Assembly: GCF_031081985.1 (NCBI RefSeq)
Contig: NZ_JARWSK010000004.1
Coordinates: 310,001 to 374,000 of the forward strand
Reading direction: 5' to 3'
Source of the DNA: Komagataeibacter xylinus
GTDB taxonomy: Bacteria > Pseudomonadota > Alphaproteobacteria > Acetobacterales > Acetobacteraceae
DNA: 64,000 nucleotides
The notes beneath the pieces were generated by a model that was given only the letters and a program-made list of their open reading frames with translations, had not been told where the DNA came from and searched no databases. The position numbers and the translations under genes were made by a program. Shown in pieces: positions 1 through 64,000 of the stretch (position 1 is the stretch's first letter; every line of letters starts with the position of its first letter).

Positions 1-64
1 AGCGGGCCATGACCTGCCCGGTTGCCCGGGCGCATGCGGGAGGGCTGTCATCATTCCTGTCATC

Positions 65-1804
65 GTGCTTGCGGCCCTGCTGGCGGCAGCCCTGCTCACG
101 GCCCTGCTGGCCTGCGTGCCAGGGCAGGCGGCCCGGATGCGGCCCATGCTTGTCGCCTGCTGGCTGGGGGTAAGCCTGCTGCAGGGCATGGCGCTTGCGG
201 GGGGCAGGCTGCCCGGCGGGCTGGTGGCGTGGCCGGGCGTTTTTGCCGCGCGGCCTGATCTGGCCCTGCTGCTGCCGCTTGGCCTTGTTGGCGCGGCGGC
301 CCGTAGCCTGCGCGACCTTGCGGCCTGTGTGGCGGCGGCGGTTGCAGTTGCAGGCGCGCCAGTTCTGGCCTGCATGGGGGCAGGCTGGGCGCTGCTGGCG
401 CGCGGCGAGGCGTCACGCCACGGGCCGGAGCGCATCGCCCTGCTTTTACTGGCGGCGGGTTGCGTCTTTCCCACGCAGGCGGGGTGGCTGCTGCCGGGGC
501 TGTGCGCGGTGGGCACGGGGGGGCTGCTGGGGCTTTCGCTTTCGCTGCGGGTGGCCCCGCGTGGCCTGCGGCCTTTCCACATGGCCGATATCGCCGCGAT
601 GATTGCCGCCATGAGCCTGTGGGCGCGCCTGCCTGCGGGCACGGCGGTGTCCGACATGCGCTGGGGCGGCCTGCTGATCGTGGCGGGGTGCCTGTTTTAC
701 ATGACCGCTTCGTGGCGGGCGCTGCGCGCGCCTGATGCGCGCCGGGTCCTGACCGGGCTGGCAGGGGGCACGGGGGCCATCATCATCATGCTCGCAGGCC
801 TCATGCTGCTGGCGCGGGCCGATGACCTGCCGGGCATGGCCAGTTGTGCTCAGCGCACCTACCTGCTGGTGGCGGGGCTGCTGCTCGCTGGCATGCTGGC
901 CGCCCGGGTGCTTGATGTGATGGAGCGCGAGGCAGGCGTGCTCTCGCTGCTCCGGTTGGGTGGGCTTGGGGTGCTCATGCCGCGCCTGTCCGCGCTGTTT
1001 GCGCTTGCGCTGCTGGCCGAAAGCGGGCTGCCGCCGCTGCTGGGGTTCTCCATTATCTGGATGCTGCTGCGCCTGCTGGCCTCCATGCCGCATGCGGGCG
1101 GGTTGGCGGGCGAGGTGCCGCTGCTGGGGGCGCTGGCCGTGCTGGGCGTGGGCTGGGCGGTGCGCCTGCTCGCCCTTGTGCGTATTGTGGCGGTCATGCT
1201 GTGCGGCAGGCCGCGCACGCCACGCGGCGCGGGGGCGGCTGACCCGCCCGTGCGCGCGCAATGGGGTGTGCTGGTGGCGGGGCTGCCGGTCATGCTGGTT
1301 TCCATCTGGCCCGGTTGCTGGCTGGCGTTGATGCAGGGTGCGGCCCCACAGGCGGCTGGCACATGGACGGACCTTGCCGCGGTTGCCCTGACATCGCCAG
1401 ATGGGGGTGCCGCCCTGCATCCGGCCCGCCTGTGCCTGTTTGTCGCCTTGGCAGGGGCAGTGGTGGCGGTTGTGCGGCGGCTGGCCTGCCGCACGCCCAC
1501 GCGGCAGGTGGCGGGGTGGCAGCAGGGCGCGCCCGTGGTGCCACCATGGATGGTGTTTGGTGATCCGCTCACGCAGGTCGGGCCGGGCAACCCCGCGCGC
1601 ATGCTGCTCGACATGGCCGTGGCGGGAGCAACGCGGCGGCATGCCATGCGTGATTATGCCCGTGGCCTGCGGCTGGCGCGCAGGCTCGCGCGGGCTGGCG
1701 CAGGTCGGGTGGCTGGCGCATGGCACGGGCGGCGGGTGCCGGGGCAGGTGGTGCTGGTGGTGGCCTGCGTGGGGGCGCTCATGTTCATTGCATGGCAGGG
1801 ATAG
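65..1804 (+). CDS. hyfB: Hydrogenase-4 subunit B-like membrane protein (NuoL/M superfamily, divergent)
   Basis: A 579-residue, almost entirely hydrophobic polytopic protein, the first of six tightly packed genes. By family it would be a NuoL/M-type antiporter subunit of a group-4 hydrogenase or related complex. The segment AESGLPPLLGF (about residues 320-330) matches the conserved helix that reads LPPLxGF in NuoL, NuoM and HyfB. Unusually, I find no lysine anywhere in the translation, and the usual KSA-PFH-WLP block is absent, although proton-translocating homologues depend on buried lysines. A GTG is used as the start here, but the frame is open to the left edge, so the true start may lie upstream. 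A short frame ends with TGA at 10-12 and may be the tail of a preceding gene. The family call rests on context and the one motif. Confidence 0.72.
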   Translation: MLAALLAAALLTALLACVPGQAARMRPMLVACWLGVSLLQGMALAGGRLPGGLVAWPGVFAARPDLALLLPLGLVGAAARSLRDLAACVAAAVAVAGAPVLACMGAGWALLARGEASRHGPERIALLLLAAGCVFPTQAGWLLPGLCAVGTGGLLGLSLSLRVAPRGLRPFHMADIAAMIAAMSLWARLPAGTAVSDMRWGGLLIVAGCLFYMTASWRALRAPDARRVLTGLAGGTGAIIIMLAGLMLLARADDLPGMASCAQRTYLLVAGLLLAGMLAARVLDVMEREAGVLSLLRLGGLGVLMPRLSALFALALLAESGLPPLLGFSIIWMLLRLLASMPHAGGLAGEVPLLGALAVLGVGWAVRLLALVRIVAVMLCGRPRTPRGAGAADPPVRAQWGVLVAGLPVMLVSIWPGCWLALMQGAAPQAAGTWTDLAAVALTSPDGGAALHPARLCLFVALAGAVVAVVRRLACRTPTRQVAGWQQGAPVVPPWMVFGDPLTQVGPGNPARMLLDMAVAGATRRHAMRDYARGLRLARRLARAGAGRVAGAWHGRRVPGQVVLVVACVGALMFIAWQG

Positions 1805-1806
1805 GG

Positions 1807-2775
1807 ATGGTGGCACCGTTCCTTGCGGCACGCATGCAGGCGCTGTTACTGGCGGGCTGGCATATGGCGCTGGTTGCGCTGATGGCGCCGGTCTGGATCG
1901 CCCTGCTGCGCTGGATGGCGACCTGCATGCAGGGCGAACGCCACCCGCCCGCGCCGCTGGCACACTGGCGCGTGCTGCGCCATGCCTGGCGGCAGGCGGG
2001 GGTGCGTTCGGCGGCAGGCGCGCAGGTTACGGCAGTGGCCCCGTGGCTGGGGCTTGCGGCGGCGCTGGCCGCGGCAGGGCTGGTGCCGTCATTTTGCATC
2101 GGCCTGCCCGGCAGCGACCTGTCGGACCTGCTGATCGTGGGCGGGTTGCTGGAGATGGCGTTTCTGGCCCTTGTGGTCACGGCCCTTGCGGCAGGGCTGG
2201 CCCGCCCCGGCCATGCGGGGCTGAAGGCGGCGTGCATCGGCATCATGATCCAGCCCGTGCTGCTGCTGGTGTGCGTGGTGCTGGGGCTGTGCCTGCCCGA
2301 TGGCACGCTGGCGGGGCTGGTGCGGCAGGCGCATGTGGCGGATATGAACGTGGTGCGCGTGCCGCTTGCGCTGGTGGCGGCCGCACTGGTGCTGGCGGGG
2401 GTGGAGGAAAGCGATGGCGCGGCATTACGCCTGTTTGCCACCATGCTGGAGGACTTGGCAGGCCCCGACCGCGCGGTGGCGCTGTATGCGCGTGACCTGC
2501 TGGCGGTGGTGTGGATGATGGTGGCGCGTGATCTGGTCTGGCCTGAAGGGATCGTGGAACCCGATCTCGTGGCCCGCTCATGGCGGGGCGTATCGCTGCT
2601 GGGGGCGATGGGGCTGTGGGCTGCGCATATGCTGCTGGCATGCGGGTGTGTGGCGGGGCTGCGGGTGTTCGTGGTCTCGGCAGGCAGGCAGCATGCGGGC
2701 TGGCGGGCGGGCTTGGCCCTGTTATGCGCGCTGATGGCCGGGGTGCTGCTGTTCGCGGGCCGGGGGGCGGATTGA
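1807..2775 (+). CDS. hyfC: Hydrogenase-4 subunit C-like membrane protein (NuoH/HycD family)
   Basis: About 322 residues with seven or eight predicted membrane segments, placed where HyfC/HycD (the NuoH-like subunit linking the peripheral and membrane arms) is expected. The ATG at 1807 lies 2 bases after the stop of the preceding gene; an alternative ATG at 1792 would overlap it. The segment around residues 215-245, with FATMLEDLAGPDR and then a helix, resembles the cytoplasmic loop and following helix of NuoH-type proteins, but the sequence is divergent and rich in Ala, Leu and Gly. The function as a membrane anchor for the G and I subunits is inferred mainly from gene order. Confidence 0.68.
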   Translation: MVAPFLAARMQALLLAGWHMALVALMAPVWIALLRWMATCMQGERHPPAPLAHWRVLRHAWRQAGVRSAAGAQVTAVAPWLGLAAALAAAGLVPSFCIGLPGSDLSDLLIVGGLLEMAFLALVVTALAAGLARPGHAGLKAACIGIMIQPVLLLVCVVLGLCLPDGTLAGLVRQAHVADMNVVRVPLALVAAALVLAGVEESDGAALRLFATMLEDLAGPDRAVALYARDLLAVVWMMVARDLVWPEGIVEPDLVARSWRGVSLLGAMGLWAAHMLLACGCVAGLRVFVVSAGRQHAGWRAGLALLCALMAGVLLFAGRGAD

Positions 2776-2777
2776 GC

Positions 2778-3323
2778 ATGCTGGTGCTGTTGCTGGGCAT
2801 GATGGTGATCGTGTCGCTTTCGGGCTCCGGGGGGCGGGGCGGGGGGCTTGCCTGGCATGCGGGCCTGGCTGCGGCATGCGTGTGGCTGTGGCAATGGGGG
2901 CAGGGCAGTGTGGGGCTGTCATGCCTGCTGGCGGTGGCGCAGGCAGGGCTGGTCGGGCTGCTGGGGCTGCAGATGCTGTACGGGCAGGCAGGCCCGCGTG
3001 AGCGCAGTGGCCTGCGTCTTGCCGGTGGGCTGGTCTGCGTTGCGGTGCTGGCGCAGGTGATCGTGCCGGGCATGCCCGGCGGCATGACGGCGCGACTCAT
3101 GGGGCTGGCCGGATTATCCGCCATTCTGTGTGGCGTGTGGGGCGCATGCATTGCCCGTGCCGCCGCCGCCCTGTGCGCGGGGCTGGCCTGCGGGCTTGAT
3201 GGCGTCATGCTGCTGGCGGGGCTGGCCAATAATCCGCAGGTCATGACGGAAACACTCGTTGCGGTCGCGGCCCTGAACCTCATGCTGCTGCGCGCGGCCC
3301 GCTCTGGCGGGGCGGCACCATGA
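2778..3323 (+). CDS. hyfE: Hydrogenase-4 component E-like membrane protein
   Basis: A protein of 181 residues with about six hydrophobic segments. Its size and position between the C- and F-like genes match HyfE, which carries a NuoK-like portion. The ATG at 2778 is 2 bases after the stop of hyfC. A recognisable C-terminal stretch, LANNPQVMTETLVAVAALNLMLL split over residues 150-172, resembles the region near the end of HyfE proteins. No catalytic residue can be assigned. It overlaps the next gene by ATGA at 3320. Confidence 0.65.
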   Translation: MLVLLLGMMVIVSLSGSGGRGGGLAWHAGLAAACVWLWQWGQGSVGLSCLLAVAQAGLVGLLGLQMLYGQAGPRERSGLRLAGGLVCVAVLAQVIVPGMPGGMTARLMGLAGLSAILCGVWGACIARAAAALCAGLACGLDGVMLLAGLANNPQVMTETLVAVAALNLMLLRAARSGGAAP

Positions 3324-4375
3324 TGTCTCCAGCGCTTTTCATCAGTCTGGTGGTGGGCTGGATGGTGCTGGCGGCCATGGCCCTTCTGGCAACCGACGGG
3401 CCAAAGTCCTTGCGGGGCCTGCTGGCCGTGCTGCTCCTGGGGCTGTGCGCGGTGGGCTGCCAGTCTGCCCACCCTATGGCGCAGGCGCTGATGCTGGCCT
3501 GCCCGGCACTGGCGTTGTGCGTGCGCGTTTTCATGCCCGAGGCTACGGCGCACGATGAAGGGCGCATGGCGGGGCCTGAGCCTTTCATCCTGTCAGCCGG
3601 TGCGACGCTGGCGATGGCATGCGGGCGGTGCGACCTGCTGGTCATGTTCATCGGGCTGGGGCTGGGCCTGCATCTGGTTTTGGGCAGGCAGGGCGACTGG
3701 ACCGCGCTGCGCGTGGGGCTGGGGGGGCTGGTCATGGCGCAGGGCGGGCTGTTCGTGCTGCAGGCCGGGTGGGGCGCGCGGCAGGAACAGGCCGGTGCCG
3801 TGCTGCTGGCTGGCGGGCTGCTGCTGGCGTGTGGCGTGCTGTCAGGCAAGCGGCAGCCGCTGGGTGGGCAGATGGCGCTGCTGGCCACCATGCCGGTGCT
3901 GGCACAGGCGGCGATCATGTCGCCTGCCCTGCGCGCAGCACTGACCTTTCTGGGCTGCGTGTGCCTGCTGTGGTCGCTCCTGCCCCGGTCCCGCGCCCAC
4001 GCCGATGGCATGGACTGGTCGGGCTGGGTGGTGCTGGCCGCAGGGCTGCCGCCTGCCACGGCATCCGTGCCGCTGGCGGCCTGCCTGCTGGCATTGGCCT
4101 GTGGTGGCGGGGTGCGGTGCATGGCGGGGCCTTGCAGCCTGTTATGGCCGCCTTTTCTGCCGGGGGTGGCGCTGGCGCTGATGCTGCTGGCCGAGATGGG
4201 GGCCATGCCGGGGGTGGCCCTGCTGGCCGGGGCCTGCCTGTGGCCTGTATTCACCACCACGGCCCACGGCGCGACAGAACCCGCCCCGGTTGCACGGGCG
4301 CGCGCGGCGGTGGCGCTGGTACTGGGCTGCATGGTGTTGGCACTGGCCCTGCATGGCGGGATGGTGCTGGCATGA
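3320..4375 (+). CDS. hyfF: Hydrogenase-4 component F-like membrane protein, shortened
   Basis: A polytopic membrane protein of 351 residues in the position of HyfF, a NuoN/M-like antiporter subunit that is usually over 450 residues. It starts in a 4-base ATGA overlap with hyfE and ends in an ATGA overlap with the next gene, so the shortness is not a simple internal break at a boundary. Only two lysines are seen (in GPKSLRG and SGKRQPL), both probably in loops, so the membrane-embedded lysines of a pump are not evident. The identification rests on operon position and hydrophobicity. It may be a reduced scaffold subunit. Confidence 0.55.
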   Translation: MMSPALFISLVVGWMVLAAMALLATDGPKSLRGLLAVLLLGLCAVGCQSAHPMAQALMLACPALALCVRVFMPEATAHDEGRMAGPEPFILSAGATLAMACGRCDLLVMFIGLGLGLHLVLGRQGDWTALRVGLGGLVMAQGGLFVLQAGWGARQEQAGAVLLAGGLLLACGVLSGKRQPLGGQMALLATMPVLAQAAIMSPALRAALTFLGCVCLLWSLLPRSRAHADGMDWSGWVVLAAGLPPATASVPLAACLLALACGGGVRCMAGPCSLLWPPFLPGVALALMLLAEMGAMPGVALLAGACLWPVFTTTAHGATEPAPVARARAAVALVLGCMVLALALHGGMVLA

Positions 4376-5772
4376 GCGAGGGGATCGTGGCCCTTATCCG
4401 TCAGGGTGCCCCCACGCCCTGCGCCGGGCGCTTCGTGCTGGAGGCCGAGGCGTGGCAGGCCATGATCGCGGGGTTGAGTGCGGCTGACCTGCCCCTGCTG
4501 GGGCTATGGTCTGATGGCGTGCAGGTGCATGCCCTGTTCCACCATGACCCGATGCCGCTGGTTGCGAGTGTCGTGGTATCATCCGGGGGCTATCCCGCCC
4601 TGTCGCCCGTGCGTGTGGGGGCACGGGCGCCAGAGCGCATTATCCATGATCTGTGGGGCATTCCGGCTATTCGCGGCAGGTGCGATCCGTGGCTGGATCA
4701 GGGGCGATGGCCGGTGGCCTCCCCTCTGGCGGCCCATCCCGCGCCCACGCCCGGCCTGCCGGAGGGGCGGGAGTTCATTGATGATGCAGCAGTGCGGCAG
4801 GCAGGCGGCACGGTGCTGGGTTATGGCCCGGCGGAAGGCAATTTCCGTGCCCCGTTTCATCTGCGGCTCGGCCTGCCCGGCGCGCGCATCGAGGCGGTGC
4901 AGCCCTGCATGGGCTACGCGCATCGGGGGGTGGCTGCGCGCCTGCGGGGGCTTGCGCCACAGCAGGCGGCACGGCTGGTCGCCCGGATTGATGCGCCTGC
5001 AACCGTGGCGCACCAGCTTGCCTTTGCCCGTGCCCTGCACAACGCTACCGGCACCGTCATGCCCGCGCAGGACGTGGCGGCAGGCGTGATGCTGGGGGCT
5101 ATGGAACGGATTGCCACCCATCTGGATGTGCTGGCGCAGGCCAGCGCGATCGTGGGTGATGGACGCAGCGCTACCCTGGCCGCCAGCATGCTGGAGCAGA
5201 TGCGGCAGATATGCCGGAACATATGCGGGCGGCGCCTGCTGTTTGATGTCATTCCGCCCGCAGCGGCTTTTTTGATGAACGTGGATGGCACGCAACTGGC
5301 CACGCTGGCAGCGCAGCACGCGCTCCTGCACCGGCTGTTCTGGCGGCCCCGTGGCCTTGCGGCGCAGGCCCGTGGCAAGGGCGTGCTGTCAGCCACAATG
5401 GCTGCCCGCCTGGGCATCATGGGCTGTAATGCGCGGGCGGCGCAAAAAGGGCAGGGCGATGTGACCGACCGGCTTGAGGCCCGTCTGGGCGAGATCGGGG
5501 CCAGCCTGTCCCTGCTTGCCGCCCCGCCCGAAAGCGCTGTCATGGAGGTTGAAGGTGGAGGAGGGGAAGGTCTGGGCTGGGCCGAAGGCCCGGCAGGCCC
5601 GGTCTGGCACTGGCTGCGCCTTGAGGCAGGGCATGTCGCGGCATGGTGGTGTGGTGAGCCGTCACTGGCGCAGGTGCAGGCATTGCCCGCAATCCTGTCG
5701 GGCGCGGCTTATGAGGATGTGGACCTGATTGTGGTCTCGCTGGGCCTGTCAGCCACCGGGGCGGACCTGTAA
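4372..5772 (+). CDS. hyfG: Hydrogenase-4 large-subunit-like protein lacking the Ni-Fe cysteines
   Basis: A 466-residue homologue of the HycE/HyfG (NuoCD-like) large subunit. The N-terminal third resembles NuoC (HDLWGI at about 92-97, as in the HDLYGI motif), then MGYAHRG at about 180-186 marks the start of the NuoD-like domain. In hydrogenases the next motif is R-x-C-x-x-C followed by a conserved His; here residues 205-214 read RIDAPATVAH, so both cysteines are replaced by Asp and Ala while Arg and His are kept. The C-terminus, which should carry D-P-C-x-x-C, reads VVSLGLSATGADL and has no cysteine. A Ni-Fe centre therefore cannot form. It probably keeps the NuoD-type fold in contact with HyfI. 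Start ATG at 4372 overlaps hyfF by 4 bases. Confidence 0.8.
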   Translation: MSEGIVALIRQGAPTPCAGRFVLEAEAWQAMIAGLSAADLPLLGLWSDGVQVHALFHHDPMPLVASVVVSSGGYPALSPVRVGARAPERIIHDLWGIPAIRGRCDPWLDQGRWPVASPLAAHPAPTPGLPEGREFIDDAAVRQAGGTVLGYGPAEGNFRAPFHLRLGLPGARIEAVQPCMGYAHRGVAARLRGLAPQQAARLVARIDAPATVAHQLAFARALHNATGTVMPAQDVAAGVMLGAMERIATHLDVLAQASAIVGDGRSATLAASMLEQMRQICRNICGRRLLFDVIPPAAAFLMNVDGTQLATLAAQHALLHRLFWRPRGLAAQARGKGVLSATMAARLGIMGCNARAAQKGQGDVTDRLEARLGEIGASLSLLAAPPESAVMEVEGGGGEGLGWAEGPAGPVWHWLRLEAGHVAAWWCGEPSLAQVQALPAILSGAAYEDVDLIVVSLGLSATGADL

Positions 5773-6215
5773 TGGCGCAACTCCACATGTTCTGGCCCGA
5801 TGGCACGGCGTTGCCAAGGCTTGAGGCGCTGGACATCTTTCATATCGAAAGCGGCGGCTGCACGGGCTGCGCGCTTGAACTGGCCAGCCTGTCACGCGCC
5901 CTGCTGGCGGGCAATCACCCCATCCGCTTCGTGCCCACGCCCCGGCAGGCGGGCATGCTGCTGCTGACCGGCAGCCTGACGGTGGGCATGGCGCCCGTGG
6001 TCGAACTGGCCTGGCAGGCCATGCCCGGCCCGCGCGTGCTGGCCGTGGTGGGAGACTGTGCGGTGGATGGCGGCCTGTTTGGCGGCAATTACGCCGTGCT
6101 GGGCGGTGTGGGCGTGCGGGCGCGCAGCAACGTGTCGCTGCCCGGATGCCCGCCCGCGCCGGATGAAATCCTGGCCGCCCTGGTGCGCTGGCAGGCTGCT
6201 GAAGGTAAAAGATAA
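5772..6215 (+). CDS. hyfI: NuoB/HyfI-like [4Fe-4S] small subunit
   Basis: 147 residues homologous to NuoB, HycG and HyfI, the subunit that holds the terminal [4Fe-4S] cluster (N2 in complex I). The cluster ligands look complete: SGGCTGC at about residues 28-34, GDC at about 95-97 and LPGCPPAP near 124-131. The ATG at 5772 shares its first base with the last base of the hyfG stop codon. It closes the six-gene run, and its stop codon lies inside the first bases of a dispersed palindromic repeat. An intact cluster beside a large subunit without Ni-Fe ligands suggests an electron-transfer or quinone-type role instead of hydrogen chemistry (inference). Confidence 0.82.
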   Translation: MAQLHMFWPDGTALPRLEALDIFHIESGGCTGCALELASLSRALLAGNHPIRFVPTPRQAGMLLLTGSLTVGMAPVVELAWQAMPGPRVLAVVGDCAVDGGLFGGNYAVLGGVGVRARSNVSLPGCPPAPDEILAALVRWQAAEGKR

Positions 6216-6281
6216 AAGTTTTTGGTGAAGCTTTTTCAAAAAGCTTCAGGAAGCGCCGCGCTTTGTGAAAAAGGTGGCACC
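6211..6281 (+). repeat. Dispersed two-hairpin palindromic repeat, copy 1
   Basis: Begins GATAAAAGTTTTTGGTG, then a 21-base palindrome at 6227-6247 (ten-base arms GAAGCTTTTT and AAAAAGCTTC), then a decayed second hairpin ending GGTGGCACC. The right outer arm is lost. It lies between the convergent genes hyfI and pssA and could end transcription from both sides. Confidence 0.85.
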
Positions 6282-6290
6282 TTGCCCGTA

Positions 6291-7157
6291 TCAATCCGGG
6301 CTGTGGGGCGCGGGCTCGTCATTTTCCTGCAAATCTTCTGCCGCGCGGCGCAGGCGGTGAAAGCTGCGCCGGCTGATGGGCAGGAGCAGCAGGTAGATCA
6401 CGCCCGCCGCAGCCAGTGCCCCCCATGGCTCGGCAATCATGATGGCGGCATAGGCCCCAGTGCCCAGCATGGTGGGCAGGATGAGCGGCGATGGCACCTT
6501 GAAGTTCTTGAACGACCACACCGGCAGGGTGGAAACCAGCAGGAAAGCCGTGCCGCTGAGTGTCAGCGCAGGCATGAGCGGGTCGCGGGTGAGGTCATAC
6601 AGCCAGTCAATGTGCAGGCGCTGTGCCTCCAGCCCCAGAAAGAGCGGAAACAGCGCAAGCCCCGCACCGGCAGGCGCGGGCACGCCGGTAAAGAAACTGG
6701 CGGCGTATTTGGGCTGGTTGGCGTCATCATCAAGGCTGGCGTTGAAGCGGGCAAGCCGCAGCGCCATGCACACCGTGAACATGATGCACGGAATGTAGCC
6801 AAACCGCCCCCCTTCATGCAGCGCCCACAGGTACAGCACGAAGGCGGGTGCCACCCCGAAGCACAGGAAGTCGGACAGGCTGTCGAACTCCGCGCCAAAG
6901 CGGCTGGTGCCGCGCAGAAGCCGCGCGATACGGCCATCAAGCCCGTCGATGCACGCGGCAATCAGGAGGGCCGTGGCCGCGCCACCAAACCGTCCCTCCA
7001 GCCCGAATCGCATGCCCGTCAGCCCCGCGCACAGGCCAAGCATGGTCATGAGGTTGGGGATCATCCGGTTGAACGACAGGCCCCGCACGCGGGGGCGCTG
7101 GCGTTTTTTCAGCCTGCGGATGCGGCGTGACCGGGCGGCGGGGGGAGGAACTGCCAT
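6291..7157 (-). CDS. pssA: CDP-diacylglycerol-serine O-phosphatidyltransferase
   Basis: 288 residues. It makes phosphatidylserine from CDP-diacylglycerol and L-serine in the inner membrane, the step before the decarboxylase encoded just upstream. The CDP-alcohol phosphotransferase signature D-G-x2-A-R-x8-G-x3-D-x3-D is complete at residues 74-96 (D74, G75, A78, R79, G88, D92, D96). About six to eight hydrophobic helices follow a basic N-terminal 30 residues. The gene starts 6 bases after the end of psd on the same strand, so the two form an operon for phosphatidylethanolamine synthesis. Confidence 0.95.
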   Translation of the reverse strand: MAVPPPAARSRRIRRLKKRQRPRVRGLSFNRMIPNLMTMLGLCAGLTGMRFGLEGRFGGAATALLIAACIDGLDGRIARLLRGTSRFGAEFDSLSDFLCFGVAPAFVLYLWALHEGGRFGYIPCIMFTVCMALRLARFNASLDDDANQPKYAASFFTGVPAPAGAGLALFPLFLGLEAQRLHIDWLYDLTRDPLMPALTLSGTAFLLVSTLPVWSFKNFKVPSPLILPTMLGTGAYAAIMIAEPWGALAAAGVIYLLLLPISRRSFHRLRRAAEDLQENDEPAPHSPD

Positions 7158-7163
7158 AATCGC

Positions 7164-7841
7164 TTAAAGCCGCGCCATCACGGTCTCGCCGCCGATCATG
7201 GTCTGGCCCACCTCGACAAGCGGGGCCACGTCGGCGGGCAGGTACAGGTCGGTGCGTGAGCCAAAGCGGATCAGGCCAAAGCGTTCGCCGGTTTCATATT
7301 GCATGCCTTCCTCCGCATCGCACAGGATGCGGCGCGCGATCAGCCCCGCAATCTGCACCACGGCAAGCTGCCGCCCGTCCTTGAGCGTAAGGCGCAGGGC
7401 ATTGCGCTCATTGAGCTCCGATGCCTTGTCGAGGCTGGCATTGAGGAACTGCCCCGCATGATACGACACGCGCGTGACCGTGCCCGCAATCGGCATGCGG
7501 TTCACATGCACGTCAAGCACCGACAGGAAGGTGGCAATGCGCCACACCGGGGCATCGCCCATGTCGAGTTCCGGCGGCGGCGCCACTTTCTCGATCGAGA
7601 CGATGTGCCCATCCGCCGGGGCCACGGCCACATTGGCTTCGGCCGGGGTGATGCGCTCGGGGTCACGGAAGAAATACAGGCAGAACCCGAAAAACAGGCC
7701 ACTGGCCGTACCAAGCAGTTTTGTCGCCCGCCACGGCAGCAGCCGCCCGATCACGGCACCCGCGCCGGAGGCAAGCAGGAAGGGGCGCGCAGCCGGGTGC
7801 GGCGGGGCAAGGACAAGCTTGAGGGATTGAATTAGCGACAT
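7164..7841 (-). CDS. psd: Phosphatidylserine decarboxylase proenzyme (short type)
   Basis: 225 residues from the ATG at 7841 (the frame is open further upstream, but that extension overlaps the neighbouring methyltransferase gene and does not look like family sequence). It converts phosphatidylserine to phosphatidylethanolamine. The enzyme is a pyruvoyl protein: the self-cleavage site is G194-S195 in RFGSRTD, giving a large beta chain and a short alpha chain of about 31 residues. The GSR form rather than LGST is typical of the short alphaproteobacterial class. [10 protein letters not shown] at about 106-115 is the conserved region with the Asp and His of the active site. First gene of psd-pssA. 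Confidence 0.95.
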
Positions 7842-7875
7842 GGGACAATGTTCATGGAGATTCCCGCAAAATTGG

Positions 7876-8640
7876 TCAAGTATCCTGCGCGTTTCCACCC
7901 CGCTGGCGGTGGGTGAGGCTGCGCGAAAACAGCCGCGCGGGCCGCAGTCGCAGCCCCGCCGGCATGATCGTGGCCGGGCGGGTGGGCACACCCGCATAAA
8001 TGTCCTTCACCGCCTCGATCATGCATACGCCGCCGAGCCGGGGGAAGAGGGTGCGCCCCGTCCATTCCGCCATGGTGGCGGGGCCGGTGGGGCACGGACC
8101 GGCCGGGGGAATGTAGAGCGCATCCTCATGGCGCTCGGCGCGGAAGCAGGCATTGGCCAGCCAGCGATTGATCTGGCGGCGCGAGAAGGGCGTGCCCTGC
8201 CCGAAGGGGGAATTGTCCGTATGCGCCCACAGCCCGGCCCGGTTGGGCACGATGAGCAGCAGCACGCCATCATCCTTGAGAATTTTCCAGACCTGGCGCA
8301 GCAGGGTGTTCTTGTCCTCGCTGGTTTCAAGTGCGTGGATCATCAGGATACGGTCGAATTTCAGGTCATCGAAGGGCAGGCTGTCGCCTCGCACCACGCA
8401 GTCGCGCCCCTGCCACGGCCCGCCCTCGCGCGTGACTGGCATGTCGAGCCTGGCTGAAAAGCAGGGCTGTCCGGGCCGGTCCCATAGCGGCAGGAAGGGC
8501 AGGGCATAGCCAAGCCCGAGCATGTGGCCACGCGCGCCCTGCGGCCAGAATCCGGCCATGCGCTGGCCAAGCAGCCGGGCGGCCATCTGGCCCCGGCGGG
8601 AAGCATAAAAGCTTGCGGCGGTGTGCATGTTGGCGCCCAT
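7876..8640 (-). CDS. Class I SAM-dependent methyltransferase
   Basis: 254 residues, recognised as a Rossmann-type methyltransferase of the Methyltransf_11 kind. Around residues 80-130 it has [15 protein letters not shown] and then [20 protein letters not shown], matching the motif IV to post-motif region of this fold, followed by an active-site-like segment [12 protein letters not shown]. The usual glycine-rich SAM loop is weak at the N-terminus ([12 protein letters not shown] near 38-49). It is divergent from the glyoxalase II gene on the other strand, a pairing common in alphaproteobacteria. The substrate cannot be told from sequence. Confidence 0.75.
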
Positions 8641-8719
8641 GGGTGTTACACTAACAGGCTGCCAGCACTCATGCCATGCTCATGGTGTGGCGGGGGCAAG
8701 GTTACATGAAGGGACAGTC

Positions 8720-9451
8720 ATGACACGGAAACTCTTGATCGAGGCGATTCCCATCCTGTCGGACAATTACGCCTGGTTTGTGCATGATGGCCCCTCAGGC
8801 CCCGCCGCCATGGTCGACCCCGCCGAGGAGGCGCCGCTTGTCGCCGCCATTGATGCAGCAGGCGGGCGGCTGGACATGATCTTCCTCACCCACCACCATG
8901 CCGACCATATTGCCGCAGCCGAGGCCCTGCGCCAGCGTTATGGCGCGCGGGTCGTGGGGGCGGCGGTGGATGCAGGCCGCCTGCCACCGCTCGATATCGC
9001 GGTGCGCGATGGCGATGTGGTGGCGTTTGGCGCGCAGCAGGTGCAGGTGATCGCAACACCGGGCCATACATCGGGCGAGGTGTCGTATTATTTCCCCACC
9101 GGGCCTGCGCTGTTCTGTGGTGATACGCTGTTCAGCATGGGCTGCGGGCGTCTGTTCGAGGGCACGCCTGCCGATATGTTTGCCTCGCTGCGCCGCATTG
9201 ATGCCCTGCCTGGCCAGACGCTGCTGTGCTGCGGGCATGAATATACGCAGTCAAACGCGCGTTTCGCCCTGCATGTTGATCCGGACAACCCCGCCGTGCA
9301 GGCACGCGCCGCCGAGGTGGCCAGCCTGCGGGCGCGTGGCCTGCCCACCCTGCCGGTGCGCCTTGATGTGGAGCGGGCGACCAATCCCTTCCTGCGCGCG
9401 CCGGATGTGGCGACGCTGGGCCGGTTGCGAAAAGAAAAGGACAGCTTCTGA
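8720..9451 (+). CDS. gloB: Hydroxyacylglutathione hydrolase (glyoxalase II)
   Basis: 243 residues. It hydrolyses S-D-lactoylglutathione to D-lactate and glutathione, finishing methylglyoxal detoxification in the cytosol. The metallo-beta-lactamase metal motif THHHADH is at residues 57-63, followed by GHTSGE, a CGDTLF segment and CGHEYT, which supply the rest of the binuclear metal site. The C-terminal helical domain with NPFLR and a closing RLRKEKD fits the family. The ATG at 8720 gives the standard start (MTRKLLIEAIPILSDNY); upstream codons of the open frame are not conserved-looking. Confidence 0.95.
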   Translation: MTRKLLIEAIPILSDNYAWFVHDGPSGPAAMVDPAEEAPLVAAIDAAGGRLDMIFLTHHHADHIAAAEALRQRYGARVVGAAVDAGRLPPLDIAVRDGDVVAFGAQQVQVIATPGHTSGEVSYYFPTGPALFCGDTLFSMGCGRLFEGTPADMFASLRRIDALPGQTLLCCGHEYTQSNARFALHVDPDNPAVQARAAEVASLRARGLPTLPVRLDVERATNPFLRAPDVATLGRLRKEKDSF

Positions 9452-9678
9452 CATAATACGTCATGAACACGCCGCCGGGTGCGAAACGCCAGCACGTGGC
9501 CCTCTGGCGGTGCAGGACAGGCTGTTTTACCGGAGGGAAAAATGAAGGTTTAATGACACGGCTCATGGTCGGGGCGCGGGTTATGCCCTAAAGGGAAGGA
9601 GCACGCCTCACGCCAGGGCGTCCGCGCGGGGCGTTCGGGCTTTTCGGCCCGGTCCCGCGCCATGTGAAAGGAAGGCAT

Positions 9679-10215
9679 GTGTCGGTCTCTTCTGCTCCCG
9701 TCGTCATCAAGAAATATGCCAACCGGCGGCTGTACGATACCGAACTGTCGGCATACATCACGCTTGAGAACCTGATGGACATGGTCAAGCTCGACCGTGC
9801 CTTCGTCATTCTCGATGCCCGCACCGGCGATGACATTACCCGTGGCGTGCTCGCCCAGGTCATGCTTGAGGAGGAAACGCGCGGCCGCGCCATGCTGCCG
9901 GTCGCCTTCCTGCGCCAGCTCATCCGCTGTTATGGCGACAGCAGGCAGGGCGAGGTGTCGGACTATCTCGAGCGCATGATGGGCGAGTTCATGGACCGCC
10001 AGACCCCGGATGCAACGGGCGACGGGCTTGAGGCGCTTGGCCAGGAGCAGGCCGCCGTGGTGCGGCAGGCCATGTCACTGTTCACCTCGCTTTACGCGGT
10101 GGAGCGCGCGGGCAACCGTACGGTGGAGAACCTGTTGCAGGAAATCATGGACCTGCGCCAGCAGGTGGAAACACTGCAGGGCCAGCTTGCACGCCCGCCG
10201 CGCGCGGCTGACTGA
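9679..10215 (+). CDS. phaR: Polyhydroxyalkanoate synthesis repressor PhaR
   Basis: 178 residues. The N-terminal PHB/PHA accumulation regulator DNA-binding domain is clear: VIKKYANRRLYDTELSAYI (about 8-26), then the PHB_acc domain with DARTGDDITR and LPVAFLRQLI. The C-terminus is a coiled coil (ENLLQEIMDLRQQVETLQGQL). GTG at 9679 is chosen because GGAAGG lies at 9670-9675; a GTG at 9664 would add five residues. In PHA producers PhaR represses phasin and its own gene and senses polymer; no PHA synthase gene is in this window, so the target here is unknown. Confidence 0.9.
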   Translation: MSVSSAPVVIKKYANRRLYDTELSAYITLENLMDMVKLDRAFVILDARTGDDITRGVLAQVMLEEETRGRAMLPVAFLRQLIRCYGDSRQGEVSDYLERMMGEFMDRQTPDATGDGLEALGQEQAAVVRQAMSLFTSLYAVERAGNRTVENLLQEIMDLRQQVETLQGQLARPPRAAD

Positions 10216-10227
10216 AGGGCGCCCTCT

Positions 10228-11775
10228 TCACGCCCGCCCCATCGGGTCTCCTGCACCGGTGTGACGCGGCATGAAGGCTTCAAGGGCCAGGGCCAGCCTG
10301 CGCATGGCGGGATCAATTTCATGGTGCGGCGTGCCAGCATATCCCAGCAGCAATCCGTGCTGCTTACGCGGACCGGCATAACATTCCGAAAGGGGCGCAA
10401 CCTGCACGCCTGCCTTCAGCGCGACAGCCGTGGCCGCGTTATCATCAAGGGTGGGGGCAAGGGCAGGCGTGGGACAGGCGACGACATGCATGCCGCCTGA
10501 ATCAGGGGGAATATGCATGAGGCCGGCAAGGTGGCGACCTGCAGCTTCCATCAGGCTTTTCTGGCGGGCGGCATAGAGCAGGCGCGTGCGCCGCAGGTGA
10601 GAGGCCAGGTGCCCCTCTGCGATGAAACGGGCCAGCGCGCCCTGCCCCATGAGCGGGGCGGGGGTGAAAACCTGCGGCAGGATCTTCTGCGCCACAGGCA
10701 CAAGGGCGGGCGGCAGCACGATGTAACTCAGCCGAAGGGCTGGAAAGAGCAGTTTGGAAAAACTGCCCAGATAGGCGACACGCCCCGCGCGGTCGAGGGC
10801 GCGCAATGGTGCCAGCGGCCGACCGGCATAGCGGTATTCGCCATCAAAATCATCTTCGATGATCCAGCCCTGCCTGCGTTGCGCCCAACTGAGCAGGGCA
10901 AGGCGGCGCTGCAGGCTCAGCACCGTACCCAGCGGATAGTGATGTGACGGGGCAACAACCGCCAGCCGGGCATCCGGCGCTGTGGCGCGGGCCGTTTCGG
11001 GGGCAAACCCCGCTTCATCAATGGCAACCGGCACGGCGCGGATGCCGGCTGCCGCCAGTGCGGCCCTGATGCCGGGATAGCCCGGTTCCTCCACCCAGGC
11101 CTGTTCGCCTGCTTCAAGCGCGATGCGGGCAAACAGCGATACGCTCTGCTCCACACCGGCGGTGATGACGATACTCTCCTGTGCGCAATCGAACCCGCGG
11201 GCGGTGCGCAGATGGGTGGCGATGGCCTGCTGCAGGGCAGGATGGCCAGATGGCGGCGGCGTGCCAGCAATAGGCCATGCGGGCCTGCGCCAGTCCTGCT
11301 CAAGGAGTTTGGCCCATAGCGGAAAGGGGAAGGCCTGCCTGTCCGGCTGCCCGAGGGGGAAGGCAATGGGGGCATTGCCCGATGGGGCGGTCTGTGGCGC
11401 GCGTGCATGCCTGAGCAGCGTCCTGGTCCGTTCGGGCAGCATGGGTGGCAGCATGGGGGTGTGGGGTGCGCTTTTGGTGGGGGCGGGCGCAAGCATGTCA
11501 TCAGGCAGGTCCCGCGCTACCGACATGCCCGCGGTGCTGCGGGCCACCAGATACCCTTCCGCCTGAAGCTGATCGAAGGCCGCGAGCACGGTACCCCGCG
11601 CGCAGCCAAGTTCAGCGGCCAGCAGGCGTGAGGAGGGCAGTTTCGTGTCACAGGCCAGCCGGCCTTCGAGTATCGCGCGGCGGATCTGGCCGTGGATCTG
11701 GGCCTGCAGTGTCTGGTGGCTGTTTTCTTCCAGCGTGATGCTCAGCAGCACGGCCCGGCGTGCCTGTCGTCCCAT
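10228..11775 (-). CDS. MocR/PdxR-type GntR-aminotransferase transcriptional regulator
   Basis: About 515 residues. An N-terminal GntR winged helix (residues about 20-85, with LPSSRLLAAELGCARGTV as recognition region) is fused to a class I aminotransferase fold of about 370 residues. The PLP lysine is in GSFSKLLFPALRLSY, preceded by the conserved EDDFDGEYRY. Regulators of this group use PLP as an effector-binding cofactor. It is divergent from a PNP-oxidase-like gene, which suggests control of that gene, perhaps in vitamin B6 metabolism (inference). The ATG at 11775 has no ribosome-binding site in front of it; a GTG at 11751 is a plausible alternative start. Confidence 0.88.
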   Translation of the reverse strand: MGRQARRAVLLSITLEENSHQTLQAQIHGQIRRAILEGRLACDTKLPSSRLLAAELGCARGTVLAAFDQLQAEGYLVARSTAGMSVARDLPDDMLAPAPTKSAPHTPMLPPMLPERTRTLLRHARAPQTAPSGNAPIAFPLGQPDRQAFPFPLWAKLLEQDWRRPAWPIAGTPPPSGHPALQQAIATHLRTARGFDCAQESIVITAGVEQSVSLFARIALEAGEQAWVEEPGYPGIRAALAAAGIRAVPVAIDEAGFAPETARATAPDARLAVVAPSHHYPLGTVLSLQRRLALLSWAQRRQGWIIEDDFDGEYRYAGRPLAPLRALDRAGRVAYLGSFSKLLFPALRLSYIVLPPALVPVAQKILPQVFTPAPLMGQGALARFIAEGHLASHLRRTRLLYAARQKSLMEAAGRHLAGLMHIPPDSGGMHVVACPTPALAPTLDDNAATAVALKAGVQVAPLSECYAGPRKQHGLLLGYAGTPHHEIDPAMRRLALALEAFMPRHTGAGDPMGRA

Positions 11776-11776
11776 G

Positions 11777-11787
11777 ACTGGTCCAGT
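11777..11787. promoter_or_regulatory. Palindrome next to the MocR-type regulator start
   Basis: ACTGGTCCAGT is a perfect inverted repeat of five-base arms around one central base, one base upstream of the annotated regulator start and 82 bases before the divergent gene. A related half, CTGGTTC, follows at about 11801. It is a candidate operator for autoregulation and control of the divergent gene; MocR sites vary and no protein evidence exists. Confidence 0.4.
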
Positions 11788-11868
11788 CTGTTTTTTGCTA
11801 TCTGGTTCTTTTTCCTGGGCCACTTTACCACAATCGTAGGGGCGCACGACATCACGGGATCAGTAATC

Positions 11869-12609
11869 ATGACAAGACAGACGCCAGCAAAGCCTGACGG
11901 GATGCCTGACAGCTTTCCCGCAACACCGGTCAACCGGGTCAGGCGCCAGCCCGATCGTGGCCATTACGACAGGGCCACGCTCCATGCCATTCTTGATGCG
12001 GCCCTGCTGTGCCACATTGCCTATGTCATCGACGGGCGGCCTTACTGCACGCCCACCAGTTTCTGGCGTGAGGAGGATCATCTTTACTGGCATGGCTCAT
12101 CAGCCAGCCGGATGATCCGCACGCAGGCACAGGGTGTTGACCTGTGCCTGACCGTCACCCACCTCGATGCGCTGGTCATGGCACGTTCGGGCTTTCATCA
12201 CTCGGTCAATTACCGCTCCGCGATGGTGTTCGGGCAGGCGCATCCTGTCGAGGACATGAAGGAAAAACGTGCATTGATGGACCGGCTCATCGACCGTATC
12301 TATCCGGGCCGTTCCAGCCTCATCCGGCCGCCAGATGCGCGCGAGACCAGGGCGACATCCATCATGTGCATGAAGATCGAGACCGCCTCGGCCAAGATCC
12401 GTGAAAAACACGTATCCGATGATGAGGCGGATTATACGGATGTGCCTGCATGGACGGCCCTCTACCCCGTAACACAGGTGCTGGGCGCGCCTTCCCTGTG
12501 CCCGCGCCAGCAGGCGGGGCTGGCGCGCCCGGCCGGGATGGCCGATTTCGTGCCTGGTGCCCGGCTTGATGCGGTCATGGGCTCAGCCTACCGGCGTACC
12601 TTCGGGTAA
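11869..12609 (+). CDS. Pyridoxamine 5'-phosphate oxidase family flavin-binding protein
   Basis: 246 residues with a split-barrel FMN-binding fold. The start region ATLHAILDAALLCHIAYVIDG is followed by PYCTPTSFWREEDHLYWHGS and then CLTVTHLDALVMARSGFHHSVNYRSAMVFG, the pattern of the flavin-nucleotide-binding, PNPOx-like group (COG3467). Such proteins bind FMN or heme; actual PNP oxidase activity is not implied. The ATG at 11869 is 93 bases from the divergent MocR regulator, a neighbour pairing seen often with this family. The C-terminal 70 residues are less conserved. Confidence 0.85.
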   Translation: MTRQTPAKPDGMPDSFPATPVNRVRRQPDRGHYDRATLHAILDAALLCHIAYVIDGRPYCTPTSFWREEDHLYWHGSSASRMIRTQAQGVDLCLTVTHLDALVMARSGFHHSVNYRSAMVFGQAHPVEDMKEKRALMDRLIDRIYPGRSSLIRPPDARETRATSIMCMKIETASAKIREKHVSDDEADYTDVPAWTALYPVTQVLGAPSLCPRQQAGLARPAGMADFVPGARLDAVMGSAYRRTFG

Positions 12610-12667
12610 TCTGTCCGTGCGGGAGCCGGGCGGTTACGGGGCTGGAGGTGGTTTCAACCCGGCCCTG

Positions 12668-13411
12668 TCACGCGCTTGGGGGGGGGCGTGGGGGCGCGCT
12701 GGGCACGGGCAGCCCGTTCTGCGTGCACAGCTCCTGCCACGCGGTGCCAATGGCGGGCAGCAGTTGCGCGCGTTTCAGCCCTGCGGGCAGGGGCTTGCCC
12801 ACCACGATGTGAATGGTGCCCGGTGTCTTGACCAGCGCCTTTGGCCCCCAGTGCAGCCCCGCATCGGTCGCAACCGGAATGACCGGCAGGCCGGTATGGG
12901 CCGAGAGGGCGGCAATGCCCGGTTGCAGCTTTATCGCAGCACCCGGCGGCGTGCGCGTGCCTTCGGGGAAGATGATGATCTGCCGCCCGCCTTTGGCCGC
13001 CCTGTCGGCATCGGCCAGCAGGGCCCGCAGCGCCTTGGCCCCGCCATCGCGGTCCACGCCGATCATGCCGGTCAGACGCAGCATGGGGCCAACGAGTGGA
13101 ATGCGTTCAAGCTCGCGCTTCATGACATAGGTGGGCAGCGGCACGATGTTCATCCACGCGAACGTGTCGAACATGGACTGGTGCTGGCACGCCAGCAGGC
13201 AGGGGCCGGGCGGCAGGTGCTCGAGCCCGCTCACCTGTATGTCGATGCGGCAGATGCGCTCCAGCCCGCGCAGGGTCAGCCCGGTCCACAGCTTGGCATA
13301 GGCCAGCGCGTATTTTTTGCCGCATAGCCGGATGGCGAAGGCCGCGATGCCCATCACCAGGGTCAGCACGACAAAATACAGGTTGAACACGAAGGCGCGC
13401 AGTACGGTCAT
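12668..13411 (-). CDS. plsC: 1-acyl-sn-glycerol-3-phosphate acyltransferase
   Basis: 247 residues. It transfers an acyl chain to lysophosphatidic acid to make phosphatidic acid at the inner membrane. An N-terminal hydrophobic helix (about 5-25) precedes the HX4D catalytic motif HQSMFD (about residues 77-82) and the FPEGTRT substrate-binding motif (about 148-154), with PVIPV further on. It is the last gene of ftsE-ftsX-ydcF-plsC, 76 bases after ydcF, an arrangement shared by several alphaproteobacteria. Confidence 0.93.
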   Translation of the reverse strand: MTVLRAFVFNLYFVVLTLVMGIAAFAIRLCGKKYALAYAKLWTGLTLRGLERICRIDIQVSGLEHLPPGPCLLACQHQSMFDTFAWMNIVPLPTYVMKRELERIPLVGPMLRLTGMIGVDRDGGAKALRALLADADRAAKGGRQIIIFPEGTRTPPGAAIKLQPGIAALSAHTGLPVIPVATDAGLHWGPKALVKTPGTIHIVVGKPLPAGLKRAQLLPAIGTAWQELCTQNGLPVPSAPPRPPPSA

Positions 13412-13487
13412 GGGGCTAACAGGTCCATCCGGGGTGGTTCAGCGCTACCCTAACACCAGAAAATGCGGCACGCGACAAGCTGCCCGC

Positions 13488-14123
13488 TTACCCTATGGGG
13501 GCTGCGGGCCGCGTATCGGCATGGTTGAGCAGCCCGTGCAGCGGCCGGGTCAGGCGGGCCATGTCAAGGCAGGCGAGCAGCCATTTGTCATATTCCACCA
13601 CCATGAGCCGGATCGTGCCGGGATGCAGTGGGTGGCGCAGGGCAGGCGAGCGGATGGGGTAGCCATACAGGCGCACGTCAGGGGTGGTGCGGGCGATCTC
13701 GAGCATGGCGCGGCGGATATGGTAGCCCGCGGTGACCACGATCACGCTTTTCATGCCGTATTCATGCACCCATGTTGCGGTTTCATCCGCATTGCCCAGC
13801 GTGGAGGCGGCCTGGTGGCCCAGCGTGGTGTTGGTCCATAGCGCGAGGGGCACGGGCGGTGGCTGGCGGCGCAGGAAATCACCCAGCGTTGCATGCCGGT
13901 CCACGCCCGAAATCAGCAGCCGGTCGCCATAACCCTGCGCCAGTAACGCAAGCGACTGTTCGATCCGGCCCTGCCCGCCGGTCAGCGCCACGATGCCATC
14001 GGCATGCGGGGGTATGGCGGGCGGGTGGCGGGCATCGAGCATGAACCAGCCCAGCCCCGCGCTCCACGCACCAAGGCCCAGCAGGCACAGGCCCACAAGC
14101 AGGCTGCGGCGCAGGCGTGTCAT
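13488..14123 (-). CDS. YdcF family (DUF218) membrane-anchored protein
   Basis: 211 residues. An N-terminal membrane helix (about 7-27) leads into a DUF218 domain: GIVALTGGQGRIEQSLALL, then LLISGVD, TNTTLGHQAAST and SVIVVTAGYHIRRAM, all typical of the YdcF/SanA/ElyC group linked to envelope and peptidoglycan-precursor metabolism. The ATG at 14123 overlaps the ftsX stop by ATGA, so it is translationally coupled to ftsX. The exact activity is not known for this branch. Confidence 0.85.
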   Translation of the reverse strand: MTRLRRSLLVGLCLLGLGAWSAGLGWFMLDARHPPAIPPHADGIVALTGGQGRIEQSLALLAQGYGDRLLISGVDRHATLGDFLRRQPPPVPLALWTNTTLGHQAASTLGNADETATWVHEYGMKSVIVVTAGYHIRRAMLEIARTTPDVRLYGYPIRSPALRHPLHPGTIRLMVVEYDKWLLACLDMARLTRPLHGLLNHADTRPAAPIG

Positions 14124-15064
14124 GGCAGGCGGCGCAGCCAGGCCCGCACGGTCAGTTGCGTGGTGGCCCACCCGGTCAGCCCGGCCGCGGGTGGCACGAT
14201 CACGAGCATCCACAGCAGGGCAGGGGGCAGCAGGGCGGCCCATGCATGCACGTCGCGCCAGTCGGGTGTGGTGGCAGGGATATCGCCCATGGCCGTAAAG
14301 GGAGCGGCAAGGTGCGAGAGTGCGAGCAGCATGGGCAGCGCCAGCACGCTGCCCCACGCGCCACCCCACAGCGCCAGCAGCCCCACGCGCGTGGCGAACC
14401 GACCCGAGATGTAGCTGTCGGTCGCCCCCAGCGCATGAATCAGCCCGATGGCCTGCCGCCGCGTGAGCAGCCCCGCCCGCGTCGCGGCCATGACCACGCA
14501 CACGGCCACCGTCATTACCACCAGCACCGCCAGCCCCGCGCAGGCCTGCAGGCTGCCCGCAAGGGCGGCCAGCCGGTCGCTCCACACGCTGTCATGCTCC
14601 ATCAGCACGCCCGGCGCCTGCGCCTGCAGGCGGGGCAGCAGGCTGGCCGCCACGTCCTGCCCCGGGGCGGTGTGCAGTTCGATCACGGCGGGCAGCGGCA
14701 GGCTGGCATCGCCGGTCTGCTCGATCCAGGGTGCGAGCAGCGCGCGCAGTTCGGCATCGCTCAGGCGATGGGTGCCGGTAATGCCGGGGGTGGCGGCGAT
14801 GGTGGCCAGCACCGCATCAATGCGGGTTGCGGGCGTCTGGCCCATGGCGGCGGTGGCCGTGGCGGGGTCGGTGGGGCTTGGCACCTGTACGGTGGTGACC
14901 GCGCCCGCCCCATGCGTCCAGCGTTGCGAGAGGCCGTGCGCCGCAATGCCGCCTGCCAGCGCGAGCGCCGCAAGGAAAGCCATGCTGCCCACAAGGAACG
15001 GCAGGAACCGCCCCGGCAGCGCCTGCCGCAGGGCCAGCCCGTCATGATAGCGCTGCCGGGCCAT
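14120..15064 (-). CDS. ftsX: Cell division protein FtsX
   Basis: 314 residues. A cytoplasmic N-terminus and first membrane helix (about 22-46) are followed by a periplasmic domain (about 50-190) and three more helices near residues 190-300, the FtsX topology. It works with FtsE in the septal ring to activate peptidoglycan hydrolases. The gene begins at the last base of ftsE and ends overlapping ydcF. The sequence is more divergent than FtsE; the call rests on topology, length and coupling to ftsE. Confidence 0.88.
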   Translation of the reverse strand: MARQRYHDGLALRQALPGRFLPFLVGSMAFLAALALAGGIAAHGLSQRWTHGAGAVTTVQVPSPTDPATATAAMGQTPATRIDAVLATIAATPGITGTHRLSDAELRALLAPWIEQTGDASLPLPAVIELHTAPGQDVAASLLPRLQAQAPGVLMEHDSVWSDRLAALAGSLQACAGLAVLVVMTVAVCVVMAATRAGLLTRRQAIGLIHALGATDSYISGRFATRVGLLALWGGAWGSVLALPMLLALSHLAAPFTAMGDIPATTPDWRDVHAWAALLPPALLWMLVIVPPAAGLTGWATTQLTVRAWLRRLP

Positions 15065-15735
15065 CAGCCGTGATCCCGCACGAGATGACCGTGGAGGAGC
15101 TCGATGGTGGGCGCAGGGTATTTTGCCACGATGGCGTCGTTATGGGTGGCGACCACGATGGTGGTGCCCAGTTCGGCCAGGCGGTGGAACATGCGCATCA
15201 GGCGACCGGCCTGCCGCTCGTCAAGGGCGTTGGTCGGCTCATCGGCCACCAGCAGCGCCGGGCGGTAGATCACGGCGCGCGCAATGGCCACGCGCTGCTG
15301 CTCGCCGCCCGAAAGCTGTGGCGGCAGGGCCTCGAGCCGGTGTTCCAGCCCCACCCATTTCATGATGGCGTGCACCTCATGCGCAATCTCGGCCTCGACG
15401 CGGTGCTGCAGGCGCAGCGGCAGGGCCACGTTGTCGAACACGCTCATGTCGGGCAGCAGGCCGAAATCCTGCTTTACCGCCCCGATGCGCCGCCGCAGCC
15501 GCGCAAGTCCCGCCCGCCGCGCCTGCCTGACCGGCACGCCCAGGATCTCGACCATGCCCGAACTGGCCTGCACCTCCAGCGACAGGATGGACAGCAGCGA
15601 CGACTTGCCCGCCCCCGAGGGCCCCAGCAGCCAGCGGAATTCACCCTGCGCCACGTCAAGGCTGACATGCGACAGCGCGGCAACACCGGTCTGGCTGCCG
15701 CCATAGGCGTAGCTGACATCATGCAGGCGGAACAT
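15064..15735 (-). CDS. ftsE: Cell division ATP-binding protein FtsE
   Basis: 223 residues. ABC ATPase partner of FtsX. Walker A is GPSGAGKSS (about 37-45), the signature is LSGGEQQRVAIARA, Walker B is LLVADEP and the switch His is in VATHND. The N-terminus MFRLHDVSYAYG supports the ATG at 15735 instead of an upstream ATG. It is the first gene of the ftsE-ftsX-ydcF-plsC run. Confidence 0.94.
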   Translation of the reverse strand: MFRLHDVSYAYGGSQTGVAALSHVSLDVAQGEFRWLLGPSGAGKSSLLSILSLEVQASSGMVEILGVPVRQARRAGLARLRRRIGAVKQDFGLLPDMSVFDNVALPLRLQHRVEAEIAHEVHAIMKWVGLEHRLEALPPQLSGGEQQRVAIARAVIYRPALLVADEPTNALDERQAGRLMRMFHRLAELGTTIVVATHNDAIVAKYPAPTIELLHGHLVRDHG

Positions 15736-15755
15736 GGGATGCGTCCGTCCGTTTG

Positions 15756-16163
15756 TTACATGGTGCGCGCGGCGATGGTGGAGAGTGTTGCGCACAGGGC
15801 GGCCAGCGCCATGAGCAGCAGCCCGTCAAACACCAGCGAGGACGGCGTGAGGAAATGCGACCCCACCTCAAGATGATCGGGAATGGAGTGGGCCACATGG
15901 GCGATCATGTCACGCGCCTGCGGGTCGGCGCCTGCTGCGCCGTTGACGATGCCGATCACATGCGGCAGCGCGCTCCAGCCAATGCCGAGCACCAGCACCA
16001 GCGGCGCCACCAGTTCGGCCACCTGCTGCACGAGGTAGAACGCGAAATAGAACACCGCCCAGACGCCAACCCGCACGACGCGCGACCCGTTCAGCCTGCC
16101 GGAGGGGGCGGTTTCAGGTGGCAGCGTGCGGTCCTGGGAAGGGTTGGAAAAGGAACTGTCCAT
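15756..16163 (-). CDS. Small membrane protein, function unknown
   Basis: About 135 residues from the ATG at 16163. The first 30 residues are polar and Pro/Ser-rich; then three hydrophobic stretches appear at about 35-50, 50-70 and 108-130, with a polar loop between the last two. It is 20 bases upstream of ftsE on the same strand, so it may be the first gene of that operon. It may belong to the DUF4389 group, but I cannot confirm this. Confidence 0.6.
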   Translation of the reverse strand: MDSSFSNPSQDRTLPPETAPSGRLNGSRVVRVGVWAVFYFAFYLVQQVAELVAPLVLVLGIGWSALPHVIGIVNGAAGADPQARDMIAHVAHSIPDHLEVGSHFLTPSSLVFDGLLLMALAALCATLSTIAARTM

Positions 16164-16296
16164 CAAATCAAGACTCCGGCAAGGGGCGGCTTCCCCGGAT
16201 TGTAGGAAATGCATTCCTGCCCGAGGTAGCGATGGCTTGTATTAAATGCAAACTTCTGCCTTGTGCATATGGCAAACAGCGAAGGTCGCCGGAGCA

Positions 16297-16890
16297 ATGG
16301 ATCAGACCAGCCCACAGCAGGCCGCCCTGAGCGGGCAGGGCCGCCCCGAAGCCCCGCCGGTCATGGTCTTTCAGGTGGGGGAGCGGCAGTACGGCCTGCC
16401 GGCGGGGCTGGTGGTGCGCGAGTGCATGCCCGTGCCCGCCCTGCGTGCGCCCATGGTCATGGTGCCGCATGTTTCGGGCTGGTTCCGGCTCGGGGGTGCC
16501 ATGGTGGCGGTGCTTGACCTTGGCGTGCTGCTTGGCGTGCGCGCCCAGGCCGTGCGCGCGCCGCTTGAACTGCTGTACCGCCCGCTGCTTTTGTGCAACC
16601 AGCCCGGCGGCGGCCGTGTTGCGCTGCTGGTCGATGCGGCCCTCGATGTCATCCGCCCGCAAAAGGGCAGTGGCGCCATGGTTGACGCAGGGGCCGGGGA
16701 AGCCGAGGGTGCGGGGCAGGAACTCGAACTGGGGGATGGCAGCATTGCCTTCATGTTGCGCATGACCGACATCGTTGATGATGATGAACGCATGCGGCTT
16801 GACAGCCTGCTCGAGCGCACCCGCGCGCGCGCGGCGCTGTGGGCACAGACGGACCCCGACGCCACCACGGCAGCGGATGGCGCGCCGTGA
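16297..16890 (+). CDS. CheW-like adaptor protein (first)
   Basis: 197 residues with one CheW domain (about 20-150). VMVFQVGERQYGLPAGLVVREC is the typical opening, and VPHVSGWFRLGGAMVAVLDLGVLLG the central conserved part. In such systems CheW couples the chemoreceptor to the CheA kinase. The ATG at 16297 has GGAG just upstream. The stop overlaps the start of the CheR gene by GTGA. The C-terminal 45 residues are polar and variable. Its place as first gene before CheR and a second CheW matches WspB-WspC-WspD order. Confidence 0.87.
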   Translation: MDQTSPQQAALSGQGRPEAPPVMVFQVGERQYGLPAGLVVRECMPVPALRAPMVMVPHVSGWFRLGGAMVAVLDLGVLLGVRAQAVRAPLELLYRPLLLCNQPGGGRVALLVDAALDVIRPQKGSGAMVDAGAGEAEGAGQELELGDGSIAFMLRMTDIVDDDERMRLDSLLERTRARAALWAQTDPDATTAADGAP

Positions 16891-18269
16891 GCGGGTCGGC
16901 CGCCTTTCCCCCAGCGGGGTTTCGCAGGCTGCTCAATGCCGTGACCCGGCGCACCGGCCTGCATTATTATGTCGACAAGACCGACCTGCTTGAAGAGGTG
17001 GTGGGCGCGCGCATGCGCCTGCATGGCTGCCACACCTGCCATGACTACCTGGCCCTGCTGGCCGACGGCGCGCAGGGCGATGCGGAATGGCGCGAGCTGG
17101 AATCGGTCATCACCATCGGCGAGACCTTCTTCTTTCGCTATGCCGAGCAGTTCGCGGCCCTTGAGCGCACCATCCTGCCCCGGCTGATCCGCAGGGCGCA
17201 GGCCATCCGCCACCTGCGCATCTGGAGCGTGGGCTGCGCCAACGGGGCGGAGCCCTATTCCATCGCCATCGTGCTGACGCGCCTGCTTGAAGAGGCGGGC
17301 GAGACACTGGCGGACTGGCGCATCGACATCCTGGGCACCGACATCAGCACCCGCGCCCTCGATCAGGCGCGCGAGGCTGCATTCAGCGCATGGAGCCTGC
17401 GTGATATCGCCCCCACGCAGCGCGCGGAATGGTTCACGCCCGTCAGCGCGCGCCTGTGGCGGCTGCATGAGGGGTACCGGCGCATGGTCACCTTCCGCTA
17501 CAGCAACATCCTTGACCTGCTGCGCCCCGATGGCGGCCCCGCCGGTCCGTTTGACCTCATCCTGTGCCGTAACGTGCTGATCTATTTCGCGCAGGCGCAG
17601 GCGGTGGGGCTGGTGCATGCCATGGCGCGGCGCCTCGTGCCCGAGGGCTGGCTGCTTTTGGGGCATTCGGAGCCTGTTTCCGATTTCAGGCCCTTTCTCG
17701 AGACCGTGCGCCTGCCCGGCACGCTGGCCTTCCGCGCGCCGCCCGTGGGGGGCGCGCAGGCGGTACTGGACGCGACCCAGCCATTGCCCGCGCGCCGCGC
17801 GCTACGCGCCGCAGCCCCCGTGCCGTTGCCCGACAGCGCGCCCGTGGCCGCCGCGATCCGCCGCGTGGCTGATGGCGGGCAGGTGCCGCGCGCCATGCAG
17901 ATGTGCCGCGACCATCTGGCCCGGCATCCGGTTGACGTGGGCATCCATTTCCTGTTCGCCGTGCTGGCATGGGGGCACGGGAACCTGCTGCAGGCCGAGG
18001 AATCGTTCCGCCGGGTCATCTACCTGTGTCGCGACCATGTCATGGCGCGCTGCTATCTTGCCCGCCTGCTGGAAGATGCGGGAGGGTATGCGCAGGCGGC
18101 CCGCATCCGCGCGCAGATGATTGAACTCGCCAGCCGCTGCCCGCCCGATGCCCCCCTGCCTGATGGCGATGGCCTGACCGCAGGCGGCCTGCTGCGGCTG
18201 GCGCGCCAGCTTGACGAGCCGCCCGGAGCGGCCTCAGCCGTGGCTGGCAGCCAGCAGGTGCCGTCCTGA
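16887..18269 (+). CDS. CheR-type methyltransferase with C-terminal TPR-like region
   Basis: 460 residues. CheR-N (about 10-65) and the CheR SAM-methyltransferase domain (about 70-285): ESVITIGETFFFR, SVGCANGAEPYSIA as the SAM loop, LGTDIS, then FDLILCRNVLIYF. It methylates receptor glutamates. After a Pro-rich linker, residues 320-440 form helical repeats of TPR type (RAMQMCRDHLARHPVD and LLQAEESFRRVIYLC), as in WspC. The start is GTG at 16887 in a 4-base overlap with the CheW gene. It ends at the first base of the next CheW gene. Confidence 0.92.
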   Translation: MSGSAAFPPAGFRRLLNAVTRRTGLHYYVDKTDLLEEVVGARMRLHGCHTCHDYLALLADGAQGDAEWRELESVITIGETFFFRYAEQFAALERTILPRLIRRAQAIRHLRIWSVGCANGAEPYSIAIVLTRLLEEAGETLADWRIDILGTDISTRALDQAREAAFSAWSLRDIAPTQRAEWFTPVSARLWRLHEGYRRMVTFRYSNILDLLRPDGGPAGPFDLILCRNVLIYFAQAQAVGLVHAMARRLVPEGWLLLGHSEPVSDFRPFLETVRLPGTLAFRAPPVGGAQAVLDATQPLPARRALRAAAPVPLPDSAPVAAAIRRVADGGQVPRAMQMCRDHLARHPVDVGIHFLFAVLAWGHGNLLQAEESFRRVIYLCRDHVMARCYLARLLEDAGGYAQAARIRAQMIELASRCPPDAPLPDGDGLTAGGLLRLARQLDEPPGAASAVAGSQQVPS

Positions 18270-18820
18270 TGGCGCGTTTTTTCGGCCCTCCGCCTGCCGA
18301 TGCCCCCCTTGCGGGGCGCGAGGCCTTTGCCAGGCGCGTGCTCGCTGACCGCGCGCGCATCATGGCTGCCCGTGCCGACACCGAAGGCCCATGCGCGCCC
18401 GCGCGCCCGCTGGTTCTGCTCGACCTTGCGGGCCAGTGCTGCGGGGTGGACCTGCATGCCGTGCTGCGCGTGACCGACCCGGTGTGGAGCGACATGCCGC
18501 GCAGGCCCGACTGCCCGCCCGGCGTGCGGGGCGTGCATGGCTACCAGGGTGATCTTTATACCGTGTTCGACCTGTCGGTGCTGCTTGGCGGCACCGCCCT
18601 TGCGAAGCCCGGCGTCATGCTGCTGCTGCGCTCGGTCTCGAGCATTCCGCTCGGGCGCATCGCGCTGCTGGCCAGCGGGGCGGGCGGCACGGTGGATATT
18701 ACCGCAACGCCTACGCCGCTTACGCCCTCGGGCTTTCCGCAGGCCAGGCTGGCCGACGGGCGCAGCATGACGGTCATTGACCCCGCGCGCCTGTTTTCTT
18801 CCCGTTATGTCGGAGTGTGA
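18269..18820 (+). CDS. CheW-like adaptor protein (second, WspD-like)
   Basis: 183 residues. A polar N-terminus with many Arg and Ala (1-45) is followed by a CheW domain: LVLLDLAGQCCGVDLHAVLRV, then GVRGVHGYQGDLYTVFDLSVLLGG and MTVIDPARLF at the end. The A of its ATG is the last base of the CheR stop codon. A system with two CheW proteins flanking CheR is typical of Wsp-type pathways. Which CheW joins which receptor is not visible from sequence. Confidence 0.87.
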   Translation: MARFFGPPPADAPLAGREAFARRVLADRARIMAARADTEGPCAPARPLVLLDLAGQCCGVDLHAVLRVTDPVWSDMPRRPDCPPGVRGVHGYQGDLYTVFDLSVLLGGTALAKPGVMLLLRSVSSIPLGRIALLASGAGGTVDITATPTPLTPSGFPQARLADGRSMTVIDPARLFSSRYVGV

Positions 18821-18826
18821 AGTCCC

Positions 18827-20509
18827 GTGACTATCGCCAATCGCCTGCTGTTCGGTTTCATGGTCGGTGTCCTGCTCATGGTCTCGCTGGGCATTTATGC
18901 GCTGGGGCAGATCCGCGAGGTGCGCGACGAGATGACCATCATCGTCACGCGCGACCTGTCGGTCTATCGTGAACTGACCCATATCCGCGCCAATGAGAAC
19001 GACCTCGTCGCCCGCAGGCTCGCCATCCTTGCGCATTACTACGCCCATGATTTCGAGACCGCGCCCGCCGTGCTCGAAGACGCCATTGCAAGCTGGGATG
19101 AAAAGGCCCGCGAGGCCGACAGCCTGCTCGCCGGCGTGCTGTCGCGCGCGGAGGAAGGCGGGCGCCTTGCGCGCAGCAGTGACCAGCGCGAGATGTTCAA
19201 TACCGTAGCCAGCCAGTTGCGTGACATTTCCAGCCAGTTCCAGATGGATACGCGCGGTGCCGGGCTTCTGTTCCAGGCCATCCGCGCGGGCAACGACCCC
19301 AGCGTGCGCGAGCAGGCCTCGCGCATAGACAGCCGCGAGCAGTCGATCGATCTGCTCGTGGGCCGCGCCGCCTCACTACTCGACCATGGGGTGCAGGCGG
19401 CCGAAACCCAGGGTGCCGCCTCCTATGACTACAGCCGCCGCTCGCTGGCCATTGGCATGGTGCTTGCCGTGGTGGTGGCGCTGATCGTGACCTTCTGGAC
19501 CCGGCGCTCGATCATGGAGCCGATCTCGTCGATCATGCACGTGATGGAGCGCGTGGGGCAGGGCGACCTTGCCACGCGGGCCAAGGTGGGCGGCATGGGC
19601 GAGGAGCGCGATGAAGTGGCCCGCCTTGCAGCCGGGCTGAACCGCATGATCGACGGCCTGCGCGAGATTGCCCGCCAGAGCGGCGAGGTGACGCAGAATC
19701 TCGATGCGGCGGTGGCCGAGATCCGTGCCTCCACCCAGCAGCAGGCCGCAAGTGTTGAGGAACAGTTTGCCGCAGTGCAGGAAACGGCGGCCACGGTGGA
19801 CGAGATCACCCATTCGGGTGCCCAGATCAGCAAGCGCGCGCGTGAGGTGATTTCATCAGCCGAGGTGATCGTGCACAGCTCGGCCAGCGGGCTTGAAGCG
19901 GTGGAGGAAACCGCGCGCGCCATGGCCCACACCCATGATGGCGCCGAGGCCGTGGCCTCGAACATCGTGGCCCTGTCCGAGCGCACCGAGGCGATCAGCG
20001 AGATCATCGCCTCGGTCAATGACCTGTCGGAGCGTTCGCACCTGCTCGCCCTCAATGCCGCCATCGAGGCGGCGGCGGCTGGCGAGCATGGCCGCTCGTT
20101 CGCCGTGGTGGCCGCCGAGATGAAGATCCTCGCCGACCAGTCGCGCGACGCCACCCAGAACGTGCGCGCCATCCTTGGCGACATCCAGCGCGGCATCAAC
20201 ACCTCGGTCATGCTGACGGAGGAGGCGGTCAAGCGCGTCTCGGCTGGCAAGGAGCGCACCGACATCGCCTATCGCACCATCGAGCGCATGACCGGCGGCA
20301 TCGAGGAAGGCGTGCATGCCTTCCAGCAGATCGTGGCCTCGACCAACCAGCAGCAGATCGGCATCGAGCAGGTCATGACCGCGTTGCAGAGCATCCGCCA
20401 GGCCAGCCAGCAGACATCGGGCGGCACGCGCAACCTCGAGGTCTCGGCCAGCAACCTTGGCAAGCTGTCCAAGCAGCTCCTTACCATTTCCGCGCGTTAC
20501 CGGACCTGA
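18827..20509 (+). CDS. Methyl-accepting chemotaxis protein
   Basis: 560 residues. Membrane helix 1 at about 8-26, a helical periplasmic sensor of roughly 180 residues (four-helix-bundle type), membrane helix 2 at about 208-226, then HAMP (MEPISSIMHVMERVGQGDL) and a long cytoplasmic coiled coil. The signalling tip is intact: SVNDLSERSHLLALNAAIEAAAAGEHG split over about residues 400-426, followed by FAVVAAEMKILADQS. The receptor is therefore able to dock CheW/CheA. It is GTG-started, 6 bases after the second CheW gene. The ligand is unknown. Confidence 0.94.
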   Translation: MTIANRLLFGFMVGVLLMVSLGIYALGQIREVRDEMTIIVTRDLSVYRELTHIRANENDLVARRLAILAHYYAHDFETAPAVLEDAIASWDEKAREADSLLAGVLSRAEEGGRLARSSDQREMFNTVASQLRDISSQFQMDTRGAGLLFQAIRAGNDPSVREQASRIDSREQSIDLLVGRAASLLDHGVQAAETQGAASYDYSRRSLAIGMVLAVVVALIVTFWTRRSIMEPISSIMHVMERVGQGDLATRAKVGGMGEERDEVARLAAGLNRMIDGLREIARQSGEVTQNLDAAVAEIRASTQQQAASVEEQFAAVQETAATVDEITHSGAQISKRAREVISSAEVIVHSSASGLEAVEETARAMAHTHDGAEAVASNIVALSERTEAISEIIASVNDLSERSHLLALNAAIEAAAAGEHGRSFAVVAAEMKILADQSRDATQNVRAILGDIQRGINTSVMLTEEAVKRVSAGKERTDIAYRTIERMTGGIEEGVHAFQQIVASTNQQQIGIEQVMTALQSIRQASQQTSGGTRNLEVSASNLGKLSKQLLTISARYRT

Positions 20510-20520
20510 CAGGTCGGCCC

Positions 20521-22623
20521 GTGGATAATCTGAGGGACGAATTGCTGGCGGTGTTCGATGCCGAATACCGCGACCATCTGCGCTCCATCCGCGCCATCGT
20601 GGCGGCGGGCTGCCCGGACGCGCAGGCGCTTGCGGAAATCTTCCGCCGTGTCCATTCGCTCAAAGGGGCTGCGCGCGCGGTGGAACTGCCGGTGGTCGAG
20701 GGCGTGGCCCATGCGCTCGAGAACCGCCTCTCATCCCTGCTTTCGGCCCGGGCGCTGCCCGATGAGGCCGATCTTGCCGCCATTACCGATACGCTCGACG
20801 AGATCGATCTGCTCATGACCGCAACGCCCCCGGATGCGCCTGCCGCACCCGATGAGGCGGCAACGCAGGCGGAAAACCCGGCCTATGTGCAGGTGCCCGT
20901 AGCCCGGCTCGATGCGCTGGCCGCCGCCGTGCATGACCTCATGGCCGTGGCCGACCGGCATGAGCGGCTGTGGGCGCAGGTGATGGACCTGCTGGGCGAT
21001 GCGCGGGCCGTCATGCACGCGCCCGAGCGCATGCGCGCCGACCCGGTGGCCGAATTCGCGCGCATGACCCGTCGGCTGATGGGCGTGGGGCGCGAGCGCG
21101 AGCTCATGGCGGGCCAGATCGACCGCGCCCTGCTGCGCCTGGGCGAGGAAGTGCATGCCGTGACCCTCGTGCCAGCCGAGAGCGTGTTCGGCTCGCTCGC
21201 CGCCATGGCAAGGCGCATCGCGCGCGAGCATGGCGGGCCGGAGGCGGGCGTCGAGGTGCACATGACCGGCATGGACGTGCAGACCGAGCGCCGCGTGATG
21301 CAGGCATTGCGCGACCCGGTCATCCACCTCGTGCGCAACGCCATCGTGCACGGGCATGAAACCCGTGCCGAGCGGCTGGCGGCGGGCAAGTCCGAAGACC
21401 TCAACATCACCATTGCCGTGACCATGACCGGGGTGCGGCTGCAGGTGGCGGTGAGTGATGACGGGCGCGGCCCCGACCTGCGCGCCATCGCCGCCCGCGC
21501 GGCAGGGCAGGGGCTGGTCCATGCCGAGGCCCCGCTTGATGCGCGGCAGTTGCTTGCGCGCGTGTTCGAGCCGGGTTTTTCCACCCGGGGCAAGGCCGAC
21601 AGCCTGGCCGGGCGCGGGGTGGGGCTTTCCGTCGTGGCGGAGGCAGCGCGCGCGCTGCACGGCAGCGTGCGCATGGAGCAGCGCCACCCCGCAGGCACCA
21701 CCGTCATCCTGACCGTGCCGGTGTCGCAGCGCCAGCGCACCGTGCTGCTGGTTGAAAATGCGGGCCAGTCCCTCGGCCTGCCGGGCCGGGTGATCCGCCA
21801 CCTGCTGCGCGTGCGGCGTGACGAGATCCGCCTGGTGGGCGGCGTGCCGTTTGCCGTGGTGTCCCATCCGCCCGTTGGTGCGGGTACGGCCAGCGAACCG
21901 CGCGAGGAGGAACGGGTGCCGCTTGCCCCGCTGCGTGCCTTCGTGGGCGATGAAAACGCGCCCCTGCCGGTGCGCGATGGCGCGGTGAGCGTGGTGGTGA
22001 TGGAGGTTGATGGCGTGCGCTGCGGCTTTGCCGTCGAGCGCATGCTCGATGTGCGCACGCTGCTGGTGTCGGACGCGACCGCCGTGGGGCTGGACAGCGA
22101 ACTCGTGCCCGGCATTGCCTGGCCGCGCGAGGACCAGCCGGTGTTCGTGCTCAGCCCCGACCGGCTGTTTGCGCGCTGGCGCGAGCGCGGCAATGGCGGG
22201 GGCGCGCATTTCAGCGATGTGGACAGCGCCGCCCCCGTGGTGCCCGTGCGCCATGCGCCGCTGGTGATGGTGGTTGATGATTCGATCACGACCCGGACAT
22301 TGCAGAAAACGATCCTCCAGTCCCACGGTTATGACGTGTGCCTTGCGGTGGATGGGGAGGAGGCGCTGGCCATGCTCCAGCAATCCTCGCGGCATGTGGA
22401 TGTGGTGGTGACGGATGTGGAAATGCCGCGCATGGATGGCCTGGCACTGCTCGCGGCCATGCAGGGGGATGCGCATCTTGCCCATATTCCCGTCGTGCTC
22501 ATGACCTCGCGCAATGATGGCGAGGATATCCGTCGCGGCATGGAAGGGGGTGCACGGGCCTACCTGACCAAGCAGCGTTTCGATCAGGGCGAACTGATCG
22601 ACACCATAAGGGGACTTTTGTGA
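20521..22623 (+). CDS. CheA hybrid histidine kinase with C-terminal receiver domain
   Basis: 700 residues. Hpt domain with phospho-acceptor H45 in RRVHSLKGAA, a dimerisation/linker region, an HATPase domain (HLVRNAIVHGHE, DDGRGPD, GRGVGLSVV), a CheW-like regulatory domain (about 395-560) and a receiver domain at about 580-700 (VVDDSITTR, acceptor Asp in VVVTDVEMPRMDG, K in YLTKQ). This is the WspE/FrzE design. The GTG at 20521 is 11 bases after the MCP stop. The fused receiver may serve as phosphate sink or modulate transfer to the separate downstream kinases (inference). Confidence 0.93.
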   Translation: MDNLRDELLAVFDAEYRDHLRSIRAIVAAGCPDAQALAEIFRRVHSLKGAARAVELPVVEGVAHALENRLSSLLSARALPDEADLAAITDTLDEIDLLMTATPPDAPAAPDEAATQAENPAYVQVPVARLDALAAAVHDLMAVADRHERLWAQVMDLLGDARAVMHAPERMRADPVAEFARMTRRLMGVGRERELMAGQIDRALLRLGEEVHAVTLVPAESVFGSLAAMARRIAREHGGPEAGVEVHMTGMDVQTERRVMQALRDPVIHLVRNAIVHGHETRAERLAAGKSEDLNITIAVTMTGVRLQVAVSDDGRGPDLRAIAARAAGQGLVHAEAPLDARQLLARVFEPGFSTRGKADSLAGRGVGLSVVAEAARALHGSVRMEQRHPAGTTVILTVPVSQRQRTVLLVENAGQSLGLPGRVIRHLLRVRRDEIRLVGGVPFAVVSHPPVGAGTASEPREEERVPLAPLRAFVGDENAPLPVRDGAVSVVVMEVDGVRCGFAVERMLDVRTLLVSDATAVGLDSELVPGIAWPREDQPVFVLSPDRLFARWRERGNGGGAHFSDVDSAAPVVPVRHAPLVMVVDDSITTRTLQKTILQSHGYDVCLAVDGEEALAMLQQSSRHVDVVVTDVEMPRMDGLALLAAMQGDAHLAHIPVVLMTSRNDGEDIRRGMEGGARAYLTKQRFDQGELIDTIRGLL

Positions 22624-23720
22624 ACGCAGCCACGCCCCAGCCCGACCAGCCGCCAAGGCGCGTGCTGATCGTGGAGGATTCGGCGGTATTGCGCCACCTG
22701 CTCATGCGCGTGGTGGCCGATGACCCGCGCCTTGAACTGGCCGAGGCCGTTGAAACGGCAGAGGAGGCCCTGCGCCTCGTGCCACGCCTGCGGCCGGATG
22801 TGATCTCGATGGATATCTGCCTGCCGGGCATGGACGGGCTTGAGGCCACGCGGCAGATCATGGCGCATTTTCCTACCCCCATCGTGATCGTAAGCGACAG
22901 GCCGGGGGGCGGGGCCGCGCATGTCTCGATGAATGCGCTGCGCTCGGGGGCGCTGTCGGTCATCGAGAAGCCGCAGGGCCTTACGGGCAGCGCGGGTGCC
23001 GCCGTGGCCCAGGGCATTGCCACCCAGCTTTACATCATGAGTCAGGTGCCGGTCATCCGGCGCAGGCTCATGCAGGCGGAACCCTTTCGCCATAAGGGCA
23101 TGTGGTCGCGCCCGCTGGCCATTCACCCCCGCATCCTGGCCATGGCCGCCTCCACCGGGGGGCCGACCGCCTTTGCCCGCGTGCTGGGCGACCTGCCGCC
23201 CGATTTTGCGCTGCCCGTGGTGCTGGTGCAGCATATGGGCCAGAGCTTCATGGAAGGCTTTGCCCAGTGGCTGGACCAGCAGGTGCCGCTGCCGGTCAGG
23301 CTGGCGCAGCATGGCATGCCCATCGCGCGCGGGCAGGTGCTCGTGGCACCGGGCGACCGGCACATGACGGTCGGCCCGCGCGGCGAGGTGCTGCTGGATG
23401 ACGCACCGCCCGTGCAGGGGCAGCGGCCTTCGGCTGACGTACTGTTTTCCTCCGTGGCGCGGGTTTTTGGCGCCGACGGGCTTGGCGTGCTGCTGACCGG
23501 CATGGGCGAGGACGGCGTGGAGGGGCTTGGCCGCATCCGCGCGCGCGGTGGCTATACGGTGGTGGAGGACCGCAGCACCGCTGTCATTCACGGCATGCCC
23601 GGTGCGGCCGAGCGCGCGGGGGCCGCGTGCATCAGCCTGCCGGTGCATGAGATCGCCCCCCATATCCTCCGGGCCATGGCAGGCGGTCCGGTTCCCTCAC
23701 AAGACCCCCTGGCTGGATAA
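22620..23720 (+). CDS. Chemotaxis-type protein-glutamate methylesterase CheB
   Basis: 366 residues. N-terminal receiver (VLIVEDSAVLR, acceptor D65 in SMDICLPGMDG, K in IEKPQG) and a C-terminal methylesterase domain with its Ser-His-Asp triad in AASTGGP, VQHMGQSF and TGMGEDG. It removes methyl groups added by the CheR, so adaptation is complete in this operon. The GTG at 22620 overlaps the CheA gene by GTGA. WspF holds this position in Wsp systems. Confidence 0.94.
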   Translation: MNAATPQPDQPPRRVLIVEDSAVLRHLLMRVVADDPRLELAEAVETAEEALRLVPRLRPDVISMDICLPGMDGLEATRQIMAHFPTPIVIVSDRPGGGAAHVSMNALRSGALSVIEKPQGLTGSAGAAVAQGIATQLYIMSQVPVIRRRLMQAEPFRHKGMWSRPLAIHPRILAMAASTGGPTAFARVLGDLPPDFALPVVLVQHMGQSFMEGFAQWLDQQVPLPVRLAQHGMPIARGQVLVAPGDRHMTVGPRGEVLLDDAPPVQGQRPSADVLFSSVARVFGADGLGVLLTGMGEDGVEGLGRIRARGGYTVVEDRSTAVIHGMPGAAERAGAACISLPVHEIAPHILRAMAGGPVPSQDPLAG

Positions 23721-23729
23721 GACGACCTC

Positions 23730-25550
23730 ATGGTGCTGACCGATCGCGAAGACATTGCCGACACCCTGCTGCTGGTGGAAGATTCCGACACGCAGGCCCT
23801 GCGCATCCGCCGCATGCTGGAAAGCCACGGCTTTCACGTCCATCGCGTGGCTAGCGGGGAAGAGGCGCTCGATACGCTCGATGTGCGCCTGCCGGGGCTG
23901 GTGATCGCCGATTATCACCTGCCGGGCATGAATGGCGGCCAGTTGGCCCGCCAGTTGCGCATGAACGCGGTCACGCGCACCATACCCGTGCTGATCCTGA
24001 CCGAGGGGATCGAGCCGGGGCTGGAGCGCGAGGGGCTGGAAAGCGGGGCGGATGCCTATATTCCCAAATCCTCCGACCCGGCGCTGATCGTCTTCCGCAT
24101 CCGCGCCCTGTTGCGCGAGCATGCGGCGCATGCGCCCTCGCTTCTGCCACAGCGCGTGTTCCGCCGCGCGCGCATCATGGTCATCGCCCCCGAGCCCGAA
24201 CACAAACGCGCCGTGCCCGAACTGCTCGACCAGTTGCGGCGCGACGGGCATATCGTGACCCTGTGGCATGACCCCTCCCGCCTCGTGCCCGCCCTTTTGC
24301 ATGACCCCGAGCACATGCCCGACTGCGTGGTGATCGACCTTGCATGCCGGGAGTTCGACGGGCTGGAAGTGTGCCGCAAGCTTGATGAATGGCGGCAGGA
24401 GGACCTGCTCTCGGGCAACGTGCCGCCGCGCATACTTGGCGTGGATGGCGCCCCCCGGCCCGATGCCAAGGAGTTCTCGGCCCGCGTGTTCGAGGCGGGG
24501 ATTGATGATCTGGTCTCGCGCGATGTGGGGCCTGCGGCGCTGGCGCTGCGCATTCGCGTGCTGGTGCGCCGCAAGCTGTTGCAGGATGACGTGCGCCGCA
24601 TCGAGGTGGAGCGGCAGGCGCGTGAGATCGCGGTCAAGAGCGCGCGCGCGGAGGCGGCGGCCATTGCATCGAAAGCCTCGCTGGCCGAGGCGCTGGAGCA
24701 GGCCAACCGCGAACTGGCCGATGCCAACCGCAAGCTGATCGAAACCCAGGGCAAGCTGGTGCAGACCGCCAAGATGGCCTCGCTGGGTGAGCTCGTGGCG
24801 GGCATCGCGCACGAGATCAACAACCCGCTGGCCTTCATTCTGGCGCACAAGGACACGGTGGCGCGCGGGCTGGACCGGCTTGCAGCGATGGAAGATGCCA
24901 CCACCGATGCCGATCACGACCAGCGGGGCGCGATCCTGGCCAAGTGCCGCGACCGGGTGGGGTCGATGAACATGGGCTTGCGGCGCATCCAGAACCTTGT
25001 GCTGAACCTGCGCAAATTCTCGCGACTTGATGAAGGGCTGTTCCAGCTTATCGACGTGCCCGAGGCGCTGGAAACGGTCATGGCGCTGCTGACCCAGAAG
25101 CTGGGCAGCGGCATTGCGGTCAAAAGGCAATATGAGGCCCCTGACCGGCTGTACTGCCAGGCGGCGCTGCTCAATCAGGTCATCATGAATATCATCAGCA
25201 ATGCGGCGGATGCAATTCTTGCCGCCCAGCATGATGATATGTCTGGTCAGGGCGGCATAGCGGTGGGCGAGATCGGCATCCACACCTATCTCGCCCATAA
25301 TGACAGCGGGCCTGACAGTTACGTCTTTGTCATTACCGATAGCGGCCCCGGCATCGCACCCGATGTGCAGGAGCGTATTTTCGAGCCGTTCTTCACCACC
25401 AAGCCGGTGGGGGCGGGCACGGGGCTGGGGCTGGCCATTGCCTACAGCGTGGTGCAGGCGCATCACGGCAGCCTGTCGGTGGGGCGGGCGCCACAGGGTG
25501 GGGCGCGCTTCACCATTTCCATACCGTGGCACCCGGGGCAGGGGGGGTGA
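23730..25550 (+). CDS. Histidine kinase with two N-terminal receiver-like domains (CheS3-like)
   Basis: 606 residues. Receiver 1 (about 13-130) is intact: VEDSD, acceptor D61 in [14 protein letters not shown] in IPKSSD. A second receiver-like domain (about 147-280) keeps an Asp in [13 protein letters not shown] but lacks the paired acidic residues (IAPEPE) and the Lys. A coiled coil (about 285-345, many Ala/Glu) leads to a HisKA/HATPase module with H361 in [10 protein letters not shown] and G boxes DSGPGIAPD and GTGLGLAIA. No membrane segment. The REC-REC-kinase order resembles CheS3 of the Rhodospirillum centenum Che3 pathway, where the kinase is an output of CheA (inference for this gene). 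Confidence 0.87.
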
Positions 25551-25628
25551 AGGCCCGGCACTGCCCGCCGCCACACCGTCCGAGCGCATGAACTAGCCAT
25601 GCCTTTAACCCGCGTGCAGGGAGAGACC

Positions 25629-27596
25629 ATGCCCATCAATACAGATCCTGCCACGCAGGCCCGCCCCGTTGTGCTGTTGGTGGATGACGAGGCGGAGATC
25701 CTCGTTGCCCTGACCGACCTGCTGGAAGACACGTTTACCGTCCTGTCCACCACATCGCCCACCGAGGCGCTGGAGATTCTCTCCACCCGCAACGACGTGG
25801 ACGTGATCGTGTCCGACCAGCGCATGCCCGAGATGGGGGGCGACGTGATGCTGGCCCGCGCCCGCGCCCATAGCGATGCACAGGCCATCCTGCTCACCGG
25901 CTATGCCGATATTGGCGCGGTGGCGGCAGCGCTCAACCAAGGGCGCATCTCGTTCTATTCCCACAAGCCGTGGGACCCCGACGCCCTGCGCGCCATGATC
26001 GTGCAGGCGGCGGATTACCACCGCCTTGAGCGTGAACTGCGCACCGAGCGCATGCTGCTGCACGGGCTGCTCGACAACCTGCGCTCGGGCCTTGGCTTCA
26101 AGGATGCGCAGGGGCGCTTCATCCGCATCAACCAGCAGGCCGCCGATTTCTATGGCCGCGACATCAATGCCTGCCTTGGCCATACGGAGGAGGAACTGTG
26201 CGATGCCGACCTCCTGCCCATCATCCGTGCGGCCAGCGCGCGCCTGCGGGCGGAGGGGCGGGATGAGGAAATGCTGGAACTGCCCGCCCACATAAGGGGT
26301 GCGGCACAGGGGCGGTGGCGCGAGATCACGCGCGTGGTGCTTGGGGCACTTGGCGATGGTTCGGCGGGGTCGGTCGTGATCAACCGCGACATCACCCCCC
26401 AGCAGGAAATGGCGGCCCGCCTGCGCCAGGCGGAAAAGATGCAGGCGCTTGGCACGCTGGCGGGCGGCATTGCGCATGACTTCAACAACCTGCTTACCGC
26501 CGTGCTCGGGTCGCTCGAACTCGTGCGCGACATGGGGCCGGAGGAAGGGCCGATGGCCCGCCTGCTCGATAACGCCGCCGCCGCCGCCCAGCGTGGCGCA
26601 TCACTCACGCGCAGGCTGCTCAATTTCAGCCGCCCGCGCGACCTGAGCCTCGAGCCGGTGGATGTGAACGCCCTGTTGCACGGCATGAAGGACCTGCTGG
26701 CCCAGACCGTGGTCTCGCGCCAGGGCAAGGGGGCAAACGGGCAGCCCTGTTCCATCGTGGTTGATACGGCTGCCTCCGACGGGGTGCTGCCGCCCGTATG
26801 CACCGATGCGGGCCAGCTTGAACTTGCCGTGCTCAATTTGTGCATCAACGCGGTCGATGCCATGCCCGGCGGCGGCATGATCGTGGTCTCGACCGCGCTC
26901 AAGCAGGTTAAGGAGATCGTGGCGGGCACCAACCTCGTGCCCGGTAATTACGTCATGGTTTCAGTGACCGATCAGGGGGTGGGCATGTCGCCCGACACGC
27001 TGGCGCGCGTGTTCGAGCCGTTCTTTACCACCAAGGATGTGGGGCGTGGCACGGGGCTGGGCCTGTCCATGATCTACGGGTTCATCCGCCATGTGGGCGG
27101 CGAGGTGCAGGTGCGTAGCCAGCCGGGCGAGGGCACGCGCGTGGACCTGTGCCTGCCGGTGCAGGGGGGCATCAGGGCGCAGGGCCAGCCCCTGCCCACG
27201 GCCAGCCCCCGGCAGGGCGAGGAAAGCTGCCGCGCGCTGCATGTGATGGTGGTGGATGACGAGCCGGGCGTGCGTGCGGTCACGGCAGGCTTCCTGCGCG
27301 CGCGGGGGCATGATGTGCTTGAATATTCCTCCGGCACGGCGGCGGTGGAGGCGATGAAGGCCGGGCTCGGCCCGATCGACCTCGTGATCATGGATGTGAT
27401 GATGCCCGGCATGGGCGGGCTCGAGACAGTGCACCACCTCCAGGCCCTGCGGCCCGGGCTGCGCGTGCTGTACCTGACCGGCTATGCCAGCGCGGGCGCA
27501 TTGCCCGCGGGCAGCGCCAATGTCATGCACAAGCCTTTCACGCAGGCGGACCTTGCCGCCCATATCGACCGGATCATGCAGCGCCCGCCTGACTGA
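25629..27596 (+). CDS. Hybrid kinase: receiver, PAS, histidine kinase, receiver
   Basis: 655 residues from the ATG at 25629, chosen because GGGAGAGA precedes it; an ATG 30 bases upstream lacks a site. Receiver 1 (about 10-125: VLLVDDEAE, acceptor in [14 protein letters not shown] in SHKPWDPD), a PAS domain (about 145-265: [22 protein letters not shown]), HisKA with H283 in GGIAHDFNN, HATPase ([19 protein letters not shown]) and a second receiver at about 535-650 ([22 protein letters not shown]). Entirely cytoplasmic. No DNA-binding or GGDEF domain, so the final output of the operon must be encoded elsewhere. Confidence 0.88.
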
Positions 27597-27667
27597 AATG
27601 CGGCGCGTGCCCAGCGGTGGGCGCGTTGCCCCTTGTGCTGGCGCAGGAAGGTTTTATCTGTAACATC

Positions 27668-28261
27668 ATGCAAGATCATCATTCCACATCCCATGACCCG
27701 GTCGGGTGGCATGGTACGACCATTCTGTGTGTGCGCCGTGGTGGCCATGTTGCCATGGCGGGCGACGGGCAGGTGACGCTGGGGGCTACCGTGATCAAGG
27801 GCAATGCCCGCAAGGTGCGCCGCATCGGGCCGACGGGGCAGATCCTGGCAGGTTTCGCGGGGGCGACGGCGGATGCCTTCACCCTGCTGGAGCGGCTGGA
27901 AAACAAGCTCGAGCGCTACCCCAACCAGCTTGAGCGCGCCTGCGTGGAACTGGCCAAGGACTGGCGCACCGACCGCTACCTGCGTCGGCTCGAGGCCATG
28001 ATGGCCGTGGCCGATGCCGAGCGCTCCTTCACGCTGACCGGCAATGGTGATGTGCTCGAACCCGAGGATGGCATCATCGCCATTGGCTCGGGTGGCAATT
28101 ACGCGCTCTCGGCCGCGCGCGCCCTGCTGGGCATTGACGGGCTGGGGGCGGAGGACATTGCCCGCCGGTCGATGAAGATTGCCGGTGACATCTGTGTCTA
28201 TACCAACCACTGCGTCATTGTGGAGACACTGGGCGCGGATGCGCATGAAGGGGCAGCCTGA
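27668..28261 (+). CDS. hslV: ATP-dependent protease peptidase subunit HslV
   Basis: About 197 residues from the ATG at 27668. It forms the dodecameric proteolytic core used with HslU to degrade unfolded and specific regulatory proteins. The proteasome-like N-terminal threonine is in [12 protein letters not shown], so the leader of about 16 residues is removed; the GDGQVTLG motif follows, then [23 protein letters not shown] at about 27645-27650 is far (18 bases) from this ATG, so the start is not certain. The stop is 2 bases before hslU. Confidence 0.95.
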
Positions 28262-28263
28262 TC

Positions 28264-29577
28264 ATGGAAATACCCAATCATACCCCGCGTGAGATCGTCT
28301 CCGAACTCGACCGCTTCATTATCGGGCAGGGCGATGCCAAGCGCGCCGTGGCCATTGCGCTGCGCAACCGTTGGCGTCGCGCACAATTGCCCGATGCGAT
28401 GCGTGAAGAGGTCGTGCCCAAGAACATCCTGATGATCGGGCCGACCGGCTGCGGCAAGACCGAGATCGCCCGCCGCCTCGCCAAACTGGCGCAGGCCCCG
28501 TTCCTGAAGGTCGAGGCCACCAAGTTTACCGAGGTCGGCTATGTAGGCCGCGATGTGGAGAGCATCGTGCGCGACCTGGTCGAGGTCTCGATCAACATGC
28601 TGCGCGACCTGCGGCGCAGGGATGTCGAGGCCAATGCGGGGGAAGCCGCCGAGAAGCTCCTGCTCGATGCGCTGGTGGGCGAGGGGGCTTCGGCCGAGAC
28701 TCGCAACAAGTTCCGCCGCATGCTGCGCGCAGGCGAGCTTGAGCAAAAGGAAGTCGAGATATCGATTGCCGAGGGCGGCAACCCGACCCAGTCCGACATG
28801 CCGAACATGACGCCGGGCACCGTCATCAACTTCTCGGACATGATGAAGGGCTTCATGAACCGCGTGCCGCAGCAAAAGCGCATGACGGTGGCTGCCGCCC
28901 GTGCTGCCCTGATCCGGCAGGAAGCGGACCGGATGCTCGATACCGAGGCCCTGACGCGTGAGGCCGTGACCCACGCGCAGGATCACGGCATCGTCTTCCT
29001 CGACGAAATCGACAAGGTCTGCGCCCGTGCCGCCGAAGGGGGCGCGCGTGGCGGCGATGTGTCGCGCGAGGGCGTGCAGCGCGACCTGCTGCCGCTGATC
29101 GAGGGCACCACCGTCTCGACCAAATACGGCCCGGTGCGCACCGATCATATCCTGTTCATTGCATCGGGCGCGTTCCATATCGCCAAGCCGTCCGACCTGT
29201 TGCCCGAGCTGCAGGGGCGGTTGCCCATCCGGGTGGAGCTGGCCTCGCTCACGCGCGAGGACCTGCGCCGCATCCTGACCGAGCCGGAGCATTCGCTGCT
29301 CAAGCAGTATGTTGCCCTGCTGGGCACGGAGGATGTGAAACTGTCGTTCAGCGACGGGGCGATTGACGCGCTGGCGGAACTTGCAGCCGACATCAACGAA
29401 CGGGTCGAGAATATCGGCGCGCGCCGTCTGGCCACCGTGCTCGAGCGCCTGCTCGAGGATGTGTCCTTCACCGCTGCTGACCGCAAGGGCGAGGCTGTGA
29501 TGATCGAGGCCGCCGACGTGCAGGCCAAGGTGGCCCCCCTTGCCCGCAAGGGTGATCTGAGCCGCTTTATCCTGTAG
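28264..29577 (+). CDS. hslU: ATP-dependent protease ATPase subunit HslU
   Basis: 437 residues. AAA+ unfoldase that feeds HslV. It opens with [16 protein letters not shown] as in all HslU, has Walker [10 protein letters not shown] (about 59-67), the HslU loop [13 protein letters not shown], the I domain (about 110-245), Walker [10 protein letters not shown] and sensor [14 protein letters not shown] near the end, closing with the conserved C-terminal DLSRFIL that docks in HslV. Translationally coupled to hslV. A clear terminator follows. Confidence 0.97.
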
Positions 29578-29598
29578 GGCATGACCCGATCCGCAGGG

Positions 29599-29624
29599 GG
29601 CCGTGCCGCAGGGCGCGGCCTTTT
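29599..29624 (+). terminator. Rho-independent terminator after hslVU
   Basis: A nine-base stem GGCCGTGCC / GGCGCGGCC (one G-T wobble) with a four-base loop, followed by TTTT, starting 21 bases after the hslU stop. Confidence 0.75.
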
Positions 29625-29662
29625 GCATTCTGACCGATTTGATGGCCACCAATGCTGGAAAG

Positions 29663-30109
29663 ATGATGACCGACCCGTTTGTAAAGCCCGAGGACGATAC
29701 CGCCGCTGACGCCATTGCCGAGATTGGCGAGGAACTGGCCCTGTTTGATGACTGGATGCAGCGCTACCAGTACATCATCGAACTCGGGCGCAAGCTGCCG
29801 CCTTTTCCGCCTGAGTGGCAGGATGACGCCCATCGTGTGCCGGGCTGCCAGAGCCAGGTCTGGATGGAGGTGCAGCCGCGCGATGGTGCGCTCTATCTTG
29901 CTGGCGCATCGGATGCGGCCATCGTGTCGGGGCTGGTGGCGCTGCTGCTGCGGGTCTATTCCGGCCGCAGTCGGCAGGAGATACTCGATACCGACCCGGC
30001 CTTCCTGCGTGATCTGGGCCTGGTGCAGGCGCTCTCCACCAATCGCGGCAACGGGGTGGAGGCCATGGCGCAGGCCATTCGCAAGGCGGCTGCCGCCATG
30101 CCTGCCTGA
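29663..30109 (+). CDS. sufE: SufE-like cysteine desulfurization factor
   Basis: About 148 residues. SufE accepts sulfane sulfur from the SufS cysteine desulfurase for Fe-S cluster assembly. The family core is clear: LFDDWMQRYQYIIELGRKLPPFP, the active cysteine in VPGCQSQVW, and GLVALLLRVYSGR, ending with the Asn-Arg-Gly segment STNRGNG. The start is uncertain: ATG codons at 29642, 29663 and 29666 are in frame, with a GGAAAG directly before 29663. No other suf gene is adjacent. Confidence 0.9.
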   Translation: MMTDPFVKPEDDTAADAIAEIGEELALFDDWMQRYQYIIELGRKLPPFPPEWQDDAHRVPGCQSQVWMEVQPRDGALYLAGASDAAIVSGLVALLLRVYSGRSRQEILDTDPAFLRDLGLVQALSTNRGNGVEAMAQAIRKAAAAMPA

Positions 30110-30131
30110 AAACAGGAAACGCTTTGAAAAT

Positions 30132-30160
30132 CGCCGCCTTTACGAGGGAAAAAGGCGGCG
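30132..30160. terminator. Bidirectional hairpin between sufE and copZ
   Basis: A perfect ten-base stem CGCCGCCTTT / AAAGGCGGCG with a nine-base loop sits between two convergent genes, with T- and A-tracts inside the arms. Its arms resemble one of the two hairpins of the dispersed repeat described elsewhere in this window, so it may be a remnant copy. Confidence 0.6.
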
Positions 30161-30178
30161 CGTGGACTGTTCTGGCGT

Positions 30179-30388
30179 TCAGTAACCTGCATCAAATCCT
30201 GCGTCGTCCACGGCGGCGTACAGCTCTTCAAGGTTGGTGAAACGGGTATCATAGGTAACGAAGGCCTTGCCCTGTTCAAGCGAGACTTCAACCATCGATA
30301 CGCCATCCACCCCTTCGAGCGCGCGCTTCACCTTGGCGGCGCAGCCATCGCAGGTCATGCCCTGTATGTTCAGTGTCAGTTTTTCCAT
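30179..30388 (-). CDS. CopZ-like heavy-metal-associated domain protein
   Basis: 69 residues, a single HMA domain with the metal-binding motif GMTCDGC (C13 and C16). The remainder follows the beta-alpha-beta-beta-alpha-beta plan: KVKRALEGVDGV, VSLEQGKAFVTYD, and DAGFDAGY at the end. It is probably a cytosolic copper chaperone passing Cu(I) to an exporter ATPase; no such ATPase or CueR-type regulator gene is next to it. AAGGT lies upstream of the ATG. Confidence 0.88.
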   Translation of the reverse strand: MEKLTLNIQGMTCDGCAAKVKRALEGVDGVSMVEVSLEQGKAFVTYDTRFTNLEELYAAVDDAGFDAGY

Positions 30389-30595
30389 GATCTGGCTACC
30401 TTCTGCTGTCGCATGCCCGCAGTGGCTGCGTTGGGTTGGTCGGTCGAATCATTACAACGGAAAAGGGGGCCGCGCCATCACCTCTTCCGCAGTGCTTCCC
30501 CCATGGCATGGGATGCACACCGTATTGCCGCAGGCCTGATAAAGGCATCCTCATTCATTATGGGATCCATCGGGGCATCGCGAAAATGGAAGCCG

Positions 30596-30677
30596 ATAAA
30601 AGTTTTTGGTGAAGCTTTTTTCAAAAAGCTTCGCAGAACACCGCCTTCTTGAAACAAGGCGACACCCCAAAACTTTT
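30596..30677 (+). repeat. Dispersed two-hairpin palindromic repeat, copy 2
   Basis: Nearly complete unit. Left arm ATAAAAGTTTTTGGTG, hairpin GAAGCTTTTTTCAAAAAGCTTC at 30611-30632, second hairpin CGCCTT...AAGGCG, then right arm CACCCCAAAACTTTT. The outer arms are inverted repeats of each other, so the whole can fold as a two-branch cruciform. Confidence 0.88.
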
Positions 30678-30851
30678 CTTATTTTGCCCTGTCAGTTATC
30701 GCTCATAATGAAAATGGTGCTCTGTTTATTCCCTATCCGTACAGAGGCTATTGCGATCCTAGCGTGTTCATGTGGCGTGATGGAATGGAAAACTGCCCGT
30801 ATCACGCACGGCTTGCATGTGGCTGTTTAAAAATAGTGCATTGATAAAAAA

Positions 30852-30911
30852 AGATAAAAATTTTTAGCTGCGCTCTTTTTTTTAAAAAGGCGGCGTTTTT
30901 GAAGGTGTTAC
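30852..30911 (-). repeat. Dispersed palindromic repeat, degenerate copy
   Basis: GATAAAAATTTTTAGCTGC then a C/T-rich run, TTAAAAAGGCGGCGTTTTTGAAG, matching the reverse orientation of the repeat through the first hairpin; the second hairpin is deleted. Many substitutions suggest an old copy. Confidence 0.6.
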
Positions 30912-30931
30912 CTGAAGAACGTGCGGAGGGA

Positions 30932-30970
30932 CCCATACAAAAAGGGCCGGTGCTTGCGCAACCGGCCCTT
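30932..30970 (-). terminator. Rho-independent terminator after hpnR
   Basis: On the minus strand a perfect ten-base stem AAGGGCCGGT / ACCGGCCCTT with a nine-base loop is followed by TTTTG, about 30 bases after the hpnR stop. Confidence 0.85.
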
Positions 30971-31000
30971 ACATGGCGGTAATGATTGACGCTGCGGGCG

Positions 31001-32545
31001 TCAGTCAACCGTGCTCATGCGGGTTTCATCAACGAACTTTTCGGTATCGTCATCGATCTTGCGCGACTTGCGGCCAGCGGGGCCATGCACGTACAGCGTC
31101 TTGCGGTCCACCTTCTGGTCGGAGCCCTGCGGCTTGACCGGCATTTCATATTCCGGCTTCTGCGCGTGGTCGGCCATCTGCAGGTCGGGGTTGAAGACCG
31201 AGTTGAACTTCCAGATCATGGTCAGGAAGTTGGTCTGCCCGCGCAGGGCCAGGCGCAGGGCGATGCCCAGCGTGTCCTTGATGGCGCTCCAGCCCAGGTG
31301 CTTGTTGTTGAGGATCTGCTGGGTCTTGACCAGTTCCTCATAGAACTCGCGCAGCGGCAGGGTGGTGGGCATGACCGCGTGCTGGATGTCGAACAGGCGG
31401 TAGTCGCGCGTGGTCAGCTTGCGGGACTCGCTCTCCCAGATTTCGGTGCCGGGGTAGGGGGTCGTGACCGAGATGTTCACGATATCGGGGATCTCGAGGC
31501 ACCACTGGCGGATGACCTCGAAGCGCTCGCGGTCCCATGACGGGTCAGCAATCAGGTTGATGGCCACGATCAGGTCGAGCGAGCGGGCATATTCCAGCGC
31601 CTCGAAGTTGCGATCCATCGACACGCGCTTGCGGAAGCGCTTCAGCCCTTCGGCATCCACCGCCTCAAGCCCGATGAAGATGTAGCTTAGTCCGATCTCT
31701 TTCCAGACCGCGAACACTTCCTTGTTGCGCATCAGCACGTCGGCGCGCGTCTCGAGGTAGTATTCCTTCTGGATGTTGCGGCGCTTGATCTCGTCGGCAA
31801 TGGCCATGCCGTGCTCGGCATGCACGAAGGCCACGTCATCGACGATGAAGATGCCGGGCTCCTTGATCTCCTGCAGTTCCTCGCCAATCACCTTGGCGCT
31901 GGCCGTGCGGTAGGAGCGGCCATAGAAGGTCCAGGCGCTACAGAAGGTGCAGTCCCACGGGCAGCCACGGGCGAACTCGATGGAGGCGGCGGGGTCGAGC
32001 GTGCCGATGAAGTATTTGCGGCGGTGGCGCAGCAGGTCGCGCGCGGGGCGCACCTCATCCAGCGATTCGATGAAGATGGGCGGCGGGCCTTCGCCATCCA
32101 TGGTCACCACGCCGGGCACGGTGGTCAGGTCCTTGCCCTGTTCCCATGCCTCGAGCAGCAGGCCGACGGTGGCGTCACCTTCACCCTTGAGCACGCAGTT
32201 GATGGCGCCATCGGACAGGGCCAGCACGTCACGCGCGATGAACGAGATGGAGTGCCCGCCAATGAACAGGAACACGTTGGGCAGGCGCTTGCGCGTTTCC
32301 TTGCACAGGTCGATGATCTCGGGGACATTGGCCAGGTAATTGCCCGAGAAGCAGATGGCATGCGGGCGGAATTCCTCGATGCGCTGCCAGTAATCGGGGT
32401 GCTTCTCGACCTGCAGGTCGAGGATCTGCACGTCATGCCCCTTGTTGCGCGCGGCACCGGCAACCAGTTCAAGCCCCAGCGGTTCAAGACGCAGGAAGAC
32501 CTTCGTGTACATGAGCGAGCTTGGATGAACGGCCAGTAATCTCAT
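31001..32545 (-). CDS. hpnR: Hopanoid C-3 methylase (B12-binding radical SAM)
   Basis: 514 residues. It adds the methyl group at C-3 of hopanoid ring A, giving the 3-methylhopanoids known from acetic acid bacteria and methanotrophs. The N-terminal 150 residues form a cobalamin-binding domain (SGNYLANVPEIIDL, FIGGHSISF). The radical SAM cluster motif is CPWDCTFC with C195, C199 and C202, then a TIM barrel with FIVDDVAFVHAEHG and ETRADVL. The C-terminal 100 residues (ITQQILNNKHLGW-like region and basic tail) match the long HpnR type. The ATG has GAGG eight bases upstream. It stands alone, away from other hpn genes. Confidence 0.9.
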   Translation of the reverse strand: MRLLAVHPSSLMYTKVFLRLEPLGLELVAGAARNKGHDVQILDLQVEKHPDYWQRIEEFRPHAICFSGNYLANVPEIIDLCKETRKRLPNVFLFIGGHSISFIARDVLALSDGAINCVLKGEGDATVGLLLEAWEQGKDLTTVPGVVTMDGEGPPPIFIESLDEVRPARDLLRHRRKYFIGTLDPAASIEFARGCPWDCTFCSAWTFYGRSYRTASAKVIGEELQEIKEPGIFIVDDVAFVHAEHGMAIADEIKRRNIQKEYYLETRADVLMRNKEVFAVWKEIGLSYIFIGLEAVDAEGLKRFRKRVSMDRNFEALEYARSLDLIVAINLIADPSWDRERFEVIRQWCLEIPDIVNISVTTPYPGTEIWESESRKLTTRDYRLFDIQHAVMPTTLPLREFYEELVKTQQILNNKHLGWSAIKDTLGIALRLALRGQTNFLTMIWKFNSVFNPDLQMADHAQKPEYEMPVKPQGSDQKVDRKTLYVHGPAGRKSRKIDDDTEKFVDETRMSTVD

Positions 32546-32930
32546 TCTTTTACCTCAGGCATCGATGGGGACGGTGACAACGCGCGACAGCCATACGCAA
32601 TCTGGTAACAAATTTACAGCCAGTCCGGTGCTGTATTTGCAATTTTTATATATCACGCATGATTTAAAAAAAATCAGAATAATGACAGAGGGTGGCAATA
32701 TAAGGGCCGCCTGTCATCAAGATCACGGTAATATCACCTATGCATTCAGATGATACCACCATCTGGCGTCATCATATCTTCTTGGCAGCCATGCTTTATG
32801 TTCATGTCCGGCATTGCCGGTAGGGCACCTATGCATTGCCCACGCGGCACCGCCAGCGCGGGCCTCTTGTCCCCTATCGCGGGCAGCGCTTTCGTGGCAG
32901 TCTTGCCAGCGCTTAAGCGACGGGGTCGAA
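32546..32930. other. Intergenic stretch upstream of hpnR and a lipoprotein gene
   Basis: About 385 bases between two divergent genes, so it should hold both promoters. The part 32590-32760 is AT-rich with an A-run (GATTTAAAAAAAATC, a near palindrome). CACCTATGCATT occurs twice in direct orientation at 32735-32746 and 32826-32837. No gene with a plausible start was found. Confidence 0.55.
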
Positions 32931-33245
32931 ATGAAGCTGAAGATTGTGGAAAAACTGCCTGCCCGCCTCGGGCTGCTGGCATGTGGGCTGGTGGTGCTGG
33001 GTGGCTGCACGGCCGAGATCGGGCGCAAGCCGTTCGAGAGTGACGTAAAATGCCTGCGCGAGCAGTTGGGCACCACCATGCAGCTCAGCTTTCCCATCGC
33101 GGCGAATACCTGCCAGCGCATGAGCGACCATAACTTCATCTTCGGTTCCAAGAAGAAGAAGGCCGAGCCGCTGCCGCTCAACCTGCGCGGCGCGCCCGAC
33201 CTGCAGAAGATGGCCGATGAATACGGCTACAGCTACACAAAATAG
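32931..33245 (+). CDS. Small predicted lipoprotein, function unknown
   Basis: 104 residues. Basic N-terminus, a hydrophobic core (about 11-24) and a lipobox VLGGC with Cys at about 25 indicate a lipid-anchored envelope protein. The mature part is polar with three more cysteines and a basic KKKK stretch. The ATG at 32931 is chosen because it begins the signal peptide; the frame is open further upstream without family-like sequence. I do not recognise the family. Confidence 0.72.
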   Translation: MKLKIVEKLPARLGLLACGLVVLGGCTAEIGRKPFESDVKCLREQLGTTMQLSFPIAANTCQRMSDHNFIFGSKKKKAEPLPLNLRGAPDLQKMADEYGYSYTK

Positions 33246-33320
33246 CGTGTCCGCCCGCTAACGGAACCCTGGCCGCCCCGGTGCGTTGCGCCCGCGTCGC
33301 GCTGGCCGGGCGGGGTGGCT

Positions 33321-33881
33321 TCAGCTTTCCAGTTCGGTATCCCAGTACAGATAGTCGCGCCAGCTTTCATGCAGGTAGTTGGGGGGAAAGGCGCGACCGT
33401 TTTCCTGCAACCTGCGGCTTGAGGGGCGAGCGGGCGTACGGGCGGGATACATGCGGATCTGGTGCGGCATGTAGGAACCCTTGATCAGGTTGCACGGGCT
33501 GCAGGCGGTCACCACGTTCTCCCAGCTCGTGCGGCCGCCCTTGCTGCGGGGAATGACGTGGTCAAAGGTCAGTTCCTGCGTGGGGAAGCGGGTGTTGCAG
33601 TACTGGCAGGAGAAATTGTCGCGCAGGAACACATTGAACCGCGTGAAGGCGGGCTTGCGGGCGGTGGGGATGTAGTCCTTGAGCGCAATGACGCTGGGCA
33701 GGCGCAGGCTCTGGGTGGGAGAGTGGACGACCGTATCATATTCGCTCAGCACCGATACGCGGTCGAGCCACACGGCGCGGATGGCATCCTGCCATGACCA
33801 TAGCGAAAGCGGGAAATAGGAGAGCGGCCTGAAATCAGCATTCAGGACCAGGGCTGGCAGGTATTGACTGTCACAGGGCAC
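33321..33881 (-). CDS. HNH endonuclease family protein
   Basis: 186 residues from a GTG at 33881, preceded by GAAAGGAA. A C-terminal HNH domain with zinc cysteines: CQYCNTRF (first pair), LTFDHVIPRSKGG (HNH His in DHV) and NVVTACSPCNLIKG (second pair). The N-terminal 80 residues (LVLNADFRPLSYFPLSLWSWQDAIRAV, split here) are the typical lead-in of a widespread chromosomal HNH family of unknown role in proteobacteria. It is not near phage or restriction genes. Confidence 0.88.
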   Translation of the reverse strand: MPCDSQYLPALVLNADFRPLSYFPLSLWSWQDAIRAVWLDRVSVLSEYDTVVHSPTQSLRLPSVIALKDYIPTARKPAFTRFNVFLRDNFSCQYCNTRFPTQELTFDHVIPRSKGGRTSWENVVTACSPCNLIKGSYMPHQIRMYPARTPARPSSRRLQENGRAFPPNYLHESWRDYLYWDTELES

Positions 33882-34104
33882 GGACGCATTCCTTTCCGAA
33901 TGCCGCCGCACAAAGTTCAGGCGTACTCTGTTCCGAAGCGAACGCCTTATGGATGTGCGTCGTCGTCAGGTCACTGTCGAATCTATTGCAGACCCCGCAT
34001 GGCGTGGCAACCCCATGTCCGGGCGGCGGCAGGAACCGATCCATCAACGCAGCAGGGCAGGGAGAGGGTGCAATTTTTCGCCATCACCCTGATTTGACTT
34101 GATA

Positions 34105-36247
<2,143 letters not shown>

Positions 36248-36260
36248 GGAACGGGCAGCC

Positions 36261-37487
36261 ATGAACAGGAATGAAGGACTGGCCCATCCGCTGTTCGCGC
36301 AGTGGATGGGGCGCCTGAGCGTGCCCGCCACCATCGCCATGGCGCAGCGCGCGCGTGAACTGCGCGCGAAGGGGGAGAAAGTGCTCTCGCTCGCATTGGG
36401 CGAGCCTGACTTCGCAACGCCGCCCGCCGTGATCGAGGCGGCGCACCGCGCGGCGCTGGACGGGCAGACCAAATACCCCCCCGTTGATGGCACGCCTGCG
36501 CTCAAGGCGGCGATTGCGCGCAAATTTGCGCGCGAGAACGCGCTGGACTACGCGCCGGGCGAGATCATGGTCTCGAACGGGGGCAAGCAGGTCATCTTCA
36601 ATGCGTTCATGGCCACCGTGCAGCCGGGCGATGAAGTGGTCATTCCGCGCCCGTACTGGGTCAGCTACCCGCTGATTGTCGAGATGTTTGGCGGCACGCC
36701 GGTCTATGCCGACTGCCATGAGGCCGATGATTTCCGCCTCAGGCCCGCAGCGCTGGAGGCCGCGATCACGCCGCGCACCAAATGGCTGGTGCTCAACTTC
36801 CCCAACAACCCCACGGGCGGCATCATGGGGGAGGCCGATCTTGCGGCTGTGGCGGAAGTGCTGCGCCGCCACCCGCATGTGCATGTGCTCAGTGACGAGA
36901 TATACGAGCACCTGCTCTATGACGGGCAGCGCCATGCCTCGCTTGCCGCCGTCGCGCCGGACCTCAAGGGCCGTATCCTGACCCTGAACGGCGTATCAAA
37001 AGCCTATGCCATGACCGGCTGGCGGGTGGGTTACGTCGGTGGCCCCACGCCGCTCATCCGCGCCATGACAGCCATACAGGGTAGTGCTACCTCGGGCATC
37101 TGCACCATCAGCCAGGCTGCTGCCGCCGCTGCCCTTGACGGGCCGCCCGACATTATTGCGCAGATGTGCGCGGTCTATGCCCGCCGGCGCGAGATGGTGG
37201 TGTCAACCCTGCGTGCCATTCCCGGCCTGACCTGCGCCATGCCGCATGGGGCGTTTTATGCCTATCCCGGCATTGCGGGCTGTATTGGCCGCAGGAGTGC
37301 TGGGGGGCGCATGCTCAACACGGACGAGGATTTTGCCATAGCCCTTTTGGCCGAGCAGCATGTGGCCGTGGTGCATGGCTCGGCCTTCGGGCAGGGGCCT
37401 TACCTGCGGCTGTCCTATGCCACGAGCGACGACATTCTCGCGGAATGCTGCACGCGCCTTGCGCGGTTTGTGGATGGGCTGTCCTGA
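36261..37487 (+). CDS. Aspartate aminotransferase-type PLP enzyme (second of two)
   Basis: 408 residues, a paralogue of the gene just upstream with the same motif order: LALGEPDFATP, TKYPPVDGTPALK, NGGKQVIFNA, NFPNNPTGG, PLP lysine in [17 protein letters not shown] and LRLSYATSD. Roughly half of aligned positions look identical. The N-terminus differs (MNRNEGLAHPLFAQWMGRL). The tandem arrangement points to gene duplication with possible split of substrate range. A repeat acting as probable terminator begins about 20 bases after the stop. Confidence 0.9.
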   Translation: MNRNEGLAHPLFAQWMGRLSVPATIAMAQRARELRAKGEKVLSLALGEPDFATPPAVIEAAHRAALDGQTKYPPVDGTPALKAAIARKFARENALDYAPGEIMVSNGGKQVIFNAFMATVQPGDEVVIPRPYWVSYPLIVEMFGGTPVYADCHEADDFRLRPAALEAAITPRTKWLVLNFPNNPTGGIMGEADLAAVAEVLRRHPHVHVLSDEIYEHLLYDGQRHASLAAVAPDLKGRILTLNGVSKAYAMTGWRVGYVGGPTPLIRAMTAIQGSATSGICTISQAAAAAALDGPPDIIAQMCAVYARRREMVVSTLRAIPGLTCAMPHGAFYAYPGIAGCIGRRSAGGRMLNTDEDFAIALLAEQHVAVVHGSAFGQGPYLRLSYATSDDILAECCTRLARFVDGLS

Positions 37488-37508
37488 AGGGCATCAAGGC
37501 GCACTGAT

Positions 37509-37572
37509 GCCGCCTTTTTTCAAGGCGGCGTTCTTTGAAGCTTCTTGAAAAAAGCTTTACCGAAAGCGTCCT
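37509..37572 (-). repeat. Dispersed two-hairpin palindromic repeat, copy 4
   Basis: Reverse orientation. Hairpin GCCGCCTT...AAGGCGGC at 37509-37529, then GAAGCTTCTTGAAAAAAGCTTTACC. The outer A/T arms are missing or decayed. It lies between convergent genes and can act as terminator for the second aminotransferase. Confidence 0.82.
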
Positions 37573-37610
37573 TATGATTTCTGGACGGTTTGCGCGATAT
37601 CTTGCTGTTT

Positions 37611-38093
37611 TCAGTCAGGATCGGGCGAGGGCGGGCTGAGCAGGAAAACCCCTTCGGTCAGGATGGCGGGCAGGAGCGGGGTGGCCAGCGGCAGGCCAGA
37701 CAGCACGATCGCCCCCGCCGAGGCAGCGCACGCCCCCACGTAGCCGGTGCGCCCGCCAAGGCGCTCGGCAATGACAAACAGAAAGACCGCCACAAGTTCC
37801 AGCACCGCAGCGCCGCCAAGGCGGAGCGGGTGCAGTTGGGTCTGCAATCCCATATCCGACAGCAGGCGCAGCAGCGCGGGCGACTGTTCCTGCGTGTCGC
37901 CCCCTAGCCCGAACATGAAGGAGAAGGGCAGGATCAGCACGCCAAGTATGTCGCGCAGCAGGTTGATCAATCCGCTGACCAGCGGCAACAGCACCAGAAT
38001 GGCAAGGCTCATGCTGGTGCAGGTGGCGACAATGATCAGGCCGACCTGTCTCTGCCGGGCTGCCGGGTTGCGCGGCGGCTCATCGGGTTCCAT
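37611..38093 (-). CDS. Membrane protein of unknown function
   Basis: About 160 residues. After a polar, Pro-rich N-terminus (1-17) there are hydrophobic stretches at about 18-45, 48-65, 90-112 and 118-148, so three to four membrane helices. The end is short and polar (PPSPDPD). It begins 24 bases after the coiled-coil protein gene on the same strand and is probably co-transcribed with it. A GTG at 38099 is an alternative start. No family recognised. Confidence 0.65.
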   Translation of the reverse strand: MEPDEPPRNPAARQRQVGLIIVATCTSMSLAILVLLPLVSGLINLLRDILGVLILPFSFMFGLGGDTQEQSPALLRLLSDMGLQTQLHPLRLGGAAVLELVAVFLFVIAERLGGRTGYVGACAASAGAIVLSGLPLATPLLPAILTEGVFLLSPPSPDPD

Positions 38094-38117
38094 GGGCACC
38101 GCGGCCTGCGGCTGGCG

Positions 38118-38768
38118 TCACCACCATTTCACGGGTTCGGGTTCATTGGGGTCAGCCTCGTCATTGCCGGCCTGGGGGGGGCTGACCGGCACGGCCCGAT
38201 TTTCCGCCACGCGGTTGCGTGCCTTGTGTCGGCTGGCTTCCTCGCGCAGGCGGTCGGCCTCCTCGCGTGCGGCATAGATTTCGGCGCGCAGGCTCAGTAT
38301 TTCGGCATCACGTTCGGCGAGTTTTGTCTTGTGCTCGGCGGCGATGACATCGGCATGGCCGATGCGGGTGGTCAGGGAGTGGATCTGCGCCTGCGCTTCC
38401 GACAGGCGGAGTTCAGCCTCCTCGCGCAGTTTCTGCTCGAACTGGATCTTGTGGCGCAGTTGCTCCGCCTCGCCCCGGTCTTCAGGCTGGGCATGCAGCA
38501 CGCGCGGCGAGGCGCGACCGGTGGTCAGTGAATGATGTTCGACACGCACATCGCCATCCTGCACGAATTTGCGGCGGCGCTGGGTGGGATCTGCCTGGCG
38601 CACGGGGCGCGCCTTGGCCTGCGCGGCCTTGGGTGCAGCGGGGCCGCGCGGCTTGCCCTTGCCAAGGCGCTCAAGCGCCTGGCGGAAGGCGGTTTCATTG
38701 ACTTCTTCGCGTTGGGGGCTCTGGTCTTCTTCCTTCGAAAAGGAAAGAAAATCGTTATAAGGTGACAC
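38118..38768 (-). CDS. Predicted coiled-coil protein of unknown function
   Basis: 216 residues from a GTG. The first 90 residues are polar and basic (RRRKFVQDGD), the middle (about 98-185) is a long amphipathic Glu/Arg/Ala coiled coil (LRHKIQFEQKLREEAELRL and AAREEADRLREEAS), and the C-terminus is acidic, ending EPEPVKWW. No membrane segment. Together with the membrane protein downstream it may form a small envelope or scaffolding pair (inference from adjacency only). Confidence 0.68.
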   Translation of the reverse strand: MSPYNDFLSFSKEEDQSPQREEVNETAFRQALERLGKGKPRGPAAPKAAQAKARPVRQADPTQRRRKFVQDGDVRVEHHSLTTGRASPRVLHAQPEDRGEAEQLRHKIQFEQKLREEAELRLSEAQAQIHSLTTRIGHADVIAAEHKTKLAERDAEILSLRAEIYAAREEADRLREEASRHKARNRVAENRAVPVSPPQAGNDEADPNEPEPVKWW

Positions 38769-39172
38769 AGCAGAACTCTCGATAACTCAATGCACCATGC
38801 GAGATGTTGGAAGGGCCATATTTAGGAAATTATTCCTCTGACCGGGATGCCGATGGTGTCTGTTTTTAAGTGATTGATCGAGCATATAACGCTTTTTGGG
38901 CAAGCTGTGCAAGAGGTATGAAGATAAATATAATAATGTGATGACATAATTATTATGCCATAATATTTTTAACAAAATTCAAATAAATCAAACGGAAATA
39001 AGAATATAAATAGACAATATTTTTTCAGTTTTAAGCAAAAAGACGATAGATTTCATAATGAAATTCACTGTATCGGTGCGCCCGCATTCTGGCGGTCACT
39101 TGCGTTTTGAGGGCCGGTTGGGCCAGATAAGGCGCGATAACGTCTTTTCTGTAATATCCGGCAGGATACAAT
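38769..39172. other. AT-rich intergenic region, no gene seen
   Basis: About 400 bases between divergent genes. The part 38860-39060 is strikingly AT-rich against the GC-rich surroundings, with TTATTATGCCATAAT near 38948-38963 as an imperfect palindrome and several A/T runs. It should hold the promoters of the coiled-coil gene and of gluconokinase. No coding frame with a start signal was found. Confidence 0.6.
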
Positions 39173-39748
39173 ATGTGTGACAATGGGCGAAATGCCGTTG
39201 CGGTTTCTCTCTCGCGCAGGCTCATGCAGGCGGCGCGCCCGCGTGTGCTGGTGGTGATGGGGGTGTCAGGGTGTGGCAAGAGCACCGTGGCCCAGCTTAT
39301 GGCCGCGCGCATGGGCTGGCCTGTCATTGAGGGTGATGACCTGCATCCGCCCGCCAATATCGCGCGCATGAGCAATGGCATTCCCCTGACCGACGCCGAT
39401 CGTGCCCCCTGGCTCGACCGCATTGCCGCCGAGATCCAGGCCTGGCACGAGCAGGGGCAGTGCGGCATCGTGACCTGTTCATCGCTGCGGCGGGCCTATC
39501 GCGAGCGGATCAGCAATGGCCATGATGCGGTATGCTTTGTCTATCTCAAGGGCAGCAAGGAAGACATTGCCCCGCGCCTGCGCCAGCGCACCGGGCATTT
39601 CATGCCGGTTGGCATGCTCGACAGCCAGTTCGCAACCCTGGAAGAGCCCGACATGCACCATGAGATGGTCATGGCGCTCGATGTCAAAGCCACGCAGGCC
39701 CATCTGGCCGAGCAGGCCTGCCTGCATCTCGACCGCCTGCCGGGCTGA
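39173..39748 (+). CDS. gntK: Gluconokinase
   Basis: 191 residues. It phosphorylates D-gluconate to 6-phosphogluconate, feeding the pentose phosphate route; gluconate is a main product of glucose oxidation in acetic acid bacteria. P-loop GVSGCGKST (about 29-37), then EGDDLHPPANIARMSNGIPLTD and CSSLRRAYRERI, all family hallmarks, and MLDSQFATLEEP near the end. There is an N-terminal extension of about 20 residues before the first strand, so an in-frame ATG further downstream is possible. Preceded by an AT-rich region. Confidence 0.93.
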   Translation: MCDNGRNAVAVSLSRRLMQAARPRVLVVMGVSGCGKSTVAQLMAARMGWPVIEGDDLHPPANIARMSNGIPLTDADRAPWLDRIAAEIQAWHEQGQCGIVTCSSLRRAYRERISNGHDAVCFVYLKGSKEDIAPRLRQRTGHFMPVGMLDSQFATLEEPDMHHEMVMALDVKATQAHLAEQACLHLDRLPG

Positions 39749-39754
39749 GCGCCC

Positions 39755-40327
39755 TCAGCCTGCCGTGGGTGGCGGGGAGGCCGGGGTCCATGTCAGGTCA
39801 CCAGCTCCGTTCTCATTGAGGTGACGCCCCAGCACGAACAGGTAATCGGACAGGCGGTTCATGCAGGCGGGAATGGCAGCGCCAATGTCTTCGCTCCGCG
39901 CCAGCGTGGCCAGCCGTCGTTCCGCCCGGCGCACCACGGTGCGCGCGAGATGGGCGTGGGCTGCGGCCATCGTGCCGCCGGGCAGGACAAAGCTGGTCAG
40001 CGGCGGGATATGCGCGCGCAGGTGCTCCACCTCATCTTCCATGGCCCTGACCGCCACCGCACCCTGTGCGAGCGGGCGGGGCGGCTGGCCGGGCATGCAC
40101 ACCACGCCGCCAATATCGAACAGAAGCCCCTGCAGCCAGGCAATGAAACGGGCGTTCCGGCCTGCGGGCAGGCTCGCGCGCAGCAGCCCGATCACGGCAT
40201 TGGCTTCATCAAGGGCGCCAAGGGCCTCGATACGCACCGAGTCCTTGGCAACGCGCGTGCCATTGCCCAGCGCGGTCTGTCCGGTGTCGCCGCCACGGGT
40301 CACGACCCGGTCGATGCGAATGCTCAT
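39755..40327 (-). CDS. Cob(I)alamin adenosyltransferase, PduO type
   Basis: 190 residues. It transfers the 5'-deoxyadenosyl group of ATP to cob(I)alamin to make coenzyme B12. N-terminal TRGGDTGQTALGNGTRVAKDS is the ATP-binding segment; LDEANAVIG, FVLPGG, RTVVRRAERR and NRLSDYLFVLGR follow in the usual order. The ATG at 40327 (MSIRIDRV) or at 40339 may be used. The cobalamin-dependent HpnR gene lies 8 kb away, a possible user of the B12 pool, but this link is not evidence of co-regulation. Confidence 0.93.
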   Translation of the reverse strand: MSIRIDRVVTRGGDTGQTALGNGTRVAKDSVRIEALGALDEANAVIGLLRASLPAGRNARFIAWLQGLLFDIGGVVCMPGQPPRPLAQGAVAVRAMEDEVEHLRAHIPPLTSFVLPGGTMAAAHAHLARTVVRRAERRLATLARSEDIGAAIPACMNRLSDYLFVLGRHLNENGAGDLTWTPASPPPTAG

Positions 40328-40390
40328 GGATTGATCCATCTGTCATGAGGAAAGTAATAAAAAATTTTCAATAAATATTCTTATAAAAAC

Positions 40391-40472
40391 CAAAAGTTTT
40401 TGGTGAAGCTTTTTTCAAAAAGCTTCAAAAAACGCCATCTGCTTGAAAAAGGCAGTATCCAAAAATTTTTAT
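40391..40472 (+). repeat. Dispersed two-hairpin palindromic repeat, copy 5
   Basis: Left arm AAAAGTTTTTGGTG, hairpin GAAGCTTTTTTCAAAAAGCTTC at 40405-40426, a second hairpin CTGCTT...AAGGCAG with compensating changes relative to other copies, and right arm CCAAAAATTTTTAT. It lies just beyond the 3' end of the DUF4142 gene. Confidence 0.87.
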
Positions 40473-40490
40473 CAGTAATGGCAGCGCTTT

Positions 40491-41063
40491 TTAGCGTGAA
40501 GGCTTGGCCGCACCCAGCTTCAGGGAATCGTTGAGCAGGGTCTGCAACGTGTCTGCCGTGGTGGAGGCATAGGTCTTGAGTTCAGGGTCGGAGGCGGATT
40601 CCGCCTCGTTCTGGAACATGGCCAGCGCATCGCTTGCGGCCTGGGCCTGAAGGTCGAGGTAATCGCGCTCGAATTTGGCCCCGGTTTCGGTTTTGAGCTG
40701 GGCTGCCACTTCCTCCTCGTCCGGGCTCATCTCCTTGTGCAGGGTCAGCCCGTGCTTGAGGGCGATGGCGGAGAGGGCAGTCTCGTTGGCGGTGTGCAGC
40801 TTGACCGAGCGCGTAGCGAATTCCTGCACCTTGCGCCGCTTGGCCTCCGTCGTGGCCATTTTGGAGATGTTGATCTCGAATGCGTTCAGGGCCGACACGT
40901 TTTCAGAAAAGGTGGAATCGGATTCCGTCAGCGGCGGCAGGCTCGGCGCGGGGGCTGCCGCAGGGGGGGCTGCGGGCGGCGTGGCAGGACGGGCCGCCGC
41001 AAGGCCCGCTGCGGGAAGAAGGCTGACAGACGCGCAAAGAAACCAGACGGCGTAATTTTTCAT
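40491..41063 (-). CDS. DUF4142 family periplasmic protein
   Basis: 190 residues. A signal peptide (about 1-23, ending LAAARP) and a Pro/Ala-rich linker (24-42) precede a helical DUF4142 domain: NALNAFEINISKMATTEAKRRKVQEFA-like segment (split over about 58-84), then LHTANETALSAIA and FERDYLDLQAQAASDALAMF. Such ferritin-like helical proteins are common in acetic acid bacteria; the function is unknown. Probably exported to the periplasm. Confidence 0.85.
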   Translation of the reverse strand: MKNYAVWFLCASVSLLPAAGLAAARPATPPAAPPAAAPAPSLPPLTESDSTFSENVSALNAFEINISKMATTEAKRRKVQEFATRSVKLHTANETALSAIALKHGLTLHKEMSPDEEEVAAQLKTETGAKFERDYLDLQAQAASDALAMFQNEAESASDPELKTYASTTADTLQTLLNDSLKLGAAKPSR

Positions 41064-41355
41064 GCTTTCATCTTCCCAACGTGTAAAATTCAGGCGGTTT
41101 TACTGAACGCCCCCACGGTTTATCAGTTTTGGCCCGCCATACAAAGCCGGCAGGCCACAATACCGGGCCCTGCGGCAGATGAAGGCGACAGGGCAGGGCA
41201 GAGCAGAGGAAAACTTTCCTACCGTCCTGATCCGGCCCGCTGGCTTGCCGGTCGCCCTTCATGCCGGGCTGGCCTATACGATGCGCCCACGGCGGGAGTA
41301 GGGTGTGCCCGCCCGCGTCGTGTGCGGGTCGTCACCCTGTTTGCGGATATGCTGA
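41064..41355. other. Divergent intergenic region with a hairpin
   Basis: About 290 bases between divergent genes, holding both promoters. A nested hairpin GGGTG-CCCGC...GCGGG-CACCC at 41301-41337 lies just upstream of the DUF423 gene and could affect its expression. No gene was found. Confidence 0.45.
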
Positions 41356-41733
41356 ATGCCTACTGTTGTCCGGTTTCTGTTGTGTTTCGCGGCGCTGGCC
41401 GCCTTTTCCGCCGTCATGGGCGGGGCGCTCACCGCCCATCTGCCTGACCGTTTCTTTGCCGAGGGCGGGCGTGACATGGCCCGGCAGGCCATACAGATGC
41501 AGATGTGGCACGCGTTGGCCATGATCGGCATCGCAGTGCTGATGATCCAGCAGGGGTGCCGCGCGCTCATTTCCCTTTCCGGCTGCCTCATGGCGGTGGG
41601 CACCATCCTGTTCAGCGTGGGCGTGGCGCTGACGGCGTTCTGGGGCATCCATCCCGGCCCGGTGGCGCCAACGGGGGGCAGTATCCTCATGGGGGCGTGG
41701 CTTTTGCTGGCGGTGGGGGTCATGCGCGCATGA
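41356..41733 (+). CDS. DUF423 family membrane protein
   Basis: 125 residues with four hydrophobic segments. The family pattern is visible: FSAVMGGALTAHL (about 17-29), ARQAIQMQMWHALAMIGIAVLM and LFSVGVALTAFWG, then GGSILMGAWLLLAVG. DUF423 proteins are small inner-membrane proteins of unknown function. The stop overlaps the start of the next gene by ATGA, so the two are translationally coupled. Confidence 0.87.
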   Translation: MPTVVRFLLCFAALAAFSAVMGGALTAHLPDRFFAEGGRDMARQAIQMQMWHALAMIGIAVLMIQQGCRALISLSGCLMAVGTILFSVGVALTAFWGIHPGPVAPTGGSILMGAWLLLAVGVMRA

Positions 41734-42683
41734 ATGCCCAGCCCGAAACATATACGCAGCCCGCCTGGCCCGTGCGCAGCGCCTATCTGGCCGCCCCCGG
41801 ATTTGAGGAGGTTCTGGAACAGGAACTGACGCGCAAGGGGGCGGGAGCACTGTGCTGGCACGGGCGGCTGGCGCTGTCAGCAGCACTGCCGGTGACCAGC
41901 CTGTGAGCGATTGACATATGGGATGCGCCCGCATTGCACGCGGTGCCCTCCATCAAGGGGGCGGCGCGGATCATGCGCGGCCTGCAACGCAACTGGGCGG
42001 GTTACGCGCCCATACTCCACCGCCGCAGCGCCCTGATTACCGATGCCCTGCCGCCGGTGCGGCCCAAACCCGTGGTTTTTCCCGCCATGCCGCCTGATGC
42101 CCATCTGGGTGGCTGGACGCTGCTGGCGCCAGGCCAGCTTCTGCTCTCGCCCACCAAGTCTGCGCCGTTCATCAATGGCGAGGTGGCTTTTGTCGAGAAC
42201 CGTACGGAGCCGCCTTCACGCGCCTATCTCAAATTATGGGAGGCACTGTTCCGCCTTGGCCGCTGGCCGGTGGCAGGCGAGACCTGCATCGACCTCGGGG
42301 CCTGCCCCGGTGGGTGGACATGGGTTGCGGCCAGCCACGGCGCGCAGGTCACGGCCATTGACCGTGCGCCGCTGGCCGAGAGTATTGCCGCCCTGCCCAA
42401 TGTGACGTGCCGCTATGAAAGCGCCTTCGGGCTGGACCCCGCCACTTGCGAACCCGTGGACTGGCTGTTCTCCGACATCATCGCCTATCCCACGCGGCTG
42501 CTCGCACTGGCGCAGCGCTGGATTGCTTCAGGCAGGGCTGCGCGGATTGTCATGACCATCAAATTCCAGGGCGAGACCGACCACGACACGGCAGAGGTCT
42601 TTGCTGCCATTCCCGGCGGGCGCGTGCTGCATCTGTGGCACAACAAGCATGAACTCACCTTTTTCTGGCAGCGCGGCGCATGA
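41730..42683 (+). pseudogene. RlmM/FtsJ-like SAM methyltransferase interrupted by in-frame UGA
   Basis: One reading frame of about 317 codons is broken by TGA at 41904-41906 (codon 59). Before it: MNAQPETYTQPAWPVRSAY and GFEEVLEQELTRKGA. After it, in the same frame without any shift: AIDIWDAPALHAVPSIKGAA, RGLQRNWAGYAP, LGGWTLLAPGQLLLSPTKSAPF, then the methyltransferase core IDLGACPGGWTWVAA and FSDIIAYP. The core resembles the 23S rRNA C2498 2'-O-methyltransferase RlmM. A tryptophan codon (TGG) would fit the broken position. It could be a real nonsense mutation, a sequencing error or recoding; a product from a downstream start (TTG 41934 or ATG 41973) is possible. Confidence 0.78.
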
Positions 42684-42951
42684 GCAGCCGGTCGGCAATC
42701 TCTACCACGCCGATGGCCAGTACGCAGCACACAAGGGCCACCGCCATCACGATCAGCCGTTCCTGCTCGGTCTCATCCGTGGCGCCCGCAAGGCGGTAGA
42801 CGGACAGCCACAGATCGGTGCTCGCAATGCGGTCGACCAGACCGGCCACGGTGGTGCTCAGGCGCAGGCTGAGCATGAACAGCACTGTCAGCCCAAGCAC
42901 GGCCAGCGTCTTGTACACGGTGCGGGCAACCGTAGGCGTGGTGGTGGGCAT
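42655..42951 (-). CDS. Small membrane protein of unknown function
   Basis: 98 residues from the ATG at 42951, preceded by GGGGAA. Two clear membrane helices (about 10-35 and 65-85) with an external or internal loop (STDLWLSVYRLAGATDETEQE). The basic C-terminus (RLLMRRAARKR) suggests it faces the cytoplasm. It overlaps the 3' end of the convergent methyltransferase frame by 29 bases. Some resemblance to small membrane proteins annotated in acetic acid bacteria; no domain recognised. Confidence 0.65.
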   Translation of the reverse strand: MPTTTPTVARTVYKTLAVLGLTVLFMLSLRLSTTVAGLVDRIASTDLWLSVYRLAGATDETEQERLIVMAVALVCCVLAIGVVEIADRLLMRRAARKR

Positions 42952-42976
42952 GCATTCCCCGGAATATGGATAAGAG

Positions 42977-43036
42977 ACAAAAGTTTTGGGTGAAGCCTTG
43001 TTCAAAAAGCGTCACCCAAAAACGGCCTTCCGTTTT
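42977..43036 (+). repeat. Dispersed palindromic repeat, shortened copy 6
   Basis: ACAAAAGTTTTGGGTGAAGC, then TTGTTCAAAAAGCGTCACCC and AAAAACGGCCTTCCGTTTTC. It keeps the first hairpin with mismatches and a reduced second hairpin (AAAACGG...CCGTTTT). It directly adjoins the stop codon of the oligopeptidase gene. Confidence 0.7.
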
Positions 43037-44709
43037 CAGTCATCGAGCAGGGCGCGCGCGGTGCGCACCACATCGGCCAGCGTGCCGGGCTTGAAGGGGG
43101 ACTGAAGCCCGGCCGAACGCACGAGCCGGGTAAAGGGTTGCGCCCCACCCTGCGTGCACAGGTCCACATAGGCCTTCAGTGCGCCCGGCATGTCATCGCG
43201 GCTGCGGATCCAGAACTGCATGGCGCAGCATAGGGCGAGCGCGTAATCAATGTAATAGAACGGCGAGCGGTAGATATGCCCCTGCGCCTGCCACCGCCCG
43301 CCCATGGTGGGGTGGGGCAGGCCGCCATAATCGCGCCAGGGCAGGTAGCGCTGCTCAAGCGTGCGCCATACGGCATGGCGCTCGGCGGGGGTCATGTCGG
43401 GGCGGGCATAGACCTCGTGCTGGAAGTGATCGACACACACGCCGTAAGGCAGGAAGGCGAGCGACGAGATGAGGTGCATGCGCCGGTAGCGCTCGCCCTG
43501 TCCGGGCTCGACCATCAGGTCGATATGCGGCCAGGTGAGGAATTCCAGCGCCATCGAGTTGATCTCGGCGGCGTCCATGGTCGGCCATAGCAGGTCGATG
43601 GCGGGCAGCTTGCGGCTTTTCCAGTTCTGGTAGGCATGGCCCATCTCGTGCGTGAACACGTTGATGTCGTGCTGCGTGCCATTGAAGTTGGCGAAGATGA
43701 ACGGCATGCCCACCGTCGGGAAGGACGTGCAGAACCCGCCCCCCGCCTTGCCTGGCCGGTTGATGAGGTCGAGATAGCCGTTCTCGCGCATCTGGGCAAA
43801 GAAGGGGCCGAGATCGCCGCCCATGCGGTCGAACATGGTCTGCGCGCGCGCCATCAGCGCGTCATGGCCGCCTGCGGGGCGGGGGTTGCCCAGCGGGTCG
43901 ATCAGCGGTTCATCCCATGAATACAGCACATCCCACCCCATGGTGGTGGCGCGTTTTTGCACGATGTCATGCACCAGCGGCACGACATGGGTGCGCACGT
44001 CCTCGCGAAAGCGCGCCACATCGGCAGGCCCGTAATCCACGCGGCGCATGCGGCGGTAGGCCAGTGGAATGTAGTTGTCATAACCCAGCGTGCGCGCCAT
44101 GCCATCGCGCAGGTGCACCATGTCATCAAACAGGGTGTCGAGCCGGGGCGCGTTTTTGGCAAAGAACGCCCAGCGCAGTTCTTCGGCCTGCTGGCGCACG
44201 GTCCGATCGGTGCTTTCGGCATAGGGGGCGAGGCCGGACAGGTTGACCTGCCGTCCGTCAATCTCCACCCGTGCGCTGGCCAGCAGGGCTGTGTATTCAC
44301 CGCTCAGGCGGGCTTCTTCCTCCAGTGCATCGGCAATGCGGGGGTCGAAGGTGGTGATGTCGGTGCGCCACAGTTCCAGCGTGTGGGGTGTCACCACCTG
44401 GGCCACCGCCGTGGGGTCGGGGTATTCGAGCAGCCTGCGCTTGAGGGTGACTTCATGCGCGGTCACATACGGGCCAAGCCCATCGGCGTAGTCACGGTCG
44501 GCCTTGGCGTCCGCGCTGGTGGTGTCCTGTGCGAAGCGCAGGTCAACCAGGGCGGACCAGCTTTCATAATCGCGGCGGATCGTATCGAACAGGCCAGCGG
44601 CATCGGCCACGCGGCCCTGGTCAAGCAGGGTCGAGACCTGCCCGAAGCGCAGGGCCAGCGCATCACGCGCGGGGCGGGGAAAGGCGAGGCTGTCAAAAGG
44701 GCGGGACAT
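43036..44709 (-). CDS. M3 family oligoendopeptidase (PepF-like)
   Basis: 557 residues. A cytosolic zinc metallopeptidase that cuts short peptides. The active site HEMGH is in NVFTHEMGHAYQ with the downstream Glu in AAEINSMALEFL, and the C-terminal catalytic segment SPFYYIDYALALCCAMQFW is the family pattern. The N-terminal half is the long helical cap. The ATG at 44709 (MSRPFDSLAF) is preferred over upstream codons. It is 49 bases downstream of an OPT peptide transporter gene on the same strand, suggesting coupled uptake and breakdown of oligopeptides. Confidence 0.92.
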   Translation of the reverse strand: MSRPFDSLAFPRPARDALALRFGQVSTLLDQGRVADAAGLFDTIRRDYESWSALVDLRFAQDTTSADAKADRDYADGLGPYVTAHEVTLKRRLLEYPDPTAVAQVVTPHTLELWRTDITTFDPRIADALEEEARLSGEYTALLASARVEIDGRQVNLSGLAPYAESTDRTVRQQAEELRWAFFAKNAPRLDTLFDDMVHLRDGMARTLGYDNYIPLAYRRMRRVDYGPADVARFREDVRTHVVPLVHDIVQKRATTMGWDVLYSWDEPLIDPLGNPRPAGGHDALMARAQTMFDRMGGDLGPFFAQMRENGYLDLINRPGKAGGGFCTSFPTVGMPFIFANFNGTQHDINVFTHEMGHAYQNWKSRKLPAIDLLWPTMDAAEINSMALEFLTWPHIDLMVEPGQGERYRRMHLISSLAFLPYGVCVDHFQHEVYARPDMTPAERHAVWRTLEQRYLPWRDYGGLPHPTMGGRWQAQGHIYRSPFYYIDYALALCCAMQFWIRSRDDMPGALKAYVDLCTQGGAQPFTRLVRSAGLQSPFKPGTLADVVRTARALLDD

Positions 44710-44758
44710 GCAGGCAGGGTGCCACGGAAAGCGGGCCTGCGTCCATGCCCCCCTCGGG

Positions 44759-46699
44759 TTATTGGTCTGCGTTGCCTTGTTGCGCGCGGGCAAACCACAG
44801 GCATAACGCGGCAAAGGCCACAAGCCCCGCCAGTTCGGGCAGCGTGTCGCCCATGGCCATGGGCCGCAGCGAGAGCGGCGCGTCACGCCCGCTTGCAGCC
44901 GACAGGCAGGCCAGCACCACCCCGGTCAGGCTCTCGCCCACGATCAGGCCCGAGGCGACCATGGTGCCCTGATGGCCGCCAGCCCCCTTGGTCAGCCGGG
45001 TCATGACATGGCCGAGCAGCGCACCCACGGCCAGCGTCATGGAAATGCTCATGGGCAGGTAGATGCCAATGCCCACGGCCAGCGGCGGCAGCGCGCCGCG
45101 CCCGCTGCGGCGCAGGGCGGCATCGAGCGCAATCAGCCCGCAGCCCGCGGCAACTCCCAGCCCCAGCATGCTCCAGTCAAGCTGATGGAGGAAAATGCCC
45201 GATGTAATCATGAGCAGCAGCGCAGGCTGCGGGGCGGCCAGCGCCCGGGTCGGGTCCATGCCCGCATGCGGCATGGCGCCCACGAAGCCATAGGTCTGGT
45301 ACAGCACGTTGAGCACCGGCGGAATCACCAGCGCCCCGGTCACGCAGCCGATCAGCAGCGCGATTTCCTGTCGCCATGGCGTGGCATTCACCATGCGGCC
45401 GGTTTTCAGGTCCTGCAGGTTGTCATTGGCAATGGCGGCGGAGGCGGTGATGGCGGTCAGCGCATACAGGCAGAACCCGATGGTGAAATGCTGCCCCTGT
45501 GCTCCTGCAAACAGCCCCACCGCCCGCAGCGCCACGAACACGCAGGCCAGGCACATCGCGGCAAGGATGATAACGCCCGACAGCGGCGAGGAGGATGACC
45601 CTACCAGCCCCGCCATGTAGCCGCACGCCGCCGCCACAAACAGCCCCAGCCCAAGGCAGCACGCAAGCCCGGCAAGGGCTGCCACCAGCGCCGATGTCAG
45701 CCCGGCGGGGGCGGCGAAAGTTACGAACATGCCGCCAATCGTCACGACCACCAGCCCGGCTATAGCCAGCATGGCCCGCGGCGAGAGGTCGGTATCGGTG
45801 CGTGCGGGTGCCCCTGCCGTTGCGGGCGGGCGCACCAGCAGCCCGCGCAGGCTGCCCAGCAGCGGGCGGCCCATGCGCAGCACGGTCCAGATGGCGGCAA
45901 CGCCAATCAGCCCCACGCCGATGAAACGCGCCTTGTCCTTCCATATCTGCGTGGCGAAATCATCCGCTGGCAGGCCCGAAGGGTGCGGCACAAGGTGCGC
46001 CATGACGGGAATGGCGATCTCCCACGTCAGCAGCGCGCCCAGCAGCATGGCCAGTCCGCCTTCCAGCCCCACGAGGTAACCGGCGCCCAGCAGCGCTGGC
46101 GAAAAACCGAGCGAGAACCGGAAGGCCGAAAGCCCGCAGGTAAGCGATGTCGTGATCCCGTCGCCCAGCAGCCGCAGCCCCGCCGAGGCGAAGGTGAAGA
46201 TGCTTGCAAGGATGCCGCCGCGCAGCAGCGCGCGCAGGCCGCCGGGGCTTTCGCCATGGTGGCCCGCGCGCAGGATCTCGGCTGCGGCCACCCCTTCGGG
46301 GAAGGGCAGGGTCGGGTCGGCGAGCATGACCCGGCGCAGCGGGATGGTGAACAGCACCCCCGTCATGCCGCCCGCTGCCGTGAGTACGGCTGTCTGCACA
46401 AAGGGAAAGCGTTGCCAGAACCCGGCCATGACCAGCGCGGGCAGGCTGGCAAATACGCACGACAGCGTGCCCGCCGCCGAGGCCTGGGTCTGGACGAGGT
46501 TGTTCTCGAGGATGGTGCCGCCGCCGAGCAGGCGCAGCACCGCCATGGAAATGACGGCGGCGGGGATGGAGGTCGCCACCGTCAGCCCCACCCGCAGGCC
46601 CAGATAGATATTGGACGCGGTGAAGACGACCGTGATCAGCGCGCCGATCACCACGCCGCGCCAGGTCAGTTCCTTCGTGTCTGCTGCGCGGTCGGGCAC
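44759..46699 (-). CDS. OPT family oligopeptide transporter
   Basis: 646 residues with about 14 to 16 predicted membrane helices. The N-terminal LTWRGVVIGALITVVFTASNIYLGLRVGLT is the OPT opening (split here over about 10-39), followed by LPFPEGVAAAEIL and GLVGSSSSPLSGVIILA, conserved in the prokaryotic OPT group. It should move oligopeptides or related metal complexes with protons into the cell. It starts at a GTG 9 bases after the stop of a lipoprotein gene. Confidence 0.92.
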   Translation of the reverse strand: MPDRAADTKELTWRGVVIGALITVVFTASNIYLGLRVGLTVATSIPAAVISMAVLRLLGGGTILENNLVQTQASAAGTLSCVFASLPALVMAGFWQRFPFVQTAVLTAAGGMTGVLFTIPLRRVMLADPTLPFPEGVAAAEILRAGHHGESPGGLRALLRGGILASIFTFASAGLRLLGDGITTSLTCGLSAFRFSLGFSPALLGAGYLVGLEGGLAMLLGALLTWEIAIPVMAHLVPHPSGLPADDFATQIWKDKARFIGVGLIGVAAIWTVLRMGRPLLGSLRGLLVRPPATAGAPARTDTDLSPRAMLAIAGLVVVTIGGMFVTFAAPAGLTSALVAALAGLACCLGLGLFVAAACGYMAGLVGSSSSPLSGVIILAAMCLACVFVALRAVGLFAGAQGQHFTIGFCLYALTAITASAAIANDNLQDLKTGRMVNATPWRQEIALLIGCVTGALVIPPVLNVLYQTYGFVGAMPHAGMDPTRALAAPQPALLLMITSGIFLHQLDWSMLGLGVAAGCGLIALDAALRRSGRGALPPLAVGIGIYLPMSISMTLAVGALLGHVMTRLTKGAGGHQGTMVASGLIVGESLTGVVLACLSAASGRDAPLSLRPMAMGDTLPELAGLVAFAALCLWFARAQQGNADQ

Positions 46700-46708
46700 G
46701 GGGCGGCC

Positions 46709-47287
46709 TTACATCTTGTGGAAGGTGGGCATGACAAGATGGGCGCGGTTGAAGTCAAGCTGCGCCTTGGTGAGCTGGAAGCCGATCTCGATATGGTACT
46801 GGTCACTGTGGATATGGCGCGACACCGGCAGCGTGATGGGAATGTTGCGGGTGTGGGTCAGGTCCTGCATGCGCCCGTCATCAAACGAGACATGGGCTAC
46901 GAATTCCTTCTTGCTCTTGATCTCGCCATTGAACACCACCGCCACGAAATACGGGATGTTGACGAAATTGACGTTCGAGGCCGGGCCACGCTCGACATGC
47001 AGGCCAATCTTCATGTTGGTCATTACGGTGCGGTGCTGGCCATCTTCGCACGAGCCAACCACGCGTGTGAGGCTGGCACGGGCCACGAGGTGGGTCACGT
47101 CGTGGTCATTGCCGGTGTACTGGTAGTAATCCGCTGCCTCGCCCGGAATTTCCACCACCGGGCAGGCCGGGGCAAAATCGATCGAATCGGATTCGCCCTC
47201 GCACGCGCCCAGCAGGGACAGGCCCGCGACCGTGCAGATTTTCAGGGCATTGCGCCACAGGCGCGGCGACACAGGGGCAGGGATCAT
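46709..47287 (-). CDS. Predicted lipoprotein of unknown function
   Basis: 192 residues. A short signal sequence with lipobox LLGAC (Cys about 29) points to a lipid-anchored envelope protein. The mature part is mostly beta-like: VVEIPGEAADYYQYTGNDHDVTHLVARASL, split over about 44-73, then CEDGQHRTVMTNMKIGLHV and VPYFVAVVF-like strands. Homologous proteins of unknown function occur widely in acetic acid bacteria and Rhodospirillales. It is the first gene of the lipoprotein-OPT-peptidase run. Confidence 0.82.
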   Translation of the reverse strand: MIPAPVSPRLWRNALKICTVAGLSLLGACEGESDSIDFAPACPVVEIPGEAADYYQYTGNDHDVTHLVARASLTRVVGSCEDGQHRTVMTNMKIGLHVERGPASNVNFVNIPYFVAVVFNGEIKSKKEFVAHVSFDDGRMQDLTHTRNIPITLPVSRHIHSDQYHIEIGFQLTKAQLDFNRAHLVMPTFHKM

Positions 47288-47538
47288 GCGGGCGTTCCGG
47301 CTAGGTCAGGTGTGGATGAAGCCCCACGGCGCGGGCATGGCGTGGGGCGGGATATGCAGGCGGCGGAGCGAGGGGGGAGGACAGGCATGGCAGAATACGT
47401 TAGGATGAACGGGAAAATGGCTTGCGCCATTGCCGTGGTTTGCGTAGGGCCGGGTCCATCGCTCGGGATGCCGGCGCCGCAACTGTAGCAGATCGCGGCC
47501 CGTATCCTATACCGCCCGCCGGATGTTTGGGGAACACC

Positions 47539-48537
47539 ATGCCCGACCAGATGATTCATACGCCCGATAATATCGCCGCCGATGCCCCGCCCCGCGTGCT
47601 CAAGGTGCTGCTCGCAGGCCCCCGCGGCTTCTGCGCGGGTGTCGATCGTGCCATCCGCGTGGTGGAGGAAGCGATCCGCCGCTACGGCGCGCCGGTCTAT
47701 GTCCGCCACGAGATCGTGCATAACCGCACCGTGGTCGAGGCGCTCGAGGCGCAGGGCGCGATCTTTGTCGAGGAACTCGATGAAGTGCCCGCCGATGGCC
47801 AGGTCGTGTTCTCGGCCCATGGCGTGCCCAAGACCGTGCCGGCCGAGGCCATGCGCCGCAACCTGCTTTACCTCGATGCCACCTGCCCGCTGGTCTCGAA
47901 AGTGCACCGCGAGGCCGAGCGCCATTTCGCCGATGGCGGGCCGGAAAGCCGCCATATCCTGATGATCGGCCACGCTGGCCACCCGGAGGTCGTGGGCACC
48001 ATGGGCCAGTTGCCCGTGGGCGCCGTCACCCTCATCAACGATGCCGAAGAAGCCCGCACCGTCCAGCCGGCCGACCCCTCACGCCTTGCCTTCATCACCC
48101 AGACCACGCTCTCGGTTGATGATACGGCGGAGATCGTGGACATCCTGCGCGAGCGCTTCCCGCTGATCGAAGGCCCGCGCCGCGAGGATATCTGCTACGC
48201 CACCACCAACCGGCAGGAAGCGGTCAAGGCCATCGCGCCGGGCTGTGACCTGGTGATCGTGATCGGCTCGCCCAACTCGTCGAACTCGCAGCGCCTGCGC
48301 GAGGTGGCCGAGCGCTCGGGCGCGCCGCGCGCCCTGCTGGTGCCGCGCCTGAACGCGCTGGACTGGTCGGCGCTTGATGGCGTGTCCACGCTGGGCATTA
48401 CCGCTGGCGCCTCCGCCCCGGAATCGCTGGTGCAGGAAATGGTGGCGGCCCTGGCCAAGCGCTTCACGCTCGAGATCGAGGAAATCACCGTGAAGGAAGA
48501 AAACGTGGCCTTCCGCCTGCCGGCACCGCTGGGCTGA
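47539..48537 (+). CDS. ispH: 4-hydroxy-3-methylbut-2-enyl diphosphate reductase
   Basis: 332 residues. Last step of the MEP isoprenoid pathway, giving IPP and DMAPP, which also feed hopanoid synthesis. The three [4Fe-4S] cysteines are present: C32 in [10 protein letters not shown]116 in DATCPLV and C219 in DICYATTN. The substrate-binding GHAGHPE and the catalytic ITQTTLS region are also seen. The ATG at 47539 follows GGGGAA. It heads the ispH-thrB-rnhA cluster common in alphaproteobacteria. Confidence 0.97.
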
Positions 48538-48550
48538 TCCGTACCGTCAC

Positions 48551-49522
48551 ATGGCAGTCTATACCGAAGTGCCGGACGATGCGCTGGCTGCGTTTCTCGA
48601 AGGCTATGACATCGGCAGGCCCATCGCCTGCCACGGCATTGCGGAAGGGGTGGAGAACAGCAATTTCCTGCTGAAGACCACCGAGGCCACCTTTATCCTG
48701 ACGCTGTACGAGCGCCGGGTGAACCCTGAGGAACTGCCATGGTTCCTCGGGCTGATGCAGTATCTGGCCGCGCGTGGGCTGTCCTGCCCGCTGCCCGTGG
48801 CCGACCGCGAGGGCCGCACGCTGCGTGAACTGTGCGGCAGGCCCGCTGCCATCACCACCTTCCTGCCCGGCAAGGGGGCCGTGGCGGTGGATGTGGATAT
48901 GTGCGCGCAGGTGGGCACCGCCATGGCGCGGCTGCACCTGCTGGGCGAGGGGTTTGTTGCCGAGCGCCCCAACTCCATGGGGCCGCAGGCATGGACCGGG
49001 CTGCTTGATGCCTGCCGGGCGCGCGGTGATGAACTGCGGCCCGGTCTGGTACGTGACGTGGATGCGGTTCTGGCCCGCGTGCTGCCCGCATGGCCGGGGG
49101 TGGGCAACAACCCGACCCTGCCGCGTGGGCAGATCCATGCCGACCTGTTCCCCGATAACGTGTTTTTCCGTGACGGCGCGCTTTCAGGCATCATCGATTT
49201 CTATTTCGCCTGCACCGACTGGTATGCCTACGATCTGGCCATTACCATCAATGCCTGGTGTTTCGATGCCGACCACCGCTTCGTGCCCGCGCGGGCAGCG
49301 GCCATGATTGCGGCCTACCGCCATGTGCGCCCGCTGGAAGAGGCGGAAGACGCGGCCCTGACCACGCTGGCCACGGGGGCGGCCATCCGCTTTACGCTCA
49401 CCCGGCTGTATGACTGGATCAACACACCGCCCGATGCGCTGGTCACGCGCAAGAACCCGCTTGATTATCTGGCGCGCATGGAATTCTTTGCCGCCCATCT
49501 GGGTCAGGAATTCCCTGCATGA
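48551..49522 (+). CDS. thrB: Homoserine kinase, aminoglycoside-phosphotransferase type
   Basis: 323 residues. It phosphorylates L-homoserine in threonine synthesis. It is of the APH-fold type (ThrB2), not the GHMP type: [15 protein letters not shown] for the nucleotide loop, then the catalytic loop [13 protein letters not shown] and the metal-binding [17 protein letters not shown]. It starts 13 bases after ispH and overlaps rnhA by ATGA, so the cluster is likely transcribed as one unit. Confidence 0.95.
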
Positions 49523-50019
49523 GCGAAGACACATCTCCGGCCGACGTGGTGCAGCCTACGACCGATCTGGTTGAAATCTGGACCGATGGCGGCTGCAAAC
49601 CCAATCCCGGCCCCGGTGGCTGGGGGGCGCTTCTGTGCTTTCGCGGGCAGGAGCGTGAACTCTCGGGCGGCGAGGCGGAGACCACCAACAACCGCATGGA
49701 ACTCACCGCCGCTGCCGAGGCGCTCGAGGCCCTCAAGCGCCCCTGCCGCGTGGTGCTGCATACCGATAGCGAATACGTGCGCAATGGCATTACCCGCTGG
49801 AGCACCGGTTGGGTGCGGCGCAAGTGGCGCAATGCCGCGGGCGACCCGGTGGCCAACATGGACCTGTGGCGGCGGCTGCTCGATATCAGCGCAAGGCACG
49901 AGATCGAATGGAAATGGGTGCGCGGCCATTCGGGTGATGTGAATAACGAGCGCGTGGACCAGATGGCCACCGCCGCGCGTGACGCGCTGGGCATCGCCTA
50001 CCCCAAACGTAAAAAATGA
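49519..50019 (+). CDS. rnhA: Ribonuclease HI
   Basis: 166 residues. It cleaves RNA in RNA-DNA hybrids. The four acidic catalytic residues are in place: D23 in [13 protein letters not shown]61 in [10 protein letters not shown]83 in HTDSEYV and D147 in NNERVDQMA, with H137 in GHSGD. The ATG overlaps the thrB stop, and the stop overlaps the start of the ABC ATPase gene by ATGA. Confidence 0.97.
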
Positions 50020-50738
50020 CGCCGCCCCCCGGCATCCGGCTTGAAGGCGTCGGGCTGGACTATGGCAACGCCCCGCTGTTTCGCGGGCTGGACCTGCTTC
50101 TGGCCGCCGGGCACATGACCGTGCTGCTTGGCGCAAGCGGGGTGGGCAAGACCTCGCTGCTGCGCATGATCGGTGGACTGGCCGTGCCGGATTACGGGCG
50201 CATCGTGGCTGATGATGGCCTGCCCCTTGCGGGCAGGGTGGCATGGATGGGCCAGCAGGACCTGCTGCTGCCCTGGGCCAGCGTGCTTGATAACGTGACA
50301 CTGGGCGCGCGCCTGCGTGGCGAGCGGCCTGATCTGGAACGCGCGCGCCATCTGCTGGACTGTGTGGGGCTGGCCGACCAGGCGGGCGTGCTGCCTGCCG
50401 CCCTGTCGGGTGGCATGCGCCAGCGCGCGGCCCTCGCGCGGGTGCTGTATGAAGATCGCCCCGTGGTGCTGATGGATGAACCCTTTTCCGCGCTCGACAG
50501 CATCACGCGCGCGCGCATGCAGGATCTGGCCGGGCGCATGCTGGCCGGGCGCACCGTGGTGCTGATCACCCATGACCCGCTCGAGGCCTGCCGCCTGGCC
50601 AACGCCATGCTGCTCATGGCAGGCAACCCCGCCACCCTTGCGCATCTGGACGTGCCCGCGGGCGCCACGCCGCGCCCGGTCGATGCCCCGGCGGTGCTGT
50701 CCGCGCAGGCCAGCCTGCTGCGGCGGATGATGCAATGA
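50016..50738 (+). CDS. ABC transporter ATP-binding protein, ThiZ-like
   Basis: 240 residues. Walker [10 protein letters not shown] (about 39-47), the Q-loop region [17 protein letters not shown], signature [11 protein letters not shown] and Walker B VVLMDEP, with the switch His in LITHDP. The Q-loop with DLLLPW and the following [11 protein letters not shown] resembles ThiZ, the ATPase for thiamine-pyrimidine (HMP) precursor uptake. That specificity is an inference; taurine- and nitrate-type ATPases are close relatives. Overlaps rnhA by 4 bases. Confidence 0.85.
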
Positions 50739-50796
50739 CACGTCTCGCCTATTCCCGCGCCATGATGGTGGTCCGTTTGCACTTTTCATCGGCTGC

Positions 50797-50873
50797 GGGG
50801 GAGAGCGTCATGAGACGGCGTATTTTCTCTTCGGTAGGGGGAGCACGGGTAATGACAGGATTCATCTCTCCCC
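50797..50873 (+). other. Structured gap between ABC ATPase and permease genes
   Basis: The roughly 210 bases between the two ABC genes contain a nested inverted repeat: GGGGGAGAG plus GTCAT at 50797-50811 can pair with ATGAC plus CTCTCCCC at 50852-50873. A small frame covers the gap but shows no recognisable protein. The gap could be a regulatory RNA or the scar of a lost substrate-binding-protein gene. Confidence 0.4.
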
Positions 50874-50952
50874 ATGCCATGCAGGTCCGGTGTCCGGTCT
50901 CTGATGCATCGGTGCTGCCCGCGCCGTCATGCTGGCGGAGGGGGAAGGGATC

Positions 50953-51732
50953 ATGACCCGCCCGGCTTCCCATCGTGTCATGGCGGTGCTGCGCCCGGTG
51001 GTGACCTGTGCCGGGCTGGTGGCCCTGTGGGGGGCGCTGGCACGGTGGGGGCATGTGCCGCCCTACATGCTGCCCGCGCCCGATGCGGTGGCCCGCGCCC
51101 TGTGGTCGGGCCGTGCCCAGCTTGAACCGGCGGCCGTGACCACGCTGGAGGAAACGCTGCTCGGCCTTGGCATCGGCATCGGAGCCGGCAGCGCGCTTGC
51201 CATCGGTATGGCGCTGTGGGCGCCGCTGCGGCGATGGGTCATGCCGATGGTGCTGCTCAGCCAGGCCGTGCCGGTTTTCGCGCTCGCGCCGCTACTGGTG
51301 CTGTGGTTCGGATTCGGCATGGCATCCAAGGTGGTGATGGCGGTGCTGGTCATCTTCTTTCCCGTCACATCAGCGCTTGGCGATGGCCTGCGCCAGACCG
51401 AGGCGGGGTGGATGGACCTGGCCCGCACCATGGGGGCCACGCGCTGGCGCGTGCTGGTGCATATACGCCTGCCCGCCGCCATGCCCGCCTTTGCCACCGG
51501 CGTGCGCATGGCCACGGCCATCGCGCCCATCGGGGCGGTGGTGGGGGAGTGGGTGGGGGCGTCCTCCGGCCTCGGCTTTCTCATGCAGACGGCGAACACC
51601 CGCTTCCAGACCGACCTCATGTTTGCAGCCCTCGCGGTGCTGGCCGCGATGACTGTGCTGCTGTGGTGGGGGGTGGACAGGCTTGTGGCGCGGGCACTGT
51701 ACTGGCGGCCAGCCCATGCGGACATTGATTAA
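50953..51732 (+). CDS. ABC transporter permease, ThiX-like
   Basis: 259 residues from the ATG at 50953, which has GGAGGGGGAAGG upstream. Six membrane segments and the binding-protein-dependent permease EAA loop: LARTMGATRWRVLVHIRLPAAMP (split over about 158-180) and SQAVPVFALAPLLVLWFG earlier. It belongs to the SsuC/TauC/ThiX group and should pair with the ATPase gene upstream. No periplasmic binding protein gene is present nearby. Confidence 0.87.
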   Translation: MTRPASHRVMAVLRPVVTCAGLVALWGALARWGHVPPYMLPAPDAVARALWSGRAQLEPAAVTTLEETLLGLGIGIGAGSALAIGMALWAPLRRWVMPMVLLSQAVPVFALAPLLVLWFGFGMASKVVMAVLVIFFPVTSALGDGLRQTEAGWMDLARTMGATRWRVLVHIRLPAAMPAFATGVRMATAIAPIGAVVGEWVGASSGLGFLMQTANTRFQTDLMFAALAVLAAMTVLLWWGVDRLVARALYWRPAHADID

Positions 51733-51824
51733 ATAACGGCTTTTTACCCCACCCGGCAGGCCATGGTTGACTGAACTGTTGTAACAGGCCACCACCGACA
51801 CACCGCGCAACCCAGCAGGACAGG

Positions 51825-52736
51825 ATGCCCATGACACGCCCCATCATTCTTGATCTGACACCCGGCGCGCAGGCAGCGGCAACCTTGCTGGCGGCCCTGC
51901 AGTTGCCTACGCATGTGCGCCTGGCGGGCGTGCTGTTCAGCGGTGAGGCCACGGAGGTCGGGGTTGCCATGGCCCATGCGCGCGACATGCTCGACCAGCA
52001 CGGCCTGGCGGATGTGGGCGTCTACGCTGGCGCACCCGGCCCGATGGTGCCGCCTTATGGCGCAGGGCGCAGCCTGCCCGCAGGCAATGACGGGCTGGGG
52101 GCTGCCCATCTGGTGCAGGCCATACGCGCCTGCCCGCCCGATAGCGTGAGCGTGTGCTGTAGCGGCCCGCTGAGCACGCTGGCCCTTGCCCTGGTGCAGG
52201 CGCCCGATGTGGCGGGGCATCTGCATGGCGTGGTCATGGCAGGCGGCGCCTTTCATGTGCCGGGCAATGTGACAACGGTGGCCGAGCGCAATATCGCAGC
52301 CGACCCCGAGGCCGCGTCCGTCGTGCTGGGGATGGACGTGCCGGTCACGCTCGTGCCGCTTGATTGCACCACCCGCTTCGTGGCCGATGCGGTGTGGATG
52401 GAGCCGCTCGCCGCCATGGGCCACGATCCGGCCTCGGTCGCGGGCCGGGTGCATGCTGATCTGGTGGCTGCCCGCATGGGCCGTGGCGGCGGCAACGGGG
52501 TGGATCTGGCGCTGGCAGCCGCCACGCCCCTGCTGGCGCTGGTCGCACCCGCCCTGTTCAGCGGCCATCTGGCGCATGTGGCGGTGGAATGCCGGGGCAC
52601 CTTCACCCGTGGCATGACCGTAATCCAGCTTCCCCAGCATGCAGGCGGGCAACCCAATGCGCTGGTGCTCGAGCGGATGTCGGTTGATGCGGCGCGTGGC
52701 GTGCTGCGTGACCTGCTGCGGGCCGCGGTGAAATGA
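51825..52736 (+). CDS. Nucleoside hydrolase-like protein lacking catalytic aspartates
   Basis: 303 residues with the inosine-uridine nucleoside hydrolase fold: SGPLSTLALAL (about 113-123), AGGAFHVPGNVTTVAERNIA (about 139-158) and DPEAASVV. But the N-terminal D-x-D-P-G-x-D-D motif that binds calcium and activates water reads DLTPGAQA at residues 10-17, keeping only D10, and the late catalytic H-D-P reads V226-D227-L228. Hydrolysis by the known mechanism is therefore unlikely. It follows the ThiX-like permease by about 90 bases. A binding or regulatory role is possible. AGGACAGG precedes the ATG at 51825. Confidence 0.83.
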   Translation: MPMTRPIILDLTPGAQAAATLLAALQLPTHVRLAGVLFSGEATEVGVAMAHARDMLDQHGLADVGVYAGAPGPMVPPYGAGRSLPAGNDGLGAAHLVQAIRACPPDSVSVCCSGPLSTLALALVQAPDVAGHLHGVVMAGGAFHVPGNVTTVAERNIAADPEAASVVLGMDVPVTLVPLDCTTRFVADAVWMEPLAAMGHDPASVAGRVHADLVAARMGRGGGNGVDLALAAATPLLALVAPALFSGHLAHVAVECRGTFTRGMTVIQLPQHAGGQPNALVLERMSVDAARGVLRDLLRAAVK

Positions 52737-52918
52737 CGCGGGCCATATGCCGCCGGAATTGCACAAAAATACAACGATGTGGCGCAAACTTCGCCCTCGG
52801 GCGCTCATGACGGTTGCAGAACTGCCTTCCGGTCCAGTATTGGTCCCGGCATTCCGGTGTGCCTGCGGGCGCGAATGTTGAGAACTTTGATGCGTGTGGC
52901 GGCACGGAGGTCTTCTGT

Positions 52919-53881
52919 ATGGAGCGGTCTGCAACATCCCCTTCGGCCCTGACCGGGGCGGCAAAGGGAAACGGGGATGCCGTATTCGCCGCCATTGTCC
53001 GCTGTAGCGCAGCCCTGATCCTGCTGGGGCTGGGCGGCATGGTTGCCGTCATGGCCTGGGGCGCGCGCGGCGCGTTTGCCAGATTCGGGCCGGGCTTCGT
53101 GTTCGACAAGGCGTGGAATCCCGTCACCCAGCATTTCGGGGCGGCCGCGCCCATGTTCGGCACGGTCATCACCGCGCTGCTGGCCATCGTGCTGGCCGTG
53201 CCGCTGGCCTTCGGCATTGCCGTATGGCTGACCGAGATCGCCTCGGCGCGTATCGCGGGCATTATCGGCACGCTCATCCAGCTTCTGGCCGCCGTGCCGT
53301 CCATCATTTTTGGCATGTGGGGCTTTGCAGTGTTGGTGCCGTTCATGGCGCATTATGTCGAGCCGCTGGCCAGCCACACGCTGGGCCGGGTGCCGGGCCT
53401 CGGCACGCTGTTCCGTGGCGCGCCCTATGGCACCGGCTTCCTCACCGGCGGCATGATCCTCGCGGTCATGATCACGCCGTTCATCTGCGCCGTGATGCGC
53501 GATGTGTTCCTGTCCATCCCCGCCGTGCTGAAGGAAAGCGCCTACGGGCTGGGCATGACGCGATGGGAGGTAGTGCGCCGCATCATCCTGCCGTGGTCGC
53601 GTTCCTCGGTGGTGGGCGGCGTGATGCTGGGGCTGGGCCGCGCGCTGGGCGAGACGATGGCCATCACCTTCGTGATCGGCAACGCCAATCATATCGGCTG
53701 GTCGCTGTTCTCGCCGGGCAACACCATCGCCTCGCTCATCGCCCTCGAATTCCCCGAGAGTGCGGTGGGCAGCCTCAAATTTTCCTCCCTCATGGCAGCC
53801 GGGTTCCTGCTCATGCTGATCTCCCTTGGCACGCTGGTCTGTTCGCGGCTGCTGCTGCGCACCAAAGCGGCGGGCCGCTGA
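52919..53881 (+). CDS. pstC: Phosphate ABC transporter permease PstC
   Basis: 320 residues. Inner-membrane permease of the high-affinity phosphate importer. Six membrane helices; hallmarks are AVPSIIFGMWGF (about 123-134), MRDVFLSIPAVLKESAYGLGMTRWEVV (split over the coupling EAA loop) and LGRALGETMAITFVIGN. The ATG at 52919 has GGAGG nearby. It heads pstC-pstA-pstB. No pstS gene is upstream in this window. Confidence 0.95.
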   Translation: MERSATSPSALTGAAKGNGDAVFAAIVRCSAALILLGLGGMVAVMAWGARGAFARFGPGFVFDKAWNPVTQHFGAAAPMFGTVITALLAIVLAVPLAFGIAVWLTEIASARIAGIIGTLIQLLAAVPSIIFGMWGFAVLVPFMAHYVEPLASHTLGRVPGLGTLFRGAPYGTGFLTGGMILAVMITPFICAVMRDVFLSIPAVLKESAYGLGMTRWEVVRRIILPWSRSSVVGGVMLGLGRALGETMAITFVIGNANHIGWSLFSPGNTIASLIALEFPESAVGSLKFSSLMAAGFLLMLISLGTLVCSRLLLRTKAAGR

Positions 53882-53882
53882 C

Positions 53883-54791
53883 ATGACTATGCATACGACC
53901 ACCCCCGCCGCGCAGGCGGCCCCGTGTGCCGGCGCGCGCTGGCAGGGCAACGGCGTGTCCGACATCCGCCGCCGGATGGTGGACCGCGTGGCCACCGCCC
54001 TGTGCTGGGCGGCGACCGTGCTGGTGCTGCTCATGCTGTTTTCCATCCTGTTCGTGCTGGTGCGCAACGGGGTGGGGGGGCTGCGCTGGGTCACGTTCGT
54101 GCACGTGACCCTGCCGCCGGGGCAGGCGGGGGGGCTGGCCAACGCCATCGTGGGCAGCCTGATCCAGACCGGGCTGGCCGTGCTGATCGGGGCGCCCGTG
54201 GGGCTTCTGGTGGGCATCTACCTTGCCGAGTTCACGGCCACTGACGGGAAGCTGATCAATTTTGTCCGCTTCGTGTCGGACCTGCTGCTTTCGGCCCCGT
54301 CCATTCTGGTGGGGCTGTTCATCTACATGATCGTGGTGGTGCCGAGCGGGCATTTTTCGGGCATTGCCGGGGCGCTGGCACTGTCCATGCTGGTGGTGCC
54401 CGTAGTGGTGCGCACCACCGAGGACATGCTGCGCCTCGTGCCGCTGGCCATGCGCGAGGCGGCGATTGCGCTGGGCGCGCCCCGGTGGCGGATGATCCTG
54501 TTCGTGTGCCTGCGCGCCGCGCGCGAGGGGGTGGCGACGGGCATCCTGCTGGCGCTGGCCCGCGTATCGGGCGAGACGGCGCCGCTTTTGTTCACCTCGC
54601 TGGGCAACATGAACTGGTCGATAGCCCCCGGCAAACCCATGGCCAGCCTGCCGGTCACCATCTACCAGTATGCGGGTGCGGCCTATGCGGACTGGACCGC
54701 GCTGGCCTGGACCGGCGCGCTGCTGATTACAACGGGCATCCTGATGATCAACATAACCGTGCGGCTGGGGCTGGGACGTAACAGGAAATGA
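53883..54791 (+). CDS. pstA: Phosphate ABC transporter permease PstA
   Basis: 302 residues. Second permease of the phosphate importer. Six helices, with [18 protein letters not shown], the coupling loop [20 protein letters not shown] and [16 protein letters not shown], all typical of PstA. The ATG is 1 base after the pstC stop, and the stop overlaps the pstB ATG by ATGA. The N-terminal 35 residues are polar and longer than in many homologues. Confidence 0.95.
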
Positions 54792-55573
54792 ACATGACAG
54801 TCGCGCACAATGATGCCGTGCCCGCAGCGATCTCGGTGCGGAACCTCGATTTCTATTACGGTGCGCACCATGCGCTCAAGGATATATCGATCGACTTCCC
54901 GCAAGGGCAGGTGACGGGCATGATCGGGCCTTCGGGCTGCGGCAAGTCCACGCTGCTGCGCGTGCTCAACCGCATGTATGACCTCTATCCCGGCCAGCGC
55001 GCCACGGGGGAGGTGATCTTTGATGGCTGCAACATCATCGGCCCGAAGGTGAACCTCAACGTGCTGCGCTCGCGCGTGGGCATGGTGTTCCAGAAGCCCA
55101 CGCCCTTCCCCATGTCGATCTATGACAACATCGCCTTTGGCGTGCGGCTGCATGAACGGCTCGACCGCGCGGCGATGGAGGCGCGGGTGGAAGACGTGCT
55201 CAGGCGCGTGGCCCTGTGGCCCGAGGTGCGCGACCGGCTGCGCGATTCGGCGGCAGCCCTTTCGGGCGGGCAGCAGCAGCGCCTGTGCATTGCGCGCACC
55301 ATCGCCACCCGCCCCGAGGTGGTGCTGCTCGATGAGCCGACCAGCGCGCTCGACCCGGTCTCGACCGCGCGCATTGAGGAGCTGCTTGATGAGCTGAAGG
55401 CCGATTTCACCATCGCCATCGTCACCCACAACCTGCAGCAGGCGGCGCGCTGCGCCGACCAGGTGGCGTTCTTCTACATGGGCGAGGTGGTGGAGGTGGA
55501 TAGTGCCGACCGCATGTTCACCACGCCCCGTGAAAAGCGCACGCAGGATTATATTACAGGGCGTTTTGGCTAG
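54788..55573 (+). CDS. pstB: Phosphate ABC transporter ATP-binding protein PstB
   Basis: 261 residues. ATPase of the phosphate importer. Walker [12 protein letters not shown] (about 48-58), [16 protein letters not shown] typical of Pst[20 protein letters not shown], signature [13 protein letters not shown] and Walker [15 protein letters not shown]-terminal [12 protein letters not shown] is the conserved end. No phoU gene follows, although phoU often does. Confidence 0.97.
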
Positions 55574-55711
55574 CCGCGCGCCCTGGCCTTACATTTTGTA
55601 GCAAGTTTGCCCCTGTTGAACCGGATGGGGTGATGTAGCGTTGCGTTTACAGGCCTTGTATCAGCCGCAGGCTGCATGCAGGGTATGAAGCAGGTTATAA
55701 CAGGAGTAGAC

Positions 55712-56254
55712 TTGGTTCCCATGATGAAGAAACTGATTCTCGCTGCCACGATCGTCGGCGGTATGGCAACCGGCCTTTCCGGTCAGGCTTTTGCAAAGCA
55801 TCACCACGGCCCGCCGCCGCCGCCGGGTGGCTGTGGCATGATGGCTGGCCCGATGGGCGGCCCGGGTGGCGGTGCCTATGGCATGCCGTTCCTTGGCAAC
55901 GTGCAGCTGACCTCGGCCCAGCACAAGAAGCTGCAGGCGATCCTGAAGGACAGCCACCCCGATTTCCATGCCGACATGGAGCAGGAGCATGGGCTGCACA
56001 AGCAGATCCAGGCCCTGCTCGTGGCACCGGGCAAGGTTGATGAATCCCAGATCGTTGGCCTGCAGCAGCAGATCACGGCCATCCACCAGCGCCATGAAGC
56101 CGCCCGCCTGCAGACGGCCATCCGCATCCACGATATCCTGACGGCTGACCAGCTCAACCAGATCCGTGCGACGCAGGACAAGATCGACAGCCTGCACGAG
56201 CAGCTGCGCGCGCTGACCGCGCCCCCGCAGCCGCCCGAAGACGGCAAGAAGTAA
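55712..56254 (+). CDS. Spy/CpxP-like periplasmic protein
   Basis: 180 residues. A signal peptide (MMKKLILAATIVGGMATGL region, cleavage near AFA-KHHH) is followed by a His/Pro/Gly-rich stretch and helices typical of LTXXQ-type periplasmic proteins: LTSAQHKKLQAILKD and ILTADQLNQIRATQDKI. Such proteins act as envelope chaperones or metal binders; the histidines could bind copper or zinc (inference). A TTG start at 55712 is proposed because AGGAG stands five bases before it; the ATG at 55721 is the alternative. Confidence 0.78.
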   Translation: MVPMMKKLILAATIVGGMATGLSGQAFAKHHHGPPPPPGGCGMMAGPMGGPGGGAYGMPFLGNVQLTSAQHKKLQAILKDSHPDFHADMEQEHGLHKQIQALLVAPGKVDESQIVGLQQQITAIHQRHEAARLQTAIRIHDILTADQLNQIRATQDKIDSLHEQLRALTAPPQPPEDGKK

Positions 56255-56294
56255 GACCCGCCTGCCTGCCCCGCGCAGGCATGGAGGAAAAGAG

Positions 56295-56329
56295 CGGCTG
56301 CCCGGCCCCGTGCCCGGCAGCCGTTTTTT
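56295..56329 (+). terminator. Rho-independent terminator after the Spy-like gene
   Basis: Stem CGGCTGCC / GGCAGCCG extended by partial pairing, followed by TTTTTTG. Confidence 0.8.
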
Positions 56330-56350
56330 GTTGCGGAGTCTCCGCAATGC

Positions 56351-56379
56351 TTGACACGCGGGGGCAGGGCGCGATACAT
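56351..56379 (+). promoter_or_regulatory. Candidate sigma-70 promoter for ffh
   Basis: TTGACA at 56351-56356 and ATACAT at 56374-56379 with a 17-base spacer, about 70 bases upstream of the ffh start and just after a terminator. Confidence 0.5.
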
Positions 56380-56450
56380 CCGCCGGACTAATCAGGCACG
56401 TCACTTCGCGAGGGTTCGCGCAGTGGCGCGTCTACTTTTGGGGAAATACG

Positions 56451-57845
56451 TTGTTCGAGACGCTGTCAGGCAAGCTTTCCGGTGTGTTCGATGGTCTTGC
56501 CAAGCGCGGGGCCCTGTCGGAAGCAGATGTTACGGAAGCAATGCGCGAAGTGCGTCTGGCCATGCTGGATGCCGACGTGGCGCTGCCTGTCGTCAAGGAT
56601 TTCGTCAACAAGGTGCGTGAACGCGCGGTAGGCCATGAGGTGCTCGACAGCATCTCGCCCGGCCAGGCCGTTGCCAAGATCGTCAATGATGCGCTGATCG
56701 ATGCCCTTGGCGGTGCTGGCGCGGTTCCCCTCAACCTGAATGCCGCCCCGCCGGTGCCGATCCTGATGGTCGGCCTGCAGGGCTCGGGCAAGACCACCAC
56801 ATCGGGCAAGATCGCCCGTCGCCTCGCCCAGCGCGAGCGCAAGAAGGTGCTGCTCGCGAGCCTTGATACCCAGCGCCCCGCCGCCCAGTTGCAGCTTGCC
56901 CAGCTGGCCGAGCGCGCGGGTGTGACCTCGCTGCCCATCATCGCAGGCCAGACGCCGGTACAGATTGCCGAGCGCGCCATGGATACGGGTCGCCGCGAGG
57001 GGTATGACATCGTCATCCTCGATACCGCAGGCCGCCTGTCCATTGATGAAGCGCTGATGGACGAGGTCCGCGCCATCCGTGCCGCGACCGACCCGGCGGA
57101 GACGCTGCTCGTCGTCGATGCCATGACCGGGCAGGACGCGGTCAACACCGCCAAGGCGTTCAACGAGGCGGTGGGTGTGACCGGCGTGGTCATGACCCGC
57201 ATGGATGGCGATGCCCGTGGCGGTGCCGCCCTGTCCATGCGTGCGATCACGGGTGCGCCGATCAAGCTGACCGGCTCGGGCGAGAAGCTCGATGCCCTTG
57301 AGGAATTCCACCCCGAGCGTGTTGCCGGCCGTATCCTCGGCCTTGGCGACATCGCGGGCCTGGTGGAAAAGGCGGCCGATACCCTCGATCATGAGGAAAG
57401 CGAGAAGCTTGCCCTCAAGATGATGCAGGGCAAGTTCGATCTGGATGACTACGCAGCCCAGATCCGCCAGATCAACAAGATGGGGTCCATTTCCGGCATT
57501 CTGGGCATGCTGCCGGGCATGGGCAAGCTGAAGGACGCGCTGGGCGACAAGGAGCTTGATACCTCCGTGCTCAAGCGCCATCAGGCCATCATTTCATCCA
57601 TGACCAGCAAGGAGCGGCGCACGCCCTCCATCATCAAGGCCTCGCGCAAGAAGCGCATCGCCGCCGGGTCAGGTACGACCGTGCAGGAGATCAACCGTCT
57701 GCTCAAGCAGTATGACGCCATGGCCTCCATGATGAAGCGGTTCAGCAAGTTGGGCGTGAAGGGACTGATGCGTCAGGGTCTGTCCGCACTCATGCCAAAC
57801 GGGGGTCGCCCCCCGGGCGGCGGCGGGCGGCCACCTTTCGGCTGA
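56451..57845 (+). CDS. ffh: Signal recognition particle protein Ffh
   Basis: 464 residues. GTPase that binds signal peptides of membrane proteins at the ribosome together with 4.5S RNA. N domain (about 1-95), G domain with G1 GLQGSGKTT, DTQRPAA, DTAGRLSIDE and TRMDGDARGG, then the methionine-rich M domain from about 325 with ILGMLPGMGK and KRHQAIISSMTSKERR. TTG start at 56451 with GGGGAAA seven bases upstream. It leads the ribosomal operon that follows. Confidence 0.97.
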   Translation: MFETLSGKLSGVFDGLAKRGALSEADVTEAMREVRLAMLDADVALPVVKDFVNKVRERAVGHEVLDSISPGQAVAKIVNDALIDALGGAGAVPLNLNAAPPVPILMVGLQGSGKTTTSGKIARRLAQRERKKVLLASLDTQRPAAQLQLAQLAERAGVTSLPIIAGQTPVQIAERAMDTGRREGYDIVILDTAGRLSIDEALMDEVRAIRAATDPAETLLVVDAMTGQDAVNTAKAFNEAVGVTGVVMTRMDGDARGGAALSMRAITGAPIKLTGSGEKLDALEEFHPERVAGRILGLGDIAGLVEKAADTLDHEESEKLALKMMQGKFDLDDYAAQIRQINKMGSISGILGMLPGMGKLKDALGDKELDTSVLKRHQAIISSMTSKERRTPSIIKASRKKRIAAGSGTTVQEINRLLKQYDAMASMMKRFSKLGVKGLMRQGLSALMPNGGRPPGGGGRPPFG

Positions 57846-57902
57846 GCCTGAGCGTCGTTCCCGTTTTTCTTTTTGTCTTTCTACTGTCTGGAGAAATCTT
57901 AA

Positions 57903-58247
57903 ATGAGCCTCAAGATCCGTCTCGCCCGCGCAGGTGCCAAGAAGCGCCCCTACTACCACATTGTCGTGGCTGACAGCCGCTCCCCGCGTGATGGCCGCTT
58001 CATTGAGCGCGTGGGTTCGTACAACCCGATGCTGCCGTCCGACCACGCTGACCGCGTGCGCCTGGTTGCCGAGCGCATCACGCACTGGCTGTCCAACGGC
58101 GCGCTGCCGACCGACCGCGTGGCCCGCTTCCTTGGCAACGCTGGCCTGGCACCGAAGCCGACCTGGAACGAGCAGCCCAAGAAGTCCGCGCCCAAGAAGC
58201 GCGCGCAGGAGCGTGCCGCCGCCGCTGCCGAAGCAGCCGCAGCGTAA
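57903..58247 (+). CDS. rpsP: 30S ribosomal protein S16
   Basis: 114 residues. The family start [21 protein letters not shown] is followed by [20 protein letters not shown], then a Lys/Ala-rich C-terminal extension of about 30 residues beyond the usual 80-residue core, common in alphaproteobacteria. TGGAGAAA precedes the start. First gene of rpsP-rimM-trmD-rplS. Confidence 0.97.
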
Positions 58248-58287
58248 CTGACGCGATAGACAGGCAGGAAAGGCAGGCAGTCATCCC

Positions 58288-58839
58288 ATGAACCGCGATC
58301 AGGTCCTGATGGGTGTGGTGGGTCGTCCGCATGGCGTGCGGGGGCTTGTGCATGTGCACAGCTACACCGCCGTGGCGGAAGATCTGGCCACCTATGACGG
58401 GCTGGTCGATGATCTGGGCCGCCCGTGGCGGCTGACATGGCATGGCAATGGCATTGCCCGGCTGCACGATGCGGCAGGCAATGCCATTGACAGCCGTGAG
58501 GCCGCCCAGCAGATGGTCAACCGCAAGCTGTACGTGCCGCGCACCAGCCTGCCCGAACCCGATGCGGACGAATTCTACTTCGCCGATCTGGTCGGGCTGG
58601 AAGCGCGCGAGCAGGGCAGCGGGCGGGTGATCGGGCGCGTGATGGCCGTGCATGACTATGGTGCAGGCACCAGCCTTGAAATCGATGGGGCAGGGGGCAA
58701 CATCCTGCTGCCGTTCACCGAAGGCTGCGTGCCGGTGGTGAATGTGCGCGCAGGCTGGATTGAGGTCTGCCTGCCCGACGAGATCGAGGTTCCGGTCGAA
58801 TGCTTCCCCGGCACGGCCAGCGCGGATGATGCGCCATGA
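58288..58839 (+). CDS. rimM: Ribosome maturation factor RimM
   Basis: 183 residues. It helps 30S head assembly and binds S19. N-terminal beta-barrel with [17 protein letters not shown], and a C-terminal PRC-barrel with [12 protein letters not shown] and [28 protein letters not shown]. Overlaps trmD by ATGA. Confidence 0.95.
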
Positions 58840-59582
58840 CGTGGCAGGCAACGGCGCTGACGCTGTTCCCCGCCATGTTCCCCGGAACCTTGGGGCAGTC
58901 ACTGGCCGGGCGCGCGCTCGAGCGTGGCATCTGGTCACTGGATGCGCGCGACATGCGTGAATACGGGCTGGGGCGGCACCGGGTGGTGGATGACACGCCG
59001 TTTGGCGGCGGCGCGGGCATGGTCATGCGGCCTGACGTGGTGGCTGCGGCCATTGCCGATATCGACCGCGCCGGTCGCCCGCTGGTGTATCCCACGCCGC
59101 GTGGTCGCCCGCTGGCGCAGGCCGATATCCGCCGTTACGCGGCGGGGCCGGGCGTTGTGGTGCTGTGTGGCCGCTACGAAGGGGTGGATGAGCGCGTGCT
59201 CGAAGCCTCTGGCGCCGAACAGGTCTCGATCGGGGATTATATCCTCTCGGGCGGGGAAGTGGCGGCAACGGTGCTGCTTGATGCCTGCGTGCGGCTGCTG
59301 CCGGGCGTGATGGGATCGGGCGAGAGCGCGGTTGAGGAAAGCTTTGCCGACGGCCTGCTTGAATATCCGCTTTATACCAAGCCGGCGCAATGGGACGGGC
59401 GCGACGTGCCCGAGGTCCTGCTGTCCGGTCATCATGCCGCGATCGCCAAATGGCGGCACGCGGCATCCGAGACGGTGACGCAGGCGCGTCGGCCGGACCT
59501 GTGGGCGGCCTACCAGGCCCGCACGGGTCAAGACACTCCCCGGACTACAGGCCCCCGTGCCGATGTGGACCGGCTGAACTGA
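58836..59582 (+). CDS. trmD: tRNA (guanine-N1)-methyltransferase TrmD
   Basis: 248 residues. It methylates G37 of tRNAs with SAM bound in a trefoil knot. [20 protein letters not shown] opens the protein; [31 protein letters not shown] (knot) and [13 protein letters not shown] are diagnostic. The C-terminus HAAIAKWRH and the variable tail follow. Standard position between rimM and rplS. Confidence 0.97.
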
Positions 59583-59613
59583 ACATGAAATCCTATCGAA
59601 CGAGGACCGGATC

Positions 59614-60009
59614 ATGAACGTTATCCAGAAATACGAGGCGGAAGAGATCGCCCGCCTTACCGCCATCCGCGCGGTGCCCGAATTCGCGCCCGGCGACACC
59701 GTGCGCGTTGGTGTGGAAGTGGTTGAAGGCACCCGCAAGCGCGTGCAGAACTACGAAGGCGTGGTCATTGCCCGCTCCAACAAGGGCCTGAACAGCAACT
59801 TCACCGTGCGCAAGATTTCCAACGGTGAAGGCGTGGAGCGCGTGTTCCCGCTGTACTCCCCCACCATTGCCGAGATCGCCGTGGTGCGCCGTGGCGTTGT
59901 GCGCCGCGCGAAGCTGTATTACCTGCGTGGCCGTCGCGGCAAGTCCGCCCGTATTGCCGAGCGCAAGCGCGAAGTGGCCGCACCCGCCGCGACCGCAGCA
60001 GCCGAGTAA
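59614..60009 (+). CDS. rplS: 50S ribosomal protein L19
   Basis: 131 residues. Typical core: [31 protein letters not shown] (split over about 22-52), [22 protein letters not shown] and [19 protein letters not shown] short Ala-rich tail extends the family length. Last ribosomal gene of the operon. Confidence 0.97.
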
Positions 60010-60020
60010 TACGCCGACCC

Positions 60021-60057
60021 TTCGCCCGTTTCCTGCCGCATGGTGGAAACGGGCGAA
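60021..60057 (+). terminator. Perfect 13-base hairpin between rplS and leuC
   Basis: TTCGCCCGTTTCC and GGAAACGGGCGAA pair without mismatch around an 11-base loop, starting 12 bases after the rplS stop. No T-run follows directly (CCGTTTCATG), so it may be a weak terminator, an RNA 3'-end stabiliser or a processing site. Confidence 0.6.
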
Positions 60058-60146
60058 CCGTTTCATGCAAGATTTTCCGGCTGCCTGTCGCGTGCGTTGC
60101 CTGCGCGTGATGGCGGCCTGTTTCCGTCCGGGAGAGGATAAGCAAG

Positions 60147-61550
60147 ATGGCCCCGCGCACATTGTTCGACAAGATATGGGACAGCCATGTGGTCGAAACC
60201 CTTCCGGACAAGACGGCCATCCTCTACATCGATCGCCATCTCGTGCATGAAGTCACGAGCCCGCAGGCGTTTGAGGGCCTGCGCCTGAGCGGCCGCCGCC
60301 TGCGCCACCCGGATGCAACAATTGCGGTGGTGGACCATAACGTGCCCACATCCGACCGCACCCAGCCCATCGAGGAGGCGGAAAGCCGCAACCAGATCGA
60401 AACGCTCGAGCGCAACGTGAAGGAATTCGGCGTGCCGTATTTCCCGCTGCTCTCGGCGCGGCAGGGCATCGTGCATGTGGTCGGCCCCGAGCAGGGCATC
60501 TCGCTGCCGGGCATGACCATCGTGTGCGGCGACAGCCATACCTCCACCCATGGCGCGATGGGGGCGCTGGCATTCGGCATCGGCACGTCCGAGGTCGAGC
60601 ATGTGATGGCCACCCAGACCATCCTGCAAAAGCCCGCCAAGAACATGAAGGTCGTGGTCGAGGGGCAGGTTGGCCCCGGTGTCACCGCCAAGGACATCAT
60701 GCTCGCCATCATCGGGCATATCGGTACGGCGGGTGGCACGGGGCATGTGATCGAATTCGCGGGCTCGGCCATCCGCGAACTCGACATGGCGGGCCGCATG
60801 ACGATCTGCAATATGTCGATCGAGGCCGGTGCCCGCGCGGGGCTGGTGGCCCCTGACGAGACCACGTTCGAATACGTGCGCGGCCGCCCGTTTGCGCCAA
60901 AAGGCGAAGCGTTTGACGAGGCCGTGGCCTACTGGAAGACGCTGGCTGCGGATGAAGGGGCGCATTACGACCGTGTGGTCGAGCTGCGCGCCGAGGACAT
61001 CACCCCCGTGCTGACCTGGGGCACCAGCCCCGAGACGGTCATCCCCGTTACCGGCACCGTGCCCGACCCGGCAGCCGAGGCCGATCCCGGCAAGCGTGCC
61101 CAGATGCAGCGCATGCTTGACTATATGGGGCTTGAAGCGGGCCAGAAAATTGCGGGCACGCCGGTTGATGTCGTGTTTATCGGCTCGTGCACCAACAGCC
61201 GCATCGAGGACCTGCGTGCCGCCGCCGCCATTGCGGCAGGCCGCAAGGTGGCTGAGGGCGTGCGGGCGATGATCGTGCCCGGATCGGGCATCGTGAAGGC
61301 GCAGGCAGAAGAGGAAGGGCTGGACAAGGTTTTTCTTGAAGCTGGTTTTGAGTGGCGCGAGGCCGGGTGCTCCATGTGCCTGGGCATGAACCCCGACCGG
61401 CTGACGCCGGGGCAGCGCTGTGCCTCCACGTCCAATCGTAATTTTGAGGGCAGGCAGGGCCCCGGCGGGCGCACGCACCTGCTCTCGCCCGCCATGGCGG
61501 CTGCTGCTGCCGTGACCGGATGCCTGACCGATGTGCGGGAGCTGATCTGA
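60147..61550 (+). CDS. leuC: 3-isopropylmalate dehydratase large subunit
   Basis: 467 residues. With LeuD it isomerises 2-isopropylmalate to 3-isopropylmalate in leucine synthesis. The aconitase-type [4Fe-4S] cysteines are in [11 protein letters not shown] and in [10 protein letters not shown], and the substrate motifs [26 protein letters not shown] (split over about 128-153) and [10 protein letters not shown] are present. GGGAGAGGA is upstream of the ATG. It ends 3 bases before leuD. Confidence 0.97.
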
Positions 61551-61552
61551 AA

Positions 61553-62176
61553 ATGGATAAATTCACTGTTCTGTCGGCCGTGGCGGCCCCGCTGCCTGAA
61601 GAAAACATCGACACCGACAAGATCATCCCCGCGCGCTTTCTCAAGACCACAAAGCGCACCGGGTTGGGCGTGCACGCGTTTGACAGCATGCGCTACCGCG
61701 CGGACGGATCGGAGAACCCGGATTTCGTGCTGAATCAGGAGCCTTACCGCAAGGCGGAGATCCTGATTACGTATGACAATCTGGGCTGCGGCTCCTCACG
61801 CGAGCATGCGCCTTGGGCGCTACTGGATTTTGGCATCCGCTGCGTGATTGCGCCGTCATTTGCCGATATTTTCCATAACAACTGCTTCAAGAACGGCATT
61901 TTGCCCATCGTGCTGCCGCATGATGTCTGCACGCAGTTGATGGAAGATGCCCGCATGGGTGGTAACGCGCGGCTGACCATCGACCTGCCCCGGCAGGTGG
62001 TGGTGCGGCCCGATGGCACCGAGGTGCCGTTCACTGTCGATCCGCTGCGCAAGAAGCTGCTGCTTGAAGGGCTGGACGATATTGGCCAGACGCTGCAGCA
62101 CGAGAAGGAAATCACCACCTTCGAGGAACGCCGCGCCAAGGCCCAGCCGTGGATTCCGCGCATCGTGCTCGATTGA
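61553..62176 (+). CDS. leuD: 3-isopropylmalate dehydratase small subunit
   Basis: 207 residues. The swivelling partner of Leu[14 protein letters not shown] (about 19-31), [15 protein letters not shown] and [18 protein letters not shown] are the family signatures. The start ATG at 61553 is immediately after the leuC stop. leuB follows 80 bases later. Confidence 0.97.
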
Positions 62177-62257
62177 GCGGGCAGGGCGGTTCCTGCCGCC
62201 CGCAGCCGCACGGCAAAAAGCATTTAACAAACCGATTGAAACCGGATGGAAAACGTC

Positions 62258-63376
62258 ATGTCCGCACCCAAGAAGCTCCTGATCCTGCCTGGCGATGGCA
62301 TTGGCCCCGAGATCATGAACGAGGTCCGCCGCATCATGGACTGGATGGCGCAGGCGCGTGGCATCCGCTTCGATGTGAGCGATGACCTTGTTGGCGGCGC
62401 GTCGCTTGCGGTGCATGGCCAGCCGATTACGCAGGAGGTGATCGATGCGGCGCGCGCGGCGGATGCCGTGCTGTTCGGCTCGGTGGGTGACCCGAAATGG
62501 GCATCGGCCGGGTTTGACCGCCGGCCCGAGATCGCGATTCTCAAGCTGCGGCAGGAACTTGGCCTGTTCGCCAACCTGCGCCCGGCCAAGGTGTTCGACT
62601 CGCTGGCCGATGCCAGCACCCTCAAGCCCGACGTGGTGCGCGGCCTCGACATCATGATCGTGCGCGAGACGGTGGGCGGCATCTATTTTGGCAACCCGCG
62701 CGGCATCGAGACCCTGGCCGATGGCACGCGTCGGGGCATCAACACCGAGGTTTACACCACGCCGGAAATCGAGCGCGTGGCCCGCGTGGCGTTTGAACTG
62801 GCCCGCAAGCGCGACAACCGCGTGTGCTCGGTCGAGAAATGCAACGTGATGGAAAGCGGCCTGTTGTGGAAAGAGGTCGTGACCGACCTGCATGCGCGCG
62901 AATACCCTGATGTGCAGTTGACCCACATGCTGGCCGATAACTGCGCCATGCAGCTTGTGCGCAACCCGCGCCAGTTTGATGTGATCGTGACAGGCAACCT
63001 GTTTGGCGACCTGCTGTCCGACCTGGCTTCGATGCTGACCGGCAGCCTTGGCATGCTCCCTTCGGCCACGCTGGGCGCCAAGGGCGAGGATGGCCGCATG
63101 CCCGCGCTGTATGAGCCGATCCATGGCAGCGCGCCCGACATTGCGGGGCAGGGCAAGGCCAACCCGCTGGCACAGATCCTCTCGTTTGCCATGCTGCTGC
63201 GCTACTCGTTCGACATGCAGGACGATGCAGCCCTGATCGAACAGGCTGTCTCGAACGTGCTCGACCGTGGCCTGCGCACGCCCGACATCATGAGTGCGGG
63301 CAAGACGGAAGTGAATACTGCAGGCATGGGCACCGCCGTGGTGGAAGAACTCGCGCGGCTGAACAAGGCGGGCTGA
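62258..63376 (+). CDS. leuB: 3-isopropylmalate dehydrogenase
   Basis: About 372 residues. NAD-dependent oxidative decarboxylation of 3-isopropylmalate to 2-oxoisocaproate, the precursor of leucine. [16 protein letters not shown] start, [24 protein letters not shown] (catalytic Lys relatives) and [14 protein letters not shown] with the metal Asp residues are all seen. The ATG at 62258 is preferred; an ATG at 62246 would add four residues. A strong terminator follows. Confidence 0.96.
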
Positions 63377-63393
63377 TCCGCGCCCCTGACAGG

Positions 63394-63426
63394 AAAGCCC
63401 GGCATGATGTTCATGCCGGGCTTTTT
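63394..63426. terminator. Strong terminator after leuB
   Basis: Perfect 14-base inverted repeat (arms AAAGCCCGGCATGA and TCATGCCGGGCTTT) with a three-base loop, then TTATTT. The A-run on the left arm makes it usable from both directions. Confidence 0.93.
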
Positions 63427-63440
63427 ATTTAAGATAACGA

Positions 63441-63524
63441 ATAAAAGTTTTTGGGTGCCGCCTTTTTTCAAAAAAGCGGCGTTCTTTGAAGCTTTTTGAA
63501 AAAAGCTTCACCAAAAACTTTTAT
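63441..63524 (-). repeat. Dispersed two-hairpin palindromic repeat, full-length copy 7
   Basis: The most complete copy, 84 bases, in reverse orientation. Outer arms ATAAAAGTTTTTGGGTG and CACCAAAAACTTTTAT are inverted repeats with one extra base. Inside are two hairpins: GCCGCCTTTTTT / AAAAAAGCGGC at 63457-63480 and GAAGCTTTTT / AAAAAGCTTC at 63488-63509. It sits between convergent leuB and the OmpR-type regulator gene. Confidence 0.92.
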
Positions 63525-63529
63525 CTTTT

Positions 63530-64000
63530 TTACAGTCCCGGCTTGAGCACGTAGCCCTTGCCGCGCACGGTCTGCAAAAAGCGTGGCTCCTTGGGGTCGG
63601 GCTCGATACGGCGGCGCAGGCGCGTGACCTGCACATCCACCGCGCGTTCGCCAATTTCCTCCATGTCCAGCGTGGTGGCGATGGCGGTGCGCGAGAGGAT
63701 CTCGTTGGGATGGCGGGCCAGCACCGAGAGCAGCGCCGATTCGCCGCCCGTCAGGTGCACGATTCCCTCCGCATTCGATAACAGTCCCCGCACGGGGTCG
63801 AACTCCAGCTCGCCCAGCCGCACGATGCGCAGGTTGCTGCTTGGCGCAGGCGGCACGAAGCGGCGCAGATGCGCCTTGAGCCGCAGCAGCAGTTCACGCG
63901 GCTCGAACGGCTTGGCCAGATAGTCATCGGCCCCGGCTTCGAGGCCGATGATCCGGTCTTCCGGCTCGCCCCGTGCCGTGAGCAGCAGGATGGGAAAGTT
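63530..64000 (-). CDS. OmpR-family response regulator, partial (N-terminus outside the window)
   Basis: The last 156 residues of a regulator whose start lies beyond the right edge. The receiver part retains PILLLTARGEPEDRIIGLEAGADDYLAKPF (split here), including the Thr and Lys of the phosphorylation site; the phospho-Asp is outside. The C-terminal winged helix has LGELEFDPVRGLL, LTGGESALLSVLA, DVQVTRLRRRIEPDP and TVRGKGYVL, as in OmpR/PhoB regulators. The 3' end abuts the dispersed repeat. The partner kinase gene is not visible. Confidence 0.92.
   Translation of the reverse strand, partial: NFPILLLTARGEPEDRIIGLEAGADDYLAKPFEPRELLLRLKAHLRRFVPPAPSSNLRIVRLGELEFDPVRGLLSNAEGIVHLTGGESALLSVLARHPNEILSRTAIATTLDMEEIGERAVDVQVTRLRRRIEPDPKEPRFLQTVRGKGYVLKPGL

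What the first reader, a model, noticed from the sequence alone, without database searches (positions are those of the whole stretch)
4372..5772. Group-4 hydrogenase large subunit with all four Ni-Fe cysteines lost
Seen: where hydrogenases have R-x-C-x-x-C plus His, the protein reads RIDAPATVAH (205-214); the C-terminal D-P-C-x-x-C region reads VVSLGLSATGADL and has no Cys. Known: these four cysteines hold the Ni-Fe centre in every hydrogenase of the family, and lineages that lost them (complex I NuoD, Ehr-like complexes) do other redox chemistry. Inferred: this operon encodes a non-hydrogenase energy-converting or quinone-linked complex in an aerobic bacterium, where annotation would wrongly say hydrogenase 4.
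Basis: partly seen in the sequence, partly recalled or inferred. Interest (0 to 1): 0.8.

Follow-up and report, generated by a model that had tools for sequence, protein, structure and literature searches.

The report
Hydrogenase-like complex stripped of its pump
An acetic acid bacterium keeps six genes for a relative of hydrogenase and respiratory complex I that has lost the metal-binding cysteines and, more unexpectedly, residues thought to pump protons, while its iron-sulphur cluster site is preserved, so it probably does something new.

Summary
Confirmed: the large subunit (4372-5772) has no cysteine at any of the four Ni-Fe ligand positions (D207, A210, S460, G463), and HypD was not found in the genome, so it is not a hydrogenase. 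That alone is known: such complexes are called Ehr. New here is the rest of the operon (B-C-E-F-G-I, 65-6215). Of 78 loci whose membrane genes could be read, 43 keep all scored antiporter sites, 31 (the window among them) keep none, and only 4 fall between; the stripped ones also lack the acidic block of C. The window's B has no lysine in 579 residues and its F is unrecognisable. Yet the small subunit keeps its four cluster cysteines in 26 of 28 stripped loci where it was found. B, G and I occur in 19 of 19 genomes of the genus without internal stops; dN/dS is 0.08-0.44. Best reading: an Ehr descendant that cannot pump by the known mechanism, kept as an iron-sulphur-bearing membrane assembly. 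Function is inferred, not shown.

The parts
65..1804 (+). B: antiporter-like membrane subunit (HyfB/NuoM type), 579 aa, no lysine; start codon uncertain, the frame is open upstream
   Evidence: Pfam PF00361 24.5 bits, just over its cut-off of 21.5; HyfB model 6.5e-12, far below that model's own cut-off; hhalign to canonical Ehr B 99.8%; Lys count 0
377..400 (+). B stretch GAGWALLA, near where canonical Ehr has the TM5 Glu (GFELMSL); the Glu falls on Gly or in a gap, by aligner
518..535 (+). B stretch GGLLGL, where canonical Ehr has the TM7 Lys (GSKAGL)
1043..1060 (+). B stretch GFSIIW, where canonical Ehr has the TM12 Glu (GFAGEW)
1807..2775 (+). C: NuoH/HyfC-like membrane subunit, 322 aa, no Pfam match
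   Evidence: no Pfam family; hhalign to canonical Ehr C 99.5%; E. coli HyfC matches relatives L039 at 1e-8 and L035 at 5e-7
2398..2433 (+). C stretch GVEESDGAALRL, beside the deletion that removes the acidic block (PVDNPATHLE in canonical Ehr, PFDLAEAEQEL in HycD)
2455..2475 (+). C motif LAGPDRA or close variants, shared by the aligned Komagataeibacter loci and L041, L042, L044, in place of EYSG
2778..3323 (+). E: small membrane protein at the HyfE position, 181 aa
   Evidence: gene order; matches in related loci; no Pfam family (scanned from 2772)
3320..4375 (+). F: membrane protein at the HyfF position, 351 aa (HyfF 526); homology rests on position only
   Evidence: hhalign 0.3% to canonical F; no Pfam family
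4372..5772 (+). G: large subunit (HycE/NuoCD-like), 466 aa, no Ni-Fe ligand cysteine
4984..5013 (+). RIDAPATVAH (205-214), the former L1 (RxCGxC...H) motif
5731..5769 (+). VVSLGLSATGADL (454-466), the former L2 (DPCxxC) motif; last residue aligned with HycE R537
5772..6215 (+). I: small subunit (NuoB/HycG-like), 147 aa, all four [4Fe-4S] ligand cysteines present (C30, C33, C96, C126), hydrogenase-type CxxC spacing
   Evidence: PF01058 8e-20; alignments

Best explanation
A six-gene Ehr operon whose membrane arm has been disarmed. Shown from sequence: G has neither the Ni-Fe ligands nor the usual quinone or proton-donor residues; B and C have lost the scored ion-path residues of the superfamily, apart from one E-channel column of C; I keeps its four [4Fe-4S] ligands; reading frames, gene order and (in many acetic acid bacterial loci) neighbourhood are conserved. 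Inferred: the proteins still assemble in the membrane around one [4Fe-4S] cluster facing an emptied former active-site cavity, and cannot pump protons by the known complex I/MBH mechanism. Inferred, most likely mechanism: the assembly carries an uncoupled redox function, the cluster exchanging electrons between an unknown donor and an unknown partner, or sensing redox state. I, and among close species C, are the most constrained subunits; B, E and F are the less constrained remnant of the pump. Donor, acceptor and phenotype are unknown.
For: Site states at 85 loci are bimodal. The classes are defined by the scored sites: 43 keep all five of B and of F (B not readable in 3, split in 1), 31 keep none of those readable (B readable in 25, C block lost in 29 of 29 readable), only 4 fall between, 7 had no recognisable B, C or F. 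Canonical C keeps the P-D block in 42 of 42 readable, which was not part of that class's rule. The 20 loci that I took from outside the family were all canonical (B readable in 19). MAFFT and hhalign both put non-ionisable residues or gaps on the window's five B sites; the Lys count needs no alignment: 0 in 16 of 17 complete B proteins of the genus, 1 in the other. The canonical relative L052 scores 165/120/153/116 Pfam bits for B/C/F/G, the window 24.5/none/none/18.5. Small-subunit Cys: kept in 26 of 28 stripped loci where I was found and in 18 of 18 complete I proteins of the genus, though the I core averages 47% pairwise identity. B, G and I occur in 19 of 19 genus genomes, no internal stops in their matches. 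dN/dS: I 0.09-0.22; C 0.08-0.12 in four close pairs, 0.28-0.33 in two distant; B, E, F, G 0.22-0.44; controls 0.05-0.20.
Against: No expression, assembly or metal data. dN/dS of B, E, F and G is several times that of the controls in close pairs, so relaxed constraint is real. The F gene cannot be shown to be homologous to HyfF, so its site calls mean little. L072/L073 lost cluster cysteines too, so the cluster is not always needed; I was not found in 3 of 31 stripped loci. A pump using other residues is not excluded: B still has Arg, Asp, Glu and His, and some stripped C proteins keep E-channel columns. Lys counts are not low everywhere (16 and 24 in L075 and L076). No donor gene was identified. 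12-13 of 32 stripped-type loci did not show the shared neighbourhood.
Confidence: 0.5

Rival explanations
1. Structural relic: the complex has no redox role and is kept because its proteins stabilise or help assemble another respiratory complex (complex I, oxidase), as has been proposed for the deranged bc1 complex of the same family.
For: Precedent: PMC10715153 (abstract and 12 of 18 passages seen) describes bc1 subunits and a COX1-like protein without metal ligands that are retained in Acetobacteraceae and proposes structural roles. Relaxed dN/dS of B, E, F and G. The own genome has two other genes of the complex I 49 kDa family. L072/L073 lost cluster Cys.
Against: Retention of all four cluster cysteines in 26 of 28 stripped loci where I was found and the low dN/dS of I are not expected of a pure scaffold.
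Confidence: 0.27
2. It is still an energy-converting Ehr complex that moves ions by a different set of residues.
For: All six gene positions are kept. B is still recognisably antiporter-like. C carries a motif LAGPDRA shared by the aligned acetic acid bacterial loci. PMC9474812 (12 of 19 passages seen) notes that HycC also lacks some residues of the usual path.
Against: The scored B sites and the acidic block of C are lost together, F is unrecognisable, and the 579 residues of B hold no lysine. HycC lacks one of the five B sites scored, not all.
Confidence: 0.1
3. A decaying pseudo-operon on its way out, caught before frameshifts.
For: dN/dS of B, E, F, G is 0.22-0.44 against 0.05-0.20 in two neighbours; large divergence across genera.
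Against: No stop inside the matches for B, G or I in any of 19 genus genomes. Place kept between HolC and phosphatidylserine genes in about 20 of 32 stripped-type loci and 0 of 21 canonical loci. dN/dS well below 1, with I and (in close pairs) C near or not far above control values.
Confidence: 0.1
4. An ordinary group-4 hydrogenase with ligand cysteines elsewhere in the protein.
For: None found.
Against: All four ligand columns are non-Cys; HypD not found in the genome, while 4 of 14 control genomes ring; no C-terminal extension.
Confidence: 0.01

Closest known systems
Ehr (energy-converting hydrogenase-related) complexes
   Same: Group-4-like large and small subunits with a membrane arm, no Ni-Fe ligand cysteines (definition in passages of PMC6349859 and PMC10432482; the founding paper, Marreiros 2013, is not held). 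The window's G is nested inside canonical Ehr in the tree.
   Different: Canonical Ehr keeps the scored antiporter residues and the C acidic block and the beta1-beta2 Glu and canopy Arg (43 of 43 each); the window has lost these, keeping of 8 HycD E-channel columns only that of E189.
Hydrogenase-4 / formate hydrogenlyase (Hyf, Hyc) of E. coli
   Same: Genes in the order of hyfB-C-E-F-G-I, without hyfD and hyfH; small subunit with hydrogenase-type CxxC.
   Different: No Ni-Fe ligands, no HypD, no ORF in L003 matched E. coli HyfH at E 1e-4 (HyfA/HycB and HycF were not used as queries).
Respiratory complex I (NuoB-NuoCD-NuoH-NuoM/N)
   Same: Cys-less large subunit with R-x-D at the former L1 as in Nqo4; the protein ends where NuoCD ends.
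   Different: Quinone-site His/Tyr positions are Arg/Ala; the small subunit has CxxC, not the adjacent Cys pair of complex I (contrast described in PMC7684303, passage); none of the six genes of the operon is an NADH-module gene; scored pump sites of B and the acidic block of C lost.
MBS sulfane reductase of Pyrococcus (6u8y)
   Same: Superfamily member with a reduced ligand set (profile match 4.6e-15).
   Different: MBS keeps two of the four cysteines (C85, C385 of MbsL; passage of PMC7684303); the window keeps none.
Deranged bc1 complex and COX1-like protein of Acetobacteraceae
   Same: Respiratory genes of the same family that lost cofactor ligands yet are retained (PMC10715153, abstract and passages).
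   Different: Unrelated proteins; there metal ligands are lost, here pump residues are lost and the Fe-S ligands kept. In that paper's main text 'hydrogenase' occurs once (a type 1 hydrogenase) and 'antiporter' never.

Membership tests
Group 4 [NiFe] hydrogenase | Four Cys ligands (L1 RxCxxC, L2 DPCxxC) in the large subunit | tested here: not met
   D207, A210, S460, G463
Group 4 [NiFe] hydrogenase | Hyp cofactor assembly (HypD) in the genome | tested here: not met
   PF01924: 0 of 1 own genome; controls ring in 4 of 14
Group 4 [NiFe] hydrogenase | C-terminal extension removed on maturation | tested here: not met
   The stop follows the residue aligned with HycE R537; that HycE is cut there is recalled
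Respiratory complex I (NuoCD/NuoD) | Quinone-site His (beta1-beta2 loop) and Tyr | tested here: not met
   R159 and A208 at Thermus His38 and Tyr87 in the phmmer alignment; Tyr role recalled
Respiratory complex I (NuoCD/NuoD) | Adjacent Cys pair for cluster N2 in the small subunit | tested here: not met
   CTGC spacing
Ehr complexes | Homologous large subunit without Ni-Fe Cys | tested here: met
   (hhalign 100% to canonical Ehr G)
Ehr complexes | Small subunit with four [4Fe-4S] ligands | tested here: met
   C30, C33, C96, C126
Ehr complexes | Antiporter-like and NuoH-like membrane subunits | tested here: met
   B and C by hhalign 99.8 and 99.5%; F not shown
Ehr complexes | Ion-path residues in B, C and F (presumed function, not part of the formal definition) | tested here: not met
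   F alignment unreliable
Ehr complexes | Charge translocation coupled to redox chemistry | not testable with these tools
   Needs the purified complex or vesicles

The most novel reading that the evidence does not exclude
In acetic acid bacteria evolution has converted a complex I-superfamily machine into one that cannot pump: the ion path through the E-channel and antiporter subunit was lost, after the Ni-Fe site was already gone, while the [4Fe-4S] cluster and the six-gene assembly were kept for a new redox or sensing role under selection. The partial copies L062, L051, L091 and L094 near the base of the clade would be stages of that conversion, and L085 a second, independent case.
Probability: 0.42. 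Interest if true: 0.8.

Novelty: new variant of a known kind. Interest (0 to 1): 0.6.

Why it matters
Which residues of the complex I superfamily serve redox chemistry and which serve pumping is a long debate. Here is a natural series, from full Ehr through partial copies to pump-less ones, in culturable, industrially used acetic acid bacteria (use recalled); 19 of 19 genomes of the window's genus carry the stripped form's B, G and I genes. It also warns annotators: such genes would be named hydrogenase-4 or NADH dehydrogenase subunits but by known chemistry can be neither.

Tried and rejected
AlphaFold2 of G on 5 close sequences gave mean pLDDT 35 and pTM 0.25: not used, and no fold search was run. 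A redox partner gene: an all-against-all comparison of neighbouring ORFs (the 25 commonest clusters shown) gave shared neighbours that I recognise as housekeeping (M17 aminopeptidase, HolC, aldo/keto reductase, phosphatidylserine synthase and decarboxylase; the window/L003 copies confirmed by Pfam); most clusters were not searched against families, so a partner may have been missed. Treating F as a proven HyfF homologue was rejected (hhalign 0.3%). Lysine count as a general marker was rejected: L075/L076 have 16 and 24. 'Pseudogene' was rejected on intact frames and dN/dS.

Limits of the counts. The 85 loci were picked by me from the hit lists, mostly on long contigs; they are not random and include 8 Komagataeibacter loci. 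The classes were defined by the B, F and C sites themselves, so 'all' and 'none' within a class are partly by rule; the informative fact is how few lie between (4 of 78). L070 was put in 'canonical' by hand because its B lies in two ORFs. L034 and L037 are 'stripped' on F alone (contig ends). Several stripped loci lack a readable F (for example L046, L048, L049), and I was not found in 3 of 31 (L046, L056, L079). In the larger alignment two of the five B columns are gaps in the window. The 32 'stripped-type' and 21 'canonical' loci are an earlier, hand-made list that includes 'undetected' loci and partial L094.

Literature searches, all on a library that lacks most subscription papers. On acetic acid bacteria: 0 papers; 15 of 966 listed; 12 of 531; 9 of 9; 12 of 613. 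On Ehr and relatives in general: 20 of 999; 20 of 59; 20 of 50; 4 of 4. No title or abstract start in these listings described such a stripped complex; unlisted papers were not seen.
Full report
What is there. The window belongs to a Komagataeibacter-like genome: the named relatives found are K. xylinus, K. nataicola and K. melomenusus loci at 82-90% protein identity. At 65-6215 (+) lie six closely packed genes: B (65-1804), C (1807-2775), E (2778-3323), F (3320-4375), G (4372-5772), I (5772-6215). G is the finding.

Observation. phmmer against solved structures ranks MBH (6cfw_L), HycE (7z0s_E) and Nqo4 (2fug_4) first, and R205-I-D-A-P-A falls on RMCGIC, RVCGIC and RMDYLH. A 10-sequence profile raises this to 5.5e-34, 1.8e-32 and 4.5e-30. 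On HycE numbering the four ligands are D207, A210, S460 and G463; the beta1-beta2 Glu193 is A160; canopy Arg478 and Asp529 are A408 and G458; but R239, H248, H284, R395 and E437 are kept (roles of Glu193, Arg478, Asp529, His284, Arg395 and Glu437 from passages of PMC9474812). HypD was not found in the own genome (0 of 1; 4 of 14 control genomes ring). So it is not a hydrogenase. That much makes it an Ehr complex, a kind already described (passages of PMC6349859 and PMC10432482).

The membrane arm. The window's B gives 24.5 Pfam bits and C and F none, where the canonical relative L052 gives 165, 120 and 153. Alignment with E. coli NuoM, NuoL, HyfB and HycC puts G, L, I, L and I on the TM5 Glu, TM7 Lys, TM8 Lys, TM11 His and TM12 Glu (NuoM 144, 234, 265, 348, 407). 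In a larger alignment the first and third of these columns are gaps in the window. HMM-HMM alignment, made separately, leaves the TM5 site in a gap, puts Leu on the TM7 site and Ile on the TM12 site, and has no Lys, His or Glu at the other two. C has lost the acidic block, and of 8 HycD positions named for the E-channel the window keeps only the column of E189; canonical Ehr itself keeps Y102, E199 and E201 in only 0, 1 and 0 of 42. B has no lysine in 579 residues; 16 of 17 complete B proteins of the genus have none, the other has one. F cannot be recognised as HyfF (hhalign 0.3%; B 99.8, C 99.5, G 100, I 100%), so site calls for F carry little weight.

What is kept. The small subunit has all four cluster ligands (C30, C33, C96, C126), in hydrogenase-type spacing. 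Over the 85 loci the four Cys are present in 26 of 28 stripped loci where I was found, 6 of 6 of the 'undetected' group, 4 of 4 partial and 41 of 42 canonical loci (the canonical exception, L125, shows Ala at the fourth column). The two exceptions among stripped loci, L072 and L073, are sister sequences. In the genus, 18 of 18 complete I proteins have them, and the one cut by a contig end shows the first three.

Distribution and history. Of 200 family genomes, 181 have a match to G, which mixes Ehr-type genes and NuoD. I read operons at 85 loci of my choosing: 43 canonical, 31 stripped, 4 partial, 7 with a G but no recognisable B, C or F. The classes are defined by the scored sites; what is informative is that only 4 of 78 fall between. 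In four of the seven 'undetected' loci (L057, L077, L078, L098), the only ones of them that I looked at, multi-helix ORFs of B, C, E and F sizes still lie upstream. All 20 loci taken from outside the family are canonical. In a G tree rooted on HycE/HyfG, one clade of 40 rows (30 stripped, 6 undetected, 4 partial; SH-aLRT 98) sits inside canonical Ehr, and L085 is stripped separately (quick method, three long end branches flagged, uneven letter make-up flagged, 31 of 84 inner branches open). The direction is therefore most simply from a full Ehr to a stripped one, with L062, L051, L091 and L094 branching near the base of the clade. The stripped operon keeps a neighbourhood in many loci: M17 aminopeptidase in 19, HolC in 20, and phosphatidylserine decarboxylase and synthase each in 19 of 32 stripped-type loci, and in 0 of 21 canonical loci (names for the window/L003 copies). 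For those loci this points to one vertically inherited place.

Is it alive? In the genus, B, G and I are present in 19 of 19 genomes with no internal stop in their matches (two B copies and one I copy are cut by contig ends). Nei-Gojobori dN/dS over six pairs: I 0.09-0.22; C 0.08-0.12 in four close pairs and 0.28-0.33 in two distant ones; B 0.22-0.40, E 0.26-0.44, F 0.26-0.39, G 0.28-0.34; two neighbouring genes 0.05-0.20. Purifying selection is clear, relaxed for the antiporter side and G, strongest for the cluster subunit and, in close species, the NuoH-like subunit. The E estimate includes some frame beyond the gene (214-234 codons against 181).

How it most likely works. Shown: no Ni-Fe ligands, no known quinone ligands, none of the scored pump residues in B, cluster ligands intact, genes maintained. 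Inferred: a membrane assembly that holds one [4Fe-4S] cluster next to an emptied cavity and passes or senses electrons without coupling to ion movement. The main rival is a scaffold for other respiratory complexes; the same bacterial family keeps bc1 and COX1-like proteins that lost their metal ligands, for which a structural role has been proposed (PMC10715153, abstract and passages). The retained cysteines argue for a redox role; the two loci that lost them argue that the role can be dropped.

Novelty. Cys-less large subunits are known. The literature searches listed under Tried and rejected showed no pump-stripped Ehr in acetic acid bacteria, but the library is partial and most listings were capped, so this is no proof of novelty. 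I rate it a new variant of a known kind.

Noticed in passing
L072, L073 (genomes of 2.7 Mb): Stripped operons whose small subunit aligns G, C, G, S at the four cluster-ligand positions, so the Fe-S cluster is probably lost too.
   Followed up: partly
L085 and L086 (one genome): A stripped copy inside an otherwise canonical part of the tree, with a canonical paralogue on another contig of the same genome: an apparently independent second loss of the pump residues.
   Followed up: partly
L123 (a genome of about 0.9 Mb, outside the family): A very small alphaproteobacterial genome with a canonical Ehr operon, as far as the contig reaches.
   Followed up: no
L090: A canonical-type G and an I with no recognisable B, C or F within the 12.7 kb fetched; the operon may be split.
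   Followed up: no
L001 (G000:C12:419459) and L002 (G000:C3:77864): The own genome has two further genes that match the complex I 49 kDa family, one in a 616-aa open frame that may be a NuoC-NuoD fusion.
   Followed up: no
window 2455-2475 (C subunit): A motif LAGPDRA, shared by the aligned acetic acid bacterial loci in place of HyfC EYSG, hints at a new functional constraint on the NuoH-like subunit.
   Followed up: partly
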